Shown here: one piece after another, positions 1 to 64,000 of the stretch | Layout: each line of letters begins with the position of its first letter | Numbering within the stretch: the first letter of the stretch is position 1 | NCBI GenBank assembly: GCA_031273455.1 | Contig: JAISRZ010000070.1 | Location: 1 to 64,000 of the forward strand | DNA length: 64,000 bases | DNA from: Deltaproteobacteria bacterium | GTDB taxonomy: Bacteria > Desulfobacterota > Desulfarculia > Adiutricales > Adiutricaceae | Direction: 5' to 3' | Position numbers and translations under genes: made by a program | The notes under the pieces: model-generated | Told to the model about the DNA's origin: nothing | The model's input: only the letters and a program-made list of their open reading frames with translations | The model's database searches: none

Positions 1-75
1 CCGGCCTTTCCACAGCCCGCCGCCCTACGCGAGCGTCTTCGGTGACTGGAGTTCCGACGTGTGCTCTTCCGATCT
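1..75 (+). other. Illumina adapter artefact
   Basis: Positions 42-75 match the Illumina TruSeq read-2 primer site with one substitution (GTTCCGACG where the primer has GTTCAGACG). Positions 24-33 resemble the 3' end of the P7 primer (CATACGAGAT), mostly with A read as C, and the 8 bases 34-41 sit exactly where an i7 index would be. This is library sequence, not genome. Translated, it gives MTGVPTCALPI, very close to the well-known contaminant peptide MTGVQTCALPI. Any gene start called here is false. Confidence 0.95.
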
Positions 76-77
76 CT

Positions 78-359
78 ACCTCTAACCCGCCGACTAAGAG
101 AGGCGGATCAAAGAAGCCCGGGAATGAAGTCTCAACGCTTCAAGTGGAAGACCCTCTGCCGCCCGTGGCCCCAGAAGAGGAAGGCGCCCTTGGCCTTTCC
201 TCTAACCAACCCTCTAATGACGCCGTAAAACCGGCCCAGAAGAGGCGACAGCCGTCAGCCAAAACTACCCCTAACCCGCCGACCAAAAGAGGCGGTTTAA
301 GCCAACCCCGGGGAAAACGCGTCCCCGAACATAATCAAGCCGGAAAATCGATAAGTTAG
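78..359 (+). CDS. C-terminal fragment of a proline-rich repeat protein
   Basis: This is an open frame with its 5' end missing, because the frame continues upstream only into adapter sequence. About 93 residues remain, rich in Pro, Lys and Arg. It holds two copies of an NPPTKRGG-type basic motif and one SNQPSNDAVKPAQK-type segment. That segment resembles the repeats in the N-terminal half of the DotI-like protein encoded 300 bases downstream (for example PNLPSNDAKNPAQK), so the two genes probably share a repeat family or arose from one another. No enzymatic domain is visible. It may be the tail of another type IVB secretion component with a low-complexity extension. Function unknown. Confidence 0.5.
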   Translation, partial: TSNPPTKRGGSKKPGNEVSTLQVEDPLPPVAPEEEGALGLSSNQPSNDAVKPAQKRRQPSAKTTPNPPTKRGGLSQPRGKRVPEHNQAGKSIS

Positions 360-653
360 GCTCATAAAAGCTTAACCTCGCGAACTGAGGGTATGTTGGG
401 CTTACCCCAACATACCCTCAAACAACCCTTTAAACCCCATCCAAAAAAGGCGAAGAGCGATCTTCCCCTAACCCTCTAACTAACAGAACCCCAAAACCAC
501 TTGGAAAAGTCTCGGATAAAGCGCCCTTTCCAAACTACGACAATGGTTTAGACCGCCAAAGGCGCTTGTCCATCGCCAACCATCTTAACAGCCCGGAGCC
601 TTCCCGCCGGGCTTAATCTCAAACGCTTCCCCCAAAATAAATGGAAATGTCAT
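360..653 (+). other. Intergenic: hairpin and decayed proline-rich repeat
   Basis: There is no convincing gene. A perfect inverted repeat with 14 bp arms (387-400 and 406-419) and a 5-base loop is present, but no T-run follows on either strand, so it is not a normal terminator. Overlapping its right arm, frame 406-471 reads PNIPSNNPLNPIQK and then stops. This looks like a relic of the PSN-x-NP-x-QK repeat found in both flanking genes. The rest shows nothing recognisable. Confidence 0.5.
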
Positions 654-2546
654 ATGAATCAAGAATTTTTGCGCTTCGCTAATCAGCCCCCGACTTCAAC
701 TGGAGAAAAAGGAATCACCCCAGAAAGCCTTCTTCCACCCTCGGCCATAGACGCTGAAAGTCCAGTTGAACCTACTTCCAACTTACCCTCTAACGCCGCC
801 GTAAACCCTGTCCAACGGGGCGAAGAAGCGGTCCAGCTCTTAAAGGAGACGGAAATCAACACTTCCACCATAACCCCAACGCCTTCCTTGGAAACCCTTC
901 CTCCACCCGCGGCCATAGACGAGGGTGGCCTAGTTGAGCCTACCCTCAACCTACCCTCTATTAACGCCGAAAACCCGGTTCAGAAGGGCGAAGAGCCAGC
1001 CGCCCTGACTCTTCCTAACCCCCTTAGTCCGCCAACCCAGGTAGTCGGCTTAAAGAAGACTGGAAAAAAGAGAGGGCCCTACAAGCCCCGAAAAATCAAA
1101 ACCCCTGAAAACGCGGCTCAGCTCTTAGAGGCTAAAGTCAAGGAGCCAAAAAGCGATACCCCAGACAATACGCCAACCATAACCCCAACCCTTCTGGCGG
1201 AAAGCCTTTCTCCAGCCGTAGCCATAGACGCGGCTACTCCAGTAGAGCCTTCCCCCAACCTGCCCTCTAATGACGCCAAAAACCCTGCTCAGAAGGACGA
1301 AGAGCCAGCCGCCCTGACTCTCAACCCCCTTAGTCCGCCAGCCCAAGTCAGCGGCTTAAAGACGACTGGAAAAAAGAGAGAGCCCTACAAGTCCCGAAAA
1401 AACCAGAACCCTGAAAACGCGGCTCAGCTCTCGGAAGGTAACTTCAAAGAGCTTATTAACACCCCGGAAATAAACCCTGAAACAACTGGCCTTCTAACTT
1501 CAATGGGGCCTAATAGCTACAAGGAAGTTCGGGTTCTTTTAACCGATCCCTTCTTCCTAAACGTTGGCCCCCGGCCTTTGGTCGCGGAGCCTAGGCCTAA
1601 TGAGCGGGAGTTTTTAAACGCGGTCGCTAAGCCCCCAGTCTTAAAGCCACAAGATGACCCTAACCAACCCAGCCTGACCTTAATAGCCATCTTAAAGGAA
1701 GATTTACCGCCCCCAGGTAAAGGCCGCGATCTAAAGCCGCCTTTAAGATCCCTAGCTAAGAGCCCGGGGCAAACGCCTCTCACCGTTAATTCTAGGGAAC
1801 ACACCAGTCTTAAGGCCTTCCCTTTAACGCCAGCTCCTTCCAAGGGCCTTACCACCTTTAAGGCCCAGTTCCCTAACGATCCTCTGGAAACAGAGGTTTT
1901 AGAACCCTTCGTTATAGAAGACGCCTTAAACGATCTTACAACCGCCAACGGCGATAAAAACTACACCCGCGATAACCACTGGACCAGTCAGATCGTCTTC
2001 GCCTTAGCCATAGCTTGTCTTATTCTAGGCTCAATCTTGGGCGTGGAGACGTTATTAGAGAATAAACCCAACTATTTTGGGGTGTCCTCGGATCTTAACG
2101 TCGTGAAAGTCGCGCCCTCTAAAGAGCCCCTCTTAAGCCCGGACAATCTCCTCACCTGGACCTCCCAGGCGGTTAGCGGGGCTCTATCGCTAAACTTTTT
2201 ACATTGGCGTCAACAGCTCATGGACGCCCGGGAAAACTTTTCCGAGTACGGCTTTAGTAGCTTCGCTCGCTCTTTAGAGGAAGGCGGGCACATTAGAAAG
2301 ATTGTGGCGGAAAGGCTCAACCTCACCTGCGCCTTAGCCGGAACCCCTGTTATCACCGACACTAAAGTCTTAGGTGACCGGTACACCTGGAAAGTGGAGC
2401 TACCGGTCATTATCTCCTATCAATCCTCCACCGGGGTGGTGGCCAGTCAAAACCTCATCGCCATGGTCACCGTCCAAAGGGCCGCGATGACCCAAAAGAA
2501 CAAAGGGGTGGAAATCCAGCAAATAGTCTTAGCCAGACGAGAATAA
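654..2546 (+). CDS. DotI/IcmL-like type IVB secretion protein with long repeat extension
   Basis: The C-terminal part (residues about 490-628) matches the DotI/IcmL/TraM family, inner-membrane components of the Dot/Icm and IncI conjugation type IVB systems. Features of that family are the LLTWTSQAVSGALSLNF and WRQQLMDARENFSEYGF segments, the GTPVIT turn and the YTWKVELPVIISYQ strand. One membrane segment lies at 446-464, giving the family topology of cytoplasmic N-terminus and periplasmic C-terminal domain. The 440-residue N-terminal extension is unusual, since family members are commonly around 200 residues. It contains a roughly 100-residue Pro-rich repeat (84-157 and 186-259) with basic GKKRGPYKPRK-type patches. 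The start is ATG at 654 with only a weak ribosome site. A DotL-like ATPase follows 83 bases downstream. Whether the system is an effector injector or a conjugation apparatus cannot be told from two genes. Confidence 0.85.
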   Translation: MNQEFLRFANQPPTSTGEKGITPESLLPPSAIDAESPVEPTSNLPSNAAVNPVQRGEEAVQLLKETEINTSTITPTPSLETLPPPAAIDEGGLVEPTLNLPSINAENPVQKGEEPAALTLPNPLSPPTQVVGLKKTGKKRGPYKPRKIKTPENAAQLLEAKVKEPKSDTPDNTPTITPTLLAESLSPAVAIDAATPVEPSPNLPSNDAKNPAQKDEEPAALTLNPLSPPAQVSGLKTTGKKREPYKSRKNQNPENAAQLSEGNFKELINTPEINPETTGLLTSMGPNSYKEVRVLLTDPFFLNVGPRPLVAEPRPNEREFLNAVAKPPVLKPQDDPNQPSLTLIAILKEDLPPPGKGRDLKPPLRSLAKSPGQTPLTVNSREHTSLKAFPLTPAPSKGLTTFKAQFPNDPLETEVLEPFVIEDALNDLTTANGDKNYTRDNHWTSQIVFALAIACLILGSILGVETLLENKPNYFGVSSDLNVVKVAPSKEPLLSPDNLLTWTSQAVSGALSLNFLHWRQQLMDARENFSEYGFSSFARSLEEGGHIRKIVAERLNLTCALAGTPVITDTKVLGDRYTWKVELPVIISYQSSTGVVASQNLIAMVTVQRAAMTQKNKGVEIQQIVLARRE

Positions 2547-2557
2547 AAGGCCATTAA

Positions 2558-2587
2558 GCGCGCTTAAAGGTTTTTCTTTAAACGCGC
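2558..2587 (+). other. Hairpin between dotI-like and dotL-like genes
   Basis: GCGCGCTTAAAG (2558-2569) pairs with CTTTAAACGCGC (2576-2587) across a 6-base loop, with one mismatch. No T-run follows, so it is more likely an RNA stability or processing element than a terminator. Its role is inferred only. Confidence 0.4.
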
Positions 2588-2629
2588 TAACCTTCTGAGC
2601 TTCGCCTAACCTTTTTATGGAGGATAATC

Positions 2630-4381
2630 GTGCCAACTCCCCCGATCCGGGGACTAAGGTCCGGGGACTCCGCGGACCCGAAGAAACTTAAAAGAGACAT
2701 CACCTCTCCGGTCGTAAGGTATCTAGCCAAAGCCGGTCAGACCGCCCCCATCGCCGTCTGTTTGACTCTCCTGATTATTATGGAGGTCATCTGGCCCCAA
2801 GGGCTTATCTTATGGCTAGCCGTCATGTTGTTTTTCCTTATAGCCCGCGAGCGCGAGTGCGCTAGAGCCTTACCCTTAAAATTCCCCAAAGGCGCGAACA
2901 GATTTGACCCTCATGACCCCGCCCCCGGGCGCCAGTCCTGGAAAAAGTCCGCGGGAACGGTGTTTTTAGGCCATGACATTGAAAGCGGCCAAGAACTCTG
3001 GATCTCGGAAAAGGACCTTTTAACCCACATCCTCATGCTCGGAACCACGGGTAGCGGCAAAACCGAGTCCTTGGTCTCTTTAGCCTTTAACGCCATGGCC
3101 ACGGGGTCAGGCCTTTTCTACATCGACCCTAAAGCCGCCCCCTTGTTGGCTATCCAGATCTGGCGGCTGGCTAGGTTACTGGGTCGGGATGACGACTTTC
3201 GGGTCTTAAACTTTGGGACGCCCCGGGGAAAACTGGGCCCCGGCGATCGCCTCTCCAACACCAATAACCCCTTCGCTAAAGGGACGGCGGACGCTTTAAC
3301 CCAGATCTTAGCCTCTTTAATGCCGCCCTCCTCTGACTCCCACAATAGCGTCTTCGCCGATAAAGCCATGAACCTTATCGCCTCTTTAACCATCGCCTTG
3401 GTGGACTTAAGGAACAAAGGCGTTATTAAACTTTCCGCCGCCAAGATCAGGGAATACCTCTCGGTGGAGGCTTGTTTAGGTCTATTGGATAACCCTCATC
3501 TGTCCGAAACCGCTAGAACGGCCATGGTGGCGGCCCTCCAGAGTTGTAACTGGTCGCCCTCGCAGCCCAAAGAGCGTTTACAGGCCTTTTATGAGCAATT
3601 TGGCTACGCTCAGAGCTACTTTGGCCGGGCTTTATCCAACTTAACTGACACCTATGAGCATATCTATGGGGTAGAGATGGGGGAAGTGGATTTTGAGGAC
3701 GTGGTCTTAAATAGGCGCGTTCTCGTGGTTCTTTTACCGTCATTGGAGAAAAGCCCTTTAGAGCTATCGTCTTTAGGGAAAATAGCCCTATCCAGCCTTA
3801 AATCCGCCGCCGCCGTGGGCTTGGGTTTGGAGATAGAGGGCCCAGACGATAAGGTCTTAGGGTCTTTACCCATCAACTACGCCGGGGTGGGCCCTTTCCT
3901 CACCATAGTCGATGAGTACGCGGCCATCGTCACCCCTGGCTTTGAGATGATCTTAACCCAAGGCCGGGGCTTGGGCATCGCGGCCATTATCGCCAGCCAA
4001 GACTACGCTGGCTTGGCCGAGGCCGATAGAAAAGGGGCTCAACAGATAGTGGCCAATACCAATTTAAAGTTCTTCATGAAGCTGGCCGATCCAGAAAAGA
4101 CCTGGCGTTTGCTTCAGAGCCTTTCCGGCGAGGAGCCGGTCCTAAGAACCTCGGGCTATAACCTCCCGCCCAGTGGCCAAGTCTTAGGCTGGCGCGATAA
4201 CCAAGCCGCCATCGTCAAAATGACCCCGGTGAGCGTTTTACGGGATCTAATGGAGCAGACCGAAGGGGAGGCTCATTGCGTTTACCAAGGCCAAGTCATC
4301 CGGTCCAGGCTCTTTTATGTGAACTTGCCCACCCAAGACACCTTATTGCGTATCCCCCGGCTCATCCAGCTGGACGATTAG
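2630..4381 (+). CDS. DotL/IcmO-like type IV coupling ATPase
   Basis: This is a VirD4/TraG-type coupling protein of the DotL/IcmO/TrbC branch, which delivers substrates to a type IVB secretion channel at the inner membrane. Two N-terminal hydrophobic segments (about 39-72) are followed by ILMLGTTGSGKTESLVSLAF with Walker A at 138-145. The segment SGLFYIDPKAA corresponds to the VDGKAD strand of DotL. A Walker B strand, FLTIVDEYAA, lies in the last third, followed by a RGLGIAAIIASQDY motif typical of these ATPases. The length is 583 residues, against about 780 for Legionella DotL. The missing part is the C-terminal tail that binds IcmSW-type chaperones in Legionella. The start is GTG at 2630 with a good GGAGG site. 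The gene forms an operon with the DotI-like gene. Confidence 0.88.
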   Translation: MPTPPIRGLRSGDSADPKKLKRDITSPVVRYLAKAGQTAPIAVCLTLLIIMEVIWPQGLILWLAVMLFFLIARERECARALPLKFPKGANRFDPHDPAPGRQSWKKSAGTVFLGHDIESGQELWISEKDLLTHILMLGTTGSGKTESLVSLAFNAMATGSGLFYIDPKAAPLLAIQIWRLARLLGRDDDFRVLNFGTPRGKLGPGDRLSNTNNPFAKGTADALTQILASLMPPSSDSHNSVFADKAMNLIASLTIALVDLRNKGVIKLSAAKIREYLSVEACLGLLDNPHLSETARTAMVAALQSCNWSPSQPKERLQAFYEQFGYAQSYFGRALSNLTDTYEHIYGVEMGEVDFEDVVLNRRVLVVLLPSLEKSPLELSSLGKIALSSLKSAAAVGLGLEIEGPDDKVLGSLPINYAGVGPFLTIVDEYAAIVTPGFEMILTQGRGLGIAAIIASQDYAGLAEADRKGAQQIVANTNLKFFMKLADPEKTWRLLQSLSGEEPVLRTSGYNLPPSGQVLGWRDNQAAIVKMTPVSVLRDLMEQTEGEAHCVYQGQVIRSRLFYVNLPTQDTLLRIPRLIQLDD

Positions 4382-4786
4382 CGATCTCAGCCATAAGAAA
4401 GACTAAGGCCGGAAACTATATAACCAAAAAAAGTAGATAGTCATGGACAATAACCCGCGAGAACAGAACTCCTAAAGATTAGTGAATAATATTTTATATA
4501 GATGGTCTTAACCAGGCTAGACAGTTTCAATTTTTCGCGTTAAACGCCTTAAGCCTTTATAAATTGTCGCTGGATATTTAATAGCTATTTATCAGAATGT
4601 ATAGATGTTAGGTTATTAAATTTAGCTTATTTTAGGACTCATTATTTAGTCTGGTTTGGAAAAAACTTGACTGGTTGTTATTTTAGAGGCATAATGCCTT
4701 TTAAGTTTCCGGTCAATATCTAGACCTTCCCTTCCAGCCAGAAGGACGTAATTTACCTTAAAGATCCTTATCTGGCCCAGCTTAAT
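4382..4786. other. AT-rich intergenic stretch
   Basis: I see no gene, clear promoter or terminator here. It separates the secretion pair from the CDP-sugar gene. Composition drops visibly to AT-rich compared with the flanking genes. Confidence 0.5.
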
Positions 4787-5905
4787 ATGAGAGGCGAAAA
4801 GTTGTCTAACAATCCCTGGTCTGGTCGCCGCGTTCTGGTGACCGGGCACACCGGTTTCAAAGGATCCTGGCTCATCCAGTGGCTCGTCAGTTTAGGGGCG
4901 GAAGTCCATGGCTACGCCCTCGCTCCAGCCCCAGGCCCCGATGGTCAACAGCCTCTCTTCGCGGCGGCGGGTTTAAAAAGTATCCTGGCCAGCCACACCC
5001 TTGGCGACATCGGGCAAACGGAAAAAATCTTCGGGTTACTAAAGGACTTACGGATAGAGGTCATCTTTCATTTAGCGGCCCAAGCTCTAGTTAGGGATAG
5101 CTACGCCATCCCCTTTGAGACTATCCGGGTCAACACCCTAGGGACCGCCTCGGTTTTAGAGGCTGTCCGGCTATTAAAGGCCCCGTTGGCCGTGGTCCTA
5201 ATCACTAGCGACAAGTGTTATCACAATCAAGAGCAGATTTGGGGTTACCGGGAAATAGATCCCATGGGCGGAAGCGATCCTTACAGCGCCTCCAAAGGCG
5301 CGGCGGAGATAGTGGCCCAATGCTATCGGGACAGTTTTTTCTCTCCCCTTCGCTTAGACCAGCATCAAGTCCGTTTAGCCACGGTTCGGGCGGGTAATGT
5401 CATTGGCGGCGGGGACTGGGCCAAAGACCGTCTAGTTCCAGATCTAGTTCGCGCCTTAAAAAGCGGCGCCCCAGCCCTTATCCGCAACCCTAAAGCCATC
5501 CGCCCCTGGCAACACGTTTTAGAGCCTCTCTCTGGCTACCTGACCATAGCCGAAAAACTTATTTGTGAACCCTTAGAGCCCAAATGGTGCTCAGCTTGGA
5601 ACTTCGGGCCAGAGCCTAAAGACGCTTGGCCAGTGGCTCGGCTAGCTAATTTCTTTACTAAACTCTGGGGCCCCAAAGCCAGATGGGAGGATATCTCCGA
5701 ACCTAACGCCCCCCCGGAAGCTGGCCGCTTAGAGTTATCCATTGATAAAGCTCGGCATATTTTAGGCTGGGCGCCACGCTGGACCATTGAGACGGCGTTA
5801 AGCAAAACCGCGGCTTGGTACCTAGCGTCCACCGAAAAGGACTTTCAGGCCCAGAAAGCCTGTCAGAAGGATTTAGAGGAATATTTGGCTGTTTATGAAG
5901 GATAA
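4787..5905 (+). CDS. rfbG: CDP-glucose 4,6-dehydratase
   Basis: This short-chain dehydrogenase/reductase family enzyme converts CDP-glucose to CDP-4-keto-6-deoxyglucose, the branch point for CDP-linked deoxysugars of O-antigen. The N-terminus has the NAD-binding motif VLVTGHTGFKGSWL. The active-site region shows TSDKCYHNQE and the catalytic YSASK (Tyr-x-x-x-Lys), and GNVIGGGDWAKDRLVPD is characteristic of RfbG. At 372 residues it is close to full length for the family. ATG 4787 lacks a clear ribosome site. TTG at 4802, preceded by AGAGG, is an alternative start. The gene for the preceding pathway step, rfbF, lies 4 kb away on the opposite strand, so the pathway is present but not in one operon. 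Confidence 0.9.
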   Translation: MRGEKLSNNPWSGRRVLVTGHTGFKGSWLIQWLVSLGAEVHGYALAPAPGPDGQQPLFAAAGLKSILASHTLGDIGQTEKIFGLLKDLRIEVIFHLAAQALVRDSYAIPFETIRVNTLGTASVLEAVRLLKAPLAVVLITSDKCYHNQEQIWGYREIDPMGGSDPYSASKGAAEIVAQCYRDSFFSPLRLDQHQVRLATVRAGNVIGGGDWAKDRLVPDLVRALKSGAPALIRNPKAIRPWQHVLEPLSGYLTIAEKLICEPLEPKWCSAWNFGPEPKDAWPVARLANFFTKLWGPKARWEDISEPNAPPEAGRLELSIDKARHILGWAPRWTIETALSKTAAWYLASTEKDFQAQKACQKDLEEYLAVYEG

Positions 5906-6478
5906 ATATGGCTAAAAAAACGCTCAAACAATAGCCACGCTTAAAGAAAGATTCACCTGGTTATTCGATGGGCTAATGGGCCTTTAGCGCTGACCGCCAA
6001 AGGCCACTACAGCCAAATGTTGCAACCACAGCCAAAGACCGCCACTGATAAGAGTTTAAAATCGTCAAAAGAAATTTATTAATACAAATTACCATATATT
6101 TAAATTTCAATTACTTAAAAAGACACTAAATATTAATTATATAATATTATAAAACCAACATATACTTCTAAAAAGCTCACTACGCATATCATTACAATTT
6201 ATAACACTAAATATATATGTGATTAAAAATGAACAATAAATTAGTATCTAAAACTGAATAATAATAATCAATATACTTAAAATTAAAAGACTAAACCTGT
6301 TAGCCAGCCGCGCTTGACATCATCCCTAGTATATGAGAAAACAACCAGGGAAAAAGTCCACGGCCCCAAAAACTAGTGTAATTCTACAACACTATTTTTT
6401 ATTACCATAACTTTTACAACAAGTTATCAGGTCAATTTTATATTTTTCCTTCTTACCAGCTCCATTAAGGATGTTAAC
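5906..6478. other. AT-rich intergenic stretch of 570 bases
   Basis: No open frame of note is present, and from about 6060 onward the sequence is strongly AT-rich with long A/T runs. It is likely a promoter-bearing spacer or decayed DNA. An AAGGATG ribosome site at its right end belongs to the transaldolase gene. I could not assign a promoter with confidence. Confidence 0.5.
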
Positions 6479-7132
6479 ATGAAATTCTTTATAGATACCG
6501 CTAATCTAGACGAAATAAAAAAAGCCGCGGATTATGGCTTTTTAGATGGGGTGACCACCAACCCCACCTTAATAGCCAAGGAAGGCTTAAGCGACCAGGA
6601 CGCGAGGATTAAGGCTATCTGTGACATCACTCATGGGCCGGTCAGCGCGGAGGTGGTGGCCACCGAACCAGAGGCCATGCTCGCCGAGGCCAAACACTTA
6701 GCCTCGCTCGCCGCCAACGTAGTCGTTAAGTTACCTTTAACTATGGACGGGCTTAAGGTCACAAGGATCCTCTCCAAAGAAGGTATCCGCGTCAACGTGA
6801 CCCTCATTTTTTCGGCCATCCAGGCCCTTCTAGCGGCCAAAGCGGGAGCCGCCTTCGTTAGCCCCTTTGTGGGCCGCTTAGACGATATTGGCTCGGATGG
6901 AATGGGTTTAGTTGAGGATATCCAGACTATCTATAACAATTACGCCTTTGACCCGGAAATCATCGTGGCTAGCGTCAGAAGTCCCCAGCACGTCTTAAGG
7001 GCGGCCCTCATCGGGGCTGACATCAGCACCATTCCCTTTTCCGTTATCAGCCAGCTAGCCGCCCATCCATTAACTCAAAAGGGGTTAGAGGCCTTTTTAG
7101 CTGACCACGCCAAGGTTAAGGAAAAAAAATAG
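6479..7132 (+). CDS. Transaldolase / fructose-6-phosphate aldolase family
   Basis: This is a small class I aldolase (217 residues) of the FSA/TalC type, acting in the cytosol on fructose-6-phosphate either as transaldolase of the pentose phosphate pathway or as a dihydroxyacetone-releasing aldolase. The N-terminus [11 protein letters not shown] and [10 protein letters not shown] are family signatures. The Schiff-base lysine lies in VVVKLPLT (about residue 84). FVGRLDDIG and ASVRSPQHV form the phosphate-binding end of the barrel. The length is normal and the ATG is preceded by AAGGATG. Sequence alone does not separate transaldolase from F6P aldolase. It sits alone between sugar-nucleotide genes, with no operon partner on its strand. 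Confidence 0.88.
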
Positions 7133-7216
7133 GCCAAACAAATTATTTTGCTGGCCAACTTTTATCTTTAATTCGGAGTTTATTTTATATATATTTAAAT
7201 ATAACAAAACAAATAG

Positions 7217-8398
7217 CTATACTTTTTGAGATAATTTTTCTTTTAGGGTTAAGCACAAAGCGTCTTGGGGAGTTAATAGTAGTTCTTGCTCAACATAGAA
7301 CAAAGCTTCCTTATGCCTCCCAAGGTACATATATATAAAAGCTAAAGCCAAATTGAGTTTTGGAAAGGTTGGCTTTAACACAAAAGCGAAAGATAATTCT
7401 TTTAACAGCTTAGAAAGTATATAATAATCTAATAATTTAAAATTTCCAGAAGAGACCTCTTCTGGGTCTAATTCATCATATCTAAAATTACCAGAAACAA
7501 TAGCGTCAATAAGCCTACTTAACTCACCATTAATAAGTGTATCATATCTTTGTAATAAAGCTAAAATAGTATTTTGGATGAGATAATCTTTTTTCTCAGC
7601 GGGTAAGCTGGAATACAAAATATCAAAACAATGATCGCTTATGAAATTGCAGTAAGGCAGTTTAACCGGATGAGGGCGGTAAGTGCCTTTAGCGAAAAGC
7701 CTCCTATGGTGCGCTTCCGCCGTTTCACCCTTATCTTGGTAAGTATCTTTCAACCGATAGAACAAAGGCGCATTGATTTGTAAGAACTTTCCCTCAAGAG
7801 CCAATAAAGCTAATAGTTCATTATCAAAAGCCGCGTTATCAGTACTGGCGGTTCTGAATAAATGCTTTACTAATACATCTTGCCTTATGACACCATGATA
7901 TGCGGTACACCAGCCCATTTTTTTAAGAATATTTAGATACCTTTCCGCAGGATCCGCCTGATCAAAAGAAATTAGATCTTTATATATATCAAAAAATTTA
8001 TTGTCTTCATCAACGAATTGACAATAAGAATAGGCTAAAACCGCTTGTGAATCATTTTCCAAAGCTTTAACGCATTTTTCAGCGTATGTAGGTGCGTAAT
8101 AAGAATCAAAATGCAACATAGCATAATATTTTGTGTCGCAATTAGCAACTAATCCCAAAGCATTAGGAAAATACCCATAATTTATAGTATTACGATGGTA
8201 TTCAAATCTTTTATCATGCCTAACCGTATTATAAATTATCCCTTCAGTGTTGTCAGGCGAGTCATTATTAGCTATTATTACTTTAAAATCTCTAAAGGTT
8301 TGGCTCATAAGAGATTCCAAACAACGCGTTAAGAGAGTCCCTTCCTTGCGCCCACCTTTATAAACCGGCATGCCTATTGTTAACAAAGGTTTTTTCAA
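7217..8398 (-). CDS. Family 2 glycosyltransferase with helical C-terminus
   Basis: The N-terminus, LLTIGMPVYKGG followed by LTRCLESLMSQTFRDFKVIIANNDSPDNT, is the nucleotide-sugar binding half of a GT-A (family 2) glycosyltransferase. The expected metal-binding DxD is seen only as LHFDSYY, with one Asp kept. The last 100 residues are helical with a TPR-like pair (AFIYMYLGRHKEALFYVEQEL). It probably adds a sugar to a surface polysaccharide; donor and acceptor are unknown. The start is TTG at 8398 with AAGGAAG upstream. It lies 36 bases downstream of the methyltransferase gene on the same strand and is probably co-transcribed with it and rfbF. Composition is AT-rich, suggesting transfer with the neighbouring genes. 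Confidence 0.8.
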   Translation of the reverse strand: MKKPLLTIGMPVYKGGRKEGTLLTRCLESLMSQTFRDFKVIIANNDSPDNTEGIIYNTVRHDKRFEYHRNTINYGYFPNALGLVANCDTKYYAMLHFDSYYAPTYAEKCVKALENDSQAVLAYSYCQFVDEDNKFFDIYKDLISFDQADPAERYLNILKKMGWCTAYHGVIRQDVLVKHLFRTASTDNAAFDNELLALLALEGKFLQINAPLFYRLKDTYQDKGETAEAHHRRLFAKGTYRPHPVKLPYCNFISDHCFDILYSSLPAEKKDYLIQNTILALLQRYDTLINGELSRLIDAIVSGNFRYDELDPEEVSSGNFKLLDYYILSKLLKELSFAFVLKPTFPKLNLALAFIYMYLGRHKEALFYVEQELLLTPQDALCLTLKEKLSQKV

Positions 8399-8434
8399 TT
8401 TTCTTCCTTAATTTAAACCGATAAATTAATATTT

Positions 8435-9646
8435 TTAAAGCAAATCATTAAAAATAATAACATCAATTCTAGATAAATTATTATCAAAAAGGTAGCTTTT
8501 TATTTCATTAGCGTAAAAAGGATTTAAAATAACAATAAAATCAATCTTTGAAGATTTAATATCTGAAGGCGAAATTATTTTATGCGCAGTTTTACCTATA
8601 TATAAATTAGTTTTAACTGGGTTAATATCAATTAATGTAGAAAAATATGTTCTATCTACATCAAAAAAATTAACAAATGTATAACCTTTTGGCCCAGCTC
8701 CCCAGATAGCCATGTTTTTATTAATGCTAGCGATCTTTTTTAGTGAATTAGCGTATTTACTAAATAAAGAAGAAAAATGATTTTTTAAATCAACTTTTAA
8801 GTCTTTACCAGGCTTTATAAGATTACCATAGTTTTCAATGGCTTTGGCCACAACACATAAATTAATACCTGCAAAGTTAGGAATTACAGATCCTGAATCA
8901 AAACTTGAAATAATTGATTCTACATTAAAACCTGTTAAGCGTAATGCGTTAGTAAGGGAAAACTTGCTCCAATAAGCGCAATGCTCATAATATATATCGA
9001 AAATAGAATTATTATTAACTATCCAATCAAAATCTGGAACTTCAATATAAAGATAACTGTTTAAATCAAGACTATTCCGAAAAGATTTAAGAAATGATAT
9101 TGGATCCGTAATATGTTCGAAAACTTGCCTATTAATAATTGTATCTGGCTTTATTTCAATATCATTACTTGGATAATAAGACTTGACAAATCGAATATTT
9201 TTATCAGGTATATTTAACACACCTTCATAAGAAGTATCAAAGCCATATAACGAACACCCTTTAAGCTTTTCAGCTAATGTGTTTATATAAAACCCTTTAC
9301 CACAACCAACATCAATTATAGTAGAATTATCATTATAAACATTGCTTTTAATCAAATGTTCTATTTGATTATTTATATAAGAAACATAATACGGTGAATA
9401 AGTGAAATCAACACTATAACTTTCTGAATAATTAGTAGTATCAGGTTCAAATCTTGAGTTAAAAACAAGAGAGCAATTATCGCATAAAACGAGATTTATA
9501 TCACCTTTTAAACAGTTTTTAGCCTCTTCTGAAGTATTATAAAATATATTTTGTGTGGTAGGAATATTATTGATCTCAAAAATAGAATTATTTTTGACTT
9601 CTTCACCGCATAAAGGGCATTTATTTTGTAATAACGCTGTTGTCAT
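8435..9646 (-). CDS. SAM-dependent sugar C-methyltransferase, three-domain type
   Basis: The architecture matches NDP-sugar C-methyltransferases such as TylC3. An N-terminal zinc-binding domain has CPLC (about 10-13) and CDNC (about 55-58). A class I Rossmann domain with IIDVGCGKGFY binds SAM. The C-terminal domain, with MAIWGAGPKGYTFVNFF, is the third family domain. Such enzymes methylate a carbon next to the keto group of a 4-keto-6-deoxy sugar. With rfbF next door and rfbG nearby, the likely substrate is a CDP-4-keto-6-deoxyhexose (inference). At 403 residues the length is normal. The gene is far more AT-rich than the surrounding core genes, with many Asn, Ile and Lys codons, a sign of horizontal acquisition. 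Confidence 0.85.
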   Translation of the reverse strand: MTTALLQNKCPLCGEEVKNNSIFEINNIPTTQNIFYNTSEEAKNCLKGDINLVLCDNCSLVFNSRFEPDTTNYSESYSVDFTYSPYYVSYINNQIEHLIKSNVYNDNSTIIDVGCGKGFYINTLAEKLKGCSLYGFDTSYEGVLNIPDKNIRFVKSYYPSNDIEIKPDTIINRQVFEHITDPISFLKSFRNSLDLNSYLYIEVPDFDWIVNNNSIFDIYYEHCAYWSKFSLTNALRLTGFNVESIISSFDSGSVIPNFAGINLCVVAKAIENYGNLIKPGKDLKVDLKNHFSSLFSKYANSLKKIASINKNMAIWGAGPKGYTFVNFFDVDRTYFSTLIDINPVKTNLYIGKTAHKIISPSDIKSSKIDFIVILNPFYANEIKSYLFDNNLSRIDVIIFNDLL

Positions 9647-9711
9647 TATTCCATTTTCAATTATATTTTACCATAATTGTTAAGTTATTTAAGAATAGAA
9701 ACCTACCAAAC

Positions 9712-10488
9712 CTACCAAACTTTCCAAGGCGCGGCTCCGGTTCGCCATTGTTCTTCCAAGAACAACTTATCGCGCGGGGTGTCCATACATTGCCAATAAT
9801 CATAGTGCTTAAAAGCCCCTAATCGCTTTTCCGTAGCCAATACTGGCAAGACATCAGCCTCTAATGAACATTCATCGCCTTTAATATAGCCAAATAGAGA
9901 AGGGTTAGCCACCATAAATCCAGCGTTTATCCAACCTCCCGCTTCGGGTGATTTTTCCAGAAACCCCAAAACCTCATTATTTTGAGGGTCTAGATTTAAG
10001 ACTCCAAAACGACCGCCTAGTTGGATGGCGGTTAAGGTCAAAACTCCCTTAGCGCTCTGGTGGTAGTCGCGTAGTTTATACAAATCAACGTTACTGACCC
10101 CATCGCCATAAGTTAGGAAAAACGATTCATTGCCAACATAACGCTGGATCCTGGCCACCCGTCCACCGGTCATGGTGTTAAGGCCAGTATCGACCAAAGT
10201 GACTCGCCAGGGCTCAGATAAGTTATTAAGTATGTCTATCCGGCCATTATTCTTAAAATCAAAGGTAACGTCAGAACCATGAAGATAATAGTTAGCGAAA
10301 TAATCTTTAATTGTGTTAGCTAAATAACCACAGCAAATTATAAAGTCATTAAAACCAAAATGGCTATAATATTTCATTATATGCCAGAGAATTGGGTGGC
10401 CACCTATTTCTATCATCGGTTTGGGGATGCGATGAACATCCTCGGAAATCCGAGTTCCAAAACCGCCAGCGAGTATAACTATTTTCAT
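9712..10488 (-). CDS. rfbF: Glucose-1-phosphate cytidylyltransferase
   Basis: This enzyme makes CDP-glucose from CTP and glucose-1-phosphate, the first step of CDP-deoxysugar synthesis. The N-terminus KIVILAGGFGTRISEDVHR with IPKPMIEIGG is the nucleotidyltransferase signature. FLTYGDGVSNVDL carries the metal-binding Asp, and WINAGFMV with the C-terminal HYDYWQCMDTPRDK is specific to RfbF. Length (258) is normal. It is first in a minus-strand group with the methyltransferase and glycosyltransferase. Its product feeds RfbG, encoded at 4787-5905. Confidence 0.93.
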   Translation of the reverse strand: MKIVILAGGFGTRISEDVHRIPKPMIEIGGHPILWHIMKYYSHFGFNDFIICCGYLANTIKDYFANYYLHGSDVTFDFKNNGRIDILNNLSEPWRVTLVDTGLNTMTGGRVARIQRYVGNESFFLTYGDGVSNVDLYKLRDYHQSAKGVLTLTAIQLGGRFGVLNLDPQNNEVLGFLEKSPEAGGWINAGFMVANPSLFGYIKGDECSLEADVLPVLATEKRLGAFKHYDYWQCMDTPRDKLFLEEQWRTGAAPWKVW

Positions 10489-10789
10489 TTAATACCACTT
10501 TGGGATAGAAACAAAAACTTTGGCTTTAACTTTCTCCCCCGCCTTATAAGGTTAGGGGATTCCACATCAGTCCGCGCTATCTTGAGTCATCTTTAAGGAC
10601 TAAGACTTAACGCGCTCCTAATTTACCCGCGTTACCAAGAATTGCCACTCAGGTTTAATCGTAAACGCTTAATTGCCCTATAATACATCAAAACGTTATC
10701 ACTGTCAATTTTCAGAGCGAATTTTTTTATTTGAAATCGAAATAATTTAGACTCCCGCTAAAACCCCTTATCTCCAGCCGTAAGTTAGC
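10489..10789. other. Spacer between RND pump and rfbF
   Basis: About 300 bases with no gene. Both flanking genes are on the minus strand, so it should contain the end of the pump transcript and the promoter of rfbF. I could not assign either site with confidence. Confidence 0.4.
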
Positions 10790-13700
10790 CTAACTGGTTT
10801 GGCCTGGAGTTAGCTCGGTTTCCCCGGTAGTGACATCCACGGTTTTGCTGGCGGCGACTTCTTTTCGTAAATCGTCCTTAATAAAGAAAAGCTTATACAT
10901 CGCGGGAACCAAGAACAGAGTGATAAAGGTGGACGAGGTCAAACCGCCAATAACCGCTCGACCCAAGGGAGCTTGGGATTCCCCGCCTTCGCCAAAGCCT
11001 AAAGCCAAGGGAATAAGGCCCAGGATGGTGGTTAAAGTGGTCATCATGATGGGTCGTAGCCGCCGCCGACCGGTTTCCATCAAAGCTGGACCAACCGGCA
11101 TCCCATCCCGCCGCCTTAAAAGGTTAGCGTGATCCGTTAAGATAATGGCGTTATTGACCACAATACCGGCCAACATGATAACCCCGATAAATGAGTTGAT
11201 GTTAAAGGCCGTGTTGGTTAAGAAGTGACCCCAGACCACCCCGATAGCCCCAAAAGGCAGAGCGAACATGACAACTAAGGGTCCCTTTAGCTGCTCAAAC
11301 TGACAGGCCATAACCATGTACACCAGGAAGATAGCTAAAGATAGGACCATTATTAAGCCCTTAAAGGTCTTAGCCTGTTCCTCGGATTCCCCCACAAACC
11401 TATAGCTAAAGTCGCTACCCATGGGCAGCTTTTTTAGCTCAGCGTCAATGTCATTAATAACATCGCCCAAAGAGCGGTCAGTTAAGTCAGCGTTAAGGTT
11501 GACCACCCGAGTCTGGTTTTTCCGGGTAATGACTAAAGGGCTCGCCCCAGTGGTGGCGGTGGCCACGTTGGCTAAAATGACGCTCTGCCCCCGATTGTTG
11601 GTCACCGGCAACTTCATAATGGAGTCAATGGTCAGATTAGCCGAGTCCTTTAACTGGACCGTGATGTCGTATTCTTTGCCATCCTCCCGATAATACCCCG
11701 CCGTGGTTCCGCCAACCGCCGTCTTAATTAAAGCTGAGATAGCCGCCACGGATAAGCCCGCGTCCGCCGCCCGACCCCGGTCAATGGTGATCATCTCCTC
11801 TAATGAGGCGTCCTCATTGGAAAGGTAAACATCGGACACCCCAGGCACGGCGGCGATTATCTCTTTCATGGCCTTAGCCAACCGGGTCGATTCCTCTAAA
11901 TTATTGCCCCTTAGCTCCACTTGGATTCGGTCATTGCCAGAGCCAAAGGCCAAAAAAGACTGATCCGCTCTTAAACGGATAGTGGCCCCGGGTAAGTTAG
12001 CGAAACGAGTCCTTAAGACATCCAGGATCTCAAAGACCGACCTTCGCCTTTCCGCCACGGGTCTTAACCGCACGTCAATCTCGGCGTAGGCGCTGGTCCG
12101 ATTGTTCCGACCGCCCACGCCCCCCATGTCCGCGGCCATAGAAAGCGTTTCTGGCACTTCTTCGCGGATAACCGCCTCAATCAGCCGAACCGTGTCCGAG
12201 GTCGCCTCAACGCGGGTGCCAGGCTCCATGGTCACGACCACCTCAAAGGAGCTTTCATCGGTCCGGGGCAAAAACTCCGTGCCCATGCGCCGCCAAGGGA
12301 CGAGCGTTAAGGTCAAAAGGATTAGGGCGATTAAAACCACTAACCAGGGCCTGGCTAAAGCCCTTTCCAGCCACTTCAGGTAAGTCACCTCAACTATCTT
12401 AAAGTATCTAGCCCCAAAGCGCGGACGGCCAAAGGCTTTTTTAGTCCCATCCGCCCCCACGTTGTCTTTCAGTAGCTTACTGGAGAGCATGGGCACTAAG
12501 GTCTGAGCCACCAAGAGCGACAAAGTTAGGGTAAAGACGATGGTCCAGGTGAAAGGCCGGAAAATAACCCCAGCTAGATCTTGCAAAAAAATCATCGGCA
12601 AAAAGACCGATAAAGTCGTGAGGGTGCTAGCGATAATGGCCCCATTAACCTCCTCGGTCCCTTTAATGGCCGCCTCAGTGGGGTTAAGGCCAGCGCTCCG
12701 AAGACGGAAGATGTTGTCTAAAACGACAATGGCGTTATCCACCAGCATGCCCACGCCCAAAGCCAAGGCCCCCATGGTCACGACGTTTAAGGTCAGGCCA
12801 AAGAAGTACATGACCATGAAAGTGGGAATAATGGAGATGGGAATGGCTAAAGCTAGGACAAAGGTGCTGCGGATATTTTGCAAAAAGACTAAAATAACCA
12901 AAATGGCCAAGATCCCGCCCATAACAATGGACTCGGTGACCGTGGCTATAGCCCGCATAATGAAGACAGAGGTGTCCCTTAAAGAAAAAACCTGGACATT
13001 GGCGAAGGCTCGGTTAATCTCCTCCATGGCCCGGGTGGCGCTTTCCGCGACAGCCACGGTGTTGGAGCCAGACTGCTTAAAAACGCCCATAAACTGGCCT
13101 TCCTGGCCATTAATCCGGGTGATCCTCGTTACCCTAGCCCAACCGTCTTTCACGTCCGCTATGTCCGATAAACGGACCGGGGTGCCGCCTCTGGGTCGAG
13201 CGACCACGATCGAGCCGACCTCATCCACTGAGGTGAACTCGCCTTTGGTTCTAACGGCCACTGACAAGCGACCGCGGTCGATCTCCCCGCCAGCCTCAGT
13301 TAAGTTCTCATCGTTAATCAGCTTAACCAAGCCATAAAGGTCCAAGCCTAAAGCCTTAACCTTGGCGTCATCGACTTCCACGCGGATTTCACGGCTCAGC
13401 CCGCCAAACCCTTGGGCCGAAGCCACGCCTTGACTCCGCTCTAAACGGTAGCTTATCTCATCGTCGATGTAGCGTTTAAGGTCCACTGGGTGGAAATTGG
13501 AAGCCACGCCCAAGATCATGATGGGCCGAGCGGCGGTGTCAAACTTCTGCAGGACCGGTCGATCGATATCCTCGGGCAAACGGTTGATGACCCGGTCAAT
13601 CCGGTCGCGGATATCGTTAGTGGCTTCGTCGAGATTGACGCCCCATTCAAACTTAATGGCGATATTACTCGAGCCTTCCATGGAGGAGGAACTCATTTCC

Positions 13701-13933
13701 TCCACTCCGGGCACGGCCACTAAAGCCCTTTCCAAAGGTTTAGTGATCTGCTCCTCAACCTCGCCTGGGGCGGCGTTTTCGTAAGTGGTTCGGACCACGA
13801 TGACTGGCATGGTCAGTTCCGGCATGAGATCTAAAGGGATCATGCTTAAGGAAAAAACGCCCAAAACAACCAGGATCAAGACGACCATGGTGGTGAAAAC
13901 TGGGCGTTTAACCGCCGCCGCTGGCAGACTCAT
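10790..13933 (-). CDS. RND efflux transporter, AcrB/HAE1-like
   Basis: This is a proton-driven inner-membrane pump of 1047 residues, the standard size, with twelve expected membrane helices. The N-terminus, AAVKRPVFTTMVVLILVVLGVFSLSMIP, is typical, and two large periplasmic loops follow. The helix-4 motif reads GVGMLVDNAIVVLDN; E. coli AcrB has two Asp here, and the Asp-Asn form occurs in many other family members. Its start overlaps the stop of the adaptor gene by 4 bases, so the two form an operon. No outer-membrane TolC-type gene is present, so the exit channel must be encoded elsewhere. Substrates (drugs, bile-like compounds, solvents) cannot be told from sequence. Confidence 0.92.
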   Translation of the reverse strand: MSLPAAAVKRPVFTTMVVLILVVLGVFSLSMIPLDLMPELTMPVIVVRTTYENAAPGEVEEQITKPLERALVAVPGVEEMSSSSMEGSSNIAIKFEWGVNLDEATNDIRDRIDRVINRLPEDIDRPVLQKFDTAARPIMILGVASNFHPVDLKRYIDDEISYRLERSQGVASAQGFGGLSREIRVEVDDAKVKALGLDLYGLVKLINDENLTEAGGEIDRGRLSVAVRTKGEFTSVDEVGSIVVARPRGGTPVRLSDIADVKDGWARVTRITRINGQEGQFMGVFKQSGSNTVAVAESATRAMEEINRAFANVQVFSLRDTSVFIMRAIATVTESIVMGGILAILVILVFLQNIRSTFVLALAIPISIIPTFMVMYFFGLTLNVVTMGALALGVGMLVDNAIVVLDNIFRLRSAGLNPTEAAIKGTEEVNGAIIASTLTTLSVFLPMIFLQDLAGVIFRPFTWTIVFTLTLSLLVAQTLVPMLSSKLLKDNVGADGTKKAFGRPRFGARYFKIVEVTYLKWLERALARPWLVVLIALILLTLTLVPWRRMGTEFLPRTDESSFEVVVTMEPGTRVEATSDTVRLIEAVIREEVPETLSMAADMGGVGGRNNRTSAYAEIDVRLRPVAERRRSVFEILDVLRTRFANLPGATIRLRADQSFLAFGSGNDRIQVELRGNNLEESTRLAKAMKEIIAAVPGVSDVYLSNEDASLEEMITIDRGRAADAGLSVAAISALIKTAVGGTTAGYYREDGKEYDITVQLKDSANLTIDSIMKLPVTNNRGQSVILANVATATTGASPLVITRKNQTRVVNLNADLTDRSLGDVINDIDAELKKLPMGSDFSYRFVGESEEQAKTFKGLIMVLSLAIFLVYMVMACQFEQLKGPLVVMFALPFGAIGVVWGHFLTNTAFNINSFIGVIMLAGIVVNNAIILTDHANLLRRRDGMPVGPALMETGRRRLRPIMMTTLTTILGLIPLALGFGEGGESQAPLGRAVIGGLTSSTFITLFLVPAMYKLFFIKDDLRKEVAASKTVDVTTGETELTPGQTS

Positions 13934-15180
13934 ATGGAACTCCCAGCGGGGGCGTCCCTTTCGCCGGGGGTTTTATAGGACTGCCCGTCTTTTAAAAGGT
14001 GCTGGCCTAAAGTCACAACTGGGCCACCGATTGCCGGAACCCCCAGTAACTCCACCCGCCCGTTTTCCACTAAGCCAAGCTCCACCGGGATCTGCTTAAC
14101 CTTGTTGGTTTTAGGATCGGCCACGAAGATGACGTAACCTTCGGTCCGCCGAAAAGGCACGTCATGGTCCACCGACCAGACATCCACGCGCTCGTTAAAA
14201 ACAAAAACGACCTCCGCGAACATGCCAGGCTTTAGCTGTAGCTCAGAGTTAGCCACTTCCAGCTCCACTCGAGCTTGCCGGGTGTCCGCCGACAGGACCG
14301 GGGCCACTCTGACCACCCGACCGGAAAAGTCTTGACCAGGATAGGCTTCCGTTCTAATGGTGGCCTCTAAACCCGGGACTATCTTGGGGTAATCCTTTTC
14401 AATGACGTCCACCACCACTAAAAGGGGATCCAAAGCCACCAACTCCATAATCGCGGTGTTAGCCGTTATTAACTGACCCTCGTCCACTTGCCGGGAGCCC
14501 ACGTAACGGTACTCATCGTCTTTAGCCGACTCCTCTTGCGGCCAAACGGCGCTTAGACGGGTGTAAGAAAGCCTTAAAGCCGCGTCCGCTAGTTGGTTGT
14601 TAGCCGCGTCCAACTGACTGACGGCCACGGCTAGGCGGGCTTCAGACTGCCGTAAGCGGTTCTCCGCGGTCTCAAACTCCGAGCGGGTGACAATATTTTT
14701 TTTGGTTAAAGCGGCCTGTCTAGCCATATCGCTCTGGGCGAAGCGTAAATTGGCCTCGGCCTCGTTAACCTGAGCTTCGGCCAAACTAACGTTTAACTTA
14801 GCCCTATCTCGAGCTAAAACGTATTCCTCATCCTCTAAAGTGGCCACTAATTGGCCATTAGTTAGACGATCGCCAATATCAACGTAGATTCTCTTGATCT
14901 CGCCGCCCACCTTGGGAGAAACGCTAAAACGGTTGGGAGCGGTTAAAGTGCCGTAATAGAGCCCTAACTCGCGCATGTTACCGAAATAAGCTTGGCCCAA
15001 CTGCACATAAACAGTCTCGGCCTGACCGCCAGGCGGTTGGGGGCCAAAATGAGCCTCGCCATTGACTAAGCGAAAGACCGTTAGACCCGCCAAAATGATA
15101 ACAAAGCCGGTCAGCTTTTTATGGCTCCGTAAGAAGAGGAAAAATCTCAACAAAATTGAGGAAGATAGGAATTTAGTCAC
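13930..15180 (-). CDS. RND periplasmic adaptor (membrane fusion protein)
   Basis: The protein is 416 residues. An N-terminal membrane anchor (about 22-39) precedes a lipoyl-like half motif (VSPKVGGEIKRIYVDIGDRL), a long alpha-hairpin (about 110-190, with repeated Ala/Gln heptads), the returning lipoyl half (VGSRQVDEGQLI) and a beta-barrel domain (TIRTEAYPGQDFSGRVVRVAP). It links the RND pump to an outer-membrane channel. The start is GTG at 15180 with a weak ribosome site. It is first in the operon and overlaps the pump gene. The anchor looks like an uncleaved membrane segment rather than a lipoprotein signal, since no lipobox Cys is present. Confidence 0.9.
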   Translation of the reverse strand: MTKFLSSSILLRFFLFLRSHKKLTGFVIILAGLTVFRLVNGEAHFGPQPPGGQAETVYVQLGQAYFGNMRELGLYYGTLTAPNRFSVSPKVGGEIKRIYVDIGDRLTNGQLVATLEDEEYVLARDRAKLNVSLAEAQVNEAEANLRFAQSDMARQAALTKKNIVTRSEFETAENRLRQSEARLAVAVSQLDAANNQLADAALRLSYTRLSAVWPQEESAKDDEYRYVGSRQVDEGQLITANTAIMELVALDPLLVVVDVIEKDYPKIVPGLEATIRTEAYPGQDFSGRVVRVAPVLSADTRQARVELEVANSELQLKPGMFAEVVFVFNERVDVWSVDHDVPFRRTEGYVIFVADPKTNKVKQIPVELGLVENGRVELLGVPAIGGPVVTLGQHLLKDGQSYKTPGERDAPAGSSI

Positions 15181-15778
15181 ATTTAACCTGGTATTGTAAA
15201 TATACTACTAATTAAAATTTAAAATAGAAAGAAAAACCTAAACAAATTGAAAAAAATTTGTATAACAAAAACTAATACAGTGGGATTATTGATAAATTTT
15301 CAATTGTGTTCTGGCTTAGAGGGTTTGTATCGCGGAGGCTTGTTCCTTAAAGGAACGAGGTCCAAAATCAACAAAGAGAACCCACGCCATCCTTGCCTGG
15401 GTAACAAAAATGGATCAAGTATGGGCTAGGGTTAGTTGACGAAAAAAGTAAAATAGCCTTCAAGGGACAACCTCGCTTCCGGCATTATACCACATAAAAA
15501 TGAATAAAACCTAATGAAAAATCGTGGGGCTTTTGGAAAATTATAAAGAAAAATTATAACTGTCTGGATTGGCGCTCACCGTAATGGAGCGAATTATGGA
15601 TTTAAAATTTAAAAAATTTTAGTTAAAAACTTGTTTAATAGAAAAACTATTCAAGTATTTAATCTAACTTAATATTTAAAGTTAATAATGATTGAGGTTA
15701 TGGTTTTGGTCTCGGTCTGGTTGACCAGACGTCTTGAACCGAGCGAAAACAGAACGCTCTTTAAGTCCGCAGCTAAGC
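15181..15778. other. Spacer between RND operon and the insertion sequence
   Basis: This AT-rich non-coding sequence should hold the promoter of the minus-strand pump operon. Apart from the palindrome at 15342-15356 I see no clear element and no gene. Confidence 0.4.
15342..15356. promoter_or_regulatory. Palindrome upstream of the RND operon
   Basis: GTTCCTT-A-AAGGAAC is a perfect 7+1+7 palindrome about 160 bases upstream of the adaptor start. It could be an operator for a pump regulator, but no regulator gene is adjacent and the distance is long. Weak support. Confidence 0.2.
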
Positions 15779-15780
15779 TA

Positions 15781-15808
15781 TACTCAGCGTCAAAATGATT
15801 TTCCACTT
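15781..15808 (+). repeat. IS630-type left terminal inverted repeat
   Basis: Reads TACTCAGCGTCAAAATGATT and onward, matching the reverse complement of 17437-17464 at 27 of 28 positions. It is preceded by the TA target duplication. Confidence 0.92.
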
Positions 15809-15993
15809 CCACCCAGAAATCAGATGTCTCTGATTTCATCCGGTGATGTGACTTGCCGTCCTTTTTATGGCTGCCGCCTGAATAAAAAACAGTTTTGGAT
15901 CATTTTAAGGAGGAATTGACTTCCCTGCCACCCTGTTTAAGAACCGAAAAGCTTACTAGGAAATTTTTTAACTTGACATTCTCTTAAAAACAG

Positions 15994-16052
15994 CTTATCC
16001 TTGACAAGGTTCAAAAGTACGGCACCTTGAACCTTAATATATCAAGGATAAG
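15994..16052 (+). promoter_or_regulatory. Nested hairpin covering the transposase ribosome site
   Basis: CTTATCCTTGA (15994-16004) pairs perfectly with TCAAGGATAAG (16042-16052), and inside it AAGGTTCAA (16006-16014) pairs with TTGAACCTT (16027-16035). The 3' arm contains the AAGGATAAGG ribosome site 8 bases before the transposase ATG. A TTGACA at 15973-15978 with a weak TTATCC 16 bases later would start transcription inside the structure. Transcripts entering from outside would therefore fold and hide the ribosome site, while those from the element's own promoter would not. This guard against read-through is known for IS10 and similar elements; its action here is inferred. Confidence 0.7.
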
Positions 16053-16060
16053 GCAACATA

Positions 16061-17185
16061 ATGAAAAAATCGGATTTTCATTATCCCCATAAAGAGGTAA
16101 ATAAAAAATTAACAGTTGATAATAGCTATATAAAGGATATTATTATGGTTATTATTAATTTTTTAGCATGTTATGCTTCAGTAACAGTTGCTAAACAGTT
16201 AATAATTACTATATTTATTGCATTAAATGTAAATAACAATACAATTTCTCAAATTGTCAATGTTAGCACTCGGACAGTCCGCAATATTAAAAATAAAATC
16301 GCTTCCGGTGATATAGGCAATATCTTTTCCATTAAGAAAAATGGAAAGAAAAATGGAAGAAAAAGAAAATTAGAGCATATTAAACAAGATATTATCAATG
16401 AAATAGAAGCAAAAAATTATCATAATTTAAAACAAATAGTAAATATGATTGAAAATAAATTTAGTATCAAAGTCTCAGAAAGTACCGTAAGTAGATTTTT
16501 AAAATCAAATAATATTAAACGTTTGAAATGCGGCTCCTTTCCAGCAAAAGCGGATGTAAAAAAACAACGCGAGTTTTGCGAACATGTTTTGCTCCCTTTG
16601 ATTAAAAGAGCTACCTCTGGCTCCGTTAAGCTGTTGTTTATGGACGCTTCCCATTTTGTCATGGGCAATGATTATATCGGGTACGTCTATAGCAAGAGTC
16701 GGCGATTTATAACGACATTCTCGGGACGCATGCGGTATAATGTTCTTGGGGCGTTAGATTTTACAACAAAACAAATTACGACAGTGTCAAATGATACCTA
16801 TATTACGGCAACCCAGGTTTGTGAGCTACTCAAGAAAATTGCCGCGCTGTATGTAGATAAGCCTGTACATATAATACTTGACAACGCAAAATATCAAAAA
16901 TGCAAAACTGTTATTGAAACCGCTACACAACTTGGTATTAATCTGATATTTATACCACCTTATAGTCCAAATCTAAACTTAATTGAGAGATTTTGGAAAC
17001 ATGTTAAGAGCCAACTGAGTATAAAATACTTTGATAAATTTTCATTATTTAGTGAAACTATAGATAGCATCATTAATAATGCAGACAAAGATGATAAAAT
17101 AGTTCTCGACAGTCTTATTACTGGCAATTTGCAGCTATTTGATGATTTTGAATCAATTGACAATACAACATATATCAAAAAGTGA
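16061..17185 (+). CDS. IS630-family transposase
   Basis: The 374-residue DDE transposase cuts and joins the element ends. The N-terminal third is a helix-turn-helix DNA-binding region (NNNTISQIVNVSTRTVRNIKN and a second unit SESTVSRFLKSNNIK). The catalytic triad is visible as MDASHF (first Asp), IILDNAKYQ (second Asp) and PNLNLIERFWKHVK (Glu), with the family motif FIPPYSPNLN just before it. The frame is intact and length is normal. It is AT-rich compared with the host genes, consistent with foreign origin. Translation is probably limited by the hairpin directly upstream. Confidence 0.95.
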   Translation: MKKSDFHYPHKEVNKKLTVDNSYIKDIIMVIINFLACYASVTVAKQLIITIFIALNVNNNTISQIVNVSTRTVRNIKNKIASGDIGNIFSIKKNGKKNGRKRKLEHIKQDIINEIEAKNYHNLKQIVNMIENKFSIKVSESTVSRFLKSNNIKRLKCGSFPAKADVKKQREFCEHVLLPLIKRATSGSVKLLFMDASHFVMGNDYIGYVYSKSRRFITTFSGRMRYNVLGALDFTTKQITTVSNDTYITATQVCELLKKIAALYVDKPVHIILDNAKYQKCKTVIETATQLGINLIFIPPYSPNLNLIERFWKHVKSQLSIKYFDKFSLFSETIDSIINNADKDDKIVLDSLITGNLQLFDDFESIDNTTYIKK

Positions 17186-17359
17186 TTAAAAACTGCTAAC
17201 GCAATTTGACTAATAGTTTTTTAGCGTAAATATAATATTCATCTAAATAGTTTAAGAAAAAAAATAAATTGAAATGGTCATATCGCTATGACTTGAATTT
17301 TAATTTGTTGAGAATTTATTTCAATAACATTTTATAATTAATCATTACCTTCCGATACG

Positions 17360-17405
17360 GTCGTCACCATTTTTGGTCGCAACACATTTTTGTCGTCACC
17401 ATTTT
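17360..17405 (+). repeat. Subterminal direct repeats inside the IS right end
   Basis: GTCGTCACCATTTT occurs at 17360-17373 and again at 17392-17405, inside the right end of the insertion sequence. Such subterminal repeats can be extra transposase-binding sites. They are present only on this side as far as I can see. Confidence 0.5.
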
Positions 17406-17436
17406 ATACGACCCAAGGGTTTTTGTAGGCAAACAT

Positions 17437-17464
17437 AAGTGGAAAATCTTTTTGACGCTGAGTA
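17437..17464 (-). repeat. IS630-type right terminal inverted repeat
   Basis: This is the inverted partner of 15781-15808 with one mismatch at position 16 of the repeat. The TA target duplication follows at 17465-17466. Confidence 0.92.
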
Positions 17465-17660
17465 TAGAAAAAAGAGGGACTCCAAAAAGAGCGTAAAATA
17501 CAAATTTTTATGTTGTTTCCTCTTGACAACTCTAGATTAACTCGCTAAAATATATTACAATAGTTAATTGGAACGCAGATATTATTTTTGTTATTATTTA
17601 CGCCTATAGGGCATATCAATACATATTTTTAATTATGTATAATTTATTTAGGAAATACCT

Positions 17661-18572
17661 ATGACAATTTGTATAACAGGCGGTTCTGGTTTTGTCGGCT
17701 CCGCCCTGGTCCGAACCCTAGTTTCCCAACATATAGACCTAGAAGTAATTACTAATCGCAAACAATTAAACGAAGAAATTAATTCTCAAGTTAAACTTAT
17801 TAACGCCAATTTACTCACGGAATCTGGCCGTAGAGAGGCTATTAAGCTTTCAAAGGCGGACACTTTAGTCCATTTGGCCTGGTACGCTGAACCGATCGTC
17901 TACACCCGATCGCCTTTAAACCTGGACTGGCTATATTCTAGCTTAGATTTGATTAAGCTATTTAAAGAAAACGGTGGCCAGCGTTTGATCATACTAGGGA
18001 CCGGCTTTGAGTACGACTTTTCCTATGGAGGCTGTTTTTCCGAGTCGGACCAAACTGGCCCTCTGACCTTTTATGGCCAGACCAAAGACGCTCTCCGCCG
18101 GGTAGCTGAAGGGTACTCCGCTTTAACTGGTTTATCTTTTCTTTGGTGCCGCCTTTTCTGGCCCTTTGGGCCTGGTGAGGCTCCCGATAGATTACTGACG
18201 GGCTTGTACACTTTACTGATTGACAACCAACCAGCCGTCTGCCGGGCTGGCAATCTGAAAAGGGATTACATTTTTATTGAGGACGTGGCTGAGGCTCTCT
18301 CTATGGCCATTCGCTCGAAGATCGAAGGCGTTTTGAATATAGCTTCCGGGGAAAGCGTTGAGCTTGGCTATATGTCTAGAAAACTAGCCGAATTAATTGA
18401 CCGCCGGGATTGGCTTAGCGTCGGGGAAGTTCCAGTGACTAAAGAGAATCCCCTGGAAATTAAAGCTGATACGCGACGACTTAGGGAAGAGTTAGGGTGG
18501 AGTCCTCGATATTCGATCGATAGAGGCATAGAGTTGTTAGCGCGACACTTTTTAAGCGCTATAAAAAGCTAA
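17661..18572 (+). CDS. NAD(P)-dependent sugar-nucleotide epimerase/reductase
   Basis: This extended short-chain dehydrogenase has 303 residues. ICITGGSGFVGSALV at the N-terminus is the Rossmann glycine motif. HLAWYAEP lies after beta-4, the catalytic pair is YGQTK (Tyr-x-x-x-Lys), and DYIFIEDVAEAL with NIASGESVEL is the substrate-side end. Size and layout resemble CDP-abequose/paratose-type reductases and other 4-keto sugar reductases. With RfbF and RfbG encoded nearby, reduction of a CDP-keto sugar is a reasonable guess, but specificity cannot be read from these motifs. It lies just right of the insertion sequence, and the IS may have separated it from the other sugar genes. It converges on the flagellar operon with a 28-base gap. 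Confidence 0.8.
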   Translation: MTICITGGSGFVGSALVRTLVSQHIDLEVITNRKQLNEEINSQVKLINANLLTESGRREAIKLSKADTLVHLAWYAEPIVYTRSPLNLDWLYSSLDLIKLFKENGGQRLIILGTGFEYDFSYGGCFSESDQTGPLTFYGQTKDALRRVAEGYSALTGLSFLWCRLFWPFGPGEAPDRLLTGLYTLLIDNQPAVCRAGNLKRDYIFIEDVAEALSMAIRSKIEGVLNIASGESVELGYMSRKLAELIDRRDWLSVGEVPVTKENPLEIKADTRRLREELGWSPRYSIDRGIELLARHFLSAIKS

Positions 18573-18600
18573 AAAGAACCTTACTATCTGAAATAAGTAT

Positions 18601-20139
18601 TTACCTCTTTTTCAAAAGACTTATCTGAACATAAGTCAACGCTGGGTCCGCTGGATCGCTCATAAAAGAAGGTAGACTGTTTAAGGTTGTTAATAAATTA
18701 GCCTGTAGTTGCCGCCGCTCATCCATCTCCGTCAACATTGAGGGGCTCATAGATTTAGTTAGACGGTAGATCAGATCCCTTATCATCACCATTTCCGTTT
18801 TAATGACCTCGACCACTGGCTCATCCTGGTAATGAAGGATAATCTCCATTTCCACCACTGTCTTGTCCGGTTCCTCACCAAGGCTGACATAGAACCGGTC
18901 CAAGGTAAAGACTCCGGGGGTCTTAACCCGGACAACGGCGAGATCGTCTTCAATGACAAACTCTTCTTTGGGCGGGGGTTCCTCAACCGGGCTACGTAAA
19001 AAGATCCGGTAAACCCCAAAGCCTAAACCCGCGACCGCCACCACTATGAGGCCAATAAAAATGAATAGCTTGTACCGAGCGAACTTGACCGGATGCGATG
19101 GTCCAGTGGTTTCTGGGGTGATGGGGATAGGCTTTTCAGTCGCCTCCAAGGGTTTATCCGTGGGGGCTTCCTCGGGAAAATGAGTGGCCTCAGGGCTTAA
19201 GCTTTCCGCCTCTTTCTTGGCCTCATTAAAAATACCGTCCAAGTCCAGTTCCACTTTTTTAGGAACGTTTTCTTCCTCAACTTCATCCAAATCACCTAAA
19301 CTCTGTAAAAAACCCTCCCTATTAGGATCGCTGGGATCACTGGGATCACTGACTTTCGCGTCCGAGTCATCATCTGGATTGGGCTTATCCGGAAAATCCT
19401 CATCGCCCATCCGAGCCCCCGGGGTTTTCTCATCTAAATCCAGACTTGAGCTACTTTGAGCTTTTAAGACCTCCTCAAAGTCAAACGAGCCATCTTTGTC
19501 ATCAGCCGCGGTCTCTTCTTTCTTTTCAAGAGCGGTCTGAGCGTCCCAAGAGTCTTCCGCTCCGAGGCCTTTCACGTCTTTAGGCGGCTCTGGCGAGGCT
19601 TGGGCGTCCCAGGAGTCTTCCGCTCCGAGACTTTTCGCGTCTTTAGGCGGCTCTTGCGTGGCTTGAGCGTCCCAGGAGTCTTCCGCGCCAAGACTTTTTT
19701 GGTCTTTAGGCGGCACAGGCGCTTTCTGGGCGTCCCAAGAGTCTTCTGGTTGGGGGTTTTTAGCTTCTTTAAGCGGTTCCGGCGTGGCTGGAGAGTCCCA
19801 AGAGTCTTCTGGGGCTAAGGAAGGCTTTGGCCCACTCGCCTCTTCTAAGGCTTCAATGGGCGAGAGATCTAAAAACTCATCCGTCTCGTCAAGCTCATCT
19901 TGATCTTCGGCTGGTTTAGAGTTTTCGGGCTCATCCGACCAACTGGGAAGCTCCTCGGTTATGGCGTCAAACGTGTCCTCAGCCGATTTAGCCTTTAAGG
20001 GCTCCTCTTCCCTCTTCACCGCCTCTTTAGACGATACGGCTGGAGGCGTGGGCTCTTCGTCCCAATCATCAGCCCCAGGATCCAACGGTAAGTTGTCCCA
20101 GTCGTCAATGTTCGGAGGGTTGGGGGGAGTATTGGCCAA
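18601..20139 (-). CDS. FliL-like membrane protein with acidic 21-residue repeats
   Basis: The protein is 512 residues. Residues 1-345 are acidic and Pro-rich, with five copies of an EDSWDAQ-type repeat at exactly 21-residue spacing (111, 132, 153, 174, 195). One membrane segment follows (about 356-377). The periplasmic C-terminus (about 390-510) resembles the FliL domain, with a conserved EMEIILHY strand and a MIRDLIYRLTKSM helix. FliL proteins sit by the stator at the flagellar base and support torque. A standard-size fliL is also present at 31111-31767, so this is a second member at the distal end of the same operon. The start is TTG at 20139 with a good AAGGAA site. FliL membership is moderately certain; the role of the acidic cytoplasmic repeats is unknown. 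Confidence 0.7.
   Translation of the reverse strand: MANTPPNPPNIDDWDNLPLDPGADDWDEEPTPPAVSSKEAVKREEEPLKAKSAEDTFDAITEELPSWSDEPENSKPAEDQDELDETDEFLDLSPIEALEEASGPKPSLAPEDSWDSPATPEPLKEAKNPQPEDSWDAQKAPVPPKDQKSLGAEDSWDAQATQEPPKDAKSLGAEDSWDAQASPEPPKDVKGLGAEDSWDAQTALEKKEETAADDKDGSFDFEEVLKAQSSSSLDLDEKTPGARMGDEDFPDKPNPDDDSDAKVSDPSDPSDPNREGFLQSLGDLDEVEEENVPKKVELDLDGIFNEAKKEAESLSPEATHFPEEAPTDKPLEATEKPIPITPETTGPSHPVKFARYKLFIFIGLIVVAVAGLGFGVYRIFLRSPVEEPPPKEEFVIEDDLAVVRVKTPGVFTLDRFYVSLGEEPDKTVVEMEIILHYQDEPVVEVIKTEMVMIRDLIYRLTKSMSPSMLTEMDERRQLQANLLTTLNSLPSFMSDPADPALTYVQISLLKKR
19495..19809 (-). repeat. 63 bp tandem repeat, five copies, in coding sequence
   Basis: In-frame repeats encode the 21-residue EDSWDAQ units of the FliL-like protein. 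Period is constant at 63 bp and the middle three copies are most alike, suggesting recent expansion. Confidence 0.85.
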
Positions 20140-20179
20140 AAGTCGTTCCTTATCCTAAAGAGAGCCAAAGTTGTAAAGG

Positions 20180-20977
20180 TCACATCTTATCGTGGGACTC
20201 AAAATACTCATTAATAAACCCACGTAGACGGATAACGCTTTTAGTGTGCAATTGGCTAATCCGCGACTCGGTGAAACCCATGACCTGGCCAATTTCCTTC
20301 ATGGTCAGCTCCTCATGGTAATAGAGAGTCACCACTAGTTTTTCTTTTTCCGGTAAGGAGTCCACCCCTTTCACCAAGACCTGGCGCACTTCCTCTTGAC
20401 CTAAGACGGTTAAGGCGTCCAAGGTGGAGTCATCGGCCAAGATGTTGTAAATATCGGCGCTCTCGCGCGACTGACCCGGGGTGTCGAGCTTAAAGGCCTC
20501 CAGGTCCAGCATGTTGACCATGTAGACCTCATCCAAAAGATGGAGATAATCGCCAATATTAAGGCCCATGGCCTCAGCCGATTCCTCATCCGTGGGCGGG
20601 TGACCCAATTCCACTTCCAGTCTACGCCACAGTTTTTCCAGCTCAGTGGATTTTCGGCGAACGGTGCGCGGCACCCAATCTAAGTTTCTAAGATCATCTA
20701 TCATCGCCCCTTTGATCCGAAACTCAGCGTAGGTTTTAAACAAAATACCTCTATCTGGATCAAATTTATCGATAGCGTCGATCAAGCCTAAGACCCCAGA
20801 CGAGATGAGATCGTCTTTACTAATGTGCGCAGGCAAGCGGGAGGATAAACGATCCGCGATGTAGTTGATTAAGGGAGCGTACTTTTCCACGCGCTCGGCT
20901 TTTTCCGCGGGGGTTAATCCAACCCACTGACCTTTTTCTAACTGCCCACTGGGTCCATATGTCGGGGAACTGGCCAT
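20180..20977 (-). CDS. fliA: Flagellar sigma factor 28 (FliA)
   Basis: This alternative sigma factor directs RNA polymerase to late flagellar promoters. It has 265 residues. Region 2 is visible as YADRLSSRLPAHISKDDLISSGVLGLIDAIDKFDP-type sequence with the FKTYAEFRIKGAMIDDLR core-binding part. Region 3 includes WVPRTVRRK. Region 4 has the helix-turn-helix YYHEELTMKEIGQVMGFTESRISQ. Its start directly abuts the flhG stop (shared base 20977), so the two are co-translated. Its targets should include the flagellin gene at 57638-61090. Confidence 0.95.
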   Translation of the reverse strand: MASSPTYGPSGQLEKGQWVGLTPAEKAERVEKYAPLINYIADRLSSRLPAHISKDDLISSGVLGLIDAIDKFDPDRGILFKTYAEFRIKGAMIDDLRNLDWVPRTVRRKSTELEKLWRRLEVELGHPPTDEESAEAMGLNIGDYLHLLDEVYMVNMLDLEAFKLDTPGQSRESADIYNILADDSTLDALTVLGQEEVRQVLVKGVDSLPEKEKLVVTLYYHEELTMKEIGQVMGFTESRISQLHTKSVIRLRGFINEYFESHDKM

Positions 20978-21834
20978 TAGTCTAGGGCCCTCCGCCCGGA
21001 GACCAAGCGGTTCAAGAAGAGAACCAACCCCCCACCGCCAAAGCCCGGCGGGGTTTTAAAGGTCAAATATCGGGCCAGCTCAGCGACGCCCTTCGAGGCT
21101 TTGCAATCAGGATCGCTAAGGTAAAAAGGCTTTTGCCCCCGCACCGCCGCGGGGACAGCCGGGTCATAAGGGATCCAACCGGCCAAGTCCAAGGAGACTT
21201 TAGCCAGATGGAGACCCGCCACATCGCTCAACAACTGAAAAACCGCCCGAGCGTCTTTGGGCCCGGGAACCATGTTCGGGACAATGTAAAAATCGTTCTG
21301 ATCGTACTGGACGCTTAAGGCCTTCATGAGAGAATAAGCGTCGGTGATGGAAGTGGGCTCGTTAGTGACCACGACCAGTCGCTCTTGGGAGATGAGGTTA
21401 AAAAAGATGACATTGGGCCCAACCCCGGCCGCCGTGTCAATGAGCATAAAGTCCAGATCCTCGCGCCAATCCTCAAACTCGGAGATTAACCGGGCCTTAT
21501 CCGTCTCGCTAATCTCGGTCAGCTCCAAGATCCCGCTCGCGGCTGGGAGAATCAAAACGCCTAAAGGGCCTTGAAAAACGATTTCTTTTAAAGTTTTTTC
21601 GCCCTTAAGCCAGTCATGGATAGTGTGCTTCGTTCGGACCCCTAAAAGAACGTCCGTATTCGCTAACCCCAGATCGGCGTCCCATATTAGAACTTTTTTG
21701 CCCATTTCCGCCAAAGCCAGGGCCAAAGCCAGGGTAATGTTGCTCTTGCCCACCCCGCCTTTGCCGCTGGAAACGGACAGAACCCGGACCGGCCTGGCCG
21801 TCCGTTCCGTCTTTGACGCTTTGTCTTCGCTCAT
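20977..21834 (-). CDS. flhG: FlhG (FleN/YlxH) MinD-like ATPase
   Basis: This ParA/MinD-family ATPase controls flagellar number and placement with FlhF. The deviant Walker A reads SSGKGGVGKSN near the N-terminus, switch I is WDADLGLANTD, and Walker B is DFMLIDTAAG. A C-terminal hydrophobic helix near the end would aid membrane contact. I set the start at ATG 21834, which overlaps the flhF stop in an ATGA arrangement and has GGAAGG upstream. An upstream in-frame start at 21870 would lie inside flhF and adds 12 non-family residues. About 285 residues, normal for the family. Confidence 0.92.
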   Translation of the reverse strand: MSEDKASKTERTARPVRVLSVSSGKGGVGKSNITLALALALAEMGKKVLIWDADLGLANTDVLLGVRTKHTIHDWLKGEKTLKEIVFQGPLGVLILPAASGILELTEISETDKARLISEFEDWREDLDFMLIDTAAGVGPNVIFFNLISQERLVVVTNEPTSITDAYSLMKALSVQYDQNDFYIVPNMVPGPKDARAVFQLLSDVAGLHLAKVSLDLAGWIPYDPAVPAAVRGQKPFYLSDPDCKASKGVAELARYLTFKTPPGFGGGGLVLFLNRLVSGRRALD

Positions 21835-23099
21835 TTGCCCAATCCTTCCTCTATTGTCGGTCCCAACCATAAATCCAGAAACTTGTCGGCCTTAGCTGGC
21901 CCAAAATCCTCGGCCACCCCAGGGCCAGTGGAAAAAAACGCTAAACTCGGGCCAGCTCGGATAATAAGGCTCACTAAACCGCCTAAAGTCTTAGTCTCAT
22001 CTAGCTTACTTAAGGCCACGCCCCAAAGGTCCGGCCCAGCGGCCTTTTGCGAGGCCTCCAATAGATCCCCGGTTTTTAGATTAGCTGGCAGAGCCAATAA
22101 AGTCATGGCCCCTGAGCCCTCTAATAAATCCAGTTTTTTGGCCCCCTTTAAGTCCCGAGTCGAAGTGTCCACTAGGATAAGGTCCGTCTCCTCAAAAATC
22201 TCCCGGGCCTCGTTAAATTCCGCTCGGCTTTGACAGGCCCGTAGCCCTAGGCCCATGATCCGGGCGTACTGAGCTAACTGCCCAGCGGCCCCCAGCTTTA
22301 GGGTGTCTAAGGTGATCGCCGCCGTCTTTAAGCCCCTTTTCTGGGCTAAGGCGGCGAGCTTCAGTAAGATCGTGGTTTTCCCCGAGCCACTGGGGCCCAA
22401 GATGGCCAGGATCCTTGGGAGGGTCATTTCCCGGCACTTAATTAAAGGCTGAACCGTCCGCCTTAACTGCTCTAAAAGATCGCCGCCCCAAGCGGCTTGG
22501 CTTTCCGCGGCCTTTTCCACCAGATCCCGGGCCAGTTCCGGCTCCAGATCAGTAGCTAGTAAATGGCGGTAAAGACTGAGTAAATCCCCGCGATCCCGCC
22601 ATTTTTCCGCCAAACTTTGGCGGTGGGCGAGGTCTAAGATAAGCTCTTTGATCTCATTGACGCCCCCCATGATAGTCTCTTTCAATTCTCGGGCCAAATC
22701 TTCGTCTTTAACTTTAGTTTTACCTGGGCTAACGGATTTTTGACCCTCGGTTAAGGCCTTTTGATAGGCTTTAAGACCCAAACCACTAGAGCTACCCGCC
22801 TTAACCGGCGGTTTGGCGGTTGGCGCCGGGGGGCTAGCCACCTGAGGGCCAGAGGGCGGAAGACCTGATTCTAGCGGATTAGCCATTGGCGCGCTAGAGC
22901 CTAAAGGCTGGGGGGTCTTCGGGGCGATTGTTCCAGTTCCCGGCGGCAGATCCTCTTCCCGGACCCCAGCGGTGACCTCCACTCGGCCGGTGTCGGGATC
23001 TTCCCGTTGGGAAAGGATGACCGCGGCCAGGCCAAACTCCTCTTTAATCCGCTCAATAACCTCCGGCAGCTTAGCCGCGGTAAACCGTTTAATCCGCAT
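21831..23099 (-). CDS. flhF: FlhF SRP-type GTPase
   Basis: A signal-recognition-particle-like GTPase that sets the site of the polar flagellum. The N-terminal basic region starts RIKRFTAAKLPEVIERIKEEFG, as in other FlhF proteins. A Pro/Ala-rich linker (about 50-130) and an N-domain helix bundle follow. The G domain has P-loop ILGPSGSGKTTILLKLAAL, G3 LILVDTSTRDLKG (consensus DTAGR) and G4 ALSKLDETKTLGG. The 422 residues are normal. The change of DTAGR to DTSTR in the G3 motif is notable. It overlaps flhA by 11 bases upstream and flhG by 4 bases downstream, consistent with translational coupling. Confidence 0.93.
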   Translation of the reverse strand: MRIKRFTAAKLPEVIERIKEEFGLAAVILSQREDPDTGRVEVTAGVREEDLPPGTGTIAPKTPQPLGSSAPMANPLESGLPPSGPQVASPPAPTAKPPVKAGSSSGLGLKAYQKALTEGQKSVSPGKTKVKDEDLARELKETIMGGVNEIKELILDLAHRQSLAEKWRDRGDLLSLYRHLLATDLEPELARDLVEKAAESQAAWGGDLLEQLRRTVQPLIKCREMTLPRILAILGPSGSGKTTILLKLAALAQKRGLKTAAITLDTLKLGAAGQLAQYARIMGLGLRACQSRAEFNEAREIFEETDLILVDTSTRDLKGAKKLDLLEGSGAMTLLALPANLKTGDLLEASQKAAGPDLWGVALSKLDETKTLGGLVSLIIRAGPSLAFFSTGPGVAEDFGPAKADKFLDLWLGPTIEEGLGK

Positions 23100-25287
23100 A
23101 GCTAAAGTTCACCTCACCGACAATCCTTAAACGGGCCCCGCTAGTTAGTTCTGAGTGGCTAATTATAACCAAGTTATCAATAAACCTTTCGGTTAGTTTA
23201 CGTAAAAAACGCCGAACCATCGGTGAACACAGAACTAATGGCTGTAAATTATCATTAGTTAAATTTGGTAAGGCGTTACTTATGGCGGTGACAATCCTTT
23301 GCCCAGTGTCAGGATCTATGGAAAGATAGGCGCCCCTTTCAGTTTCGTTAATGGACCTGGATAAGGCTTCCTCAATATCCTGGCCAATGGTCATGATGGG
23401 TAAATCCCCAGCCGCGGTCACGTAATTGCGGATAATGCTCCGAGCTAAGCGCTGCCGGACAAACTCGGTTAAAAGATCGGTGTCCCGGGTTAAGGCCGCG
23501 TGATCGGCCAAGTCCTCTAAAATGGAGGGCATATCCCTAATGGACACTCTTTCTTTTAATAAGTTTTGCAAGACCTTTTGGATTTGCCCTAAGGTCAGTA
23601 AAGCCGGAGTTAGCTCCTCGACCACCTTGTCGTTGGTCTGGGAGACTCCATCCAATAACTTCTGAACGTCCTGACGGCTTAAAAGCTCATCGGCGTGTCT
23701 TCTAATAACTTCCGTTAAATGGGTGGCCATAACCGAGGCTAAATCAACCACCGTCCACCCAGAATGCTGGGCCTCGTCTTTCCGCTCATCCGGGATCCAC
23801 AAAGCTGGCAAACCAAAGGCCGGCTCAAAGGTGCTGATCCCAGCCATGGACTTACGGGCGTCGCCTGGGTTCATGGCTAGCTGGTGGCCGATTAACATCT
23901 CCGCTCGAGCCACTTCATTGCCCTTAATGGCAATAACGTACTCCCCCGGCCGTAATTGGAGGTTATCCCGCACGTGCATGGGGGGCACAATAAAGCCCGC
24001 TTCCAAAGCGAACTGACGGCGGATGGATCTAATCCTCTCCAAAAGCTCGCCGCCTTGATCCTCGTCCACTAAAGGGATAAGCCCATAACCCACCCCTAAT
24101 TCCAAGACGTCCAAAGGCAACAAGGCCTCCACCTTTTCTGGCGGCGGCGGGGCGGCGTGAGCCACTGGCGGGGAGCCTAAAGGCGTAGGGGCTAAAGGCG
24201 TGGGCCCAGCTCCAGGAGCGGGGCTGGGGCCGCTGGGGGAAGGCCCAGAGCCCGAGCCTCCCGAGCGACCGGTTTGACCTAAGACCTCAGCTAGCCGTTT
24301 CCGGCGATAAAGGGCGTAGGCTAAAGAGAGGATGGTTAGGCCAGTTAAACCAAAGGCCACGGTCGGTAGACCCGGTAAAAGGCCCAAGAAAAAGACCACT
24401 CCCCCGGATAAGGCCAAAGCCTCGGGCTTTAAGGTGAACTGGGTGGCGAACTCCCGGCTCATGGTGGATTCCGAGCCCGCCCGGCTCACGATGATACCCG
24501 CGGCGGTGGAAATCATTAAAGAAGGCAGTTGGCTGACCAAACCATCGCCCACGGTCATAATGGTGTAGGTGGTGGCCGCTTGGGCTGGCTCCATGTCCAA
24601 CTGGAGAACGCCAATGATAAAGCCGCCAACAATGTTAATAAGGGTGATGAGGATACCAGCGATGGCGTCCCCGCGGACAAACTTGGAGGCGCCGTCCATA
24701 GCCCCGTAAAAATCCGCCTCCCGAGCGATTACCTCCCTTCGGGTTTTGGCCTCAGCCTCTTGGATTAAGCCCGCGGCCAAATCCGCGTCAATGGCCATCT
24801 GCTTACCCGGCATGGCGTCCAAGGTGAAGCGGGCGGCCACTTCGGCGATCCGGCCCGAGCCTTTGGTGATGACCATGAAGTTAATAATGACCAAGATGAT
24901 GAAGATAATTATGCCCACCACATAATTACCGCCCACCACAAAGTTGCCAAAGGCCTGAATAACCTCGCCCGCGGCGTCTGGGCCTTCGGCGCCATTTAAA
25001 AGGATAAGGCGAGTGGAGGCGATGTTTAAGGCCAAGCGAAACAAGGTCATGATCAAAAGAAGCGAGGGAAAAACGGAAAAATCCAAAGGCTTTAGGGTAT
25101 AAAGGGCGGTTAAAAGGACTATAACCGAAAGGGTCACGTTAAAGGTCAAAAGGAGATCCATGGCCCCAGTGGGCAAAGGGAAGAGGAAGACTAAAATAAT
25201 CCCCACCACCCCCAGGCCCATAATAATGTCGCCGGTGGCTTTGTTGGACAACTTTTGCCCTATTTGGCTCAAAAAGCCTTCAGCCAC
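23089..25287 (-). CDS. flhA: FlhA flagellar export gate protein
   Basis: Core inner-membrane component of the flagellar type III export apparatus, 732 residues. The N-terminal half carries about eight membrane helices. The conserved cytoplasmic FHIPEP loop is seen as DAMPGKQMAIDADL with the following RREVIAREADFYGAMDGASKFVRGDAIAG, a hallmark of the family. A Gly/Pro-rich linker (about 345-385) precedes the cytoplasmic domain that docks substrate-chaperone complexes. It overlaps flhB (8 bases) and flhF (11 bases). The linker is longer and more low-complexity than usual. Confidence 0.96.
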   Translation of the reverse strand: MAEGFLSQIGQKLSNKATGDIIMGLGVVGIILVFLFPLPTGAMDLLLTFNVTLSVIVLLTALYTLKPLDFSVFPSLLLIMTLFRLALNIASTRLILLNGAEGPDAAGEVIQAFGNFVVGGNYVVGIIIFIILVIINFMVITKGSGRIAEVAARFTLDAMPGKQMAIDADLAAGLIQEAEAKTRREVIAREADFYGAMDGASKFVRGDAIAGILITLINIVGGFIIGVLQLDMEPAQAATTYTIMTVGDGLVSQLPSLMISTAAGIIVSRAGSESTMSREFATQFTLKPEALALSGGVVFFLGLLPGLPTVAFGLTGLTILSLAYALYRRKRLAEVLGQTGRSGGSGSGPSPSGPSPAPGAGPTPLAPTPLGSPPVAHAAPPPPEKVEALLPLDVLELGVGYGLIPLVDEDQGGELLERIRSIRRQFALEAGFIVPPMHVRDNLQLRPGEYVIAIKGNEVARAEMLIGHQLAMNPGDARKSMAGISTFEPAFGLPALWIPDERKDEAQHSGWTVVDLASVMATHLTEVIRRHADELLSRQDVQKLLDGVSQTNDKVVEELTPALLTLGQIQKVLQNLLKERVSIRDMPSILEDLADHAALTRDTDLLTEFVRQRLARSIIRNYVTAAGDLPIMTIGQDIEEALSRSINETERGAYLSIDPDTGQRIVTAISNALPNLTNDNLQPLVLCSPMVRRFLRKLTERFIDNLVIISHSELTSGARLRIVGEVNFSYAD

Positions 25288-26347
25288 GTCTCTTCCTGCC
25301 CTTCACTCGGTAAATGTAACTTAACACGTCGGCCACGGCCTTATAGAACTCGGCCGGGATTATCTGCCCCACCTCCACGGCCCGGTACAGGGCCTGGGCT
25401 AGGGGCTTATTTTCCACAATGGGCACTCCGGCCTCTTTAGCGATATCCTTAATGCGTAAGGCCAAAAAATCTTGGCCCTTAGCCACCACCACCGGGGCCG
25501 GGGCTTGGGTCTTATCGTAGGATAAGGCCACGGCGAAATGGGTGGGGTTGGTTATAACCACGTCCGCGCTCGGGACCTGGTTAAGCTGCCTTTTTTTACT
25601 GGCCTCCCTTTGAGCTTGGCGGATCCGGTTTTTAATGAGCGGATCCCCTTCCATCTGCTTATACTCGTCTTTAACCTCTTGCTTGGTCATCTTCATGTCT
25701 TGCATGAACTGCCAACGTTGGTAACCGTAGTCTAAGATGGCTAATATTAAAAGTAATAAACAAGTCTTAAAAAAAAGCTCCATGGCGATGGACATGACCA
25801 GTTGGCCAATGGCCGGGGCGCTCATGTCCACCATGAGAACAAAGTCATCCATATGGTCTCTTAAGACCAAATAGCCCATTAAAAATATAACAAAGAGCTT
25901 AAATACGCTTTTAACGCAGTCAACTAAGGTCCTTAACTTAAAGAGTCGGCCAAAACCATTAATAAAATTAAGCTTATCCAGCTTCGGGACTAAAGAAGAG
26001 GTCACCACCATAAAGCCGCCGAGCTGATAGATATTAATGGCCACGCTAGCCACTAAAACCGCTAAAGCCAAAGGGACGATGAGAATCAAGATCTCCTTAA
26101 ACATGGTCCGGCTTAGAGCTAAAAAATCGAGCCCCCCAGCGGTGGCGGCTAAAGTATGGATGTGTCGGTAGATCCCCACAATCCGGTCCCAACCAATGGG
26201 GGCCATAACGACCAAGAAGAACCCCGCCGCTAGCAAAGTGACCGCGGCGGAGACCTCCATGCTTTTCGGCACCTGACCTTTTTCCCGAGCTTGATTAAGC
26301 TTATGGCCAGAAGCCTCTTCCGATTTTTCGCCGGAATCCTCACTCAT
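25280..26347 (-). CDS. flhB: FlhB export switch protein
   Basis: Inner-membrane export component that switches substrate class from rod/hook to filament after self-cleavage. It has 355 residues with four membrane segments and a cytoplasmic domain. The autocleavage site is visible in VVITNPTHFAVAL (Asn-Pro-Thr-His). Upstream, QEVKDEYKQMEGDPLIKNRIRQ is the conserved linker helix. The start overlaps the fliR stop by 4 bases. It is intact and normal in length. Confidence 0.96.
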   Translation of the reverse strand: MSEDSGEKSEEASGHKLNQAREKGQVPKSMEVSAAVTLLAAGFFLVVMAPIGWDRIVGIYRHIHTLAATAGGLDFLALSRTMFKEILILIVPLALAVLVASVAINIYQLGGFMVVTSSLVPKLDKLNFINGFGRLFKLRTLVDCVKSVFKLFVIFLMGYLVLRDHMDDFVLMVDMSAPAIGQLVMSIAMELFFKTCLLLLILAILDYGYQRWQFMQDMKMTKQEVKDEYKQMEGDPLIKNRIRQAQREASKKRQLNQVPSADVVITNPTHFAVALSYDKTQAPAPVVVAKGQDFLALRIKDIAKEAGVPIVENKPLAQALYRAVEVGQIIPAEFYKAVADVLSYIYRVKGRKRRG

Positions 26348-27153
26348 GGCGAAACTCCCAAGGGGCGAGCCGGGGCTAAGATCTCCAAGATCCGCGCCAT
26401 GGCCTCTTGAGCCTCATACAGACCTTGGGCGATTAAACGCGGCCAAAAGCTCATGGTAAAGCCGGTCACCGCCAACCCCGCTAAGATAAATAAAGGCATG
26501 CCCACGAACAGAACCTGCATCTGGGGCACGGCTTTGGCCACCACCCCAAAGGAGACTTTAACGCAAAACAATAAACCCACCACCGGAGCGGCGATCTTAA
26601 TGGCCAAAATATACATGCGGCCTGTGGCCTGCATAATCTCGGTAAACATAATGGGTCGATCTAAAACTAAATACCCAACTGGAGCCACTTTAAAGCTATC
26701 GGCTATGGCTTTTAAAGCTAAATAATGACCATTAACAATCAAAAAGATTAAAACAAAGATAATGTAGACTAACCGAGAAACAATGGGCACCTGGGTCCCG
26801 CTCTGGGGATCCATAAGGTTAACCATGGTCATGCTCATCTGAAAGCTTAGATACTCACCGGCTAAGTTGGCGGTTTCCAAGACCAAGCGAACCATGGTGG
26901 CCAATATTAAGCCAATGACCATTTCCCCAACGCCTAAAGAGATCATGGCCCAGAGGTTTAGGGGCAGATCCTCGGCCCGGTAAGGGACCACTGGGACTAA
27001 GACCACGGTTAAAGTTAAAGCCAAGGCGGCTTTGGCCTCAGTTAAAACATTGGGGCTACCTAAGATCGGGGCCACGGCCACAAAGGTGGAAAGGCGAATT
27101 AAGACCAATAAAAAGGCCACAAACTCGCTGGCGTTAATGACCGGAGCGCCCAA
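26344..27153 (-). CDS. fliR: FliR export gate protein
   Basis: Membrane component of the flagellar export gate, 269 residues, hydrophobic throughout with about six membrane helices. SEFVAFLLVLIRLSTFVAVAPILG at the start and ESAN-like ETANLAGEYLSFQMSMTMVNLMDPQSGTQVP in the middle are family features. It lies 12 bases downstream of fliQ and overlaps flhB by 4 bases. Operon order fliP-fliQ-fliR-flhB-flhA is the standard core order. Confidence 0.94.
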   Translation of the reverse strand: MGAPVINASEFVAFLLVLIRLSTFVAVAPILGSPNVLTEAKAALALTLTVVLVPVVPYRAEDLPLNLWAMISLGVGEMVIGLILATMVRLVLETANLAGEYLSFQMSMTMVNLMDPQSGTQVPIVSRLVYIIFVLIFLIVNGHYLALKAIADSFKVAPVGYLVLDRPIMFTEIMQATGRMYILAIKIAAPVVGLLFCVKVSFGVVAKAVPQMQVLFVGMPLFILAGLAVTGFTMSFWPRLIAQGLYEAQEAMARILEILAPARPLGVSP

Positions 27154-27165
27154 ACGATCGATCCC

Positions 27166-27480
27166 CTATAGTTCCGCTGGCGACAAACCCGGCGTGGCTA
27201 AGCCTTCCGCGGTTCTCACCCAATCGGGAAAGTGGATTAAAATGTTTTGGGTGTACTCGATTAATTTATCTAATAACCAAGGCCCAGCCACCACTAAAAC
27301 TAAAGAAATGCAAATGATTTTAGGAATAAATTGCAAAGTCATTTCCTGAATCTGGGTGGTGGCTTGAAAGACGCTAACCATTAAACCAATAACTAAGCCC
27401 ACTAAAAGCATGGGTAAAGAAAGGAGCATGATTAGCTCTAACACCCCTCGACCAAAATCTATGACAAACTCGGTGGTCAC
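27166..27480 (-). CDS. fliQ: FliQ export gate protein
   Basis: Small export-gate subunit with two membrane helices (about 15-38 and 50-74). The loop QATTQIQEMTLQFIPKI is diagnostic for FliQ/EscS. The start is GTG at 27480 with GGAGGCG upstream. It is 104 residues, about 15 longer than usual, through a non-conserved C-terminal tail. Confidence 0.94.
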   Translation of the reverse strand: MTTEFVIDFGRGVLELIMLLSLPMLLVGLVIGLMVSVFQATTQIQEMTLQFIPKIICISLVLVVAGPWLLDKLIEYTQNILIHFPDWVRTAEGLATPGLSPAEL

Positions 27481-27537
27481 CGCCGCCTCCTATTGGTTTA
27501 CAGTTAACTATTAAATCCTCAAAAACCGCCCCAATTA

Positions 27538-28368
27538 TTACCCCGGGGCCCCGGCGATGACCCCAAAACTGCGGACAATGGAGCCCACTAAAAGGTTCCA
27601 ACCATCGACTAAAACAAAGAGCATGAGCTTAAAGGGTAAAGAGATCATGACTGGCGGGAGCATCATCATGCCCATGGACAAAAGGACCGAGGCCACGACC
27701 ATGTCGATTATCAAAAAAGGCATATACAAAAGAAAGCCAATGGTAAAGGCGGTTTTTAGCTCGGAGATGATAAAGGCCGGAATCAGGCTCAAAGTTGGCA
27801 CCATGGCCTTATTGACCGGTTTGGGGTCGCCAGCGATCCGCATGAAAAGGGCTAGATCCTTTTCCCGGGTCTGCTGAAACATAAACTCCCTAATGGGCTC
27901 TAAAGCCCGATTAATGGCCTCGGCTTGGGTTATCTCCGAACTCATAAAGGGCTTAAAAGCCCTATTCTCAATGTCCCGCCACACTGGCAACATTAAGTAA
28001 AAGGTTAAAAACAGAGCTAAGCTAATGATGATCTGGTTGGGCGGGGTTTGCTGGGTGCCCATGGCTTGGCGCAAAAAACCAAAGACCACGACGATCCGCA
28101 CAAAAGAGGTCATCATGACTAAAATAGAGGGGGCTAAGGCCAGAACCGTTAATAAGAAAAGAACGTTAATCACTGTGGCCAAACGGTCCGGGTCATCCGC
28201 TTGGTCAAAGGATAAGTTAATGGTGGGAATGGGCACCATGGTCCCAGTTCCCCCAGTTTGGGCGAAGATAGGAGTTGTTAAGCCTAAAACAATTAAACTT
28301 AACCCTACTAAGACCAATAAGCGGATTAAAATTACGCTATTATTAGTTTTCAAAAACGCTCTTTTCAT
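27538..28368 (-). CDS. fliP: FliP export gate protein
   Basis: Pentameric core of the flagellar export gate. An N-terminal cleavable signal (about 1-36, LVLVGLSLIVLGLTTPIFAQ) precedes a first membrane block with TSFVRIVVVFGFLRQAMGTQQTPPNQ, the family signature, and a C-terminal block with FLLYMPFLIIDMVVASVLLSMGMMMLPP. 276 residues, normal. It sits 28 bases downstream of the fliO-like gene. Confidence 0.96.
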   Translation of the reverse strand: MKRAFLKTNNSVILIRLLVLVGLSLIVLGLTTPIFAQTGGTGTMVPIPTINLSFDQADDPDRLATVINVLFLLTVLALAPSILVMMTSFVRIVVVFGFLRQAMGTQQTPPNQIIISLALFLTFYLMLPVWRDIENRAFKPFMSSEITQAEAINRALEPIREFMFQQTREKDLALFMRIAGDPKPVNKAMVPTLSLIPAFIISELKTAFTIGFLLYMPFLIIDMVVASVLLSMGMMMLPPVMISLPFKLMLFVLVDGWNLLVGSIVRSFGVIAGAPG

Positions 28369-28396
28369 TTTTTAAAAGGTAGATTGTGGGTAAAAT

Positions 28397-29614
28397 CTAG
28401 CGCCGTCTATCTAAAGGGTCCTCAATATCGTCCAAACCTAAAAATTCGTCATTAGTGTCATCCCCAGTGAAGGGGTCATCGTCAATGGCCAAGGTGAAAT
28501 CCAAGGGCGAAGGCTCCTCTTGGTTAAGCTCATTATCCTCTAACTCCCGGGACTCAAAACTTAATAAAGGCTCTAACTCAATGGTGTCGGGGCTAAACGC
28601 GTTCGCCTCGCTTTTGGGGACAGTGATTTCCGGGGCCGGGATCGAGGGTGGGGTCGCGATCAGCTCCGGGGTCACCAGTTCCGCGACTTTGGTGGGGTCC
28701 CTTTTCGTTGGGGCCACGGTCGGCGTTGGCGGCTTTTTTAAAGGCGGCGTAGCGGTCAAGATAGGCTCTAAACCATCGGCGCTGGAAATAAAATCTTTGG
28801 CGCCCGGGTCTTTCGGAGGTTCAGGCTTCTTAGTTTCCGCGACCTTTCCCGCGTCTTTCTTAGCCTCTACCGGCGGTTTTTGGGGGGCTGGCGGCAGGTA
28901 CTCAAAAGGCTCATCTTCCTGAGCCAAAATCCATTCGCCCAAAGAGGTTAACCGATCCGGGGTCACCCCAACCACCAATAAGCGTCCATCCACTTCCACG
29001 GCGGCCAAGTACCGCCGGGCGTCCAAGGCCATAGTGCCCCGTAAGATAAAGGTCTGAGCCCCTTTAACCGACCGACCGCGACCCAGACGACCGATTAAAC
29101 GCAAAAAAAGCAACAAAAGGGCCAAAACTAAAAGAAAGGCCCCCAGAGCCCCGAGGTAACTAACCGGAAAATCGCTAAACCCGCCAAAGGAAAAAGTGTC
29201 TTCCCCGGACGGGACTTTAGCCGGTGGCGGCGGCGGGGCTCGTCTGACTGACGGTGGCGGCGGGCTCGTGGCCACGGGTGGCGGCCCTAAGGGCGGGCTG
29301 GCCGTAACCGGGGGGGCCGGTGGCTCCGCCGCTTGAGGTGGGCTAACCGGTTCGACTGGCTCCACTGTCTCCACTGTCTCCGGGCTCACAGAAGGCTCGG
29401 CGGGGCTTAAAGTCGCGTTAGCCGGTTCCTCCGCGGCCGGGTCAGGAGCGGGCCTAATCCCCGGGGACACGGGAACTGGCGGTAAAGAGGGCGGGGCCAA
29501 ATCCTCAGACACTAAAGGCGCGGACGGCTCAAACGTGGCGTTCTGAGCGTTAGCCTTTAGCGAAAAGACTAAAGTGGCCAGGGCCAAAAGCCCGACTAGA
29601 AAGACAGCGCGCAT
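28397..29614 (-). CDS. fliO: FliO-like flagellar assembly protein, extended
   Basis: FliO assists assembly of the FliP ring. This version has a signal peptide (1-23), a Pro-rich periplasmic stretch (about 30-140), one membrane helix (about 153-170) and then the short FliO cytoplasmic domain (FILRGTMALDARRYLAAVEVDGRLLVVGVTPDRLTSL). A long acidic, Pro-rich tail of about 160 residues follows. The 405 residues are far more than the usual 100-200. Placement between fliN and fliP is the standard site. The core domain is recognisable, and the extensions are low complexity and of unknown use. Confidence 0.85.
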   Translation of the reverse strand: MRAVFLVGLLALATLVFSLKANAQNATFEPSAPLVSEDLAPPSLPPVPVSPGIRPAPDPAAEEPANATLSPAEPSVSPETVETVEPVEPVSPPQAAEPPAPPVTASPPLGPPPVATSPPPPSVRRAPPPPPAKVPSGEDTFSFGGFSDFPVSYLGALGAFLLVLALLLLFLRLIGRLGRGRSVKGAQTFILRGTMALDARRYLAAVEVDGRLLVVGVTPDRLTSLGEWILAQEDEPFEYLPPAPQKPPVEAKKDAGKVAETKKPEPPKDPGAKDFISSADGLEPILTATPPLKKPPTPTVAPTKRDPTKVAELVTPELIATPPSIPAPEITVPKSEANAFSPDTIELEPLLSFESRELEDNELNQEEPSPLDFTLAIDDDPFTGDDTNDEFLGLDDIEDPLDRRR

Positions 29615-29633
29615 AACTTCTCCCCAAAACGGG

Positions 29634-30065
29634 CTAATTGAGGCTTTTAACTCTTTCCATGGGGCTAACGATATCCGTCACCCGGACCCCGAACTTATCG
29701 TTGACCACGACCACTTCGCCCCGAGCCACTAGCTTACCGTTAACAAAGATCTCCAAAGGCTCGCCAGCGAGTTTACTCAACTCAATGACCGAGCCTTGGC
29801 CCAGTTGCAAAAGATCGTTAATGATCATGCGCGTCCGGCCCAGCTCCACGGAAATCTCCAAAGGAATGTCCAGAATAAAATCCAAAGGTCTAGCCGCCCC
29901 GTCCGCCGCGGGCGGGGGCGGCCCAAAGGGGCTATCCCCTAAACCGGACTCCCCGGCCGGCATGGAGGTGGGGCCCGGATCGCCCCAGTCCTGGGATAGA
30001 CCGGGGTCATCGGACATTAAGCGGTCCAGATCGCTTTGCGTAAGATTGGGTTTGTCGTCAGCCAT
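29634..30065 (-). CDS. fliN: FliN flagellar switch protein
   Basis: C-ring switch component, 143 residues. The SpoA-type domain occupies about 60-140, with [69 protein letters not shown]-like family sequence. The first 55 residues are Gly/Pro-rich linker. It follows fliM by 28 bases, as in many flagellar operons. Confidence 0.95.
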
Positions 30066-30093
30066 GGGTCTCCCCTTAAAAACAAGATGGGCC

Positions 30094-31083
30094 CTAGTCC
30101 TCCCAGATGCGCGGAGGAATGTCGGTTTGAATCTTCACCGCTTTCTGGCCCCGTTGGGAGCCAATGAAAACTTTAAACTTGGGAACGCCCTCCACGTTAA
30201 CCTCTAAAGGCTCATGGACATCGTGCTTCAGCATAATCACGTCCCCAATGGATAAATTCATGAGCTCTTCAGCGGTGATGGTGGTCCGGCCCAGCTCCAC
30301 CACCATATTAACCTCAGCTTCCCGAACGCGCTCAATAAAGCGGGAGATCCAAGCCGTGTCCACTTCCAACTGGTCGCTTTGGAAGCCCGCGTACAGTTTG
30401 GAGCGAATGGGCTCAATGGTGGCGTAAGGTAAGCAGATGATTAAAGTGCCCACCGTCTGCTCCAATTCCACCTCAAACTTAACCACTAAAACCACTTCCG
30501 TTGGGGCCACCACTGAGGCGAACTGAGGGTTAGTTTCCCCACGAACGTAGCTTAAAGTTAAAGGATGAACCGGGTTCCAAGCTTTTTCGAGATCATCTAG
30601 AGCCATTTTAATGACTTTAGTCACTAAACGAGACTCGATGGGGGTAAAATCCCGGCCCTCAACTTTAATGTAACCGCGACCGCTACCGCCAAAAAAGCTA
30701 TCCACCAAGTTAAAGACAAGCTTGGTCTCTATGACCATAATAGCGTGGCCCCGTAAAGGCTCGGCTTTAAAAATATGGAGGCTCGTGGGCACGGGCAAAC
30801 CGCGCATAAACTCCCCGAACTTAACCATGTTGATGGAAAAGGCCGAAATGTCAATGACTTTTCTTAAGGCCGTGGACATGGTCTGCCGAAAGAACCGGGC
30901 GAAGCGGTCGTTAATGATCTCCAAGGTGGGCATCCGCCCCCGGATGATCCGGTCTTGGTTAGTGAGATCGTAACGCGTGATCCCCGATTGATCGGCGGCG
31001 TTATCGGTTTCGGTTTCCACCTCGCCGCCGCCCATGCCTTTTAAGAGGGCGTCAACCTCTTCTTGGGTCAGTATTTTGGCCAT
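30094..31083 (-). CDS. fliM: FliM flagellar switch protein
   Basis: C-ring protein that binds phosphorylated CheY and sets the direction of rotation. It has 329 residues. The N-terminal [13 protein letters not shown] is the CheY-binding peptide. The middle domain has [29 protein letters not shown], and the C-terminal SpoA domain is related to FliN. All parts are intact. ATG is preceded by an AAGG site. The presence of the CheY peptide implies that chemotaxis signalling exists elsewhere in the genome. Confidence 0.96.
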
Positions 31084-31110
31084 AAGTAAGCCTTATCAAG
31101 TTTTTTTGGT

Positions 31111-31767
31111 TTACTGGATGACAAAGTCCGAATACTTGACCTTTTTGACCTTAAATTTAGTCATATAGCCATTAGTCCGGTTTAAAATCTGACTCCGTAA
31201 CCTTTCTTTACCATCCACCGTGGAAATATCCTCAATAGCTTGGCTGGATAGAAGGATCAAAACGCTGTCCTGGATGTCGGACATCTTTTTATTTAGCTCA
31301 TCCGCGGCTTCTTGGTTTTCCACCTCTAAGCCAATGGTCACCTTTAAAAACCGCCGGCCCGAGGGCTCATTTAAGTTGGTGGTGAAAGGCTTCATTTCTA
31401 CGGTAATAGGCCCAGTGTCCACCGGGGCCGCCGCCCCTTCCGCCGGGGCCCCGTGACCGCCCGCCGCTGGGGCCGCTGGCCCAACTTCCGAACCGCCTTT
31501 AGTCGGGGCCACAATGGGCTCTTCCTCTTCCGCGGGTTTTGGCGGCTCGCCTTCCGTAGTTTGGTGAGCCTCGACCGGTTCGGCTTTGGGGGCCAAGACC
31601 GTTTTTAAAAGGACAAAAGCCCCGGCCCCGCCCACGACCATGGCCAACACGGCGATAATGACAATCTTCATGAGGCCTTTTTTGCCGGACCCGCTCGAAG
31701 CGGAACTATCCACGGCGGCCTCCTCGGCTTCTTTTTTCTTCGGCTCTTGGGCTTTCTTTTCCGACAT
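31111..31767 (-). CDS. fliL: FliL basal-body-associated protein
   Basis: A single-pass inner-membrane protein (helix about 32-56) with a Pro/Glu/Ala-rich linker and a periplasmic FliL domain (about 122-218, ITVEMKPFTTNLNEPSGRRFLKVTIGLEVE and IQDSVLILLSSQAIEDI). FliL associates with the stator. I place the start at ATG 31767 with AAAGGA upstream, 5 bases after the motB stop, in preference to TTG at 31785 inside motB. 218 residues. Confidence 0.92.
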   Translation of the reverse strand: MSEKKAQEPKKKEAEEAAVDSSASSGSGKKGLMKIVIIAVLAMVVGGAGAFVLLKTVLAPKAEPVEAHQTTEGEPPKPAEEEEPIVAPTKGGSEVGPAAPAAGGHGAPAEGAAAPVDTGPITVEMKPFTTNLNEPSGRRFLKVTIGLEVENQEAADELNKKMSDIQDSVLILLSSQAIEDISTVDGKERLRSQILNRTNGYMTKFKVKKVKYSDFVIQ

Positions 31768-31772
31768 GACTT

Positions 31773-32552
31773 TTATCCTTTCCAAGAACTACGGGGGGGC
31801 CGGTAGAGAACAATCTCCAGGCGGCTATTGCGAGCCCCCTCCAAGGGGTCCATAGTCACCGGTCGCCCCCCGCCAAAGGCCCCTAAACGGAACCGACCGG
31901 GGGGCGATCCTAGGGTGGTGAAATAATCCATAACCACCCGCGACCGGTGGGCGGAAAGCGCGTAGGCCGCGGTGGAGGTTCCCCCTTCCAACTCCGAGAA
32001 GGGGTTAGTGTGGCAATCCAAACTGACCGCTAAAGTCAAACGACTTAACAAAACGGCCATCTGACGCAAGAGAGGCAAGGTGTCTTCCCGCAAAATGGCC
32101 GAGCCCTCGGGAAATAAAACGGCCTTATCCCAACGAATGACTAGCCCTCGCTCATCCCGAAAAACCGAGACCGAGTCATTAATAACTCGCTCCAGCTCCT
32201 GATAATCCGGGACGGCCTCGGGATCCAACTGGAACAAAGCGTCCTTGATCTCCCGTTGGTCAAACATGACGTCCGGCGGGAGCTTATCGATATTCTCGAA
32301 GAGCTCAATGACCGGGGCCACTAAAGAAGGGTTGGTGAACCCCAAAGAGGCGGGCCCTTGGTTATCCCGGGGGGTCTCTGCGCTAACCAGGACCTCATCG
32401 CCTTGGACGGCCAAGCTTTTGGGGTCCGTGGTGGTAATAGAGATGATTAAGACAAAAAAGGTCAAAAGCAAGGTGACCATGTCGGAAAAGGTTAAAAGCC
32501 AGCCTTGGGAATTGGGCGTATCCGGCGGCGTTTTTTGCCGAAAGCGGCTCAT
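31773..32552 (-). CDS. motB: MotB stator protein with proton-binding Asp
   Basis: Stator subunit that, with MotA, forms the ion channel driving the flagellar motor. The membrane helix reads WLLTFSDMVTLLLTFFVLIIS and keeps the conserved ion-binding Asp. The C-terminal OmpA-like domain is altered where peptidoglycan is normally bound: LDCHTN replaces the usual GHTD, so the Asp that contacts diaminopimelate is Asn. The later Arg residues are kept. It overlaps the stop of the preceding MotB-like gene by one base. The pair appears complementary (see findings). Confidence 0.88.
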   Translation of the reverse strand: MSRFRQKTPPDTPNSQGWLLTFSDMVTLLLTFFVLIISITTTDPKSLAVQGDEVLVSAETPRDNQGPASLGFTNPSLVAPVIELFENIDKLPPDVMFDQREIKDALFQLDPEAVPDYQELERVINDSVSVFRDERGLVIRWDKAVLFPEGSAILREDTLPLLRQMAVLLSRLTLAVSLDCHTNPFSELEGGTSTAAYALSAHRSRVVMDYFTTLGSPPGRFRLGAFGGGRPVTMDPLEGARNSRLEIVLYRPPRSSWKG

Positions 32553-33355
32553 TAAAAACCCTCCTCCGTGGCTTCGGGCACCCTGGGCAAAACAAACTCA
32601 AACCCGCCGAACTCAAACAAAGTGTCCTGACCCTCTAACTTGCGTAAAGCCCCTTCTTTGGCCGCGGTGAGGTCTAAAACCAATTCCACCCGGTTGTTTT
32701 TAGCTCTATTAGCCGGCGAGTTATTGGCCACCATAGGCTTTTCCCCGCCATAGCCATAAGCCGACAAAAGGGTTAAAGAAATCCCCTCTTCGGCTAAAAA
32801 CTGGAGCGTGGCCAAAGCCCGATTGATGGAAATCGCCCAGTTGTCCCCCACCCCCTCGGTCTGGGGCGGCAGGTTATCGGTGTGGCCCTCCACGCTAATG
32901 GGCGTTTGGGCGTCGCTCATGATCTTAGCGAAGGAGCTTAAGGTCTCCTTGGCCTCCGGGGAAAGCTCCGTGGAGTCGCCTAAAAAAAGAAGTCCAGCCG
33001 ATAAAATAATGATCCTCTGCCCTTTATTATGGACAATCCTCGCCCCTTCGTCCAGTAAACTTGGGGCCAATAAAGCTCGCACCCGGGCCATTTCCGTATC
33101 TAAAATCTGGGCTTTTTCGCCCAACGAGGCTTGGTTAATGGCTAACCCCGTCGCGTCCCCTTGGGGGGTCATTCCGCCAGTTAAGATGCCAAAGGTCTCG
33201 TTAACCGAACGGATGACTTTACCGTACCGAGTTTCATCAAAGTTAGCCTTAGTGACCATCATGATGAAGAAAGTCAGTAAAATAAGGGATATTGAGGTGA
33301 ACAAGATCATTGTCGAGTCCACCTTAGGCGTCTCTGGGGGTCTTTTAATAGCCAC
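32552..33355 (-). CDS. MotB-like OmpA-domain protein lacking channel Asp
   Basis: A MotB paralogue of 267 residues. The N-terminal helix STMILFTSISLILLTFFIMM lacks the acidic residue needed for ion conduction. The C-terminal OmpA/MotB domain is complete, with ISVEGHTDNLPP and NRALATLQFL and the closing NNRVELVL, so peptidoglycan binding should be intact. The start is GTG at 33355 with AGGTGA upstream, 3 bases after motA. I would expect it to anchor the stator rather than conduct ions. It is not a frame-broken pseudogene. Confidence 0.88.
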   Translation of the reverse strand: MAIKRPPETPKVDSTMILFTSISLILLTFFIMMVTKANFDETRYGKVIRSVNETFGILTGGMTPQGDATGLAINQASLGEKAQILDTEMARVRALLAPSLLDEGARIVHNKGQRIIILSAGLLFLGDSTELSPEAKETLSSFAKIMSDAQTPISVEGHTDNLPPQTEGVGDNWAISINRALATLQFLAEEGISLTLLSAYGYGGEKPMVANNSPANRAKNNRVELVLDLTAAKEGALRKLEGQDTLFEFGGFEFVLPRVPEATEEGF

Positions 33356-33358
33356 GCG

Positions 33359-34123
33359 TCACCTAAAGGCCGAGACCCGGGCCGCCGGGGGAATAAAGGC
33401 GTGGAGCTTTTGCTCAATTATCCGGGGGTTATCGCCCCGACACAAAGCTAATATGCCTTGCACAATTAACTCTTTAACCAAAGTCTCCGCCGCTGAGCGG
33501 GCCCTTAATTTCCCGGAGATGGGCACAAAGACCACGTTGGCCAAAAGAGCCCCATAAAAAGTGGTCACCAAAGCCACGCTCATGGCCGGGCCAATGGCTG
33601 AAGGGTCGTCCATCTGTTGCAGCATGGAGATTAAGCCGATTAAGGTCCCGAGCATCCCAAAGGCCGGAGCGAAGGCCCCCATGGCTTGAAAAATATCCGC
33701 GCCCAAGCGGTGCCGAGTCTCTTGAAAAGCGATCTCAGTCTCCAAGATATCCACAATGGCTTGGGGCTCTAAACCATCCACGGTTAATTGCAACCCTTTG
33801 CGCAAAAACTCGTCACCCACGTCAGCGATATCGTTTTCTAAGGACAAGAGCCCTTCTTTACGGGCTTTAGCCGAAAAGGTGATAAACCCAGTGATGATAT
33901 CGTTCATGGTGACCGCCCGGGTCACAAAGACGTTTTTGAGGATGGCCACGGTGTTGAGGCAATCCCTTAATGGATAGTTAATTAAAGTGGCGCAGGCCGT
34001 GCCCCCGACCACAATCATAAAGGAGGGTAAATCCACAAACGCCCTAATGCCCACTCCCATGTTAATGGAAATGACCAAAAGACCGATTGATGACAATATC
34101 CCGACTATGGTGGCGACATCCAT
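33359..34123 (-). CDS. motA: MotA stator protein
   Basis: Channel-forming stator subunit with four membrane helices, 254 residues. DVATIVGILSSIGLLVISINMG at the start and the conserved AFAPAFGMLGTLIGLISMLQQMDDPSAIGPAMSVALVTTFYGALLANVVFVPISGKL near the end are diagnostic for MotA/PomA. The cytoplasmic loop retains charged residues that contact FliG. It is the first gene of the operon and has a sigma-54 promoter upstream. Confidence 0.95.
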   Translation of the reverse strand: MDVATIVGILSSIGLLVISINMGVGIRAFVDLPSFMIVVGGTACATLINYPLRDCLNTVAILKNVFVTRAVTMNDIITGFITFSAKARKEGLLSLENDIADVGDEFLRKGLQLTVDGLEPQAIVDILETEIAFQETRHRLGADIFQAMGAFAPAFGMLGTLIGLISMLQQMDDPSAIGPAMSVALVTTFYGALLANVVFVPISGKLRARSAAETLVKELIVQGILALCRGDNPRIIEQKLHAFIPPAARVSAFR

Positions 34124-34200
34124 GGGGGTTCACCTTAAAAAAAACTATTTGGGCCCGATTTCTGGCCTTTGAAGCTCAAAACAGTCCCATGGAAATCTGT

Positions 34201-34216
34201 TGCAATTTGTATGCCA
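34201..34216 (-). promoter_or_regulatory. Sigma-54 promoter of the flagellar operon
   Basis: On the minus strand the sequence is TGGCATACAAATTGCA, which matches the sigma-54 consensus TGGCAC-N5-TTGCA with one change and exact spacing (GG and GC separated by 10). It lies 78 bases upstream of motA. Sigma-54 with an activator drives middle flagellar genes in many bacteria, so this promoter probably transcribes the whole motA-to-fliA operon. Confidence 0.85.
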
Positions 34217-34444
34217 AATTTAAACCCAATTTTAACTTTCTGGTTCCAGAGCCGCTTAACCTTTAGTTCGAGCCGAAAAATAGCTTATCTGGCGCTGTCT
34301 CGAACTGTCTTCCCCTAGAATAAGTGATTGAACCGCCCAGGCCTTGGTGAGGCCAAGGGGAACTTTAGGGCATATTATATCACAATTGAACTTTTGTAGC
34401 CAGTTTTTGAAGATTATCGCCTTTTTAAGCCAAAACCTGGGGAC

Positions 34445-34487
34445 AAAAAAGCCGGTTAGCCCTAACGATATTTTGGAGCTAACCGGC
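34445..34487 (-). terminator. Intrinsic terminator of the M16 peptidase gene
   Basis: On the minus strand, GCCGGTTAGC and GCTAACCGGC form a perfect 10 bp stem, followed by six T residues. It starts 18 bases after the peptidase stop codon. Confidence 0.9.
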
Positions 34488-34504
34488 CAGAAATAAGGTT
34501 GATT

Positions 34505-37210
34505 CTACTTGGCTGGATGGCCCTCTTTAGCTTTAATAACGGCTAAGGCCTCGTCCACCGGGGCTTTGACCCCCGCGGCGGCGAAGAAGGCCTTATTAAG
34601 GTCTAAGTATTTCGCGGCCACCCTTTGAACGTCCGCGACCGTGACCTCTTTAATGGCCTTTTCCCACTTAGCGTCGTAATCTAAGCCTAACCCCAAGATC
34701 TTATTTAGAGTGGCCTCCTCCACCCGGCGGGATAGAGTCTGGCTCCCAATTTTCTTAACCCCCAGTAAGTAGCTCTTGGCCCCTTCTAACTCCGCCAAGG
34801 GGATGGGTTCTTTAATAACGCCTTGGATGATGTCTAGCATCCCGCTAACCGCTTGGGCCGATTTACTGGGCTCAGTGCCAATATAGAAGAAGAAGGTCCC
34901 GATCTTAACCCCCGGGTTGTAGACCGAGGTGACCACGTAAGCTAAACTCTGTTGGTCCCTTAAGACCCGAAAGAGGACCCCACCCATGCCCGATAAGTAG
35001 GCGTTTAAGACCTCCAAGGGGGCCTGGTCGCTTTCGCCCAAACCCGCGCCTAAAAAGCCTAAAATTAGGTGATTTTGAGCCCGATCGACTTCATCTAAGG
35101 CAAAACCTGTTGTAGTTAGAGCTTGGGGCGGCGCGGGGTCAGTAACCGCGCGACCCGGGCCCGGTTGGCTCCAAGAACCCAGTTTTTCGGTCAAAAAGGC
35201 CAAAACCGTCGGCGGGTCAATGTCCCCAGCCACAACCACTAGTAGCGTTTCCGGGCGGATGACGCCCTGGTAAAAACCTTTCAGATCGTCCACCGTAAAG
35301 GCGGAAACCGTGGCGCTTAAGCCTAAAGTGTCCCGATGGTAGGGGTGGTTAGGGTAAAGCCCTTGCCGTAAAAGGCGGGCGGCCCTTTCGCCTAAGCTTT
35401 CGTCTTGGGCTTTAATGGCCGTTAAGACCTCCTCCCGGACCTCGGTTAAGCTTTCCGGGTTTAAAGCCGGGGCCACGATTAAGTCGGTTAAAAGCCCCAA
35501 ACCCCGCTCCCAGGTGGCGGCTAAAAAGGAGCCCGATAACCCCAAAGAGTTCCGGGCCGAGTAGCCATCCAAGTTGGCCCCCAAGTTCTCCACGGCCTTG
35601 GCCATTTCCTGGACCCCCAGGTTTTGGCTGGCTTTGGGCCAGACCTCAGCGAAGATATTGGCTAACCCATCCTCCCCGTCTTTTTCGGCCAATAACCCGC
35701 CTTTAACCAAGGCTTTAGCCGTTACCCTTGGCAAAGACGAGTCCTTTAACAACAAGACCTCCAGCCCATTGGCTAAGCGATGGGACTCGTACTTGGCTTC
35801 CGGGGCCAAGCTGGCCGCCCCATCGGCCAGGTTAAAGCCCTTAAAGATCCGGTCCATCTTCTCCGGGTTCGGCGGCTCCGAGCCTTCTGGCAACATAATG
35901 GTGACAATCAAGTTTTCCGGGCGGAAAACATCCCGGGCCACCGAAATTAAATCCGCGGGCAATAAGCGCGACCATCTAGCTAAAAAGGCGTCTTTTAAAC
36001 GATAATCGCCTTTTTGAAGCTCAAAAGAAGCGATTAGGCCATTTTGTCCCTCAGCGCTCTCTTGACCCAAAAGAAAGGATTTACTGGTTAAAGCCCGGGC
36101 CCGAGCCAATTCCTCCTCAGTGGGCGGGTTAGTGGCGAGGCCCTCTAAGACCTTTAAGACCGCGGCCATGGCCGGCTCGATCTTGGCGGGCTCCGTCTCA
36201 AAACCAATATAGAAAGTCCCGCCTAGCCGCATATCCATAGCTGAGGCGTCAATGTCGGTCACTAAGCCCTTTTCCGTCTTAATCTCCGACCATAAGCGGC
36301 TGGCTCGGCCCAAAGACAAGATCGCGGCCACTAGATCGAGTTGGCTGGCCCTTTCATCGGCCCCGTCCAGGGATTTAAAGCCCAAGATGATTTTCGGGAC
36401 CATGGCTTTCTCGCTAAAGAGAACCGCGTACTCCGGGCCGTTATTGGGGCGGGATTTAATGGCCGGAAGCTGAGGCCGGGCGGTTTTGGGGTTTTTTAAA
36501 GGGCCAAAAAACTCGTCCACCAGCTTAATAGCCTCTTTCGGGGCGAACCCCCCGGAGACCACTAAAAAGGCGTTGTCCGGGCGGTAACGGGCCTTATGGA
36601 AGGCCAAAGCCGTGTTCCGGGTGGCCGCCCGCACGGACTCCGGGGAACCTAGAATCATGTGGCCATAAGGGTGGTTTTTAAACGACCGCGCCATGAACTC
36701 CTCAGCCAAAACGCGGTCCGGGCTATCTAAGGCTCGGTTAATCTCCTCAACCACCACCTCTTTTTCCCGGCGATACTCCTCAGGATCGTAGGTGGGGGCG
36801 AAGACCAGGTCAGCTAGGATATCCAAAGCCAAGCCGGTTTTCTCGGCGGGCAGGCTTAAATGGTAGCAGGTCTCGTCAAAGGAGGTGTAAGCGTTGATAC
36901 TCCCGCCATTGGTCTCAACCAAGGAGGAGATCTCGCCGACCTTCCGCTTGGCCGTGCCCTTAAAGGCCATGTGCTCCATTAGGTGGGCCAAGCCGTACTC
37001 CTTGGGGGACAACTCGTCCGCGGACCCGGCTTTGATGACCACCCGGGCCGAGACCACGGGGTTCCCTAGTTGGGGGGCTAAAATAACTTTTAAGCCGTTG
37101 GGCAGGACATAACTTTCATCGGCCCCGCCCGCGGAAGAGGTCGGGGCCGCTAACTGTGTCACCATAAATAGCACCGTAAATACCGTAAAGAGTGTAAAAA
37201 AACGTGTCAT
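34505..37210 (-). CDS. M16 (pitrilysin/insulinase-like) zinc peptidase, two-half form
   Basis: The protein is 901 residues with a signal peptide (about 1-27), so probably periplasmic or exported. The first half carries the inverted zinc motif HLMEH (76-80) with the further Glu in VVVEEINRALDSPDR. The second half has the same fold but no zinc motif, as in two-domain M16 proteins where it forms the closing half of the chamber. Such enzymes degrade peptides within a clamshell. The gene is alone, with its own terminator downstream. Substrate unknown. Confidence 0.9.
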   Translation of the reverse strand: MTRFFTLFTVFTVLFMVTQLAAPTSSAGGADESYVLPNGLKVILAPQLGNPVVSARVVIKAGSADELSPKEYGLAHLMEHMAFKGTAKRKVGEISSLVETNGGSINAYTSFDETCYHLSLPAEKTGLALDILADLVFAPTYDPEEYRREKEVVVEEINRALDSPDRVLAEEFMARSFKNHPYGHMILGSPESVRAATRNTALAFHKARYRPDNAFLVVSGGFAPKEAIKLVDEFFGPLKNPKTARPQLPAIKSRPNNGPEYAVLFSEKAMVPKIILGFKSLDGADERASQLDLVAAILSLGRASRLWSEIKTEKGLVTDIDASAMDMRLGGTFYIGFETEPAKIEPAMAAVLKVLEGLATNPPTEEELARARALTSKSFLLGQESAEGQNGLIASFELQKGDYRLKDAFLARWSRLLPADLISVARDVFRPENLIVTIMLPEGSEPPNPEKMDRIFKGFNLADGAASLAPEAKYESHRLANGLEVLLLKDSSLPRVTAKALVKGGLLAEKDGEDGLANIFAEVWPKASQNLGVQEMAKAVENLGANLDGYSARNSLGLSGSFLAATWERGLGLLTDLIVAPALNPESLTEVREEVLTAIKAQDESLGERAARLLRQGLYPNHPYHRDTLGLSATVSAFTVDDLKGFYQGVIRPETLLVVVAGDIDPPTVLAFLTEKLGSWSQPGPGRAVTDPAPPQALTTTGFALDEVDRAQNHLILGFLGAGLGESDQAPLEVLNAYLSGMGGVLFRVLRDQQSLAYVVTSVYNPGVKIGTFFFYIGTEPSKSAQAVSGMLDIIQGVIKEPIPLAELEGAKSYLLGVKKIGSQTLSRRVEEATLNKILGLGLDYDAKWEKAIKEVTVADVQRVAAKYLDLNKAFFAAAGVKAPVDEALAVIKAKEGHPAK

Positions 37211-37819
37211 TATTATTACTCTGTATTAAAATTACCTAATGCTAATAGCTTAGGCCATTTAAACGCTGGGAACCCAAAAAACTATTATTCCTTAGGGGCT
37301 TTAAGACCAAACCCCCGTTAAGGCTCTTCAAAAAAATCCCCGGATTTTTGCTAATTAAGAGAAATTCTGTTAAAGTGACTGGGAAAAACAAACGAATTCG
37401 CCTTATCGGTTCGGCCTAAAGATTGTCCTGGGCCTTTCCCCTTAAGCGAAGAGGAGCCCCAGACGACCAGGGGGATTAGTTATTTTCTGGAATCAAAGCC
37501 CGTCAGTTTTGGCGGTAACTTTTTCCATAATTTGTATACTCTATATAAATACTTAATCAAAGTCAAGGTACAATCAGAATTGGAAACTCCCTTTCTCGGG
37601 CGCCCGTTTTCTGGGTTTAAAGCTTGATTCAGAGTTTTTCTTTGGTTATAATAATTTAACTTTGGTTTTTGAGTCTCTAAAGTGGCTTGAAGGACTTTAG
37701 TCAGGAAAAAACCACTAAAAACCTGAGGGTGTTCTAACTATGATGGCTGACCAGACAATTGTTAGCCTCATATATTAAGTTAAGTCCAACCCACTTTTCG
37801 CTACCAAGGGGCGGCCTCC
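37211..37819. other. Divergent intergenic region of 600 bases
   Basis: This region separates the minus-strand peptidase gene from the plus-strand PilZ gene and contains no gene. One good sigma-70 promoter for the PilZ side is present (37624-37652). The peptidase promoter is not evident to me. The 160-base leader ahead of the PilZ gene does not show the conserved GEMM cyclic-di-GMP riboswitch sequences. Confidence 0.55.
37624..37652 (+). promoter_or_regulatory. Sigma-70 promoter of the PilZ gene
   Basis: TTGATT (37624-37629), a 17-base spacer, and TATAAT (37647-37652). Transcription would start near 37659, leaving a leader of about 160 bases. Confidence 0.65.
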
Positions 37820-38560
37820 ATGGCTGAAGCTAAAAAGACCCAATGGTCTATTGATCGTCTTCTCAAACCCAACACCCGCGTGGATCTGATCCTGGACGTG
37901 GATTTGATCAATGACCGTATAGACGTCCGCAACGGGTCTGTTTATGAGATCACTGACAAGCACTTGATCCTCTCCCAGACTGATCCTCTCATGACCAGGT
38001 CCATGGTCGGTCGGGAAGTGGAAGTCACGTTCGTGGGCCGGGAGCCGGTCAGCGGCGAGGTCATGCGCTGGGGTTGGAGCGGCAAGATAACCGGTATCTC
38101 TGATTATAAATTTAGCCCCACCGAAACGGTTCAGGCCATTTACCTTTCGGCCCCCAAGCCTGGGGAGATTAACGAAACCAACGCCCGGATGGACTACCGG
38201 CTAACCATAGTCTCGAACGATCACATTAGCATCCAGACTCACCCTTCCTTTGGCCGGGTGGTCCTCTTCGATTTCTCGGCGGGCGGCGTCTTAATCGGCG
38301 TTCCGGCCCCGCCTCAAGCCACTTTAGGCATGCACTTGTGGTTCACCCTGTTCTTCCCGAACTTCCAATCCGCTGGCGGTCAGACCACCATTAACGGCGA
38401 GGCCGAAGTGGTGCGGATAACCTACGCCCCGGGCGATAAGATGGCTAAACTGGGCTTAAAGTTCCATGAGCTGGATTTAAACGCCACTAGATCCCTTCAA
38501 AAGGCCATTAACTACTATATGCTGGAAGAGCAGAGGGCCCGTCTCCGCTCGGAATCCTGA
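37820..38560 (+). CDS. PilZ-domain cyclic-di-GMP receptor, YcgR-like
   Basis: The protein is 246 residues. The N-terminal domain (about 10-110) resembles the YcgR-N/flagellar-brake beta domain. The C-terminal PilZ domain has both ligand motifs: RMDYR (RxxxR) and DFSAGG (DxSxxG). It should bind cyclic-di-GMP and may slow the motor or adjust other surface behaviour. The location beside the flagellar operon supports a motility role, though it is on the opposite strand under its own promoter. ATG is preceded by AAGGGGCGG at about the right distance. Confidence 0.88.
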   Translation: MAEAKKTQWSIDRLLKPNTRVDLILDVDLINDRIDVRNGSVYEITDKHLILSQTDPLMTRSMVGREVEVTFVGREPVSGEVMRWGWSGKITGISDYKFSPTETVQAIYLSAPKPGEINETNARMDYRLTIVSNDHISIQTHPSFGRVVLFDFSAGGVLIGVPAPPQATLGMHLWFTLFFPNFQSAGGQTTINGEAEVVRITYAPGDKMAKLGLKFHELDLNATRSLQKAINYYMLEEQRARLRSES

Positions 38561-38733
38561 TTCCAGAGTCAGATAACCTCCTAACGCCCAAATGGACCGG
38601 GCCCTAAGGATAATTAGGGCCGGACTAAAGGCCAAAGAACGCCTTTTAACCTACCCTTATCTTCTCTCCTGACAAGTCCTTGGTTTCCCTTTCTTAACGA
38701 CTCGATCCGTCCGCCTTTATCCCGGAACCATCA

Positions 38734-38778
38734 ATAAAAAAGGGTCAGGTTTAAGGCTCTTATCCTTTAACCCGACCC
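38734..38778 (-). terminator. Intrinsic terminator of the peptide-binding protein gene
   Basis: On the minus strand, a 15 bp stem (38764-38778 with 38742-38756, two mismatches) is followed by a T-rich run complementary to 38734-38741. It lies just beyond the stop codon at 38800. Confidence 0.8.
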
Positions 38779-38799
38779 CTAACCGCGACTATAGCTTTA

Positions 38800-40440
38800 T
38801 CAGCGAGTCATTAAAGATTTGATCTGGTAAACTTGCTTATCTTTGGGCACGTACCACTCGATCAGATTGTCCCCGATCCCCAAAGCGCTGACCTCTGGGC
38901 CAATGAACCGTTTGTTAATGGTCACTAACGAGTCAGGCACATAAAGGAAAACGTAAGGGACTTCCTCGCGCAATATCTCCTGGATCCGGTCATAAGCCAC
39001 CTTGCGTTTGGCTTGGTCCAAGGTGAAGCGGCCCTCATCGATCAATTGATCCACTTCCGGGTTAGCGAAAGAGACGAAGTTGAGATCCCCGGGCCTAGTC
39101 TTGGTGGAGTTCCAGACGTCAAAGAGATCCGGGTCCAAGGGGATGGTCCAGCCCATGATAATGGCCTCAAAAGCCCTCTTATCGATGTACTCCTTTAAGA
39201 AAGCGGCCCATTCAATGATCCTCAGCTTAACCTCCACGCCCACGTCCTTTAAGCGCGCCTGGACCAAAAGACCGGTTTTTTCCCGGACCGGGTTGCCCTG
39301 GTTGGTCATGATGGTCAGAACGAACCTTTGGCCGTTCTTATCCACGAAACCATCCTTATCCGTGTCCACCCAACCGGCCTCGGCCAAAAGCTCGCGGGCT
39401 TTGGCTGGGTCAAAGGGGTAAGGCTTGACTTTAGGGTTATGGGCCCAAGAGCCGGGCTTAAACGGCCCATTGGCCGGTTGACCCAGACCTAAAACCACGC
39501 CTTGGATGATCTCTTCTTTATCCAAGGCGTAAGCGATGGCCTGACGGACCCGTTTATCGGCCAATCTGGGGTCCTTGAGGTTAAAACCTAGGTAGGTGTA
39601 GGCGAACTCTGGGTACCGATAAAAGTTAAAGTTTTCTTTTAAGGTCAGATCCTCTTGGGCTTCCTCCCACTGGTCCGGGGTTAAGGTCATCTGGTCTAAG
39701 GTCCCGGTTTTAAGCTCCATCATCTGGGTGGCCATGTTCGGAATGCTCCGCGTGACTAGCCCATCCAATAAAGGGCGGCCTTTAAAGTAGTTCTCGCTGG
39801 CCGCTAAGATGACCCTTTGGCCCACTTCCCAACTGACCAAACGAAAGGGCCCAGAACCCACTGGCTGACGGGCTAAAGGGCTTTCGCTGACGTCTTGGCC
39901 CTCTAGTAAGTGGCTGGGCAAGATATCAAAGGCCCACAGGGATAAAGCCCGGGACAAAGGCCGTTTATAAGTGACGATAAAGGTTAAAGGGTCCGGGGTC
40001 TCGGCCTTTTCGATCTGGGTGAAGGGCTCGCCGTACGGGGTGGGGGTTTTCGGGTCGCTCATAAACTTCCAGGTGAAAAGGCAGTCTTTAGAGGTTAAAG
40101 GCTGGCCATCCTCCCAGGTGAGATTGGGCCGTAACTTAAAGGTTATGGTCAGTTGGTCCTCGGAGATCGTAAAGGACTCGGCGAGCTCGGGGACGATCTT
40201 CAGCTCCCGATCGTAGCGGACTAGGCCCCGATAGATCTGGCCGATGACCGCCGTGGAGGCCGTGTCGCTGGCTAAACCGGGTAAGAAAGTGTTGGCGTCG
40301 CCAATGGAGGCGTCCACCAGAACGTCCCCGGGGGTGGGTTGGCCCAAGGCCGAAGAGGGCCCTAAAAGGCCTAAAGCGAGAAAGAGACTTAACCCGACCC
40401 AAGATAAGAATATCTGGCGGAAACTGATTCTAATCGGCAC
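38800..40440 (-). CDS. Peptide ABC transporter substrate-binding protein
   Basis: An SBP_bac_5 family protein (DppA/OppA type), 546 residues, with a signal peptide (about 1-33). The mature start DVLVDASIGDANTFLPGLASDTASTAVIGQIYRGLVRYD and later LRPNLTWEDGQPLTSKDCLFTWKFM are typical, as is the ALDKEEIIQGVVLGLGQPANGP segment. It captures short peptides or other solutes in the periplasm for uptake. No permease or ATPase genes are adjacent. It has its own terminator, so it is a stand-alone gene. The start is GTG at 40440 with AAGGTG upstream. Confidence 0.92.
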   Translation of the reverse strand: MPIRISFRQIFLSWVGLSLFLALGLLGPSSALGQPTPGDVLVDASIGDANTFLPGLASDTASTAVIGQIYRGLVRYDRELKIVPELAESFTISEDQLTITFKLRPNLTWEDGQPLTSKDCLFTWKFMSDPKTPTPYGEPFTQIEKAETPDPLTFIVTYKRPLSRALSLWAFDILPSHLLEGQDVSESPLARQPVGSGPFRLVSWEVGQRVILAASENYFKGRPLLDGLVTRSIPNMATQMMELKTGTLDQMTLTPDQWEEAQEDLTLKENFNFYRYPEFAYTYLGFNLKDPRLADKRVRQAIAYALDKEEIIQGVVLGLGQPANGPFKPGSWAHNPKVKPYPFDPAKARELLAEAGWVDTDKDGFVDKNGQRFVLTIMTNQGNPVREKTGLLVQARLKDVGVEVKLRIIEWAAFLKEYIDKRAFEAIIMGWTIPLDPDLFDVWNSTKTRPGDLNFVSFANPEVDQLIDEGRFTLDQAKRKVAYDRIQEILREEVPYVFLYVPDSLVTINKRFIGPEVSALGIGDNLIEWYVPKDKQVYQIKSLMTR

Positions 40441-40588
40441 GATTTCACCTTTTTAAAAAAAAATGTATAATGACATAATTGGATCATTCGTTTAAGGCCG
40501 CGCTTAATGGGCTCTAGAAGGCGGTGTCTCTAATTTAACAGACTTGGCCAACAAAGCGAAACCTTATCTCTATTTTTGCGGTGGAACC

Positions 40589-42082
40589 ATGGCCAAATCC
40601 AGTGGGCCCGACCTTTTTACCTCCCAAGAAACCTTTACCCCCACCACTTTATGCGATCGGCTACAGGGTAGCTTGGACCAAACCTTTGGGCCAATCTGGG
40701 TCGCCGGGGAAATCTCCGCTACGACCAAACCCCCTTCCGGTCACCTCTACTTTAGCCTAAAAGACGCTCGTTCCCTAGTTAAAGCCGTGGTCTGGAAAAG
40801 CCGGGTCCCCCAACTAGGCGGGCCGGTGGAAAACGGCTTAAAAGTCTTGGCCCGGGGGTCTTTATCCGTCTATTCCCCCCGGGGGGAGTTCCAGCTAATC
40901 GTGGAGCGCATCAAACCCCAAGGCGAGGGGGCTTTGCGGCTAGCCTACGAAAAACTGAAGGTCCGTTTAACCAACGAAGGTCTTTTTAAGCCCGAAAGAC
41001 GGCGGCCTCGGCCTTTTTGGCCTAAAAGAACGGCGGTTTTAAGCGCCGCTGGCGGGGCTGGTCGGCTAGATTTTCTTTCCACGGCCGTTAAAAGATGCCC
41101 CTCCGCCTCCATCGCCCTTTACCCAGTCCGCGTCCAAGGGGCTGGGGCGGCGGAAGAGATCGCGGCGGCCTTAAACGACCTTAACCAGTGGGGCGGCTTT
41201 GACCTAGTGGTCATTACCCGGGGCGGCGGCAGTTTAGAGGATCTTTGGGCCTTTAACGAAGAGATTTTAGTCCGAGCGGTGGCCGCCTCGCGGGTCCCGG
41301 TTCTAGCGGCCATCGGCCATTCCACGGACGAGTCCTTAGTGGAGCTAGCCGCCGACGCTCGGGCTATCACCCCCACGGCGGCGGCGGAAGCCGTCTTTCC
41401 TGATTTAAGGCTTTTAGCCACTCAAGTTAAAGAGCGGGAAAGGGCTTTAGCCGTAGGTTTTAGGGCGTTAATTAACCGCCGCTGGGAGTTTTTAGGGTCA
41501 TTAAAAAACCGCCTTAATCGGTTTGAGACTTACCTCCGCTTAGAGCGGCAACGGCTCGACAACCTCGGGGAAAGCTTAGCCGCCAACGGGCGTCGGTTTT
41601 TCCAGGCTATTCGCTTAAAACTTATCTCCTTAACTAAAGAGCTAGCCTACCGCTCCCCGGCCCAGAGCTTAAAACGCGACTTTAATGAGCTGAAAAACGT
41701 GACCAAAGCCTTGCCCATAGCCATGTCCCGGCGTCTTTTAAGCTCCCGCCGGGAACTAGCGGCTTTAACGGCCAGGTTAAGCCAAATCTCCCCGGCGGCG
41801 CGGGTTAAGCGCGATTTAGCTGACTTAAAGAAGGTCCACCAAGCCCTCCCCTTAGCTCTAGCCCGCCGCTTAAACGACTCGCGCCGGGATCTAACGGCCT
41901 TGTCCAGTCGGTTGCGGCTAGTCTCGCCTTTAGGGATATTAAGTCGCGGTTACGCTTTAATCACCACCGAGGACGGGACGATCCTCCGGTCAGGCTCGCA
42001 AGTGGCCCCAGGATCTATAGTTAACGCCCGTTTAGCCCAAGGCCAGATAACCGCCCAAGTGACCCAAACCCAGGACGCTTAG
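40589..42082 (+). CDS. xseA: Exodeoxyribonuclease VII large subunit
   Basis: Catalytic subunit of the single-strand-specific exonuclease VII. The N-terminal OB domain has GPIWVAGEISATTKPPSGHLYFSLKD. The catalytic domain shows TAVLSAAGGAGRLDFL, DLVVITRGGGSLEDLWAFNEE and AIGHSTDESLVELAADARAITPTAAAE. A long coiled-coil C-terminus includes two related segments of about 60 residues (each with KRDxxxLKxVxxALPxAxxRR). I choose ATG 40589 over an in-frame TTG at 40544, which would add 15 unrelated residues. That gives 497 residues, somewhat longer than usual because of the repeated coil. Confidence 0.93.
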   Translation: MAKSSGPDLFTSQETFTPTTLCDRLQGSLDQTFGPIWVAGEISATTKPPSGHLYFSLKDARSLVKAVVWKSRVPQLGGPVENGLKVLARGSLSVYSPRGEFQLIVERIKPQGEGALRLAYEKLKVRLTNEGLFKPERRRPRPFWPKRTAVLSAAGGAGRLDFLSTAVKRCPSASIALYPVRVQGAGAAEEIAAALNDLNQWGGFDLVVITRGGGSLEDLWAFNEEILVRAVAASRVPVLAAIGHSTDESLVELAADARAITPTAAAEAVFPDLRLLATQVKERERALAVGFRALINRRWEFLGSLKNRLNRFETYLRLERQRLDNLGESLAANGRRFFQAIRLKLISLTKELAYRSPAQSLKRDFNELKNVTKALPIAMSRRLLSSRRELAALTARLSQISPAARVKRDLADLKKVHQALPLALARRLNDSRRDLTALSSRLRLVSPLGILSRGYALITTEDGTILRSGSQVAPGSIVNARLAQGQITAQVTQTQDA

Positions 42083-42110
42083 AAGCCCTTTTGAGCCAAG
42101 GAGATGGACC

Positions 42111-42326
42111 ATGGATAAAGACGACTGGCGGGATAACGACGCCCAAGACGATCAGAGGCGCGATAAAGTGGAAATAGCTTTAAAAGAAGCCGAACGACGC
42201 TCCAAAGACCTCATAGCTGACCTAGAAAAGCGCGTGGCCTCGCTTAAATCGAGGGTCGCGACGGAAAAAGCTTACCTGGAGTTCCTTTCGCGAACGAAAA
42301 AGAATCACGAAAGGCTCATCCACTAA
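42111..42326 (+). CDS. Small coiled-coil protein after xseA
   Basis: A 71-residue charged protein, predicted almost wholly helical (ALKEAERRSKDLIADLEKRVASLKSRVATEK). It starts 28 bases after xseA with an AAGGAG ribosome site, so it is translated from the same transcript. The position is where xseB often lies, but the sequence lacks the XseB pattern of an N-terminal FEKALxxLExIVxxLE and a Gly-Asp turn. I do not assign it. It may be a partner of the XseA coiled coil or an unrelated small protein. Confidence 0.6.
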   Translation: MDKDDWRDNDAQDDQRRDKVEIALKEAERRSKDLIADLEKRVASLKSRVATEKAYLEFLSRTKKNHERLIH

Positions 42327-42637
42327 GGTTTTTCGCGGTTTTTCGCCCAATTTTTCTCCCCCTAAACCTAGCGCGATAGCCCAGAGCTTAGCTTGGCGGC
42401 TAGCGTCCAGGGCCCGCCTAACGTAGGGGCCTTAAAATCGCCTATTTCTGGCCCTTCTTGGCCTTGAGCGACCCAAAACCTAAACCCCTACCAACCCCAG
42501 ACGAACCACCCTTTACGGCCAGAATATCGCGCCCCTGGCCTAAAAAACTAACGAGAGTGACGCTGTTAGGCCCCAAGTTGACGGTCACCATTCGCTTAAA
42601 GAAAGTTACGTCTCTCTTTATCCGCCAATAACAGCCA

Positions 42638-44579
42638 TAAAATCAAGTGGTTACCGCCCTTAACTAGCGAAAATAGCGAGATCCTCGCGTAAGCTAACCT
42701 TCTTTTGATTTTGGTCAATAATATCAATCGATATTATCTAAAAAACACTATAAAATCAGGCGCTTAAGGTCAACCAATTTTTTTAATCGCCCTAGACCAA
42801 CAGCCCAAGACCAACACCATAGCCTAACAGTCCTAGTCCAGACCCGCCGCCATAAATCGTCTAACCTGGGCGATAAGGCCCATCTTCGCCGCTTAAAGCT
42901 CTTCATTAACTAATATTGTAGTCGCAAGCGTTCGCCTTGGGTCAGATAATATCCGCCATAAAATCAAATAGTTACGTCTATCAGGACTTTATTTAACCAC
43001 CGCTATCGACCATCTATCCCAAGATAACCGCCCAACTTTTACCCCGCTCGTCCAAAAATTGACAATCAGTTTTAAAAACTAGCGTAAAATCAATAGGTTA
43101 AGCCCATTAAAAAACTTTGTTGGCCCCGGACCTATCTACCATTTCCCTTTCCGCTCAAAACAGTCAGGTTAAAGTTTTCTTAACCTCAGCTATACCGCCC
43201 AACTGTCAACGCGGTCGTTAGAGTCAGTCTATAGTTATTAAAAATCAGCGTAAAATCAATAGGTTAAGCCCATTAAAAAACTTTGTTGGCCCCGGACTCT
43301 CCTCCACTTCCCTTTCCGCTCAAAACAGTCAGGTAAAAGTTTTCTTAACCTCGACTCGCCCGCCTAACTGTCAAGACGAGCGCCAGAGTCAGTCTATAGC
43401 TACTAAAAATCAGCGTAAAATCAATAGGTTAAGCCCATTAAAAAACTTTGTTGGCCCCGGACTCGCCTCCACTTCCCTTTCCGCTCAAAACAGTCAGGTT
43501 AAAGTTTTCTTATCCTCGACTCGCCCGCCTAACTGTCAAGACGAGCGCCAGGTCGCTCCATATCTTTAAAAATCACCATAAAATCAAGATGTTAAGGCTT
43601 TGTAAAAACAGGATTTTTCAAGACAGCGCTCTCTCCTAATCCGATCCAACTAGCCCGATCCAGCTAGCTAGAGCGCCTTTCTCCTGGCCGCGAAGCGACT
43701 GGCCCTTTTTTTAGGCTTCTAGATTCCGGGGATATCTTCAAAAATGATTATTAAAATCAGGTAATTAGGGCCAGTCAGAGGATTCATTTACCCTAAATCT
43801 AGTTACCAGATCATCCTTAACCACAACCTAGCTAGGACGCCTTACCGTCCGCCGCCAACTGACCGGCCCTTTAAACTAAAGTCGTTGGAGTTGGTCAGTA
43901 TCTCCTAAAACCCTCTAAAATCAAGAGGTTAAGGCTAACAAAATCTTTTGGGGCCCCAGATTTTCCGGCCAAACCAGCCGACTAAAACTAGCTGGTTCTC
44001 GCTCTGGCGACCGACCTTGAGGGCTAGGGCCGTTAGAGTCGGTCGATAGCTTCTAAAATATTATTAAAATCAGTTAGTTATCGTCCAGCGGAGTATTCAT
44101 TCACCCCGGACATAGCCACCTGACCCACCACGACCCAAAAGCGCTCTAAAAGTCCTTAAACCAAGGCCAATTCTTAGCTTTGGCCGGGTTAAACTTGGCC
44201 CGAGGCGGACCAGGGTTAGGCTATTTTTTTTGTCAAAAAAAAGATTAAGGTTTGTTAAAGGACCGTCCGCGATCCACATATCTAATAAACTTCCAAACGC
44301 CTCTAATTTCACCCTCCCCAAAAAATAATTAAAAATTTTTTTCATAATAAAATCAATACGTTAATAAATTTTCTCCACAACAATTCCTGAAAATAAAGTG
44401 AGCTATCGAGCGATAAAGTGAGAATTAGACAGTGTATACCACTCTCAATAACCACTGGCCTTTATGCTCATTCTGTGAAACCCCGCTTAAAAAGCCCTCT
44501 TGAGCCTATTTGGGGGAAGCCTCTAAAAGCTTGAGTTCAAGTCATCTTCAAAAAAATCATTAGTAAAATCAATAGGTTA
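42638..44579 (+). repeat. Twelve-copy TAAAATCAnnnnGTTA array, diverged ~165 bp units
   Basis: Motif copies begin at 42638, 42751, 42959, 43085, 43251, 43416, 43579, 43752, 43916, 44065, 44348 and 44564. All twelve keep TAAAATCA exactly. The last four bases are GTTA in ten, CTTA in one and ATTA in one. Copies at 43085, 43251 and 43416 are identical (TAAAATCAATAGGTTAAGCC) and head near-identical units of about 165 bp. Several copies are preceded by a second AAAATCA about one helical turn (11-12 bases) upstream. All are in the same orientation, reading toward the DnaA-like gene. The pattern is that of protein-binding iterons. Confidence 0.9.
44321..44400. other. AT-rich candidate unwinding element
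   Basis: This is a run of A/T-rich sequence containing poly-A and poly-T tracts, motif copy 44348-44363 and the near-DnaA-box TTCTCCACA. It is the most AT-rich part of the tract and the best candidate for a duplex-unwinding element if this is an origin. Confidence 0.4.
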
Positions 44580-44693
44580 TTTATTGAGAAAAGGGGGGGC
44601 GGAAGGAACGGTTTTGGACAAGGGTTCCAAACTGGCCTTGCCATTCAAAAAGGGATCGAGTAAAGTCATCTCACTAACCGAACCCAAGCCGGG

Positions 44694-44727
44694 ATCAGAA
44701 AACCGCCTTTTCGGGGTTTTTTCTGAT
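44694..44727 (+). terminator. Terminator-like hairpin before the DnaA-like gene
   Basis: ATCAGAAAA at the left pairs with TTTTTTCTGAT at the right, around a CC/GG extension, and the 3' arm contains a T6 run. It would stop rightward transcription coming out of the repeat tract, leaving about 75 bases for the promoter of the next gene. Confidence 0.55.
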
Positions 44728-44801
44728 GAAAAAATCATATTCTTTTTTTTCCCTAACGGCTGAAATACGGTAACAATTCAAATTCTATTTGGTGGTAGCG
44801 C

Positions 44802-46274
44802 ATGGTTACAAACGAAAATGTGCCGGAGATGGATTTTCGCGGGATTGGCGGTCCGGCCTCCGAAGCCGATGACCAGCGGTCTGACGTCCTCGAGGACCGC
44901 TCGGTCGACCCCAATCCCCCGCTCGTCTCCGAAGAAGCCCCCCCATTGACCGATATTTGGGAAGCGGTCAAGGAGGAATTGTCCAAAACTGTGAACGCCA
45001 TGGACTTTAAGGGTTGGATTCAACCCATTAAGGCCCAGTCTAAAGGCCAGTCCCTGGTTTTGGTTTCCCCGAACAAATTTTCCCTGGACTGGGTCCAGGA
45101 TAATTATTTGGCCACGATCACCGAGTTAGTCAGACCAATCCGCTCGGATATCTCGGTGGAACTGATCTTAGATCCCAAAGCCCCCTCGGCCCCGGCCCCG
45201 AAACCCCAGCCTAAGCCGGCGGCTCAACGCGAATCACGGCGTTCCCTAACGCCCCTACGTTTAAACCCGAATTTTTCCTTCGAGGAATTTATCCCGGGCG
45301 ACCCCAACCGTTTACCTTTCGAGGCTTCCCAAGGCTTCGCTCGCGGGGATAATCTCGGCGCGGACATCTTACTCCTTTCCGCTGACCATGGCTTGGGCAA
45401 AACCCACTTGATTCAGGCCGCGGCCCAGAAGTTCAGGGCGCTTAACCCGGGTAAGGTCATTTTTTATTTGAGCGCCGAGCAGTACACCTCCGAGCTGGTC
45501 AGTTCATTAAAGCGCCATAATATTGAGGATTTCAAAAACAAGTACCGCAATTCTTGTGACTTTTTCTTGGTTGAGGAGATTTGCTTTCTCTGCGGCAAAG
45601 CCAAGTTCCAAGAGGAGTTTAATTACACCCTCGATCTCCTGTTAAACCATGGTAAGAAGATTATCCTGACTTCCTCCAAGGATCTTCGCGATATGAACCA
45701 CCTTTGCCCGCCACTCAAAAGCAAGTTGCTGGCGGCTTTACGGACGCCCATTAACCCCCCGGATTTCGAGACTAGGGTGGCCATCCTCGCCCATAAGGCC
45801 CAAAAAAGCGGCTTACGGTTGGAGCGGCCAGTGGTGGAGCTCTTGGCCGAAAAGCTTTTAAACGATGTCCGTCTGCTTGAGGGTTGTCTCATAACCATCT
45901 CCGCCACGAGTCGGTATCTACGGCGTCCGGTTAATATCGAGCTAGCTCGTCAATGTCTGGGCCAGGTTCAAGAGTCCACCAATAACGAGCTGACCTTAGA
46001 CCGGATCATTAAACTGGTCTGCCAGAACTTCCACCTGGAGGAAGCGAAGCTCACCTCCAGTTCCCGGCGCAAATCCGAAAATGAGGCCCGGAGTTTAGGT
46101 ATGTACTTGGCCCGTTGCCTAACGGACAAGACCTTCACGGAAATAGGCGCGGCCTTTAACCGGTCTCACTCCTCGACTATGCGGTCCATCAATCAAGTGA
46201 CCGAGCGTCTGACGCGCGACCAGAAGCTGAAGGATAAGATCGACTTTATAACTGGGCAACTGATCCAGAATTAG
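44802..46274 (+). CDS. Divergent DnaA-like initiator protein
   Basis: The 490-residue protein has DnaA architecture: domain I (about 50-125), Pro-rich linker (126-150), AAA+ domain (155-380) and DNA-binding domain IV (395-490). LSAEQYTSELVSSLK and FKNKYRN align well with DnaA. Key positions differ. Walker A reads ADHGLGKT (194-201), with the first Gly replaced. Walker B reads VEEICFL in place of IDDIQFL. KSKLLAAL (306-313) stands where the arginine-finger SRFxxGL belongs. The domain IV loop FGGRDHTT reads FNRSHSS, one residue shorter and without the base-contacting Asp. The sensor-2 Arg (NDVRLLEG) is kept. ATG follows a TGGTGG site. It is either the working initiator of this lineage with changed specificity or a DnaA paralogue or regulator. 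No dnaN follows. Confidence 0.85.
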   Translation: MVTNENVPEMDFRGIGGPASEADDQRSDVLEDRSVDPNPPLVSEEAPPLTDIWEAVKEELSKTVNAMDFKGWIQPIKAQSKGQSLVLVSPNKFSLDWVQDNYLATITELVRPIRSDISVELILDPKAPSAPAPKPQPKPAAQRESRRSLTPLRLNPNFSFEEFIPGDPNRLPFEASQGFARGDNLGADILLLSADHGLGKTHLIQAAAQKFRALNPGKVIFYLSAEQYTSELVSSLKRHNIEDFKNKYRNSCDFFLVEEICFLCGKAKFQEEFNYTLDLLLNHGKKIILTSSKDLRDMNHLCPPLKSKLLAALRTPINPPDFETRVAILAHKAQKSGLRLERPVVELLAEKLLNDVRLLEGCLITISATSRYLRRPVNIELARQCLGQVQESTNNELTLDRIIKLVCQNFHLEEAKLTSSSRRKSENEARSLGMYLARCLTDKTFTEIGAAFNRSHSSTMRSINQVTERLTRDQKLKDKIDFITGQLIQN

Positions 46275-46360
46275 GCTATCGCCCCTAAACCACCTATCTG
46301 GATCGTTAAAAGGCCCGTCCCGGATTGTTTTTCGCGGGCGTGGCCAAGGATAAAGGCCTC

Positions 46361-46639
46361 ATGGACCGGATCATTGAACTTTTACGCCAGTGCTTCCAAG
46401 TGGAAAAAAGCGAGCTTATCTCAATTTCGCGGCGGAAGTCCTGTCATAAAGCTCGGAGTTTGGGTATGTACTTGGCCCATCGCCTAACGGGCCAGACCGT
46501 AGCGGAAATAGGCGAAGCCTTTAACCGGACCGAAAGCGCGGCTATTCACGCCATTAACCAAGTGGCCGCCCGTTTACCCCAAGACCTGGAACTAAAAAAC
46601 ACGGTGGCCTATTTAACCGGCCAACTACTCCAGAACTAG
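46361..46639 (+). CDS. Stand-alone DnaA domain IV-like protein
   Basis: About 93 residues aligning along their whole length with the last 92 residues of the preceding DnaA-like protein (MDRIIELLRQCFQVEKSEL against LDRIIKLVCQNFHLEEAKL, and identical SRRKS, ARSLGMYLA and TGQL segments). It carries only the DNA-binding domain, with no ATPase. It is evidently a partial tandem duplication that became its own gene. The recognition loop differs from the parent (FNRTESAA against FNRSHSST). ATG 46361 has AAAGG just upstream; TTG 46325 or GTG 46340 are alternatives. It probably competes for, or co-binds with, the upstream protein's sites. It ends 8 bases before hisC. Confidence 0.75.
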   Translation: MDRIIELLRQCFQVEKSELISISRRKSCHKARSLGMYLAHRLTGQTVAEIGEAFNRTESAAIHAINQVAARLPQDLELKNTVAYLTGQLLQN

Positions 46640-46647
46640 GATTCGCC

Positions 46648-47742
46648 TTGAAAGTAACCGATCTGATACCGCCCCGAATCTCTAACTTAAACGACTACGT
46701 CCCGGGTAAACTCGCGGAGGACGTGGCTGAGGAAATGGGGTTAGGGGCGGTCATTAAACTGGCCTCCAATGAAAATTGCTTAGGCCCTTCCCCGTTGGCC
46801 ATTAAAGCCATGACCGCGGCTTTAACGGGTCTAGGGCGTTACGGGGACGCTGACTCACGCCGTTTCCGCCAGGCTTTGGCCGATAAGCTAAAAGCGCCGG
46901 TCAATCAGATCCTGGCGGGGAACGGCTCTTCCGAGTTTATCCTCCTACTTAGCCAGGCTTTACTGAGCCCGGGTCTGAACGCGGTCATGTCTCGGCCTAG
47001 TTTCACCCTTTACGCCTCGAACGCCAAAGCCACCGGGGCCGAGGCCATTGAGGTTCCGGTCACGAAAGGCTATGGGCACGATCTAGAGGCCATGCTCGCC
47101 AAAGTCGACCAGAGAACGAGGCTGGTCTTTCTGGATAACCCCCTTAACCCCACCGGGGCTTGGGTGACCGCCGAAGACTTGACCGCTTTTAGCCAAAAAC
47201 TGCCCGATAACGCTTTACTGTTTTTAGATGAGGCTTACACCGATTATAGCCGTTTACCCCGACCCGATTACTCGGCCCTTTTAGCCACCGGTCGAGTGGC
47301 CATCGCCCGGACCTTTTCCAAGAACTACGGCCTAGCGGGGATCAGGGCGGCTTACCTTTTAGCCAACCCGGATCTGATCCAAGCTTTAAATAAATTTCGC
47401 CAGCCCTTTAACCTCAACCTCTTAGCCCAAGTCGGGGCCACCGCCGCTTTAGAGGACGAAGAGCACCTAATTAACTCCCAAAAAGCCGTTTGGGAAGGAA
47501 TTGATTACTTTAACGCTAAATTACCTCCTTTAGGACTACCCACCCACCCCACTCAAGCTAACTTCATCCTGGCCGGACCCGTGGCCATGGGCGCCGAGGC
47601 CTTAGATAAAGCCCTCTTAAAAAAGGGGTTTATCATCCGCTCGCTCAATTCCTTTGGTTTACCTAACCATGTTCGGATCAGCGTGGGGACCCCGGCGGAG
47701 AACGCGGCCCTAGTCCAAGCCTTGACCCAAATTCTTAGCTGA
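46648..47742 (+). CDS. hisC: Histidinol-phosphate aminotransferase
   Basis: A class I/II PLP aminotransferase that converts imidazole-acetol phosphate to histidinol phosphate in histidine synthesis. It has 364 residues. VIKLASNENCLGPSPLA is the N-terminal substrate lid, FLDNPLNPTG and FLDEAYTDYS are PLP-pocket motifs, and ARTFSKNYGLAGIRAAYL carries the PLP lysine. The start is TTG at 46648 with AGGA upstream. No other his gene is present. It probably shares a transcript with the DnaA-like genes, an unusual pairing. Some HisC proteins also act on phenylalanine or tyrosine. Confidence 0.92.
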   Translation: MKVTDLIPPRISNLNDYVPGKLAEDVAEEMGLGAVIKLASNENCLGPSPLAIKAMTAALTGLGRYGDADSRRFRQALADKLKAPVNQILAGNGSSEFILLLSQALLSPGLNAVMSRPSFTLYASNAKATGAEAIEVPVTKGYGHDLEAMLAKVDQRTRLVFLDNPLNPTGAWVTAEDLTAFSQKLPDNALLFLDEAYTDYSRLPRPDYSALLATGRVAIARTFSKNYGLAGIRAAYLLANPDLIQALNKFRQPFNLNLLAQVGATAALEDEEHLINSQKAVWEGIDYFNAKLPPLGLPTHPTQANFILAGPVAMGAEALDKALLKKGFIIRSLNSFGLPNHVRISVGTPAENAALVQALTQILS

Positions 47743-47990
47743 AAAACCCCTTTAAAACTGGACTTTCTAGAGGTCTTGAGGTATATATTCCCCAAGGCTA
47801 AAAGACCCTAAGGTAGTCATATTTTTGGCGGGCTAAATTTAGGTCTAGGCCTTAAAAGGGAGCCAGTGGTTAGGCTATTTTACTCTATTCTATATAAATC
47901 CAATTTTTATAATAAATAGTTTATTCTTTTCGCTAATTTCTTTGTAAAATATAGCCATTAATTGGTGGCTCCTGTCCCGGAGGATGTTTC
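47743..47990. other. Spacer before pta
   Basis: The spacer is AT-rich from about 47870. A TAAAAT at about 47945 with a TTATTC-like element 18 bases upstream could be a weak promoter for pta, but I do not assign it firmly. A GGAGGA ribosome site sits before ATG 47991. Confidence 0.4.
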
Positions 47991-49607
47991 ATGGCCAAGA
48001 ACGTTTTTATAGCCTCAACCGATCAAGCGGCGGATAAGGGCGCCCTAGTCCAAGCCTTTATCGCCTTCTGTCAGAGCCAAGGCGGCAAGATTGGTTTCTT
48101 CCAGACCTTAACCGCCACCCCGGACAATACCAAGTTTCAGGACCTGGCCGCCAAACTCGCGGTCCAACCGCGGGACCTGTATGGCTTGACCATTGAGGCC
48201 GCCGTCAATCTTTTGAACTCGGGTAAAAAAGACGCTTTGATTGAGGAGGTTCTGGCCGGTTACGGTCGCTTAGCCAGTAAGTTTGACTTTGTCATCGTGG
48301 AAGGCGGCGATCCCGTGCCCCAGGCGGCTTTTGAGCTCCAAGGCCTAGGGGCCACTTTAGCGGCCAACTTAGCGGCTCCGGTCATCATCCTTTCCGGCGG
48401 CGACTTGGCTTTAGCGGCTTCCGGGGTGCGGGTTTTTAAAGATCATAAGGCCGAGGTTTTAGGGCTCATCTTAGTGGGCCCGGATAAGACCAAAGAAGCC
48501 GAGTCCGTGGAAATCTTAAAGGATCTGACCGTTAAAGCCATCCCCAGTGGTTCCCTGAACGACATCCCCCCGGCCTTCGCTCCCCAGATTATCGCCTTTA
48601 ACCCCACGGTGGTCACGCCTAAGCGTTTTGAGGCCGATCTGATTGAAAGGGCTAAGGCTAACAAAAAAACCATCGTCTTACCGGAAGGCGATGATGACCG
48701 CATCCTCACCGCCGCGGACGACATTTTGCGCCGGGAGTTCGCTAACCTCGTCATCTTAGGCGATCCCGCGGCCATTAAGGCCAAGGGGGCTAGCTTAGGC
48801 CTAAAGAACCTTACGAAAGCCTCTTTAGTGGATATTAAGACCGCTCCCTTTAGAAAGGAGCTAGTGGACCAGTTCTACGAGTTACGGAAATCCAAAGGCG
48901 TCACCCCGGAAAAAGCCGAGGCTCAGCTTTTGGATCGCAACTGGTTCGGCACCATGATGGTCAAAGCCGGTCAAGCCGACGGCATGGTCTCTGGGGCCGC
49001 TGGGACCACCGCTGACACCATTCGGCCAGCTCTGTCCATCATTAAGACTAAGCCCGGGGCCACCATCGCCTCCAGCGTTTTCCTGATGTGCATGAGCGAT
49101 CGGGTTCTGGTCTTTGGCGACTGCGCCATTAACCCTAACCCCAACCCCCAGCAGCTAGCTGAGATCGCCATTGTCTCGGCTCAAACGGCCAAAGCCTTTG
49201 GGGTGTCGCCTAAGGTGGCCATGCTGAGTTACTCCACTGGGACTTCCGGAACTGGCCCCGACGTGGACGCGGTCACTGAAGCCACCAAGCTGGCTTTAGA
49301 GTCAGTCCCGAAGCTGTTCCCGGATCTGCCGCTGGATGGGCCCATGCAATTTGACGCGGCCTTGGATCCCAAAACCGCTAAAGGCAAGATGCCCAACTCC
49401 AAGGTGGCCGGTCAAGCCACGGTTCTGATTTTCCCCACTTTAAACGCTGGCAACATCGGCTATAAAGCGGTCCAAAGAACTTCCGGGGCCGTGGCCGTGG
49501 GACCCATCATCCAAGGGTTAAACGCTCCGGTCAACGATCTCTCCCGGGGTTGCACCGTGCCGGACATCATTAACACCGTGGCCATCACCGCGGTCCAAGC
49601 TCAATAG
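47991..49607 (+). CDS. pta: Phosphate acetyltransferase, shortened class II form
   Basis: Pta interconverts acetyl-CoA and acetyl phosphate. The C-terminal 325 residues are the complete catalytic PTA_PTB domain (KKTIVLPEGDDDRIL, AGQADGMVSGAAGTTADTIRPAL, MLSYSTGTSGTGPDVD, AGNIGYKAVQR). The N-terminal 195 residues resemble the DTBS-like P-loop domain of class II Pta, but the P-loop reads ASTDQAADKGALV and lacks the Gly-Lys-Ser/Thr. The DRTGG domain that normally lies between the two is absent. At 538 residues it is intermediate between class I (about 330) and class II (about 700). No ackA is adjacent. The catalytic role is likely intact; the regulatory role of the N-terminus is probably lost or altered. 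Confidence 0.9.
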   Translation: MAKNVFIASTDQAADKGALVQAFIAFCQSQGGKIGFFQTLTATPDNTKFQDLAAKLAVQPRDLYGLTIEAAVNLLNSGKKDALIEEVLAGYGRLASKFDFVIVEGGDPVPQAAFELQGLGATLAANLAAPVIILSGGDLALAASGVRVFKDHKAEVLGLILVGPDKTKEAESVEILKDLTVKAIPSGSLNDIPPAFAPQIIAFNPTVVTPKRFEADLIERAKANKKTIVLPEGDDDRILTAADDILRREFANLVILGDPAAIKAKGASLGLKNLTKASLVDIKTAPFRKELVDQFYELRKSKGVTPEKAEAQLLDRNWFGTMMVKAGQADGMVSGAAGTTADTIRPALSIIKTKPGATIASSVFLMCMSDRVLVFGDCAINPNPNPQQLAEIAIVSAQTAKAFGVSPKVAMLSYSTGTSGTGPDVDAVTEATKLALESVPKLFPDLPLDGPMQFDAALDPKTAKGKMPNSKVAGQATVLIFPTLNAGNIGYKAVQRTSGAVAVGPIIQGLNAPVNDLSRGCTVPDIINTVAITAVQAQ

Positions 49608-49618
49608 GAGCCTTCTAA

Positions 49619-50422
49619 ATGCCCATTGAGGTGGGGTTTTTGGGCTATGGTCGCATGGCCCAAGCTATTTCCTTAGGCTTAAACCAGTCCGAGATCATTC
49701 CTTACACCCGTCAAGCGGCCAGTGACGTGGCCAAAGACCTCCTTTTGGAGTTGGCTGAGGAACGGGGCTTTACGGTGGCCACGGATAACGCGGATCTGGT
49801 GGCTAAAAGCCAGGTCATTATCGTGGCCGTTAAACCCCACCAGGTTCAAGCGGCCCTGACTAAGGTTAGGGCCGCGGTCGCCAATCAGTTGTTTATCTCG
49901 GTGGCCGCTGGGGTCACTTTAGCCGATCTAACCACGTGGCTCCCGTCCTCGGCCGAGATTATCCGGGTCACCCCGAACCTACCGGCCCTAGTCGGGCGGG
50001 GGGTGACCTTAATCTGCGCCCCCAAAGTCACCTCAGCGGTCAGTCTGGCCAAAGCCCGGGAAATTTTCCAGGCTGTGGGCGTGACCTGTGAGTTAGATGA
50101 GTCCCGTTTTGACGAGGGCACGGCGGTGAGCGGCTCCGGGCCAGCTTATTTTTTCTTGGTCATGGAAGCCTTAATCCGCGGGGCGGTCCGCTTGGGGTTA
50201 ACCTGGGACACGGCCCGGGAGCTCGTCTTAAAGACCGCCCAAGGGGCGGTGGAAACGGCCATCCAAAGGCCGGATCTTTCTTTAGCTGATCTGCGCGACC
50301 AAGTGACCTCCCCCGGCGGGACCACCGCTGAAGCCCTGTACGTTTTGGAAAAGGGCGGCTTGAACGCCCTTTTCCAAGAAGCTTTAAAAGCCGCCACCAT
50401 CAAAGCCAGGAAACTGACTTAA
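49619..50422 (+). CDS. proC: Pyrroline-5-carboxylate reductase
   Basis: The last step of proline synthesis, NAD(P)H-dependent. 267 residues. The Rossmann motif is GFLGYGRMAQAIS, VAVKPHQV follows, and the C-terminal signature is VSGSGPAYFFLVMEALI with DQVTSPGGTTAEAL. It starts 11 bases after pta with GGAGCC upstream, so probably co-transcribed. Intact. Confidence 0.94.
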   Translation: MPIEVGFLGYGRMAQAISLGLNQSEIIPYTRQAASDVAKDLLLELAEERGFTVATDNADLVAKSQVIIVAVKPHQVQAALTKVRAAVANQLFISVAAGVTLADLTTWLPSSAEIIRVTPNLPALVGRGVTLICAPKVTSAVSLAKAREIFQAVGVTCELDESRFDEGTAVSGSGPAYFFLVMEALIRGAVRLGLTWDTARELVLKTAQGAVETAIQRPDLSLADLRDQVTSPGGTTAEALYVLEKGGLNALFQEALKAATIKARKLT

Positions 50423-50441
50423 CGGAAAAGCAAGGCCTATC

Positions 50442-50663
50442 ATGAAACCTTCTTCCATAACCCTGACCTTGTCGGCCCAAGACCAGCGGCTAGACGACCG
50501 TCTGGATTGCTATGGCCATTTTGACCTTAAAGACACCGTCTGCTCGGACCTTTGCGCCATCCGCTTAAACTGCGCCATCTCTAGATCTTTAAACCTCAAC
50601 TGTCAGCTCATCGAGGATAAGCCTCACCCGGAGCTGGGCTTAGGTTGGCGGGACTTTGTTTAA
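50442..50663 (+). CDS. Small Cys-rich protein downstream of proC
   Basis: A 73-residue protein with Cys at about 23, 33, 37, 43 and 54. The spacing CYGHFDLKDTVCSDLCAIRLNCA suggests a small metal-binding knuckle or oxidised fold. No known family is certain. It begins 19 bases after proC and its end overlaps the next gene by 8 bases, which supports real translation. Confidence 0.6.
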   Translation: MKPSSITLTLSAQDQRLDDRLDCYGHFDLKDTVCSDLCAIRLNCAISRSLNLNCQLIEDKPHPELGLGWRDFV

Positions 50664-51525
50664 AAGAGTTTTTTATTTAACCGCCGTCTGGGCCGCTTTG
50701 GCGGCCCTAACGGCCTGCGCCCCGGTGGGGGCCAAGCGCTGGGAAGCGGAAGTCCAAAGGGGTTGGGGCCGAGGTTTTCGGCCTTTAACCTTATCCACCC
50801 CGCCCTTCCATTTAGCCGCTCTTTTAAAGGGTTCCCAAAGCGAGGAGTTAGTCGTCTACATCGAAGGCGATGGCCGGGCCATTATCCACGGTCAACCGGC
50901 CTCGGATCCGACCCCCAGGGATTCGCAAAGCTTGGACTTGGCCTTACTGGACCCGGCCCCCACGGTTTTGTACTTAGCCAGGATTGGCCAGTTTCAGCCC
51001 CTCGACGCCGTGAAGGAAAACTCCATCTACTGGACGGACAAACGGCTCTCCGAGGAAGCGGTGGTCGCGGCCAACGCGGCCATTGAGCAAGTTAAGCTCA
51101 TGGTTAAGGCCACCAAACTCCACTTAATCGGCTACTCGGGCGGGGGCGGTATCGCCGCTTTAGTGGCGGAAAGACGGTTGGACGTGGCCAGCTTAGTGAC
51201 CGTGGCCGGGTTACTGGACACGGACTTTTGGACCCGCAACCGGGGCTGGCGGCCCTTAAACGGGTCTTTAAACCCCATTAAAAACGCCTGGGCCGTGGCC
51301 TTTATCCCTCAGCTCCATATTTACGGGACTAAAGACCAAGTGATTGATCCCATGTTATCCGAGCGGTTCGCCAAAGCCGCCCAGTTCACTAACATCACCC
51401 GTCTACCGCAGGACACGGACCATTACAGTGGCTGGACGTCCCGATGGGGTACCCTGCTTCATCAATACGTCATCCCTTTAAGAAAGGCCCCAGGAGGTAT
51501 TCCCACCGGCGACGCGCCCCTTTGA
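50656..51525 (+). CDS. Alpha/beta-hydrolase lipoprotein
   Basis: The protein is 289 residues. The N-terminus FYLTAVWAALAALTACAPVG is a lipoprotein signal with the lipobox Cys in LTAC. The hydrolase core has the nucleophile elbow GYSGGG, the acid in GTKDQVIDP and the histidine in QDTDHYSGW, so the catalytic triad looks complete. It should be a membrane-anchored esterase or related hydrolase; substrate unknown. The start is TTG at 50656, overlapping the small Cys-rich gene. Confidence 0.82.
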   Translation: MFKRVFYLTAVWAALAALTACAPVGAKRWEAEVQRGWGRGFRPLTLSTPPFHLAALLKGSQSEELVVYIEGDGRAIIHGQPASDPTPRDSQSLDLALLDPAPTVLYLARIGQFQPLDAVKENSIYWTDKRLSEEAVVAANAAIEQVKLMVKATKLHLIGYSGGGGIAALVAERRLDVASLVTVAGLLDTDFWTRNRGWRPLNGSLNPIKNAWAVAFIPQLHIYGTKDQVIDPMLSERFAKAAQFTNITRLPQDTDHYSGWTSRWGTLLHQYVIPLRKAPGGIPTGDAPL

Positions 51526-51721
51526 CCGCTTCTTTTATTCCGCGCCTAAGTCCCCTAAGCCCTCGGATAATTAACGCTCTATTGGTTTAAGCTTCCGCGT
51601 TTAACGATATTGTATTATAGTAAAATAACTTAATTAATTATTTTTAGTTTGTTTTAAGAAAGATTAGCTGACCCTTAGGTTAGTAATATCGCTATGGCCA
51701 GTTCAAGGCCCGCTCATTTTT

Positions 51722-51750
51722 TTGGCTATCTTCTTAACCTGTGTTAAAAT
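51722..51750 (+). promoter_or_regulatory. Sigma-70-like promoter of the glycosyltransferase gene
   Basis: TTGGCT (51722-51727), a 17-base spacer and TAAAAT (51745-51750). It lies in the 397-base gap 51526-51922, which otherwise shows no feature, and would leave a leader of about 165 bases. Confidence 0.45.
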
Positions 51751-51922
51751 AACCGAAATGTTAAAGTCTCGTTTTCGCCGCCTTGGACGCGATATTCCGC
51801 GTGGCTCGGGATCTGATTCAAGATCAAGTCTATGGGAAATAGCGGTTTTAAGTTTTTAAGTCCTTAATCCGGTTTAAGGTCTATTTACGGCATTTTTTTG
51901 TTTCTTCGAGGTTTTCGATTCC

Positions 51923-53161
51923 ATGGCCAGCCTAGCTCCCCAGTACCACGTTATTAAGGAGGAAAATCCGGACCAGGTGACCCAAGCCGATTTGGTGGTG
52001 GGTTTTTTATCCCGTAACGACGCCCCAACCATTAGCCGGATGGCCACTAAAGTCTCGGAAGGTTGGCGGATGGACTATCCCGGTCTGTCCACCGCCCTGG
52101 TCTTAAGCGATTGTCATTCCCAAGACCAGACCTTAGCTAACTTTTTCCAGACCCACACTGGCCCCCCGAAACTAGCCGTGGTGGCCCCGCCGGAGAAAGA
52201 CCAGGCCACTCAGACGCTCTTTAACCTCCTTATGGTCGCCTCTAGGCTTAAAGCCAAGATCGTCCTTGTCCAGACCGCGGACACTTTAACCATCAAAAGG
52301 ACCTGGTTAAGGCGCCTCATTAACCCCATCGCCGATGATCTAGCGGACTTCACTAACCCTTTGTACTCGCGGAACGCCATTGACGCCCCAGTCACTAACC
52401 TCATGGTTTACCCCATGTTTCGGGCTCTTTTTGGCCGCCGACTTCGGCAACCCATCTTAACGGACTGGGCCTTTAACGACCAGGTCTTGGCCGCTTTACT
52501 AGCCTATAAGGACTGGCCGGACCACTCTGGGCTTTTGGTCCCGGAGCTGATGGTCAAAACCATCGCCGTGACAAGCGGCTTTCGGATCTGTCAATCCATC
52601 ATGACTGAGGGGCGCTATGGTTTATCCAATAAGCGCATGGACACCCCGCATATCATAAAGATGTTTCAGGAGCTAACCTTAGGCGTCTTTGAGACCATGA
52701 TTAGGTTTAAGGAGGCTTGGCGAGCCGTTAAACGCTCTAAACCCACCTCGGTCATTGGGACGGACTTGAAACCCGGTATTTTTCCCATCCGCTATGACGT
52801 TAACTTAAAAGAGCTGTATAACGAGATCCAGGCCCTTTTAGCCGCCACCGAGCCAGAGTGGCGGCGGTTTTTAGCCGACCGCCCGGAGAGTCTACGCCCC
52901 AGGCTTTTAACCGCGTCCTTAGAGGATATTAACGTCTCCGCTCGGGAGTGGGGGCTCTTTCTCTTTTATTGCGGAAACCTCTACGCGACCCTCGCGGAAT
53001 CGGATCGGCCTAAGCTCCTTGAAGCCATGACTCCAGTCTTTCTGGCCCGCTTTTTAAGCTTTCAGAAACAAACCATTGGGTTACTAGGGGCCCAGGTGGA
53101 AGCTAAGGTGGAAGAAAGCGCGGCCATCTTGGAATGGCTAAAAAAAGAGTTAATTAGCTAG
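51923..53161 (+). CDS. GT-A fold glycosyltransferase, divergent
   Basis: The protein is 412 residues. ADLVVGFLSRNDAPTISRMATKVSEG and DYPGLSTALVLSDCHSQDQT align with the start of the glucosyl/mannosylglycerate synthase-like group (typical form GIPSYNNAxTI ... NSDGGSTDGT). The nucleotide-binding DGGSTD reads DCHSQD here, and the later DxD stretch reads VQTADTLT, so metal and nucleotide contacts are altered. The C-terminal 130 residues are helical. It could make a compatible solute or glycolipid, or be catalytically changed. It is monocistronic. Confidence 0.65.
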   Translation: MASLAPQYHVIKEENPDQVTQADLVVGFLSRNDAPTISRMATKVSEGWRMDYPGLSTALVLSDCHSQDQTLANFFQTHTGPPKLAVVAPPEKDQATQTLFNLLMVASRLKAKIVLVQTADTLTIKRTWLRRLINPIADDLADFTNPLYSRNAIDAPVTNLMVYPMFRALFGRRLRQPILTDWAFNDQVLAALLAYKDWPDHSGLLVPELMVKTIAVTSGFRICQSIMTEGRYGLSNKRMDTPHIIKMFQELTLGVFETMIRFKEAWRAVKRSKPTSVIGTDLKPGIFPIRYDVNLKELYNEIQALLAATEPEWRRFLADRPESLRPRLLTASLEDINVSAREWGLFLFYCGNLYATLAESDRPKLLEAMTPVFLARFLSFQKQTIGLLGAQVEAKVEESAAILEWLKKELIS

Positions 53162-53489
53162 ATATAGGTTGATAGACATAGGTAAAACCTTCTAATTTTC
53201 CACTGGTCAAAAAGACGGACCAAAACCGCCTAAAACCTTTAGACCTTGAGGCGACCAAACTATTATTTGACATTCTCGCCCATTATGATATCTTATTAAA
53301 CATCCACAGTAAAAAGTCGCGTCCAGCTTAGGGCTTGGTTTTCTTGACCATATATTAAACTTTAAAGCTCTCATGACCAAAATAAATGAGATCTTAACTT
53401 TTAACGCGTGTTTTTGATGTTCTTAAGGATTTAATCTAAAGTAACGTCAGCTAATATACCGTTTTTCTGTCCAAAGGCGGCATCTTATC
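53162..53489. other. Spacer before the PD-(D/E)XK gene
   Basis: This 328-base gap has no gene. It contains one sigma-70-like promoter (53267-53294). Otherwise I see nothing in it. Confidence 0.45.
53267..53294 (+). promoter_or_regulatory. Sigma-70-like promoter of the nuclease gene
   Basis: TTGACA (53267-53272), a 16-base spacer and TATCTT (53289-53294). The leader to the gene would be about 190 bases. Confidence 0.4.
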
Positions 53490-54674
53490 ATGTCTGAAAA
53501 AAATGATTTTTTTGAACGTTCTTGCCGTATTTTCCCTAGTGACTCTCAGTGGACTAAACCTACCGTAAAATTTAAAGATGATGAACAGAAGACTTCCGAC
53601 CACCTGACGAAAGGATTTGACTTTGATGAATGGTTAAATCGAAGCGAATGGGATTTAACCAATGATGATGGCTCCATTTGGCGATACGCGTATCTACCCG
53701 CGCTTGCCAATCATGTTGATAATGAGAAACATCAAGGCAAAAGGGGTCGCGTTCATCTATTTTCAAAAGCGTCTGACAATAAATTCTATATTGTAGGCGT
53801 AATTTCAGAAATATCGTTGTTAGATGTCAATGAAGCGCGATACGCCGTGGAACGGTTTAGGGAAAGCGGCTGGTTGAAGGTTATGGCCAATGAAATAAAT
53901 GAGGTTATAACTCAATCGACTAAAAACGGCTTAGATATAGAGTCAAAAAGATATACGGAAGAAGACTTCCCCCCTGATAATTCTCCAATTAAGATGTTTA
54001 ACATTAAATTTAGACCCATTAATCTTGATCTATTCGTTGAAAACAGAAAATTCCTTTTTAAGGGCACAGAAACACCTGCCTATGATAAACTGTTCAATTG
54101 GATCCCAAATCTAGTTGAAGATACTGCGGATAGAGACGCGTATAACCAAAAACTTAAAGAGTATGAAGAAAATAATAAAAAGATAGTCACTTCAAAGGAA
54201 TACGAGTATCACCGTATCCAACCAATAATCCAAAAATCCCTTTGCGATCAACTTAACGCACTATTTTCAGATTCTGCTTATGGCGTTGAAGTTAAACCTG
54301 AAGATAACAGAGTTGATATCAAATTAAAAATCAATGATGATATCACTTTAATTGAAATTAAATGCAAAGATTGCGCTCGTGAATCAATTCGGCAATCTAT
54401 TGGTCAGTTGTTGGAATACGCGCATTACAATCAAAGTAGAGAAACAAAAAATTTTGTGATTGTTGGCAACAATGAAGCTTCACTTACAGAATCATCTTTT
54501 TTGGAACTCTTAAGCGACCTTTATAAAGGTCTTTATTTTCGGTATATTTGCTGGCCAGAAGGATTGCCAAAAGTTTCTCTAGACCAAATAGACGAATTTA
54601 GGGATTTTTTCCTATTAAAAAATATGACATTACTAAATTTAAAACACAATAAAGATGACAATGCGCTTTTATAA
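53490..54674 (+). CDS. Orphan PD-(D/E)XK nuclease-like protein
   Basis: The protein is 394 residues. The C-terminal part carries a PD-(D/E)XK pattern: Asp276 in NRVDIKLK, then LIEIKCK (Glu289, Lys291), then the helix RQSIGQLLEYA (301-311), typical of restriction-type and related nucleases. The N-terminal 240 residues are unrecognised, with an alpha/beta look and a charged helix at about 215-235. No methyltransferase, specificity subunit or helicase lies next to it. It is AT-rich, with Asn, Lys and Asp codons unlike the neighbours, so probably acquired. A defence nuclease is possible; other DNA-processing roles are equally open. Confidence 0.65.
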   Translation: MSEKNDFFERSCRIFPSDSQWTKPTVKFKDDEQKTSDHLTKGFDFDEWLNRSEWDLTNDDGSIWRYAYLPALANHVDNEKHQGKRGRVHLFSKASDNKFYIVGVISEISLLDVNEARYAVERFRESGWLKVMANEINEVITQSTKNGLDIESKRYTEEDFPPDNSPIKMFNIKFRPINLDLFVENRKFLFKGTETPAYDKLFNWIPNLVEDTADRDAYNQKLKEYEENNKKIVTSKEYEYHRIQPIIQKSLCDQLNALFSDSAYGVEVKPEDNRVDIKLKINDDITLIEIKCKDCARESIRQSIGQLLEYAHYNQSRETKNFVIVGNNEASLTESSFLELLSDLYKGLYFRYICWPEGLPKVSLDQIDEFRDFFLLKNMTLLNLKHNKDDNALL

Positions 54675-55128
54675 CTTTATAAAAGTTAATATAATTATTT
54701 TTTAATTTAATGGTCAAATAGATAAAAAAGATCTATTTTACCATGATTATGAAAATCAATTTTTGCTTCCTGTCACCAACCAAATGTCCTTTTTACCCTT
54801 ATGAGTCTTATGTTACGTCAAAACTCGCGTTTTACCAGAAGCCTACCAACCTCGCTAGATCTGGCCGTATTTCTATCTTTATTCTTTTTCAACCAAAGCC
54901 TCGCGCCAAACATGGCCAATAAAGGCTTTCCCGAGAACCCACGCCATTAAACCCTTATAAACTAAGCCCTTTATGATTTTGGTTTTTCAATTCAGCCGGA
55001 AAGTACTATAATATCTCTATCTCATCCCGCCACTTTTGGCCGGATCTTTTAGGAAGAACCAAGGTCTTTGGGGTTTAATCCCCTTAGCCCTATAAGTTTT
55101 CCTAGCCATACTTCCTTAGGTTACAGCC
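54675..55128. other. Spacer before the DUF1573 gene
   Basis: A 450-base gap with no gene. It contains a sigma-70-like promoter at its right end (54984-55012). Nothing else recognised. Confidence 0.45.
54984..55012 (+). promoter_or_regulatory. Sigma-70-like promoter of the DUF1573 gene
   Basis: TTTTCA (54984-54989), a 17-base spacer and a perfect TATAAT (55007-55012). It probably drives the DUF1573, surE and J-domain genes as one transcript. Confidence 0.5.
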
Positions 55129-55635
55129 ATGAAACGCCTTATTGTGGTTTTTATTTTTATTATCGCCATAGGTCTAGCCGTAGCTCCTAATCCGGCCCAA
55201 GCTCAAGACCAAAACAAAGCTCCAGAGCCAGCTCCAGCGCAAGAGCGGCCTCAGACCCAGGCCCAAGGTCAAACTAAAGCCCCTCCCGCCACCGCTACCC
55301 CAGGCCCTAGACCCAAGATGGTTCTCCCGGAGAAGGAATACAACGCCGGGCTTAACCCGCCGGGGACCTCCATCACCCATGAGTTCCAGGTTAAAAACGA
55401 GGGTGATGACGACTTGATTTTAGAAGTTGTCCCAGGTTGCGGTTGCGTGGTGACCAATTTTGACAAAACCATCATCCCTGGCCAAAGCGGGACTATCATC
55501 GTGACCGTGGATCTTTATGACGCCTGGGCTGGCCGGGCGGTTAATAAAGCGGTCACGGTTAGCTCCAACGACCCTGACGCTCCCTTGTCCCGACTGATTA
55601 TGCGGGCTAAGGTGGACGAAAAAAAACCCGAATGA
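55129..55635 (+). CDS. Secreted DUF1573 protein
   Basis: The protein is 168 residues. A signal peptide (1-25) is followed by a Pro/Gln/Ala-rich linker (about 26-62) and an Ig-like DUF1573 domain (EKEYNAGLNPPGTSITHEFQVKNEG, VPGCGCVV, IPGQSGTIIVTVD and TVSSNDPD are typical). The CGC motif is conserved in the family. These proteins are periplasmic or surface-exposed; function is unknown. It is followed 13 bases later by surE. Confidence 0.87.
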   Translation: MKRLIVVFIFIIAIGLAVAPNPAQAQDQNKAPEPAPAQERPQTQAQGQTKAPPATATPGPRPKMVLPEKEYNAGLNPPGTSITHEFQVKNEGDDDLILEVVPGCGCVVTNFDKTIIPGQSGTIIVTVDLYDAWAGRAVNKAVTVSSNDPDAPLSRLIMRAKVDEKKPE

Positions 55636-55648
55636 TTTTAGGCTGATT

Positions 55649-56407
55649 GTGAGAGTTTTACTGACTAATGACGATGGTTTCGCGGCTGAGGGGTTAATCT
55701 CAGCCTATAAGGCCTTAAAAGCCGCAGGGCATAAGGTGACTGTCTGCGCCCCGGACCGCGAAAGAAGCGCTCAGTCCCAATCAGTGACCCTAAGAGTGCC
55801 TATTGAGGTTAGGGAAAGACCTTTACCGGATGGGGATCTGGGTTTCGCTATTTCTGGCACCCCGGCTGATTGCGCCCGTTTAGGCTTCACCACCTTGGCC
55901 CCTAAGCCAGTGGATCTAGTGGTTAGCGGGGTTAATAACGACTTTAACCTAGGTTTTGACGTCAACTACTCCGGGACTGTGGCCGCGGCTTTAGAAGCCG
56001 CCGGGGCGGGGTATAAGGCCATCGCCGCGTCTCTAGAAAGGTCCGACGCTTATGACTGGAACCTCGCTGGATCCATTCTGATTAAAGTCATTAACAACCT
56101 TAGCGCTTGGGCTATTCCTAAAGGAGTGGCCTTAAATCTTAACATCCCTAGCCAACCAACCGATCTGGAGCTTGTCTGGACCAAGCCCGATGGACGGGCG
56201 GCCCCGGACACCTATCACCAAGAGCTTGGACCTGATGGTTTAGGCTTATACACCCGCTTAAGAGGCGATCCTCTCTGGTTCTTGGACGCGGAGCCAGACA
56301 CGGATTTAGCCTTAGCCAGGTCTGGCCGGATAACCCTTAGCCCTTTAATCTCGGTTAGGGCCCATACGCCCACCCTAAGCCGCCTTCTGGCCACTTCTAA
56401 AGACTAA
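55649..56407 (+). CDS. surE: 5'-nucleotidase SurE
   Basis: A metal-dependent nucleoside monophosphate phosphatase of stationary-phase survival, 252 residues. The N-terminal LLTNDDGF carries the metal-binding Asp pair. RSAQSQSVT is the conserved Ser-rich loop, and ISGTPADCA and SGVNNDFNLGFDVNYSGTVAAA complete the active site (usually SGxNxGxNxG; here Asp-Phe intervenes). GTG start at 55649. Intact. Confidence 0.94.
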   Translation: MRVLLTNDDGFAAEGLISAYKALKAAGHKVTVCAPDRERSAQSQSVTLRVPIEVRERPLPDGDLGFAISGTPADCARLGFTTLAPKPVDLVVSGVNNDFNLGFDVNYSGTVAAALEAAGAGYKAIAASLERSDAYDWNLAGSILIKVINNLSAWAIPKGVALNLNIPSQPTDLELVWTKPDGRAAPDTYHQELGPDGLGLYTRLRGDPLWFLDAEPDTDLALARSGRITLSPLISVRAHTPTLSRLLATSKD

Positions 56408-56410
56408 AAA

Positions 56411-57319
56411 GTGGCCAGAAATCCCTTTGAGGTCTTCGGGATAACCCCGGAAATGGCCGGTGATTTGACGGAAAAAGAGCTCTTTGGGGTCATTAAATCC
56501 CTTTATCGGGCTTTACTAAAGACCTTTCACCCAGACGCCAACCGGAGTTCTAAACGCCAGGGCGATCAAAAGGCGGTGGAGCTTAACTTAGCCTTTGAGG
56601 CCATCAACCTGGACCGGGATCCGGCCTCTTTTCGGAGCTTAAGGAAAGCCTACCTAACCCGCCAACCCGCCGCCGCCTTTAAACACGCCTTCCTCTTAAA
56701 GAACCAACTTAACCTCCAACTGGAAAGGGAAAGCGTTTTAGCCGACAATTTCTTAAGCTATCTGGCCCAAGACGCTAAACGACCTGGCGAGACCCAAGAT
56801 AAGCCCTCTCTAGTCAAGCTAACGGACACCGGTTTAAGGCTCGGGCTTTTGGACGTGGCCATTAACAACAACATCCGTCAAGCCTCTTGGGTCTTAGGGG
56901 CCAACTACAAGCAGATGGAAATAAGTCTAGAAGGGATTTTATCGGTTAAAGCCGTGGGTCGAAGGCGTTATAGCCGGGCTAACTTTATTCGGCTCTTAGG
57001 CTGCGTCCCCACTGACCGCTTGGATATCGCCCCCTTATTGGAAAAGACGCCCGAGCAGTTTTTCCGTTACCCAGCTTTAAGCCCCGGAGTCGATCCACCC
57101 GGGCCCAAACCCTCGGTCTTAAACCTTATTAGCCAAGATAACTTTAAGCGCCACGTCCTTAAGTTCTTAGAGCCCTTCCTTCTAGAGCGGGCTTACCTCT
57201 TTTCTCTAAATAAAGCCGAGTTTTCCACCACCGGGCATATCAGCTTGGAAGGGGTTATCGTTAAGCTGGACTATCTGACTAAAACCACTAACCCCGCCCC
57301 CAAGGTTGGGGAAGGCTAA
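56411..57319 (+). CDS. J-domain-like protein
   Basis: The protein is 302 residues. The N-terminal 65 residues form a J-like domain (NPFEVFGITPEMAGDLTEKELFGVIKSLYRALLKTFHPDANRSS), with the HPD motif that stimulates DnaK-type chaperones. No Gly/Phe or zinc-finger region follows. The rest is an unrecognised helical region, so it is not a general DnaJ but a specialised co-chaperone or a J-like adaptor. GTG start, 3 bases after surE, so probably translationally linked. Confidence 0.8.
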   Translation: MARNPFEVFGITPEMAGDLTEKELFGVIKSLYRALLKTFHPDANRSSKRQGDQKAVELNLAFEAINLDRDPASFRSLRKAYLTRQPAAAFKHAFLLKNQLNLQLERESVLADNFLSYLAQDAKRPGETQDKPSLVKLTDTGLRLGLLDVAINNNIRQASWVLGANYKQMEISLEGILSVKAVGRRRYSRANFIRLLGCVPTDRLDIAPLLEKTPEQFFRYPALSPGVDPPGPKPSVLNLISQDNFKRHVLKFLEPFLLERAYLFSLNKAEFSTTGHISLEGVIVKLDYLTKTTNPAPKVGEG

Positions 57320-57588
57320 CCAATATGCCAAGGGATAGCTTCAAGGCCAAGCTTGCTATCGACCTTAACGGACTAAGGCTTAATCATCGCGCTTAAAGAT
57401 CCTTAACGGTAACCGTAGTCTACGGCTTAACCCTCGGCCTCTACCCCAGCCACTTGGATACCCCCTTTAACTAAAGAACCAAGGATTCTGTAGCTTACTG
57501 GATTAAAAAGTTTGGTCATAAGGCGGCTTTACGTAGCTTAAGCCCCAAAAACTAGCCGCCAATAACCAGGTTTAAAGGCCTACAATGA
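57320..57588. other. Convergent spacer
   Basis: This is the gap between convergent genes. Apart from the flagellin terminator at its right end nothing is recognised. Confidence 0.4.
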
Positions 57589-57616
57589 AAAACCCCCGGG
57601 TCGCCCCGGGGGTTTT
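57589..57616 (-). terminator. Intrinsic terminator of the flagellin gene
   Basis: AAAACCCCCGGG and CCCGGGGGTTTT form a perfect 12 bp stem with a TCGC loop. On the minus strand it is followed by T residues, 22 bases after the flagellin stop. The symmetry means it can also stop transcription arriving from the plus-strand genes. Confidence 0.92.
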
Positions 57617-57637
57617 AAGGTTAAAGAGCTTGGGAAA

Positions 57638-60600
57638 TTACCCGATCAAGCTTAGAGCTAACTGGGAGAGGCTGTTAGCCTGGGCCAGCATGGAGGTGGC
57701 CGCCTGGGCGAGGACGTTGTTCCGGGTGAACTCCGTCATCTCGGTGGCCACGTCCACGTCAGAGATCCGGCTCTCCGAGGCTTGGAGGTTTTCCGCCTGA
57801 ACAGTCAGGTTGGTCATGGTGTTCTCCAAACGATTCTGGAGGGCGCCAAGGTCAGCCCGGATCTTGTCTTTAGTGTTAATGGCTTCGGTAATGGCGTCCA
57901 AAGCTTCCTGAGCCGTGGACTGGGTCCGGACCTCGCCACCAGCCCAGGGGCTGTCGGCGGCGTTTTGGATTTCCACAAAGCTGTTACGATCCATACCGTT
58001 AATGATCTTGGCCGATAGAGCCGGGGTGTTGATCTCCCCAGCGTTAGCGATCCAAAGATCTCTTTCTTTGCCCACGTCCCGACCATTCAAGGTCACGTTC
58101 CAGACCTCAGTGCCGAGGTAAGAGCGGGATTGGGTAGGCGTCATTGTGCCCCAGTGTTCCCCGCCCAAAGTAAAGGAAGTGCCGTCCTCATGCATTTCCG
58201 CGGCGGCCACGTTCTCGAAATCAACGTAGTCTAGAGCCGCCCTTGAAGCGCTGTCGCTGCCACCTACATCGCAGGCCAATAGATCGTTTTTGTTCCCGCC
58301 CTCTTTGGCGAAAACGTAAACCATATCGGCTTTATTGCCATTGGAGTCAACCGACTGGACCATAGCCCAAAACTCGCTGTTAGCGTTATGGTTAATGGCC
58401 GAGGCTAGAGCGAAAGCCCCAAAATTAGACTGGCCGCTATTTTCTCCACCTTTTAAAAACTGCGAGGTGCCAGCGCTGGCGACCATAATTTTGGTCTTGC
58501 TAATGTCGACCGCCCCATCAACGACGATCGTTGTGGTATAGGCGGACGACCCTTCATTTTTAACCTTAATAGAACTGAATCCTTTAATGTCACCAGTTGA
58601 AATGGCCACTGGCGGAAGGCTAGTCGCCGTTTCCCTTATCCTACCCTTTCCAGTGCCTTGTTTATCAGCTAAAAGGTTAGTGATAGACTCGGCCAGAGCT
58701 TGCGCGATGTAGGAAACCGTGGAATCAGCCGCAAGCGCTGAAAAGCCATTGCCTGCAGCTACGTCAAAACCAGTGGCGCTGGGACCAGCGATAAAGGCGC
58801 TGGAGCCAATATAGGCCGTTGCGCTCAAATCATCTGTGCCAACTGTATCAACTTTGAGTTTGGCGTTCAGATTGTCCAAGCCGAGGTACGGTGGATCCGC
58901 GAGTCCTCCCCCGTCAAGTTTGACCGACTGTTGACCCTTCAATAGGGCGTCACTTTGCAGCTTAGCTATAAGGTCACCAACGCCCGCATTGACTAGGTTA
59001 AGAATATCGGTGCTACTGTGTCCAGCATTTAAGATATTATAAAGAGCGTTTCCGGGGTCATTTAACGCAGTGGTCAATACCGTGTTTAGATGCGCGCTTC
59101 CGGTACCGGAAGCCTTAAATATAATGCTGCTTGTGCCGGTTCCACCAGAAATAATAATTGCTAATTGTTTCACACTAAACGCTGAAGCGATTGTCGCGCT
59201 TTCCGTCCAGTTACCTGCGGAATCAACGTAAATACCAGCGGATAATGATACTTTACCTCGGACATTTCCACTACTACCAATAGTGGTGCCTACCATACTT
59301 GAGGTGATCAGTGTTCTAGAGCCTCCAGCGTCATAAGTATACGTCAGATTTAAGGCTGAATGCTTGTAGTAGTCATCGTTAAGCTTGGCTTGAGCAGAGG
59401 TAATAAGAAGGTTCTTAGCGATTTCCGAAGTCTCTCCAGTCGCGCTCATAGTAAACACGGGATTTATCGCTGTAAATGTGGACCTAAACTTTAATCCGGC
59501 GTTATTTATGGCTGAGTTAACGTCACCATTAAAAGCTAAATACGCGTTCCTCGTCACAAAACTATCGGTAAAGTTGAAAGTGCAGGTCGCCACGTATTTC
59601 GCGGAATTTGTGTTTTCAATGTAATAGACGACTTCGTGTAAGCCAAAAAGTGAGGCCAGTTCGGAGTCGGTGGTCCAATTGCCGCTAGTGTTGGCGTAAA
59701 CGCCAGTATTGACTATCAGGGTTTCCTTACCGTTAATGGTTCTGGTTTCCTGGTTAATGGCCTGATCGCCGTTCCCGCTTTTAGTGACCGTGGTGGAGCC
59801 AACCTGAAAACCAGTTGTCACCCCAGCGTCAACAGTCAGTCCTGAAGTGCCCAAACCCAAAGAATTCCAGGCTCTGTTTAACGCGCCAACCAAACTATCC
59901 CTAGCCTGACTGAGGGCCAGAGCGGAATTCGCGTTAGTGGCCGACCCAACGCCGGAGACCGTAGCCGCGGTGAATCCCATATTTCTTAGAGCGTTCCTGT
60001 CAATCCCAGCGGCGCTAAGCGCTTTGATTTGGGCATCATTTAACGTATAACCTAAAGCGATGTTCTGGAGAACCGAGTTGTTAGTATACGATCCTTTCCC
60101 CGTAACGGTAAAAGTGTCAGGGACCGCCGGGACTTCGGCCGAAAATTCCCCGCCAGCCACCCTAGCGCTACCAAAGACGTAAGCCTCATCGCCGATGCAG
60201 ACGGCCACAGTGCCGCCGCTCAAAACTTGCTTATACAAACTAGTGGCGTCAAACTGAATGCCCACGCGGCTCTGGCTACCGGCGTTAACCTTGTTGACGA
60301 GAGCTTGGAGGCTATCGCTGGAAGTGACCGTGTACCGGCCAGCCAAATACCGACCAGTCAAAAGGGCGGAATCGCTATTTTGCGTCCAATCCCAGTTGTA
60401 GCCATAACTAAAAGTCTGGCCGCTGGTGAAACCAGCGTCTCCGTCTAAAGAGCTGTAACCGGCGGTGCAGCAACCAGGTCCGGCTAAAGGCCCTGAGCCA
60501 GCCGCGCCTTGGCCCCAAATGTCGTTTTTGGCGTCGCCGCCGACCCGTAGACCAGTGGAGCTAGTGGCCCGAGAGTCCCCGATGTTAACAAAGTAGTAAT

Positions 60601-61090
60601 CCTCAGCCGGATTGTTGCTGACCCCAAAGTGAATCTTAAGGCCCTGCCCACCGTGCTGATTGGTGACCGAACCATCCAGGAGCTTAATCCCGTTGAAGTT
60701 TGTGGCGTTGGCGATACGGTCAATTTCCGCGGCCATGGCCTGATACTCGGAATTGATGATCTCCCGCTGGGCCGTGGTGTAAGTGCCGGTAGACGCTTGC
60801 TCGGCCAGTTCCTTCATCCGGATCAGTTTCTCGTCAATGACGCCCAGAGCCCCATCAGCCGTCTGGATCATGCTGATGGCGTCAGCCGTGTTCCGGATGC
60901 CCTGGTTCATGGTGGCGATGTCCGCCCGCATCATTTCCCGAATGGCCAGACCAGCGGCGTCATCGGCGGCGCTGTTAATCCTTAGGCCTGAGGACAGCCT
61001 TTGGACGCTGGTGGACAATCTACCGTAGATTGTCCCCAGATTTCTGGCGGCGGTTTGCGCGGCCATGTTGTGGTTGATAATAAGAGCCAT
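57638..61090 (-). CDS. fliC: Giant flagellin, 1150 residues
   Basis: Filament subunit of the flagellum. The N-terminal D0/D1 domain (1-140) is typical: ALIINHNMAAQTAARNL, QRLSSGLRINSAADDAAGLA, and NFNGIKLLDG. The C-terminal D1/D0 domain (about 1060-1150) ends ATSMLAQANSLSQLALSLIG. Between them are about 900 residues of surface-exposed variable sequence rich in Thr, Ser, Gly and Ala; common flagellins have 280-550 in total. The gene has no frameshift. AAGGAGGA precedes the ATG and a strong terminator follows. The central part (about 58.6-60.1 kb) is less GC-rich than the ends. Export should use the gate encoded at 18.6-34.1 kb, with FliA as sigma factor. Confidence 0.95.
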   Translation of the reverse strand: MALIINHNMAAQTAARNLGTIYGRLSTSVQRLSSGLRINSAADDAAGLAIREMMRADIATMNQGIRNTADAISMIQTADGALGVIDEKLIRMKELAEQASTGTYTTAQREIINSEYQAMAAEIDRIANATNFNGIKLLDGSVTNQHGGQGLKIHFGVSNNPAEDYYFVNIGDSRATSSTGLRVGGDAKNDIWGQGAAGSGPLAGPGCCTAGYSSLDGDAGFTSGQTFSYGYNWDWTQNSDSALLTGRYLAGRYTVTSSDSLQALVNKVNAGSQSRVGIQFDATSLYKQVLSGGTVAVCIGDEAYVFGSARVAGGEFSAEVPAVPDTFTVTGKGSYTNNSVLQNIALGYTLNDAQIKALSAAGIDRNALRNMGFTAATVSGVGSATNANSALALSQARDSLVGALNRAWNSLGLGTSGLTVDAGVTTGFQVGSTTVTKSGNGDQAINQETRTINGKETLIVNTGVYANTSGNWTTDSELASLFGLHEVVYYIENTNSAKYVATCTFNFTDSFVTRNAYLAFNGDVNSAINNAGLKFRSTFTAINPVFTMSATGETSEIAKNLLITSAQAKLNDDYYKHSALNLTYTYDAGGSRTLITSSMVGTTIGSSGNVRGKVSLSAGIYVDSAGNWTESATIASAFSVKQLAIIISGGTGTSSIIFKASGTGSAHLNTVLTTALNDPGNALYNILNAGHSSTDILNLVNAGVGDLIAKLQSDALLKGQQSVKLDGGGLADPPYLGLDNLNAKLKVDTVGTDDLSATAYIGSSAFIAGPSATGFDVAAGNGFSALAADSTVSYIAQALAESITNLLADKQGTGKGRIRETATSLPPVAISTGDIKGFSSIKVKNEGSSAYTTTIVVDGAVDISKTKIMVASAGTSQFLKGGENSGQSNFGAFALASAINHNANSEFWAMVQSVDSNGNKADMVYVFAKEGGNKNDLLACDVGGSDSASRAALDYVDFENVAAAEMHEDGTSFTLGGEHWGTMTPTQSRSYLGTEVWNVTLNGRDVGKERDLWIANAGEINTPALSAKIINGMDRNSFVEIQNAADSPWAGGEVRTQSTAQEALDAITEAINTKDKIRADLGALQNRLENTMTNLTVQAENLQASESRISDVDVATEMTEFTRNNVLAQAATSMLAQANSLSQLALSLIG

Positions 61091-61109
61091 TAGATTCCTC
61101 CTTGAGTGT

Positions 61110-61117
61110 TTATCGGC
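61110..61117 (-). promoter_or_regulatory. Sigma-28-like -10 element before flagellin
   Basis: The minus strand reads GCCGATAA, an exact match to the sigma-28 -10 consensus, 20 bases upstream of the flagellin ATG. No TAAA-type -35 is found 11-15 bases further up, and the leader would be only about 13 bases, so this is suggestive rather than firm. Confidence 0.35.
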
Positions 61118-62009
61118 GTCCTTGCCATCCGGCCGGAAAACATTTCCGCCGGTTTTTTTTAAGGCCTCTTTTCTTTCGTTAAACTAAATCAAATTGGCCT
61201 GTTTTATACTTTATTATGCGGAAAATAAACGCGTGGCCCATTTTGAGGGTTCCCGTTTGGATATCTTATCGGCTCAAAATCTTTTTCCTTAAGTATTTTT
61301 CATAATTAAATTTAACTTGACCTATGGTTAAACCTGAACTTTTACTAAAATCTAGTTCCCCATAAAATAATTAATTTTATAGGTTATTTATTATTTATGT
61401 AACATATTAGATGGGCCTTAAGGATAGCCTAAGAAAAAGCTTTTTATCGAATTTATATTCTGATATAAATCCTAAGTAGGTAAACCTAAAGTAATTAGTG
61501 ATAATAACCTGGAAACCCTCTTGTGTCCTAACCTTTGGGCTCTCTAAGCCTGAAAATACATCCCTTCACCCCGCCGGAAGCCCCTTCTGGCGTTAAGTGA
61601 CTGTCAGATTCGTAACCGCTCCCCAGGCTTAAACGATGGTCTTTCTTCAGGGCCGCGTCTAGATTTATGCGGTGACCCTCTTACCTAACCCTCTCCTAAT
61701 TTAAAAGGCGAACCTCCACCATAGTCGCGCCTGAGGCTTAAAGACGCAACTTGAGTGGAGGACCTTCCACTAGGTTTAAAAGGCGAGCCTTACCCAAGGA
61801 TCCATCTAGACTTAAGTAACGGCTTCCCCAGCGAGATCGCTATCAACCTATATTTAATGGATCAAGGCTCCGGATTCGCCGAAAACTAAGACGAGCCAGA
61901 AGTTAAACGGATAGGTCTAGAGCCGTCTAACGTTCAATGTGGCTAAAGCTGGCTGAAGAGAAGTGAGGAAAGTCGCTGAATAGCTAGAAGACTAGAGTCT
62001 GAGCCAGGG

Positions 62010-62105
62010 GTAGAGCCAGAGCCGATGTCAGAGGTAGAGCCAGAGCCGATGTCAGAAGTAGAGCCAAAGCCAGTGTCAGAGGTAGAGCCAGTGTCGGTGT
62101 CAGAG
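62010..62105 (+). repeat. 24 bp repeat, four copies, encoding a Pro-Glu octapeptide
   Basis: Units start at 62010, 62034, 62058 and 62082. In frame they read VEPEPMSE, VEPEPMSE, VEPKPVSE, VEPVSVSE and end at a stop (tga) shortly after. The frame opens at 61980 but has no start codon before the repeats, so it is most likely the remnant of a Pro-Glu-rich protein. Confidence 0.75.
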
Positions 62106-62310
62106 CCAGCGGTAGGTTGAAAGCTAAAGGTTGGGTCTTATGCCCACCCCTATGGTCGTTACACAGTGAATAATATTTATAAGGTTCTAGGCATAAAGCT
62201 CCGAGGTTTACAACGGGCGGCCCCAGACTTCAGCCTTATCCATTAATAAGAGGGTGGCTTACAAGGTAGGCGGCTATGAGACAAGGTAAGTAGCCAGTCT
62301 GGTCAAGGTT

Positions 62311-62700
62311 GCGTCTTATCCCAAAACAAGTCGCAGTTCTCGTCTTAGTTGGCGTCTTATCCCAAAACAAGTCGCCGTTCTGGTCTTAGTTGGCGTCTTA
62401 TCCCAAGACAAGTCACCTGTCTCGTCCATGTTAGCGCTTTAATCCAAGGCAAGTCGCTGCTAGCCTGGTCAAGGCAACCTGCGCTTATCCTAAGACTGTC
62501 AGCCTAGTCATGGTATGGCTTAACTTAAGACCAGCCCTGTCTCGTCCGGGTTAGCTCCTAGTCCAAGATAAACCGCCCGCCGGTCCAATCTGGCGTTAAC
62601 TCCTTAGTCCAAAGACAAGTACCCACTCTCACCCAGGTTACCGCCTTCACCCCAAATCAAGCCCCCAGCCTCACCCGGGTTAGTTCCTTAATCCCAAAAC
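62311..62700 (+). repeat. 41 bp tandem repeat with decaying copies
   Basis: Units beginning GCGTCTTATCCCAA start at 62311, 62352 and 62393. The first two are nearly identical; later copies drift but keep CCAA-AC/AAGTCG-like cores to about 62700. A period of 41 is not a multiple of three, so it is not coding. Confidence 0.75.
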
Positions 62701-63069
62701 AAGCCCACCTAAAATCCCCTCCGGGTTTAAAGTTCCGCCCTGGGATGGAGTTAGCCAACAAATTCCAGTCAAAACTGAATAAATTAGATTTTTAACGCCT
62801 TAATAACCCACAATAATCCAGCTATCTAAGATATTAAGGTATTTATACCAGAAAAACGGTCTCACTTTTCGTGGGAAAATTAAGTTGTTTTATGTGGCCT
62901 AAAATGTATAATAAAAAAAGGTTTTCTGATAATTGGATACAATAATTATCGTTTCCGCTGAACAATAAAAATATCTGGAAGACAACATTCACGGCTATTT
63001 CAAACAGGTCTTGGTCTAGCCTGGGGAGGTTTAAAGGCTCCCTTAATAACCTTTAGATCAACGACTCTG

Positions 63070-64000
63070 GTGAAAGTCAGGTACGCCATCTTGAAAGCTT
63101 CCTCCGACGCGGGGCCGCTAGCCTCTGTCCGTTGCCCAGCCTGTGGCATTATGGTTAAGTTGCCAGCCGATGTCTGCCCCATCTGTCAGGCCAACCTACG
63201 CACTGGCTTACGGCCCTCAGACTTGGAAAAGACCAGCTTCTGGCATCGCCGCTGGGGCCGGTTGCTCATTATCATCGTTGTTATAGTTGGTCCCCCAATT
63301 ATCTACGCTATTGGCTACGGTGACCTTAGCGATCTTCTTAAAGGCGGCTTTGGCTTGGGTAGTTGCGCCGAGCCCCGGAACCGCTGGGATGAATTCACCC
63401 AAGAGGATTTTGAGAAAAACGTTAAGGCCGGTTACTCCTCGTGGCAGTCTCTTAAACCCTCCCGGCGAGTCGGTGAGGACCCCTATGGCCCCGAGTCCGC
63501 GGCCATGGCCTCTAGAACCCCAGAGCAAAAACTCCAGTACCAAGACTCCCGCAGCTTTTTCGCTGGGTCTTTAATGTCCGATGGGCCGTCTAAAGCTTTA
63601 AAGGCGGAAAACAACTGGTACGTGGGTTTAGCGGGGGAGTGGGACGTGGCCTTTATCCAAACGGACAGTCAAGGCCAGGAGAAGATCACCGCGGGTGAGT
63701 GGATCTTCGCTTGGATTAATGGCGGGGACGCCTTAGAGGACGTTTTGGCCATCCCCTTCCGGTGGCTTAAACCGGAAAAGGATCAGGTCTCCATTATCAT
63801 GACTTCGGTTAGGCACTTTAACCCAACCAAAGGTCTCTGGGAAGGGTTCCATATCCAGAGTGGGCAAATGTATTACTTTGAGGCCAACCGGGGGCAAAAC
63901 CAGCTTATGGAGTCCTATCGCTTGGAAAACGGCCCCATCATGGTCTGGGTCTTTGAGAATGTCCAAAGGGAATCTTTTCAGGTGGCCATTAGCCAGTCCA
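63070..64000 (+). CDS. Zinc-ribbon membrane protein, 3' end outside the window
   Basis: An open frame runs off the right edge. It is partial, with about 310 residues visible. An N-terminal zinc ribbon has CPAC (about 24-27) and CPIC (about 39-42). One membrane helix follows (about 65-85, LLIIIVVIVGPPIIYAIGYG). The rest is a soluble domain with ENNWYVGLAGEWDVAFI and GEWIFAWINGGDALEDVLAIPFRWL, which I do not recognise. The frame is open from 62962. GTG 63070 and TTG 63091 are the candidate starts before the first Cys pair, and neither has a good ribosome site. A later ATG would cut the zinc ribbon in half. Confidence 0.75.
   Translation, partial: MKVRYAILKASSDAGPLASVRCPACGIMVKLPADVCPICQANLRTGLRPSDLEKTSFWHRRWGRLLIIIVVIVGPPIIYAIGYGDLSDLLKGGFGLGSCAEPRNRWDEFTQEDFEKNVKAGYSSWQSLKPSRRVGEDPYGPESAAMASRTPEQKLQYQDSRSFFAGSLMSDGPSKALKAENNWYVGLAGEWDVAFIQTDSQGQEKITAGEWIFAWINGGDALEDVLAIPFRWLKPEKDQVSIIMTSVRHFNPTKGLWEGFHIQSGQMYYFEANRGQNQLMESYRLENGPIMVWVFENVQRESFQVAISQS

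Follow-up and report, generated by a model that had tools for sequence, protein, structure and literature searches.

What does a row of short repeats, all in one direction, do in front of a dnaA gene, and which protein would read it? The question is raised by the window analysed here, a 64 kb stretch from the genome (G000; 4.24 Mb, 157 contigs, 94% complete) of a bacterium that is probably a termite-gut inhabitant. The initial annotation described twelve copies of TAAAATCA at 42638-44579, and this is confirmed: all twelve lie on the + strand, and none was found on the - strand of the region. Its title, a twelve-copy array ending in GTTA, was slightly generous, since the TAAAATCA core is intact in 12/12 boxes and the full TAAAATCANNNNGTTA (N4GTTA) in 10/12 only, the remaining two ending in CTTA (box 42751) and ATTA (box 43752). 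Against 0.02 full TAAAATCANNNNGTTA expected by chance in the 64 kb window, ten were observed, and 0/100 shuffles of the window contained ten or more. The array is flanked by dnaA on one side and by xseA and a short ORF behind it on the other; the features of the locus are the following:

40544..42082, + strand: xseA (exonuclease VII large subunit), upstream neighbour
42111..42326, + strand: 71-aa ORF after xseA, in the xseB position, without family match
42638..42653, + strand: box 1, TAAAATCAAGTGGTTA
42751..42766, + strand: box 2, TAAAATCAGGCGCTTA, CTTA replacing GTTA
42959..42974, + strand: box 3, TAAAATCAAATAGTTA
43068..43596, + strand: tandem duplication, 165-bp unit, 3.2 copies, 89% matches (TRF)
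43085..43100, + strand: box 4, TAAAATCAATAGGTTA, in a 165-bp unit
43251..43266, + strand: box 5, TAAAATCAATAGGTTA, AAAATCA 11 bp upstream (43241)
43416..43431, + strand: box 6, TAAAATCAATAGGTTA, AAAATCA 11 bp upstream (43406)
43579..43594, + strand: box 7, TAAAATCAAGATGTTA, AAAATCA 11 bp upstream (43569)
43752..43767, + strand: box 8, TAAAATCAGGTAATTA, ATTA replacing GTTA
43916..43931, + strand: box 9, TAAAATCAAGAGGTTA
44065..44080, + strand: box 10, TAAAATCAGTTAGTTA
44348..44363, + strand: box 11, TAAAATCAATACGTTA
44564..44579, + strand: box 12, TAAAATCAATAGGTTA
44802..46274, + strand: dnaA, 490 aa, divergent 'a'-type (Pfam DnaA_N, Bac_DnaA, Bac_DnaA_C)
46325..46639, + strand: stand-alone DnaA domain-IV paralogue, 104 aa, DnaA_C domain, directly after dnaA
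46648..47742, + strand: hisC, downstream neighbour

Spacing from box to box was 113, 208, 126, 166, 165, 163, 173, 164, 149, 283 and 216 bp. The three near-identical 165-bp units described before were recovered, with boxes 43085, 43251 and 43416 standing in tandem units of ~165 bp, and the extra AAAATCA previously noted upstream of several boxes precedes four of them (43251, 43416, 43579 and 44564), at 11 bp in three cases and at 12 bp in one. Three units that are 165-bp tandem duplicates would suit a product of neutral tandem duplication, a reading to which we give, together with a mobile repeat, tandem promoters or an RNA element, a negligible probability: what is shared across loci, species and non-tandem copies is the 16-mer only. 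Tandem promoters or terminators were rejected, promoter- and terminator-like sites being no commoner in the array than in shuffles, and so was an RNA element, for which there was no Rfam match. With regard to the surroundings, the gene order dnaA-hisC-pta is found also in two congeners (G003 and G004). Elsewhere in the window, two low-GC stretches (8001-10000 and 16001-18000; 31-32% vs about 52%) are possibly acquired DNA, and a very large flagellin-like protein of 1150 aa is encoded at 57638-61090 on the - strand.

A genome-wide count, as proposed with the first description, showed that the exact 16-mer clusters and is not evenly spread, with 33 copies vs 2 of the reversed control and 10/33 in the window array. 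Read in one direction, the consensus of the box is 5'-T(A)A(W)(W)TC(A/C)A-N3-(G/C)TTA-3', generalised as TNAWWTCMANNNSTTA, and this form was counted against its reversed control in each whole genome of the seven species (G000-G006) of the window's genus, g1. The counts were 74 v 6 in G000, 45 v 5 in G001, 200 v 7 in G002, 87 v 8 in G003, 69 v 8 in G004, 38 v 2 in G005 and 86 v 9 in G006, an excess of about 8- to 29-fold in 7/7 species, and the excess was much weaker in the remaining genera of the family. The orthologue check that had been suggested was equally favourable, with same-strand boxes upstream of dnaA in 5/5 testable species of the genus: allowing <=1 mismatch, the 2.5 kb upstream of the gene held 11 boxes in G000, 8 in G001, 6 in G002, 2 in G005 and 2 in G006, and none on the non-coding strand in these five. 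No shuffle (n=200) matched any of the 12 observed dnaA-upstream or mnmG-downstream counts. Since TNAWWTCMANNNSTTA was partly derived from dnaA-upstream regions, circularity is less of a concern for the genome-wide counts, for the mnmG arrays presented below and for the fixed strand. The two dnaA-proximal boxes roughly keep their positions between species while drifting in sequence. Box 11, at which the intergenic region reaches its AT maximum (82% AT around 44318-44397), has a counterpart in genus members at a similar distance to dnaA, and box 12 has counterparts such as TAATTTCAAGCTGTTA (G005), TGATTTCCATAGGTTA (G001) and TGATTTCAATATGTTA (G006). An unbiased search with gapped k-mers recovered the box in G000, and the same search gave no common motif in most other genera. 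Because the rows recur across the genus, the arrays are real and, as judged from their sequences, the boxes are conserved protein-binding sites, attributable neither to chance nor to local duplication.

Beyond what the initial annotation had described, the box is genus-wide, it forms a second and better conserved array beside mnmG, and many single copies occur in promoters. The second array lies just 3' of mnmG, nearly all on the same strand, in 7/7 species. In G000, it is on another contig than the window, next to mnmG/gidA (676 bits for the mnmG match), comprises three exact and two variant copies, and has surrounding genes that are mostly convergent on it; the six congeners have 3-9 boxes each downstream of mnmG, nearly all on one strand. 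The box is embedded there in a conserved unit of ~40 bp, roughly A-rich-ataaTAAAATCAATATGTTAtctattcaatgagcttttt. Outside the arrays, 14/16 single exact copies of G000 are intergenic, and a box stands upstream of a gene for an alpha-2-macroglobulin of ~1,940 aa, as it does in G003 and G006 upstream of genes of the same length in the same neighbourhood. The box-to-start-codon distances vary too widely for a core promoter. Several other arrangements were observed. Two boxes on opposite strands and 34 bp apart lie at the hisD 3' end in G000 (L074:365-430, C71), and G004 alone shows a further, third array, with five ~95-bp units carrying TAAATTCA-type boxes (L162:5516-5921, C336), which adjoins an apparent group II intron 3' end. 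In another genus, g10 (G021, G015 and G025; L151, L158 and L174), rows of TTTGATCA...TTTGATCAATTGATC are found downstream of mnmG; these are a different iteron at a location kept with the mnmG array of g1.

We then examined the gene that the window array precedes. It had been called DnaA-like, and kinship with DnaA was borne out; the reserve in the name was not, as the product scores above the NCBIfam DnaA equivalog cut-off (TIGR00362, 353.6 v 343.9 bits) and is the only DnaA of the genome, the DnaA_C search matching only this gene and the adjoining 104-aa domain. A tree of 54 DnaA proteins disclosed two old types in the class, the canonical b, which has GG(R/K)DHST in most members, and a, which is one residue shorter there. 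All type-a proteins of the window's family (29/29) fell into one group (support 100/99), beside type a of the sister family. Whereas class relatives keep a canonical type-b DnaA besides type a, the window's genus is without a canonical DnaA, and type a is alone in most genera of the family. In view of the class relatives with two DnaA types and of work on termite guts (PMC9137090), this family is probably Adiutricaceae (Desulfarculia). Genus g6 (L210, L211 and L212) has an additional b-like DnaA with GGRDHSTV and a very long branch, in which PWGKT replaces the Walker A GLGKT in G029 and G023. In many type-a members, the Walker B D-D is replaced by E-E.

In E. coli, the 3' half of the DnaA box is read by the helix that begins at residue 434, and its 5' half, TTA, by R399 (PMC5742627). 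The downstream protein had been described as altered, and its recognition helix is indeed changed in G000 (E. coli numbering): D433 is changed to S and T435 to S, and one glycine of GGRDH, before R432, is deleted. The minor-groove arginine R399 and H434 are retained; the canonical DNA-reading set (R399, GGRDHT) as a whole is not present. At the position of the arginine finger (E. coli R285), R is found in most of the family and K in G000, G002, G005 and G006, so that the G000 protein lacks the arginine expected of a DnaA. The DnaA of G004 has K for R399, R for H434 and a disrupted arginine-finger region, and the boxes of this species keep the consensus.

The location of the arrays at dnaA and mnmG, the fixed direction of the sites, the altered recognition helix and the lack of a TTATCCACA cluster make DnaA the natural candidate to read the box. 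We see about an even chance, or slightly better, that the window array is a genus-specific cluster of initiator-type sites read by this sole DnaA, which is a divergent paralogue and whose recognition helix is rebuilt; DnaA as the predicted and most likely binder of the box is held with similarly balanced confidence, and the boxes probably represent a rewritten initiator-recognition code. Against DnaA are the length of the box, 16 bp vs the 9 bp of the DnaA box, the K that often takes the place of the arginine finger in DnaA of the genus, and the fact that most other genera of the family have a similarly altered DnaA without recognisable arrays. Moreover, since G004 has kept its boxes with a degraded DnaA, either this DnaA has adapted via other contacts or some other protein reads the box. 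A global regulator, a nucleoid protein or a replacement initiator might thus bind the boxes and control dnaA among many genes, DnaA not being the binder. Such a binder would account for the copies in each genome, about 40-200 and mostly scattered, for the nearly always intergenic single copies of G000, which stand at variable distances from genes in the manner of regulator sites, for the copy kept upstream of the unrelated alpha-2-macroglobulin gene, for a two-part motif longer than a DnaA box, and for the persistence of the boxes in G004 despite its degraded recognition helix and arginine-finger region. However, the arrays of the window genome sit at dnaA and at mnmG, a frequent oriC neighbour, and we regard this alternative as rather unlikely. 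We know of no protein of such a kind. The other binder that had been put forward, the stand-alone domain-IV protein (46325-46639), might act as a dedicated repressor, its gene adjoining dnaA and its product having a DnaA_C domain that is 54% identical to domain IV of the adjoining dnaA. Among the genomes of the family that were searched, only G000 has its gene; the other genomes of the genus all lack it and yet carry boxes. It is thus excluded as the general reader of a box found throughout the genus, and even a part as repressor is highly improbable.

Were the single DnaA of the genome the reader, it would read the box in one direction, and a head-to-tail row at the dnaA promoter would assemble DnaA, with repression of dnaA and titration of the initiator as the outcome; its sister at mnmG would then serve as origin or as a further titration site. 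Our analysis points to dnaA autoregulation and initiator titration as the best-supported role that the window array would have. Several bacteria have mnmG as a classical neighbour of oriC, which makes the array beside it a better origin candidate than the array at dnaA, although the surrounding genes in G000 mostly converge on the mnmG array; an autoregulation and titration cluster at dnaA with an origin candidate at mnmG is the most likely arrangement. The window array could instead be oriC itself, perhaps with the mnmG array as the other half of a two-part origin. It is a directional cluster of boxes beside dnaA and includes, around box 11, an AT-rich stretch; the genes at 18.6-37 kb are mostly leftward and those at 40.5-57 kb rightward, and two-part origins flanking dnaA have been described (PMC5043019). 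We nevertheless consider this improbable. The sign of the GC skew stays the same along the window, although skew is weak in the family and uninformative for placing the origin, and in G000 the window's contig is not the one that carries the parS array. In G029, a near-closed relative from another genus of the family that is without arrays, GC skew was only weak and patchy in 20 sampled 20-kb stretches, and dnaA and mnmG lie about 2.2 Mb and about 1.35 Mb, respectively, from the rsmG-parA-parS locus. The parS arrays themselves are tandem and unusually long (L227:7185-8388 in G000 C132, L228:17164-19905 in G006 C6 and L233:34-994 in G003 C187), with 15-27 sites that differ from TGTTTCACGTGAAACA at no more than 3 positions; in G000 and G003, many of these are 40-43 bp apart. 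They adjoin a conserved aminotransferase-ilvD pair and, in G006, have rsmG and parA-parB-parB on the other side.

It had also been proposed that the box replaces the classical one. In agreement with this, the G000 genome has no TTATCCACA cluster, only 53 scattered copies, and the region upstream of its dnaA contains 0 TTATCCACA and 0 TTATNCACA; the replacement itself can only be presumed, as TTATCCACA clusters were likewise not seen next to dnaA in the class relatives examined, and loss of the classical box is therefore not tied to the window-type DnaA. The TTATNCACA pair pattern, taken as a positive control for canonical clusters, matched only 2/60 genomes, almost none among class relatives, and is thus uninformative as a control. 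Few protein-DNA pairs in bacteria are as conserved as DnaA and its 9-bp box, and the initiator-origin code is usually regarded as nearly fixed. We tentatively propose, as a possibility, that most genera of the family have lost canonical DnaA and that the divergent DnaA paralogue, or another initiator, uses iteron-like boxes that turn over between genera. The boxes of g1 are TAAAATCA-N4-GTTA, whereas g10 has the unrelated TTTGATCA...TTTGATCAATTGATC rows in the same place downstream of mnmG. If this is true, the initiator-origin code would have been rewritten repeatedly at a kept location, and a clade with a divergent sole DnaA and a genus-specific 16-bp box would be a natural test of change in the initiator code. 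Origin finders depend on the classical DnaA box, and prediction keyed to TTATCCACA would miss such a clade.

A word-based search of the open literature, with subscription papers outside its scope, gave no description of a TAAAATCA-type box among its top-ranked papers, and the array was compared with known systems. Spaced direct repeats are shared with iteron origins (plasmid Rep, Vibrio RctB), systems with initiator autoregulation and titration; unlike these, the window array has dnaA and no Rep or RctB gene beside it. Like parS (TGTTTCACGTGAAACA), the boxes are conserved, repeated chromosomal sites of the same organisms, but parS is palindromic and lies at the separate rsmG-parAB locus. That a box can drift with its DnaA is illustrated by Helicobacter pylori (TCATTCACN) and other Campylobacterota, which have related forms such as TTWTTCACN (PMC5043019), and by Thermotoga maritima (ACCTACCAC; PMC10316083), although these species-specific boxes are 9-mers with a CAC core, while the g1 box extends to 16 bp and does not keep CAC. 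It does not conform to TTWTNCACA or a close variant either, its consensus being TNAWWTCMANNNSTTA: it has a separate 3' (G/C)TTA part, and at best its WTCA resembles the middle of the E. coli TTWTNCACA. The array has in turn the attributes of a DnaA-box cluster, that is, clustered asymmetric sites at dnaA or oriC, above chance and conserved; as with E. coli oriC and datA and with Pseudomonas putida, there is a cluster before dnaA together with scattered single chromosomal copies. The sites are short, asymmetric and in one direction, as in E. coli datA, whose boxes all have one direction (PMC5742627), and the dnaA promoter region of P. putida has 12 DnaA boxes of unsettled function (PMC8203912). 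In repressing dnaA and titrating the initiator, the row at the dnaA promoter of the window would have its analogues in the datA cluster and perhaps in the 12-box dnaA leader of P. putida.

Follow-up and report, generated by a model that had tools for sequence, protein, structure and literature searches.

The only DnaA of a Desulfobacterota lineage is a type-2 protein with lysine at the arginine-finger position

DnaA initiates chromosome replication. In Escherichia coli DnaA, the arginine finger (Arg285) is needed for intrinsic ATPase activity and for formation of ATP-specific oligomers (PMC5742627). The finger is a functional residue of canonical DnaA, and homology does not require it. Thermotoga maritima DnaA combines a short FNRSH recognition loop with a non-canonical ACCTACCAC box (PMC10316083). 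The related protein Hda has a DnaA-like AAA+ domain and is without domains I and IV. Here we describe a DnaA that belongs to a group we call type 2, which is a working label of this study and not an established name. Our searches of openly licensed papers, with the terms used, returned no account of type-2 DnaA.

The dnaA gene and its product

We analyzed a 64-kb window (the whole stretch of DNA studied) from an assembly of 4.24 Mb in 157 contigs that is 94% complete. The following features of the dnaA gene were identified (E. coli numbering is used for comparisons):

44802..46274, + strand: dnaA, type 2, full length (domains I, III and IV), identified from the ORF, domain matches, tree and model
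45381..45404, + strand: Walker A ADHGLGKT, residues 194-201; E. coli Gly172 is replaced by Ala, Lys and Thr are kept
45573..45578, + strand: Walker B Glu258-Glu259, a usual state in type 2
45708..45740, + strand: box VII and arginine-finger segment PPLKSKLLAAL, with Lys308 at the position of E. coli Arg285
45867..45884, + strand: sensor 2 VRLLEG, Arg retained in the alignment
46155..46175, + strand: recognition loop FNRSHSS, shorter by one residue than the E. coli loop

The 490-amino acid product was matched by the DnaA_N, Bac_DnaA and Bac_DnaA_C profiles, and carries domains I, III and IV on a single chain, as expected of DnaA and unlike Hda. It passes the NCBI cut-off for the DnaA equivalog TIGR00362 (353.6 vs. 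343.9 bits) and scores 67.9 for TIGR03420 (Hda), for which the cut-off is 194.8. The I-III-IV order, the helix-turn-helix domain IV and the characteristic Walker A Lys and Thr and sensor-2 Arg are shared with canonical DnaA of E. coli and B. subtilis. The predicted model has the DnaA fold (mean pLDDT 74), and its AAA+ domain superposes on domain III of B. subtilis DnaA (target TM 0.95, 1.5 A).

Differences from the canonical E. coli and B. subtilis proteins are the replacement of the first Walker A Gly, the sensor-1 Asp (Asp269), the box VII Arg (Arg281, here Pro) and the arginine finger, as well as the shorter loop and a gene location away from dnaN. In the DNA-binding domain, the equivalents of Arg399 and Arg407 are retained and Asp433 is Ser. 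The same short loop occurs in T. maritima DnaA, which has canonical Walker motifs and an arginine finger. A sequence-only reading of this DNA had listed the altered Walker A, the Glu-Glu Walker B, the KSKLLAAL finger segment and the short loop, along with the preserved fold and sensor-2 Arg, and the alignment and model agree with it on each; the sensor-1 substitution was absent from its list. In AAA+ proteins the catalytic residue is usually a Glu in the second Walker B position, so the Glu-Glu pair alone does not point to a loss of hydrolysis.

The Bac_DnaA domain occurs once in the whole assembly, in this gene. Two matches to domain IV were identified, the second in a short ORF directly behind dnaA:

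46325..46639, + strand: separate ORF duplicating DnaA domain IV, 54% identical, with an alternative start ATG at 46361

The loop of this ORF is FNRTESAA; with Glu in place of the loop His, its binding site may differ from that of the dnaA product. The estimated dN of 0.31-0.33 and dS of 0.63-0.69 give a dN/dS of ~0.5. No copy was found at the dnaA locus of any of the examined relatives. Elsewhere in the window are a gene for a 1150-amino acid flagellin-type protein (57638-61090, - strand), which has normal Flagellin_N and Flagellin_C ends and ~900 residues between them, and a DDE transposase gene (16061-17185, + strand) within a stretch of low G+C content.

Type-2 DnaA in the phylum and in the family

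Residues were compared in 34 type-2 proteins of the family, 24 type-2 proteins from the rest of the class and 15 canonical proteins, and in a phylum sample of 35 type-2 rows from 29 genomes. The Gly172 position is occupied by Gly in all 15 canonical proteins and by Ser or Ala in 30/34 type-2 proteins of the family, 24/24 of the other class members and 33/35 phylum rows. Glu is found at Walker B position 235 in 31/34 and 24/24 of the family and other class proteins, respectively, and at position 236 in 12/34 and 23/24. The short loop is present in all 35 phylum rows, and almost no type-2 protein retains the sensor-1 Asp or the box VII Arg. Every type-2 row has the Walker A Lys, and nearly all have the sensor-2 Arg. 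The window DnaA has the marks of the type, namely the short loop and other residues in place of the Walker A Gly, the sensor-1 Asp and the box VII Arg. It shares these and the Walker B Glu with type-2 proteins of other Desulfobacterota families, which are likewise not encoded beside dnaN; in those families many genomes have a single DnaA.

In a quick IQ-TREE analysis, the canonical DnaAs form one clan of 20 rows (SH-aLRT 99) that includes the T. maritima and Aquifex proteins. All type-2 rows lie outside it, and the window DnaA groups within its genus, apart from the canonical clan. An earlier quick tree of 85 rows agrees on the split. Based on type-2 and canonical profile scores, a tally compiled by hand for 118 sampled genomes includes ~39 with type 2 only, 13 with both types and ~64 with canonical DnaA only. 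Loss of the Walker A Gly, the Glu-Glu Walker B and the short loop are the norm for type 2 in the phylum. Because about one third of the sampled genomes carry type 2 only, three of the four peculiarities of the window DnaA are ordinary.

The arginine finger is different. It is almost always kept in type-2 proteins of other families: in 24/24 from the rest of the class and in 33/35 phylum rows, where the two exceptions are Ser in both rows of one genome (G124). Lys was identified only in the window DnaA and in four genomes of the same genus (G002, G003, G005 and G006); in three further family members the residue is Thr (G004), His (G026) or Leu (G028). Lys308 is the remaining unusual feature of the window DnaA. 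The sequence-only reading had treated all four substitutions as departures from ordinary DnaA and as possible signs of changed replication control. Since three of them are normal in type-2 DnaAs, many of which are the sole DnaA of near-complete genomes, that view largely falls away and these three give no evidence of changed control in this lineage; the finger is still a departure.

No dnaA was found next to dnaN in the window genome, where dnaN adjoins gyrB on a different contig; a search for a canonical copy, which had been suggested as a check, did not find one. The dnaN-gyrB pair is also retained without an adjacent dnaA in the inspected family members. We identified type-2 dnaA in 34 of the 37 genomes of the family, mostly within a conserved xseA-dnaA-hisC order, and canonical dnaA in none of the 37. 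The same search does recover canonical dnaA elsewhere in the class: in other families, most genomes have it beside dnaN and a second, type-2 dnaA at another locus. A canonical gene could be absent from this incomplete assembly alone, but this is implausible for the whole family. The canonical dnaA beside dnaN has been lost from the family. The sole DnaA of the lineage is the type-2 protein, inherited vertically from a DnaA type of the Desulfobacterota. The earlier alternatives of a main initiator or a paralogue both fit in part, as the type coexists with canonical dnaA in sister families and is the sole dnaA here.

One genus of the family (seven genomes) encodes additional, very divergent DnaA-like proteins (L098, L099, L114 and L115). 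These have a GGRDHSTVIHA loop and a Walker A start altered to ..WGKTH. In the tree they fall on the canonical side, on a long branch.

The upstream region, DnaA boxes and the origin

The gap between xseA and dnaA is 2.7 kb long and contains the following:

42638..44579, + strand: 12 same-strand repeats TAAAATCARNNNNTTA that fit the IHF consensus WATCAANNNNTTR; an A-tract lies immediately 5'
44443..44451, - strand: 9-mer TTATTGAGA, conserved 5' of dnaA in many genomes of the family and a possible site for DnaA or a regulator
44581..44589, + strand: second copy of TTATTGAGA

Nine exact copies of WATCAANNNNTTR occur in the gap, compared to 0.11 expected, and none in the remaining 61 kb of the window. 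Part of the array is accounted for by a tandem 165-bp duplication. The 12 same-strand copies far exceed chance and lie directly 5' of the sole dnaA, the product of which has a recognition loop that differs from the canonical one, so the repeats might be boxes for this DnaA and the gap an origin with a new box. We consider this highly improbable. The motif, with its A-tract, matches the published IHF consensus, (A/T)ATCAAnnnnTT(A/G) (PMC5742627), and the genome encodes HU/IHF-family proteins, the best matches of which include IHF alpha and beta, below curated cut-offs. In the genus of the window DnaA, the extended motif is scattered over all seven genomes, mostly as single copies. Relatives have only 0-2 IHF-type sites upstream of dnaA, and GC skew does not flip here. 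The reading as a novel DnaA box is rejected in favor of one in which the repeats are candidate IHF sites, as judged from the motif.

The canonical box TTATNCACA does not occur in the 64-kb window. Because of this, and because T. maritima DnaA with the same loop has the non-canonical box noted above, it is plausible that the window DnaA reads a box other than the canonical one. A possible box, TTATTGAGAA, is conserved 5' of dnaA in many genomes of the family, yet genome-wide it is only modestly more frequent than its reversed control. A repeated element found upstream of dnaN in the family by motif search resembles a -10 promoter. Motif searches around the sole type-2 dnaAs of other families yielded nothing clear.

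GC skew in the window is ~-0.05, with the same sign on both sides of dnaA, so nothing obvious places the gene at the origin. The analysis located neither an origin nor a DnaA box for this genome. In G029, a near-closed genome of the family, skew was too weak to locate an origin and no box cluster was identified. Three more IHF-type sites lie in a 1.6-kb gap directly 3' of mnmG/gidA (G000:C26:20265-21874, L287). This gap is a possible origin; GC skew is unchanged there.

Possible roles of a DnaA with a lysine finger

We think it reasonably likely that the window DnaA is the working initiator or regulator of its lineage, probably binds ATP, and would have a weakened ATP-dependent assembly switch. 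Its domain make-up, sole-copy status, synteny and the absence of dnaA beside dnaN are direct observations. Binding of ATP and DNA is likely because the relevant residues are retained (for ATP, the Walker A Lys and Thr, the second Walker B Glu and the sensor-2 Arg). Domain IV would bind double-stranded DNA at a site other than the canonical box, and the protein may act both as chromosome initiator and as transcription regulator. With Lys308 as the finger, a subunit would sense the ATP bound by its neighbor less well than in E. coli. To judge from E. coli genetics (PMC5742627), this residue likely makes assembly less dependent on ATP; DNA binding, domain I contacts and IHF-type bending may then matter more, and an ATP/ADP switch less. 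It is possible, but unlikely, that the sole DnaA, having lost the arginine finger, initiates or regulates without the ATP-sensing switch and that the IHF-type array upstream of dnaA takes over part of the control of assembly or expression.

The finger Lys may instead work as Arg does, in which case the protein would be like any other type-2 DnaA. Lys preserves the charge, and the position is not absolutely fixed, as G124, which is near-complete and has a single type-2 DnaA, has Ser. We doubt this explanation, given the near-uniform retention of Arg in the class and phylum samples. Alternatively, the lineage may be drifting to DnaA-independent replication, with DnaA keeping DNA binding and perhaps regulation while ATP-dependent assembly decays. 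There is precedent in cyanobacteria, where DnaA-independent replication is accompanied by irregular skew (PMC7198777). The finger is replaced in five members of the genus and altered in three other genomes of the family, skew is weak in the near-closed genome, and DnaA evolves rapidly in the genus (35-54% identity, vs. 58-67% for DnaN; DnaA is also faster than GyrB, HisC and Pta), which would also fit relaxed constraint. However, domain I and the ATP-binding residues are kept, the steady skew in the window is expected for replication from a defined origin, and all but three genomes of the family retain the gene, mostly with conserved synteny. Drift of this kind appears quite improbable. We retain the working initiator or regulator with a weakened switch as our explanation, although the fast evolution of DnaA, the constant sign of the skew around the gene and the failure to find an origin or a DnaA box in this genome weigh against it.

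Type 2, often the sole DnaA present, suggests that much of the phylum can do without the Walker A Gly, the sensor-1 Asp, the box VII Arg and the usual loop length, all of which are treated as fixed in models based on E. coli. If initiation occurs without the finger, it would depart from the general view that DnaA assembly is switched by ATP sensing. The genus with the Lys finger offers a test of whether bacterial initiation in general requires ATP sensing by Arg285.

Follow-up and report, generated by a model that had tools for sequence, protein, structure and literature searches.

A free-standing copy of DnaA domain IV with changed recognition residues lies between dnaA and a hisC-like gene in a deltaproteobacterium

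Directly downstream of dnaA in the 64,000-nucleotide stretch of DNA analyzed here (the window) is a short open reading frame resembling the end of the initiator itself, and this raises the question of whether it is a functional gene or a relic and, if functional, whether it reads the same DNA sites as DnaA. The host is, judging from isolate naming, probably a termite-gut lineage near Candidatus Adiutrix. The frame (positions 46361 to 46639; this and all other window features are on the + strand) runs from ATG to TAG with 92 codons plus the stop, coding for 92 amino acids, and an alternative in-frame TTG start at 46325 would add 12 residues. Bac_DnaA_C (PF08299) is its sole Pfam match (E=1.8e-16, 60.3 bits against a gathering cut-off of 31.5, profile positions 2 to 69 of 69), with neither an ATPase nor a domain I found in that search, and the initiator model TIGR00362 aligns residues 2 to 88 with profile positions 349 to 436 at 55.6 bits against a cut-off of 343.9, with AAA+ domain III absent. 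The product is a member of the DnaA domain IV superfamily and not a DnaA initiator, and its first-pass description as a stand-alone domain IV lacking the ATPase holds.

The adjacent dnaA gene (positions 44802 to 46274) codes for a 490-residue protein with domains I, III, and IV (Pfam DnaA_N, Bac_DnaA, and Bac_DnaA_C) and is the sole full dnaA in the genome (TIGR00362, 353.6 bits, over the cut-off). A genome search places domain IV in this gene and in the copy and nowhere further, and a single-protein scan of the genome contigs gives no match. The parental segment (positions 45996 to 46274) aligns without gaps to the copy with a period of 365 bp, and by BLASTP 50 of the 92 residues (54%) are identical to parent residues 399 to 490 (E=2e-31), bearing out the earlier claim of an end-to-end match of about 93 residues. 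The two DNA segments are 70.6% identical (dN 0.30, dS 0.70); duplication during assembly is ruled out as a source because the two differ by ∼29 to 30%, a divergence at which the match reflects neither chance nor artefact. A mobile-element or phage origin is likewise rejected, with tblastn searches of phages and plasmids giving only distant DnaA-like matches (29 to 39% identity) and a PHROGs search giving no match. We note separately that the arginine-finger motif, LRSRF in canonical DnaA, is LKSKL in this DnaA (positions 44802 to 46274, residues ∼301 to 310) and LKSK, LRSK, or LKSR in congeners, and that the residues flanking the Walker B acids vary within the genus (EE, EA, and ED), together hinting at altered control of the DnaA ATPase in the genus.

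Phylogenetic reconstruction groups the copy and its parent as sisters with strong support from DNA (100/99) and somewhat less from protein (88/79), and the copy branch is ∼4-fold longer than that of the parent. The stand-alone copy is present in 1 of 37 family genomes, being absent from all six congeners and from 30 further genomes of the family, and the conservation in relatives on which the first-pass annotation had proposed to check it thus finds no relative with the gene. Our phylum-wide domain list comprises the strong matches listed, and rare short stand-alone copies may occur elsewhere. All six congeners have the dnaA-hisC order without the copy, with the two genes separated by 17 nt (G006) or 23 nt (G005) or overlapping (G003), and no second domain IV lies in the longer intergenic stretches (251 nt to 1.04 kb) of G004, G001, and G002; a protein search of the 1.04-kb gap of G002 reveals no remnant of the copy. 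The sister grouping with its own parent and the absence from congeners together indicate that the copy is a lineage-specific tandem partial duplication that postdates the split from the sampled congeners, in agreement with the partial tandem duplication first proposed from the sequence. Extension of the duplicated unit beyond domain IV is not significant (downstream flank likeness is suggestive, P 0.06; upstream, P 0.43); flanking homology has eroded and the ends of the unit can no longer be fixed. A second stand-alone candidate, in genome G040, was discarded: this degenerate Bac_DnaA_C fragment (L168, positions 2461 to 2736; a 108-residue open frame scoring 32 bits) lies by ruvB-like and ruvA-like genes and not near dnaA, and is an independent relic of a detached domain IV.

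The duplicate could be a decaying, functionless remnant that by luck has yet to acquire a stop codon or frameshift, and its restriction to one species, its evolution at ∼4 times the parental rate, and the loss of key functional residues (see below) would all fit such decay. Branch codon models give an omega of 0.43 to 0.65 for the copy with four- and six-sequence sets, indistinguishable from 1 (omega=1 not rejected; LRT, 0.2 to 1.5), and a value of 4.3 with a three-sequence set, where the estimate is unstable; decay is therefore compatible with the codon model taken alone. Neutral evolution was also simulated from a reconstructed parsimony ancestor for this one strain, using a simple mutation model with four settings and 1,500 copies each. 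Approximately 20 to 25% of neutral copies remain stop-free, which also favors decay, but the family score and codon usage of the copy are retained far beyond the neutral-drift prediction. A domain HMM score as high as that of the copy is reached, given the estimated 49 changes, in 0.1 to 0.8% of simulations that remain free of stops (6 to 8% if 37 changes are assumed), codon usage as host-like in 0.07 to 0.5%, and the two jointly in 0 of 1,500 simulations under each of the four settings. The second codon positions are the least changed (10.6 of 49). Further arguments against decay are the lack of any indel relative to the parent across 92 codons, and the placement of a start codon and Shine-Dalgarno-like element exactly at the domain boundary. 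We therefore consider decay unlikely, and the copy is probably not a plain decaying fragment, still resembling a translated gene.

The immediate surroundings are consistent with expression. The 86 bp that separate the copy from dnaA (positions 46275 to 46360) form a spacer, for which homology to the parent's flanks is not demonstrable and which contains the Shine-Dalgarno-like AAGGA at 46346 to 46350, 10 nt ahead of the ATG, and the hisC-like aminotransferase gene (positions 46648 to 47742), an ancestral neighbor of dnaA, starts 8 nt past the copy's stop. With this element before the ATG and hisC so close behind, it is plausible that dnaA, the copy, and hisC are coexpressed in a single operon.

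If it is translated, the copy is predicted to keep the domain IV fold: its AlphaFold model is confident (pLDDT 95.6, pTM 0.87) and superimposes on the box-bound structure of E. coli domain IV (1J1V) with a Z score of 18.0 and an rmsd of 0.9 A over 91 residues. The DNA-reading surface is another matter. E. coli DnaA contacts bases through residues 399, 423, 432 to 435, and 438 to 439 (PMC5043019; PMC7561715). We compared the copy with 107 other DnaA domain IVs, including those of the genus, using E. coli numbering. The recognition loop is RSHSSTMRS in the parent and RTESAAIHA in the copy, confirming the different loop seen at first pass, with His to Glu at 434 and Ser to Ala at 436. Position 434 is His in 106 of the 107 others and Arg in one, and position 436 is Thr in 104 and Ser in 3. 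The lone exception at 434 is the DnaA of G004 (L047, positions 210 to 1718), which reads GRTRTTAYNS. At 415, Arg or Lys in 106 of 107 is replaced by His. Asp433 is Thr in the copy and Ser in the parent, Ser435 of the copy is common among DnaAs, and position 439 is His in the copy and Arg in the parent, which has itself drifted at 433 and 439 while retaining His434. The base-reading set of R399, R432, D433, H434, T435, and H439 is thus incomplete in the copy (433 D to T, 434 H to E), and the net charge declines from +5 to +3. Conversely, R399, R407 (present in 107/107), R432, M411, T418, I425, G426, and F429 are all kept. Because the near-invariant residues 434, 436, and 415 are changed, and 434 is a documented base contact, the reading of DnaA sites is the function most likely to have been lost or altered. 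Retention of the fold core with loss of base-reading residues would also suit a protein that does not bind DNA and acts through contacts that domain IV makes with other proteins, e.g., by decoying a regulator of DnaA; however, the kept R399, R407, and R432 would be needless in a pure protein decoy, and we regard this role as quite improbable.

Whether the copy shares DNA targets with DnaA also bears on a motif array upstream of dnaA (positions 42638 to 44579), composed of 12 TAAAATCANNNNGTTA motifs (10 exact and 2 with one mismatch) ∼165 bp apart, and presumably the array to which the first-pass annotation assigned the copy as a dedicated binder. Three motifs are within recognizable 165-bp tandem units, and elsewhere little beyond TAAAATCANNNNGTTA is conserved. 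There are 33 exact TAAAATCANNNNGTTA sites in the host genome compared to 2 for the reversed control, and the motif is overrepresented against this control in all seven genus genomes and uncommon in other genomes of the family, with an extended form nearly confined to the genus. The regions upstream of dnaA in congeners (G001, G002, G005, and G006) have at most one site, allowing up to one mismatch. Within 2 kb 3′ of mnmG there are two or three sites with no more than one mismatch in six of the seven genomes (L161, L162, L164, L165, L166, and L167; at most 0.06 expected), the contig of the seventh being too short to judge. The mnmG flank is a classical position for replication origins, which makes an initiator-site role plausible, and TAAAATCANNNNGTTA is a plausible candidate for an origin element or initiator site particular to the genus. 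None of the five genus genomes tested, the host among them, has a canonical TTWTNCACA box upstream of dnaA. GC skew in the window has no switch at dnaA, and dnaA was set aside as the replication origin; around mnmG the skew is uninformative.

The copy could, then, be an ATPase-less competitor or marker on the sites of DnaA, in the array or at the origin, blocking or nucleating the initiator. Its proximity to a large motif array, the shared fold, the kept R399, R407, and R432, and the His at 439 where the parent has Arg are in keeping with this, but the base-contacting His434 has become Glu, Thr436 has become Ala, position 415 is no longer occupied by a basic Arg or Lys, and the net charge has fallen, whereas His434 is kept by all congener DnaAs but one. 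Moreover, with TAAAATCANNNNGTTA genus-wide and the copy in one species, the copy cannot be a general reader of the motif. We regard competition at DnaA sites as improbable, and of the first-pass interpretation the stand-alone domain IV, its local duplication, and its intact, gene-like character stand, while the proposed binding to the same array is not supported. A broader scenario, in which the DnaA of the genus moved to TAAAATCANNNNGTTA as a new target and, in this one species, the 12-copy array and the detached domain IV emerged jointly to form a new circuit of titration and counter-regulation for initiation, seems to us very improbable.

The residue changes on its recognition surface favor a different role for the copy over competition at DnaA sites. 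With its origin, intact frame, changed residues, and fast evolution established, our leading if tentative explanation is that the copy is a young, neofunctionalizing helix-turn-helix (HTH) protein, coexpressed with DnaA and no longer reading the DnaA site. In this view, the 3′ end of dnaA was tandemly duplicated once the species had diverged from the sampled congeners, and a separate domain IV came to lie between dnaA and hisC. The copy has its ATG, and an element resembling a ribosome-binding site, at the edge of the domain, and its translation probably accompanies that of DnaA. It would retain the HTH fold and, with R399, R407, and R432, part of the DNA-gripping surface, with the recognition helix changed (434 H to E, 436 T to A) and the basic 415 lost. 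We infer that such a protein is expressed and selected, and it may serve as a small DNA-binding accessory whose specificity departs from that of DnaA and whose production keeps pace with that of DnaA and HisC. Counted against this explanation are that omega=1 is not rejected, that the copy evolves ∼4 times as fast as its parent, and that it is absent from every relative; in addition, the simulations hinge on the parsimony ancestor, and the altered target is deduced from residue changes, no such site having been found. If it is correct, the DNA-binding domain of an initiator has been caught budding off beside its parent, with the fold kept and base reading changed, and, should the copy be expressed, the case would illustrate a route by which regulators of replication could arise from DnaA. 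The genus-wide TAAAATCANNNNGTTA may, in turn, point to a changed initiator-site code.

Several small proteins limit DnaA, including SirA, YabA, Soj, and SeqA, although none of them is known to be a duplicate of DnaA domain IV, and antagonism would be a candidate role for the copy described here. We found no description of a stand-alone domain IV beside dnaA in the literature searched, but the initial impression of novelty was too strong, as this kind of protein, a domain IV standing alone, is not new and is already modeled in NCBIfam. NF004686 and NF004687 (PRK06030) describe 140- to 151-residue "hypothetical proteins" that, like the copy, are a stand-alone DnaA_C without the ATPase; the copy is not a member, scoring 31.1 bits, far under the curated cut-off of 148. 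The PRK06030 proteins are, we presume, alphaproteobacterial, and the copy differs in being an independent and recent duplicate beside its own parent. In comparison with DnaA domain IV itself (PF08299; 1J1V, 3PVP), the fold, length, R399, R407, R432, and hydrophobic core are common to the copy, which differs in being free-standing, in lacking the ATPase and domain I, and in its Glu434 and Ala436, neither of which is seen in the 107 other DnaAs. The REP-associated HuH transposases have a Bac_DnaA_C-like C-terminal extension, and their flanking repeats, the authors note, are unlike DnaA boxes, such that the extension may have either a new target or no target at all (PMC6006769). The extension and the copy are both domain IV-like HTH modules detached from the DnaA ATPase, the former fused to a transposase and the latter free and adjoining dnaA.
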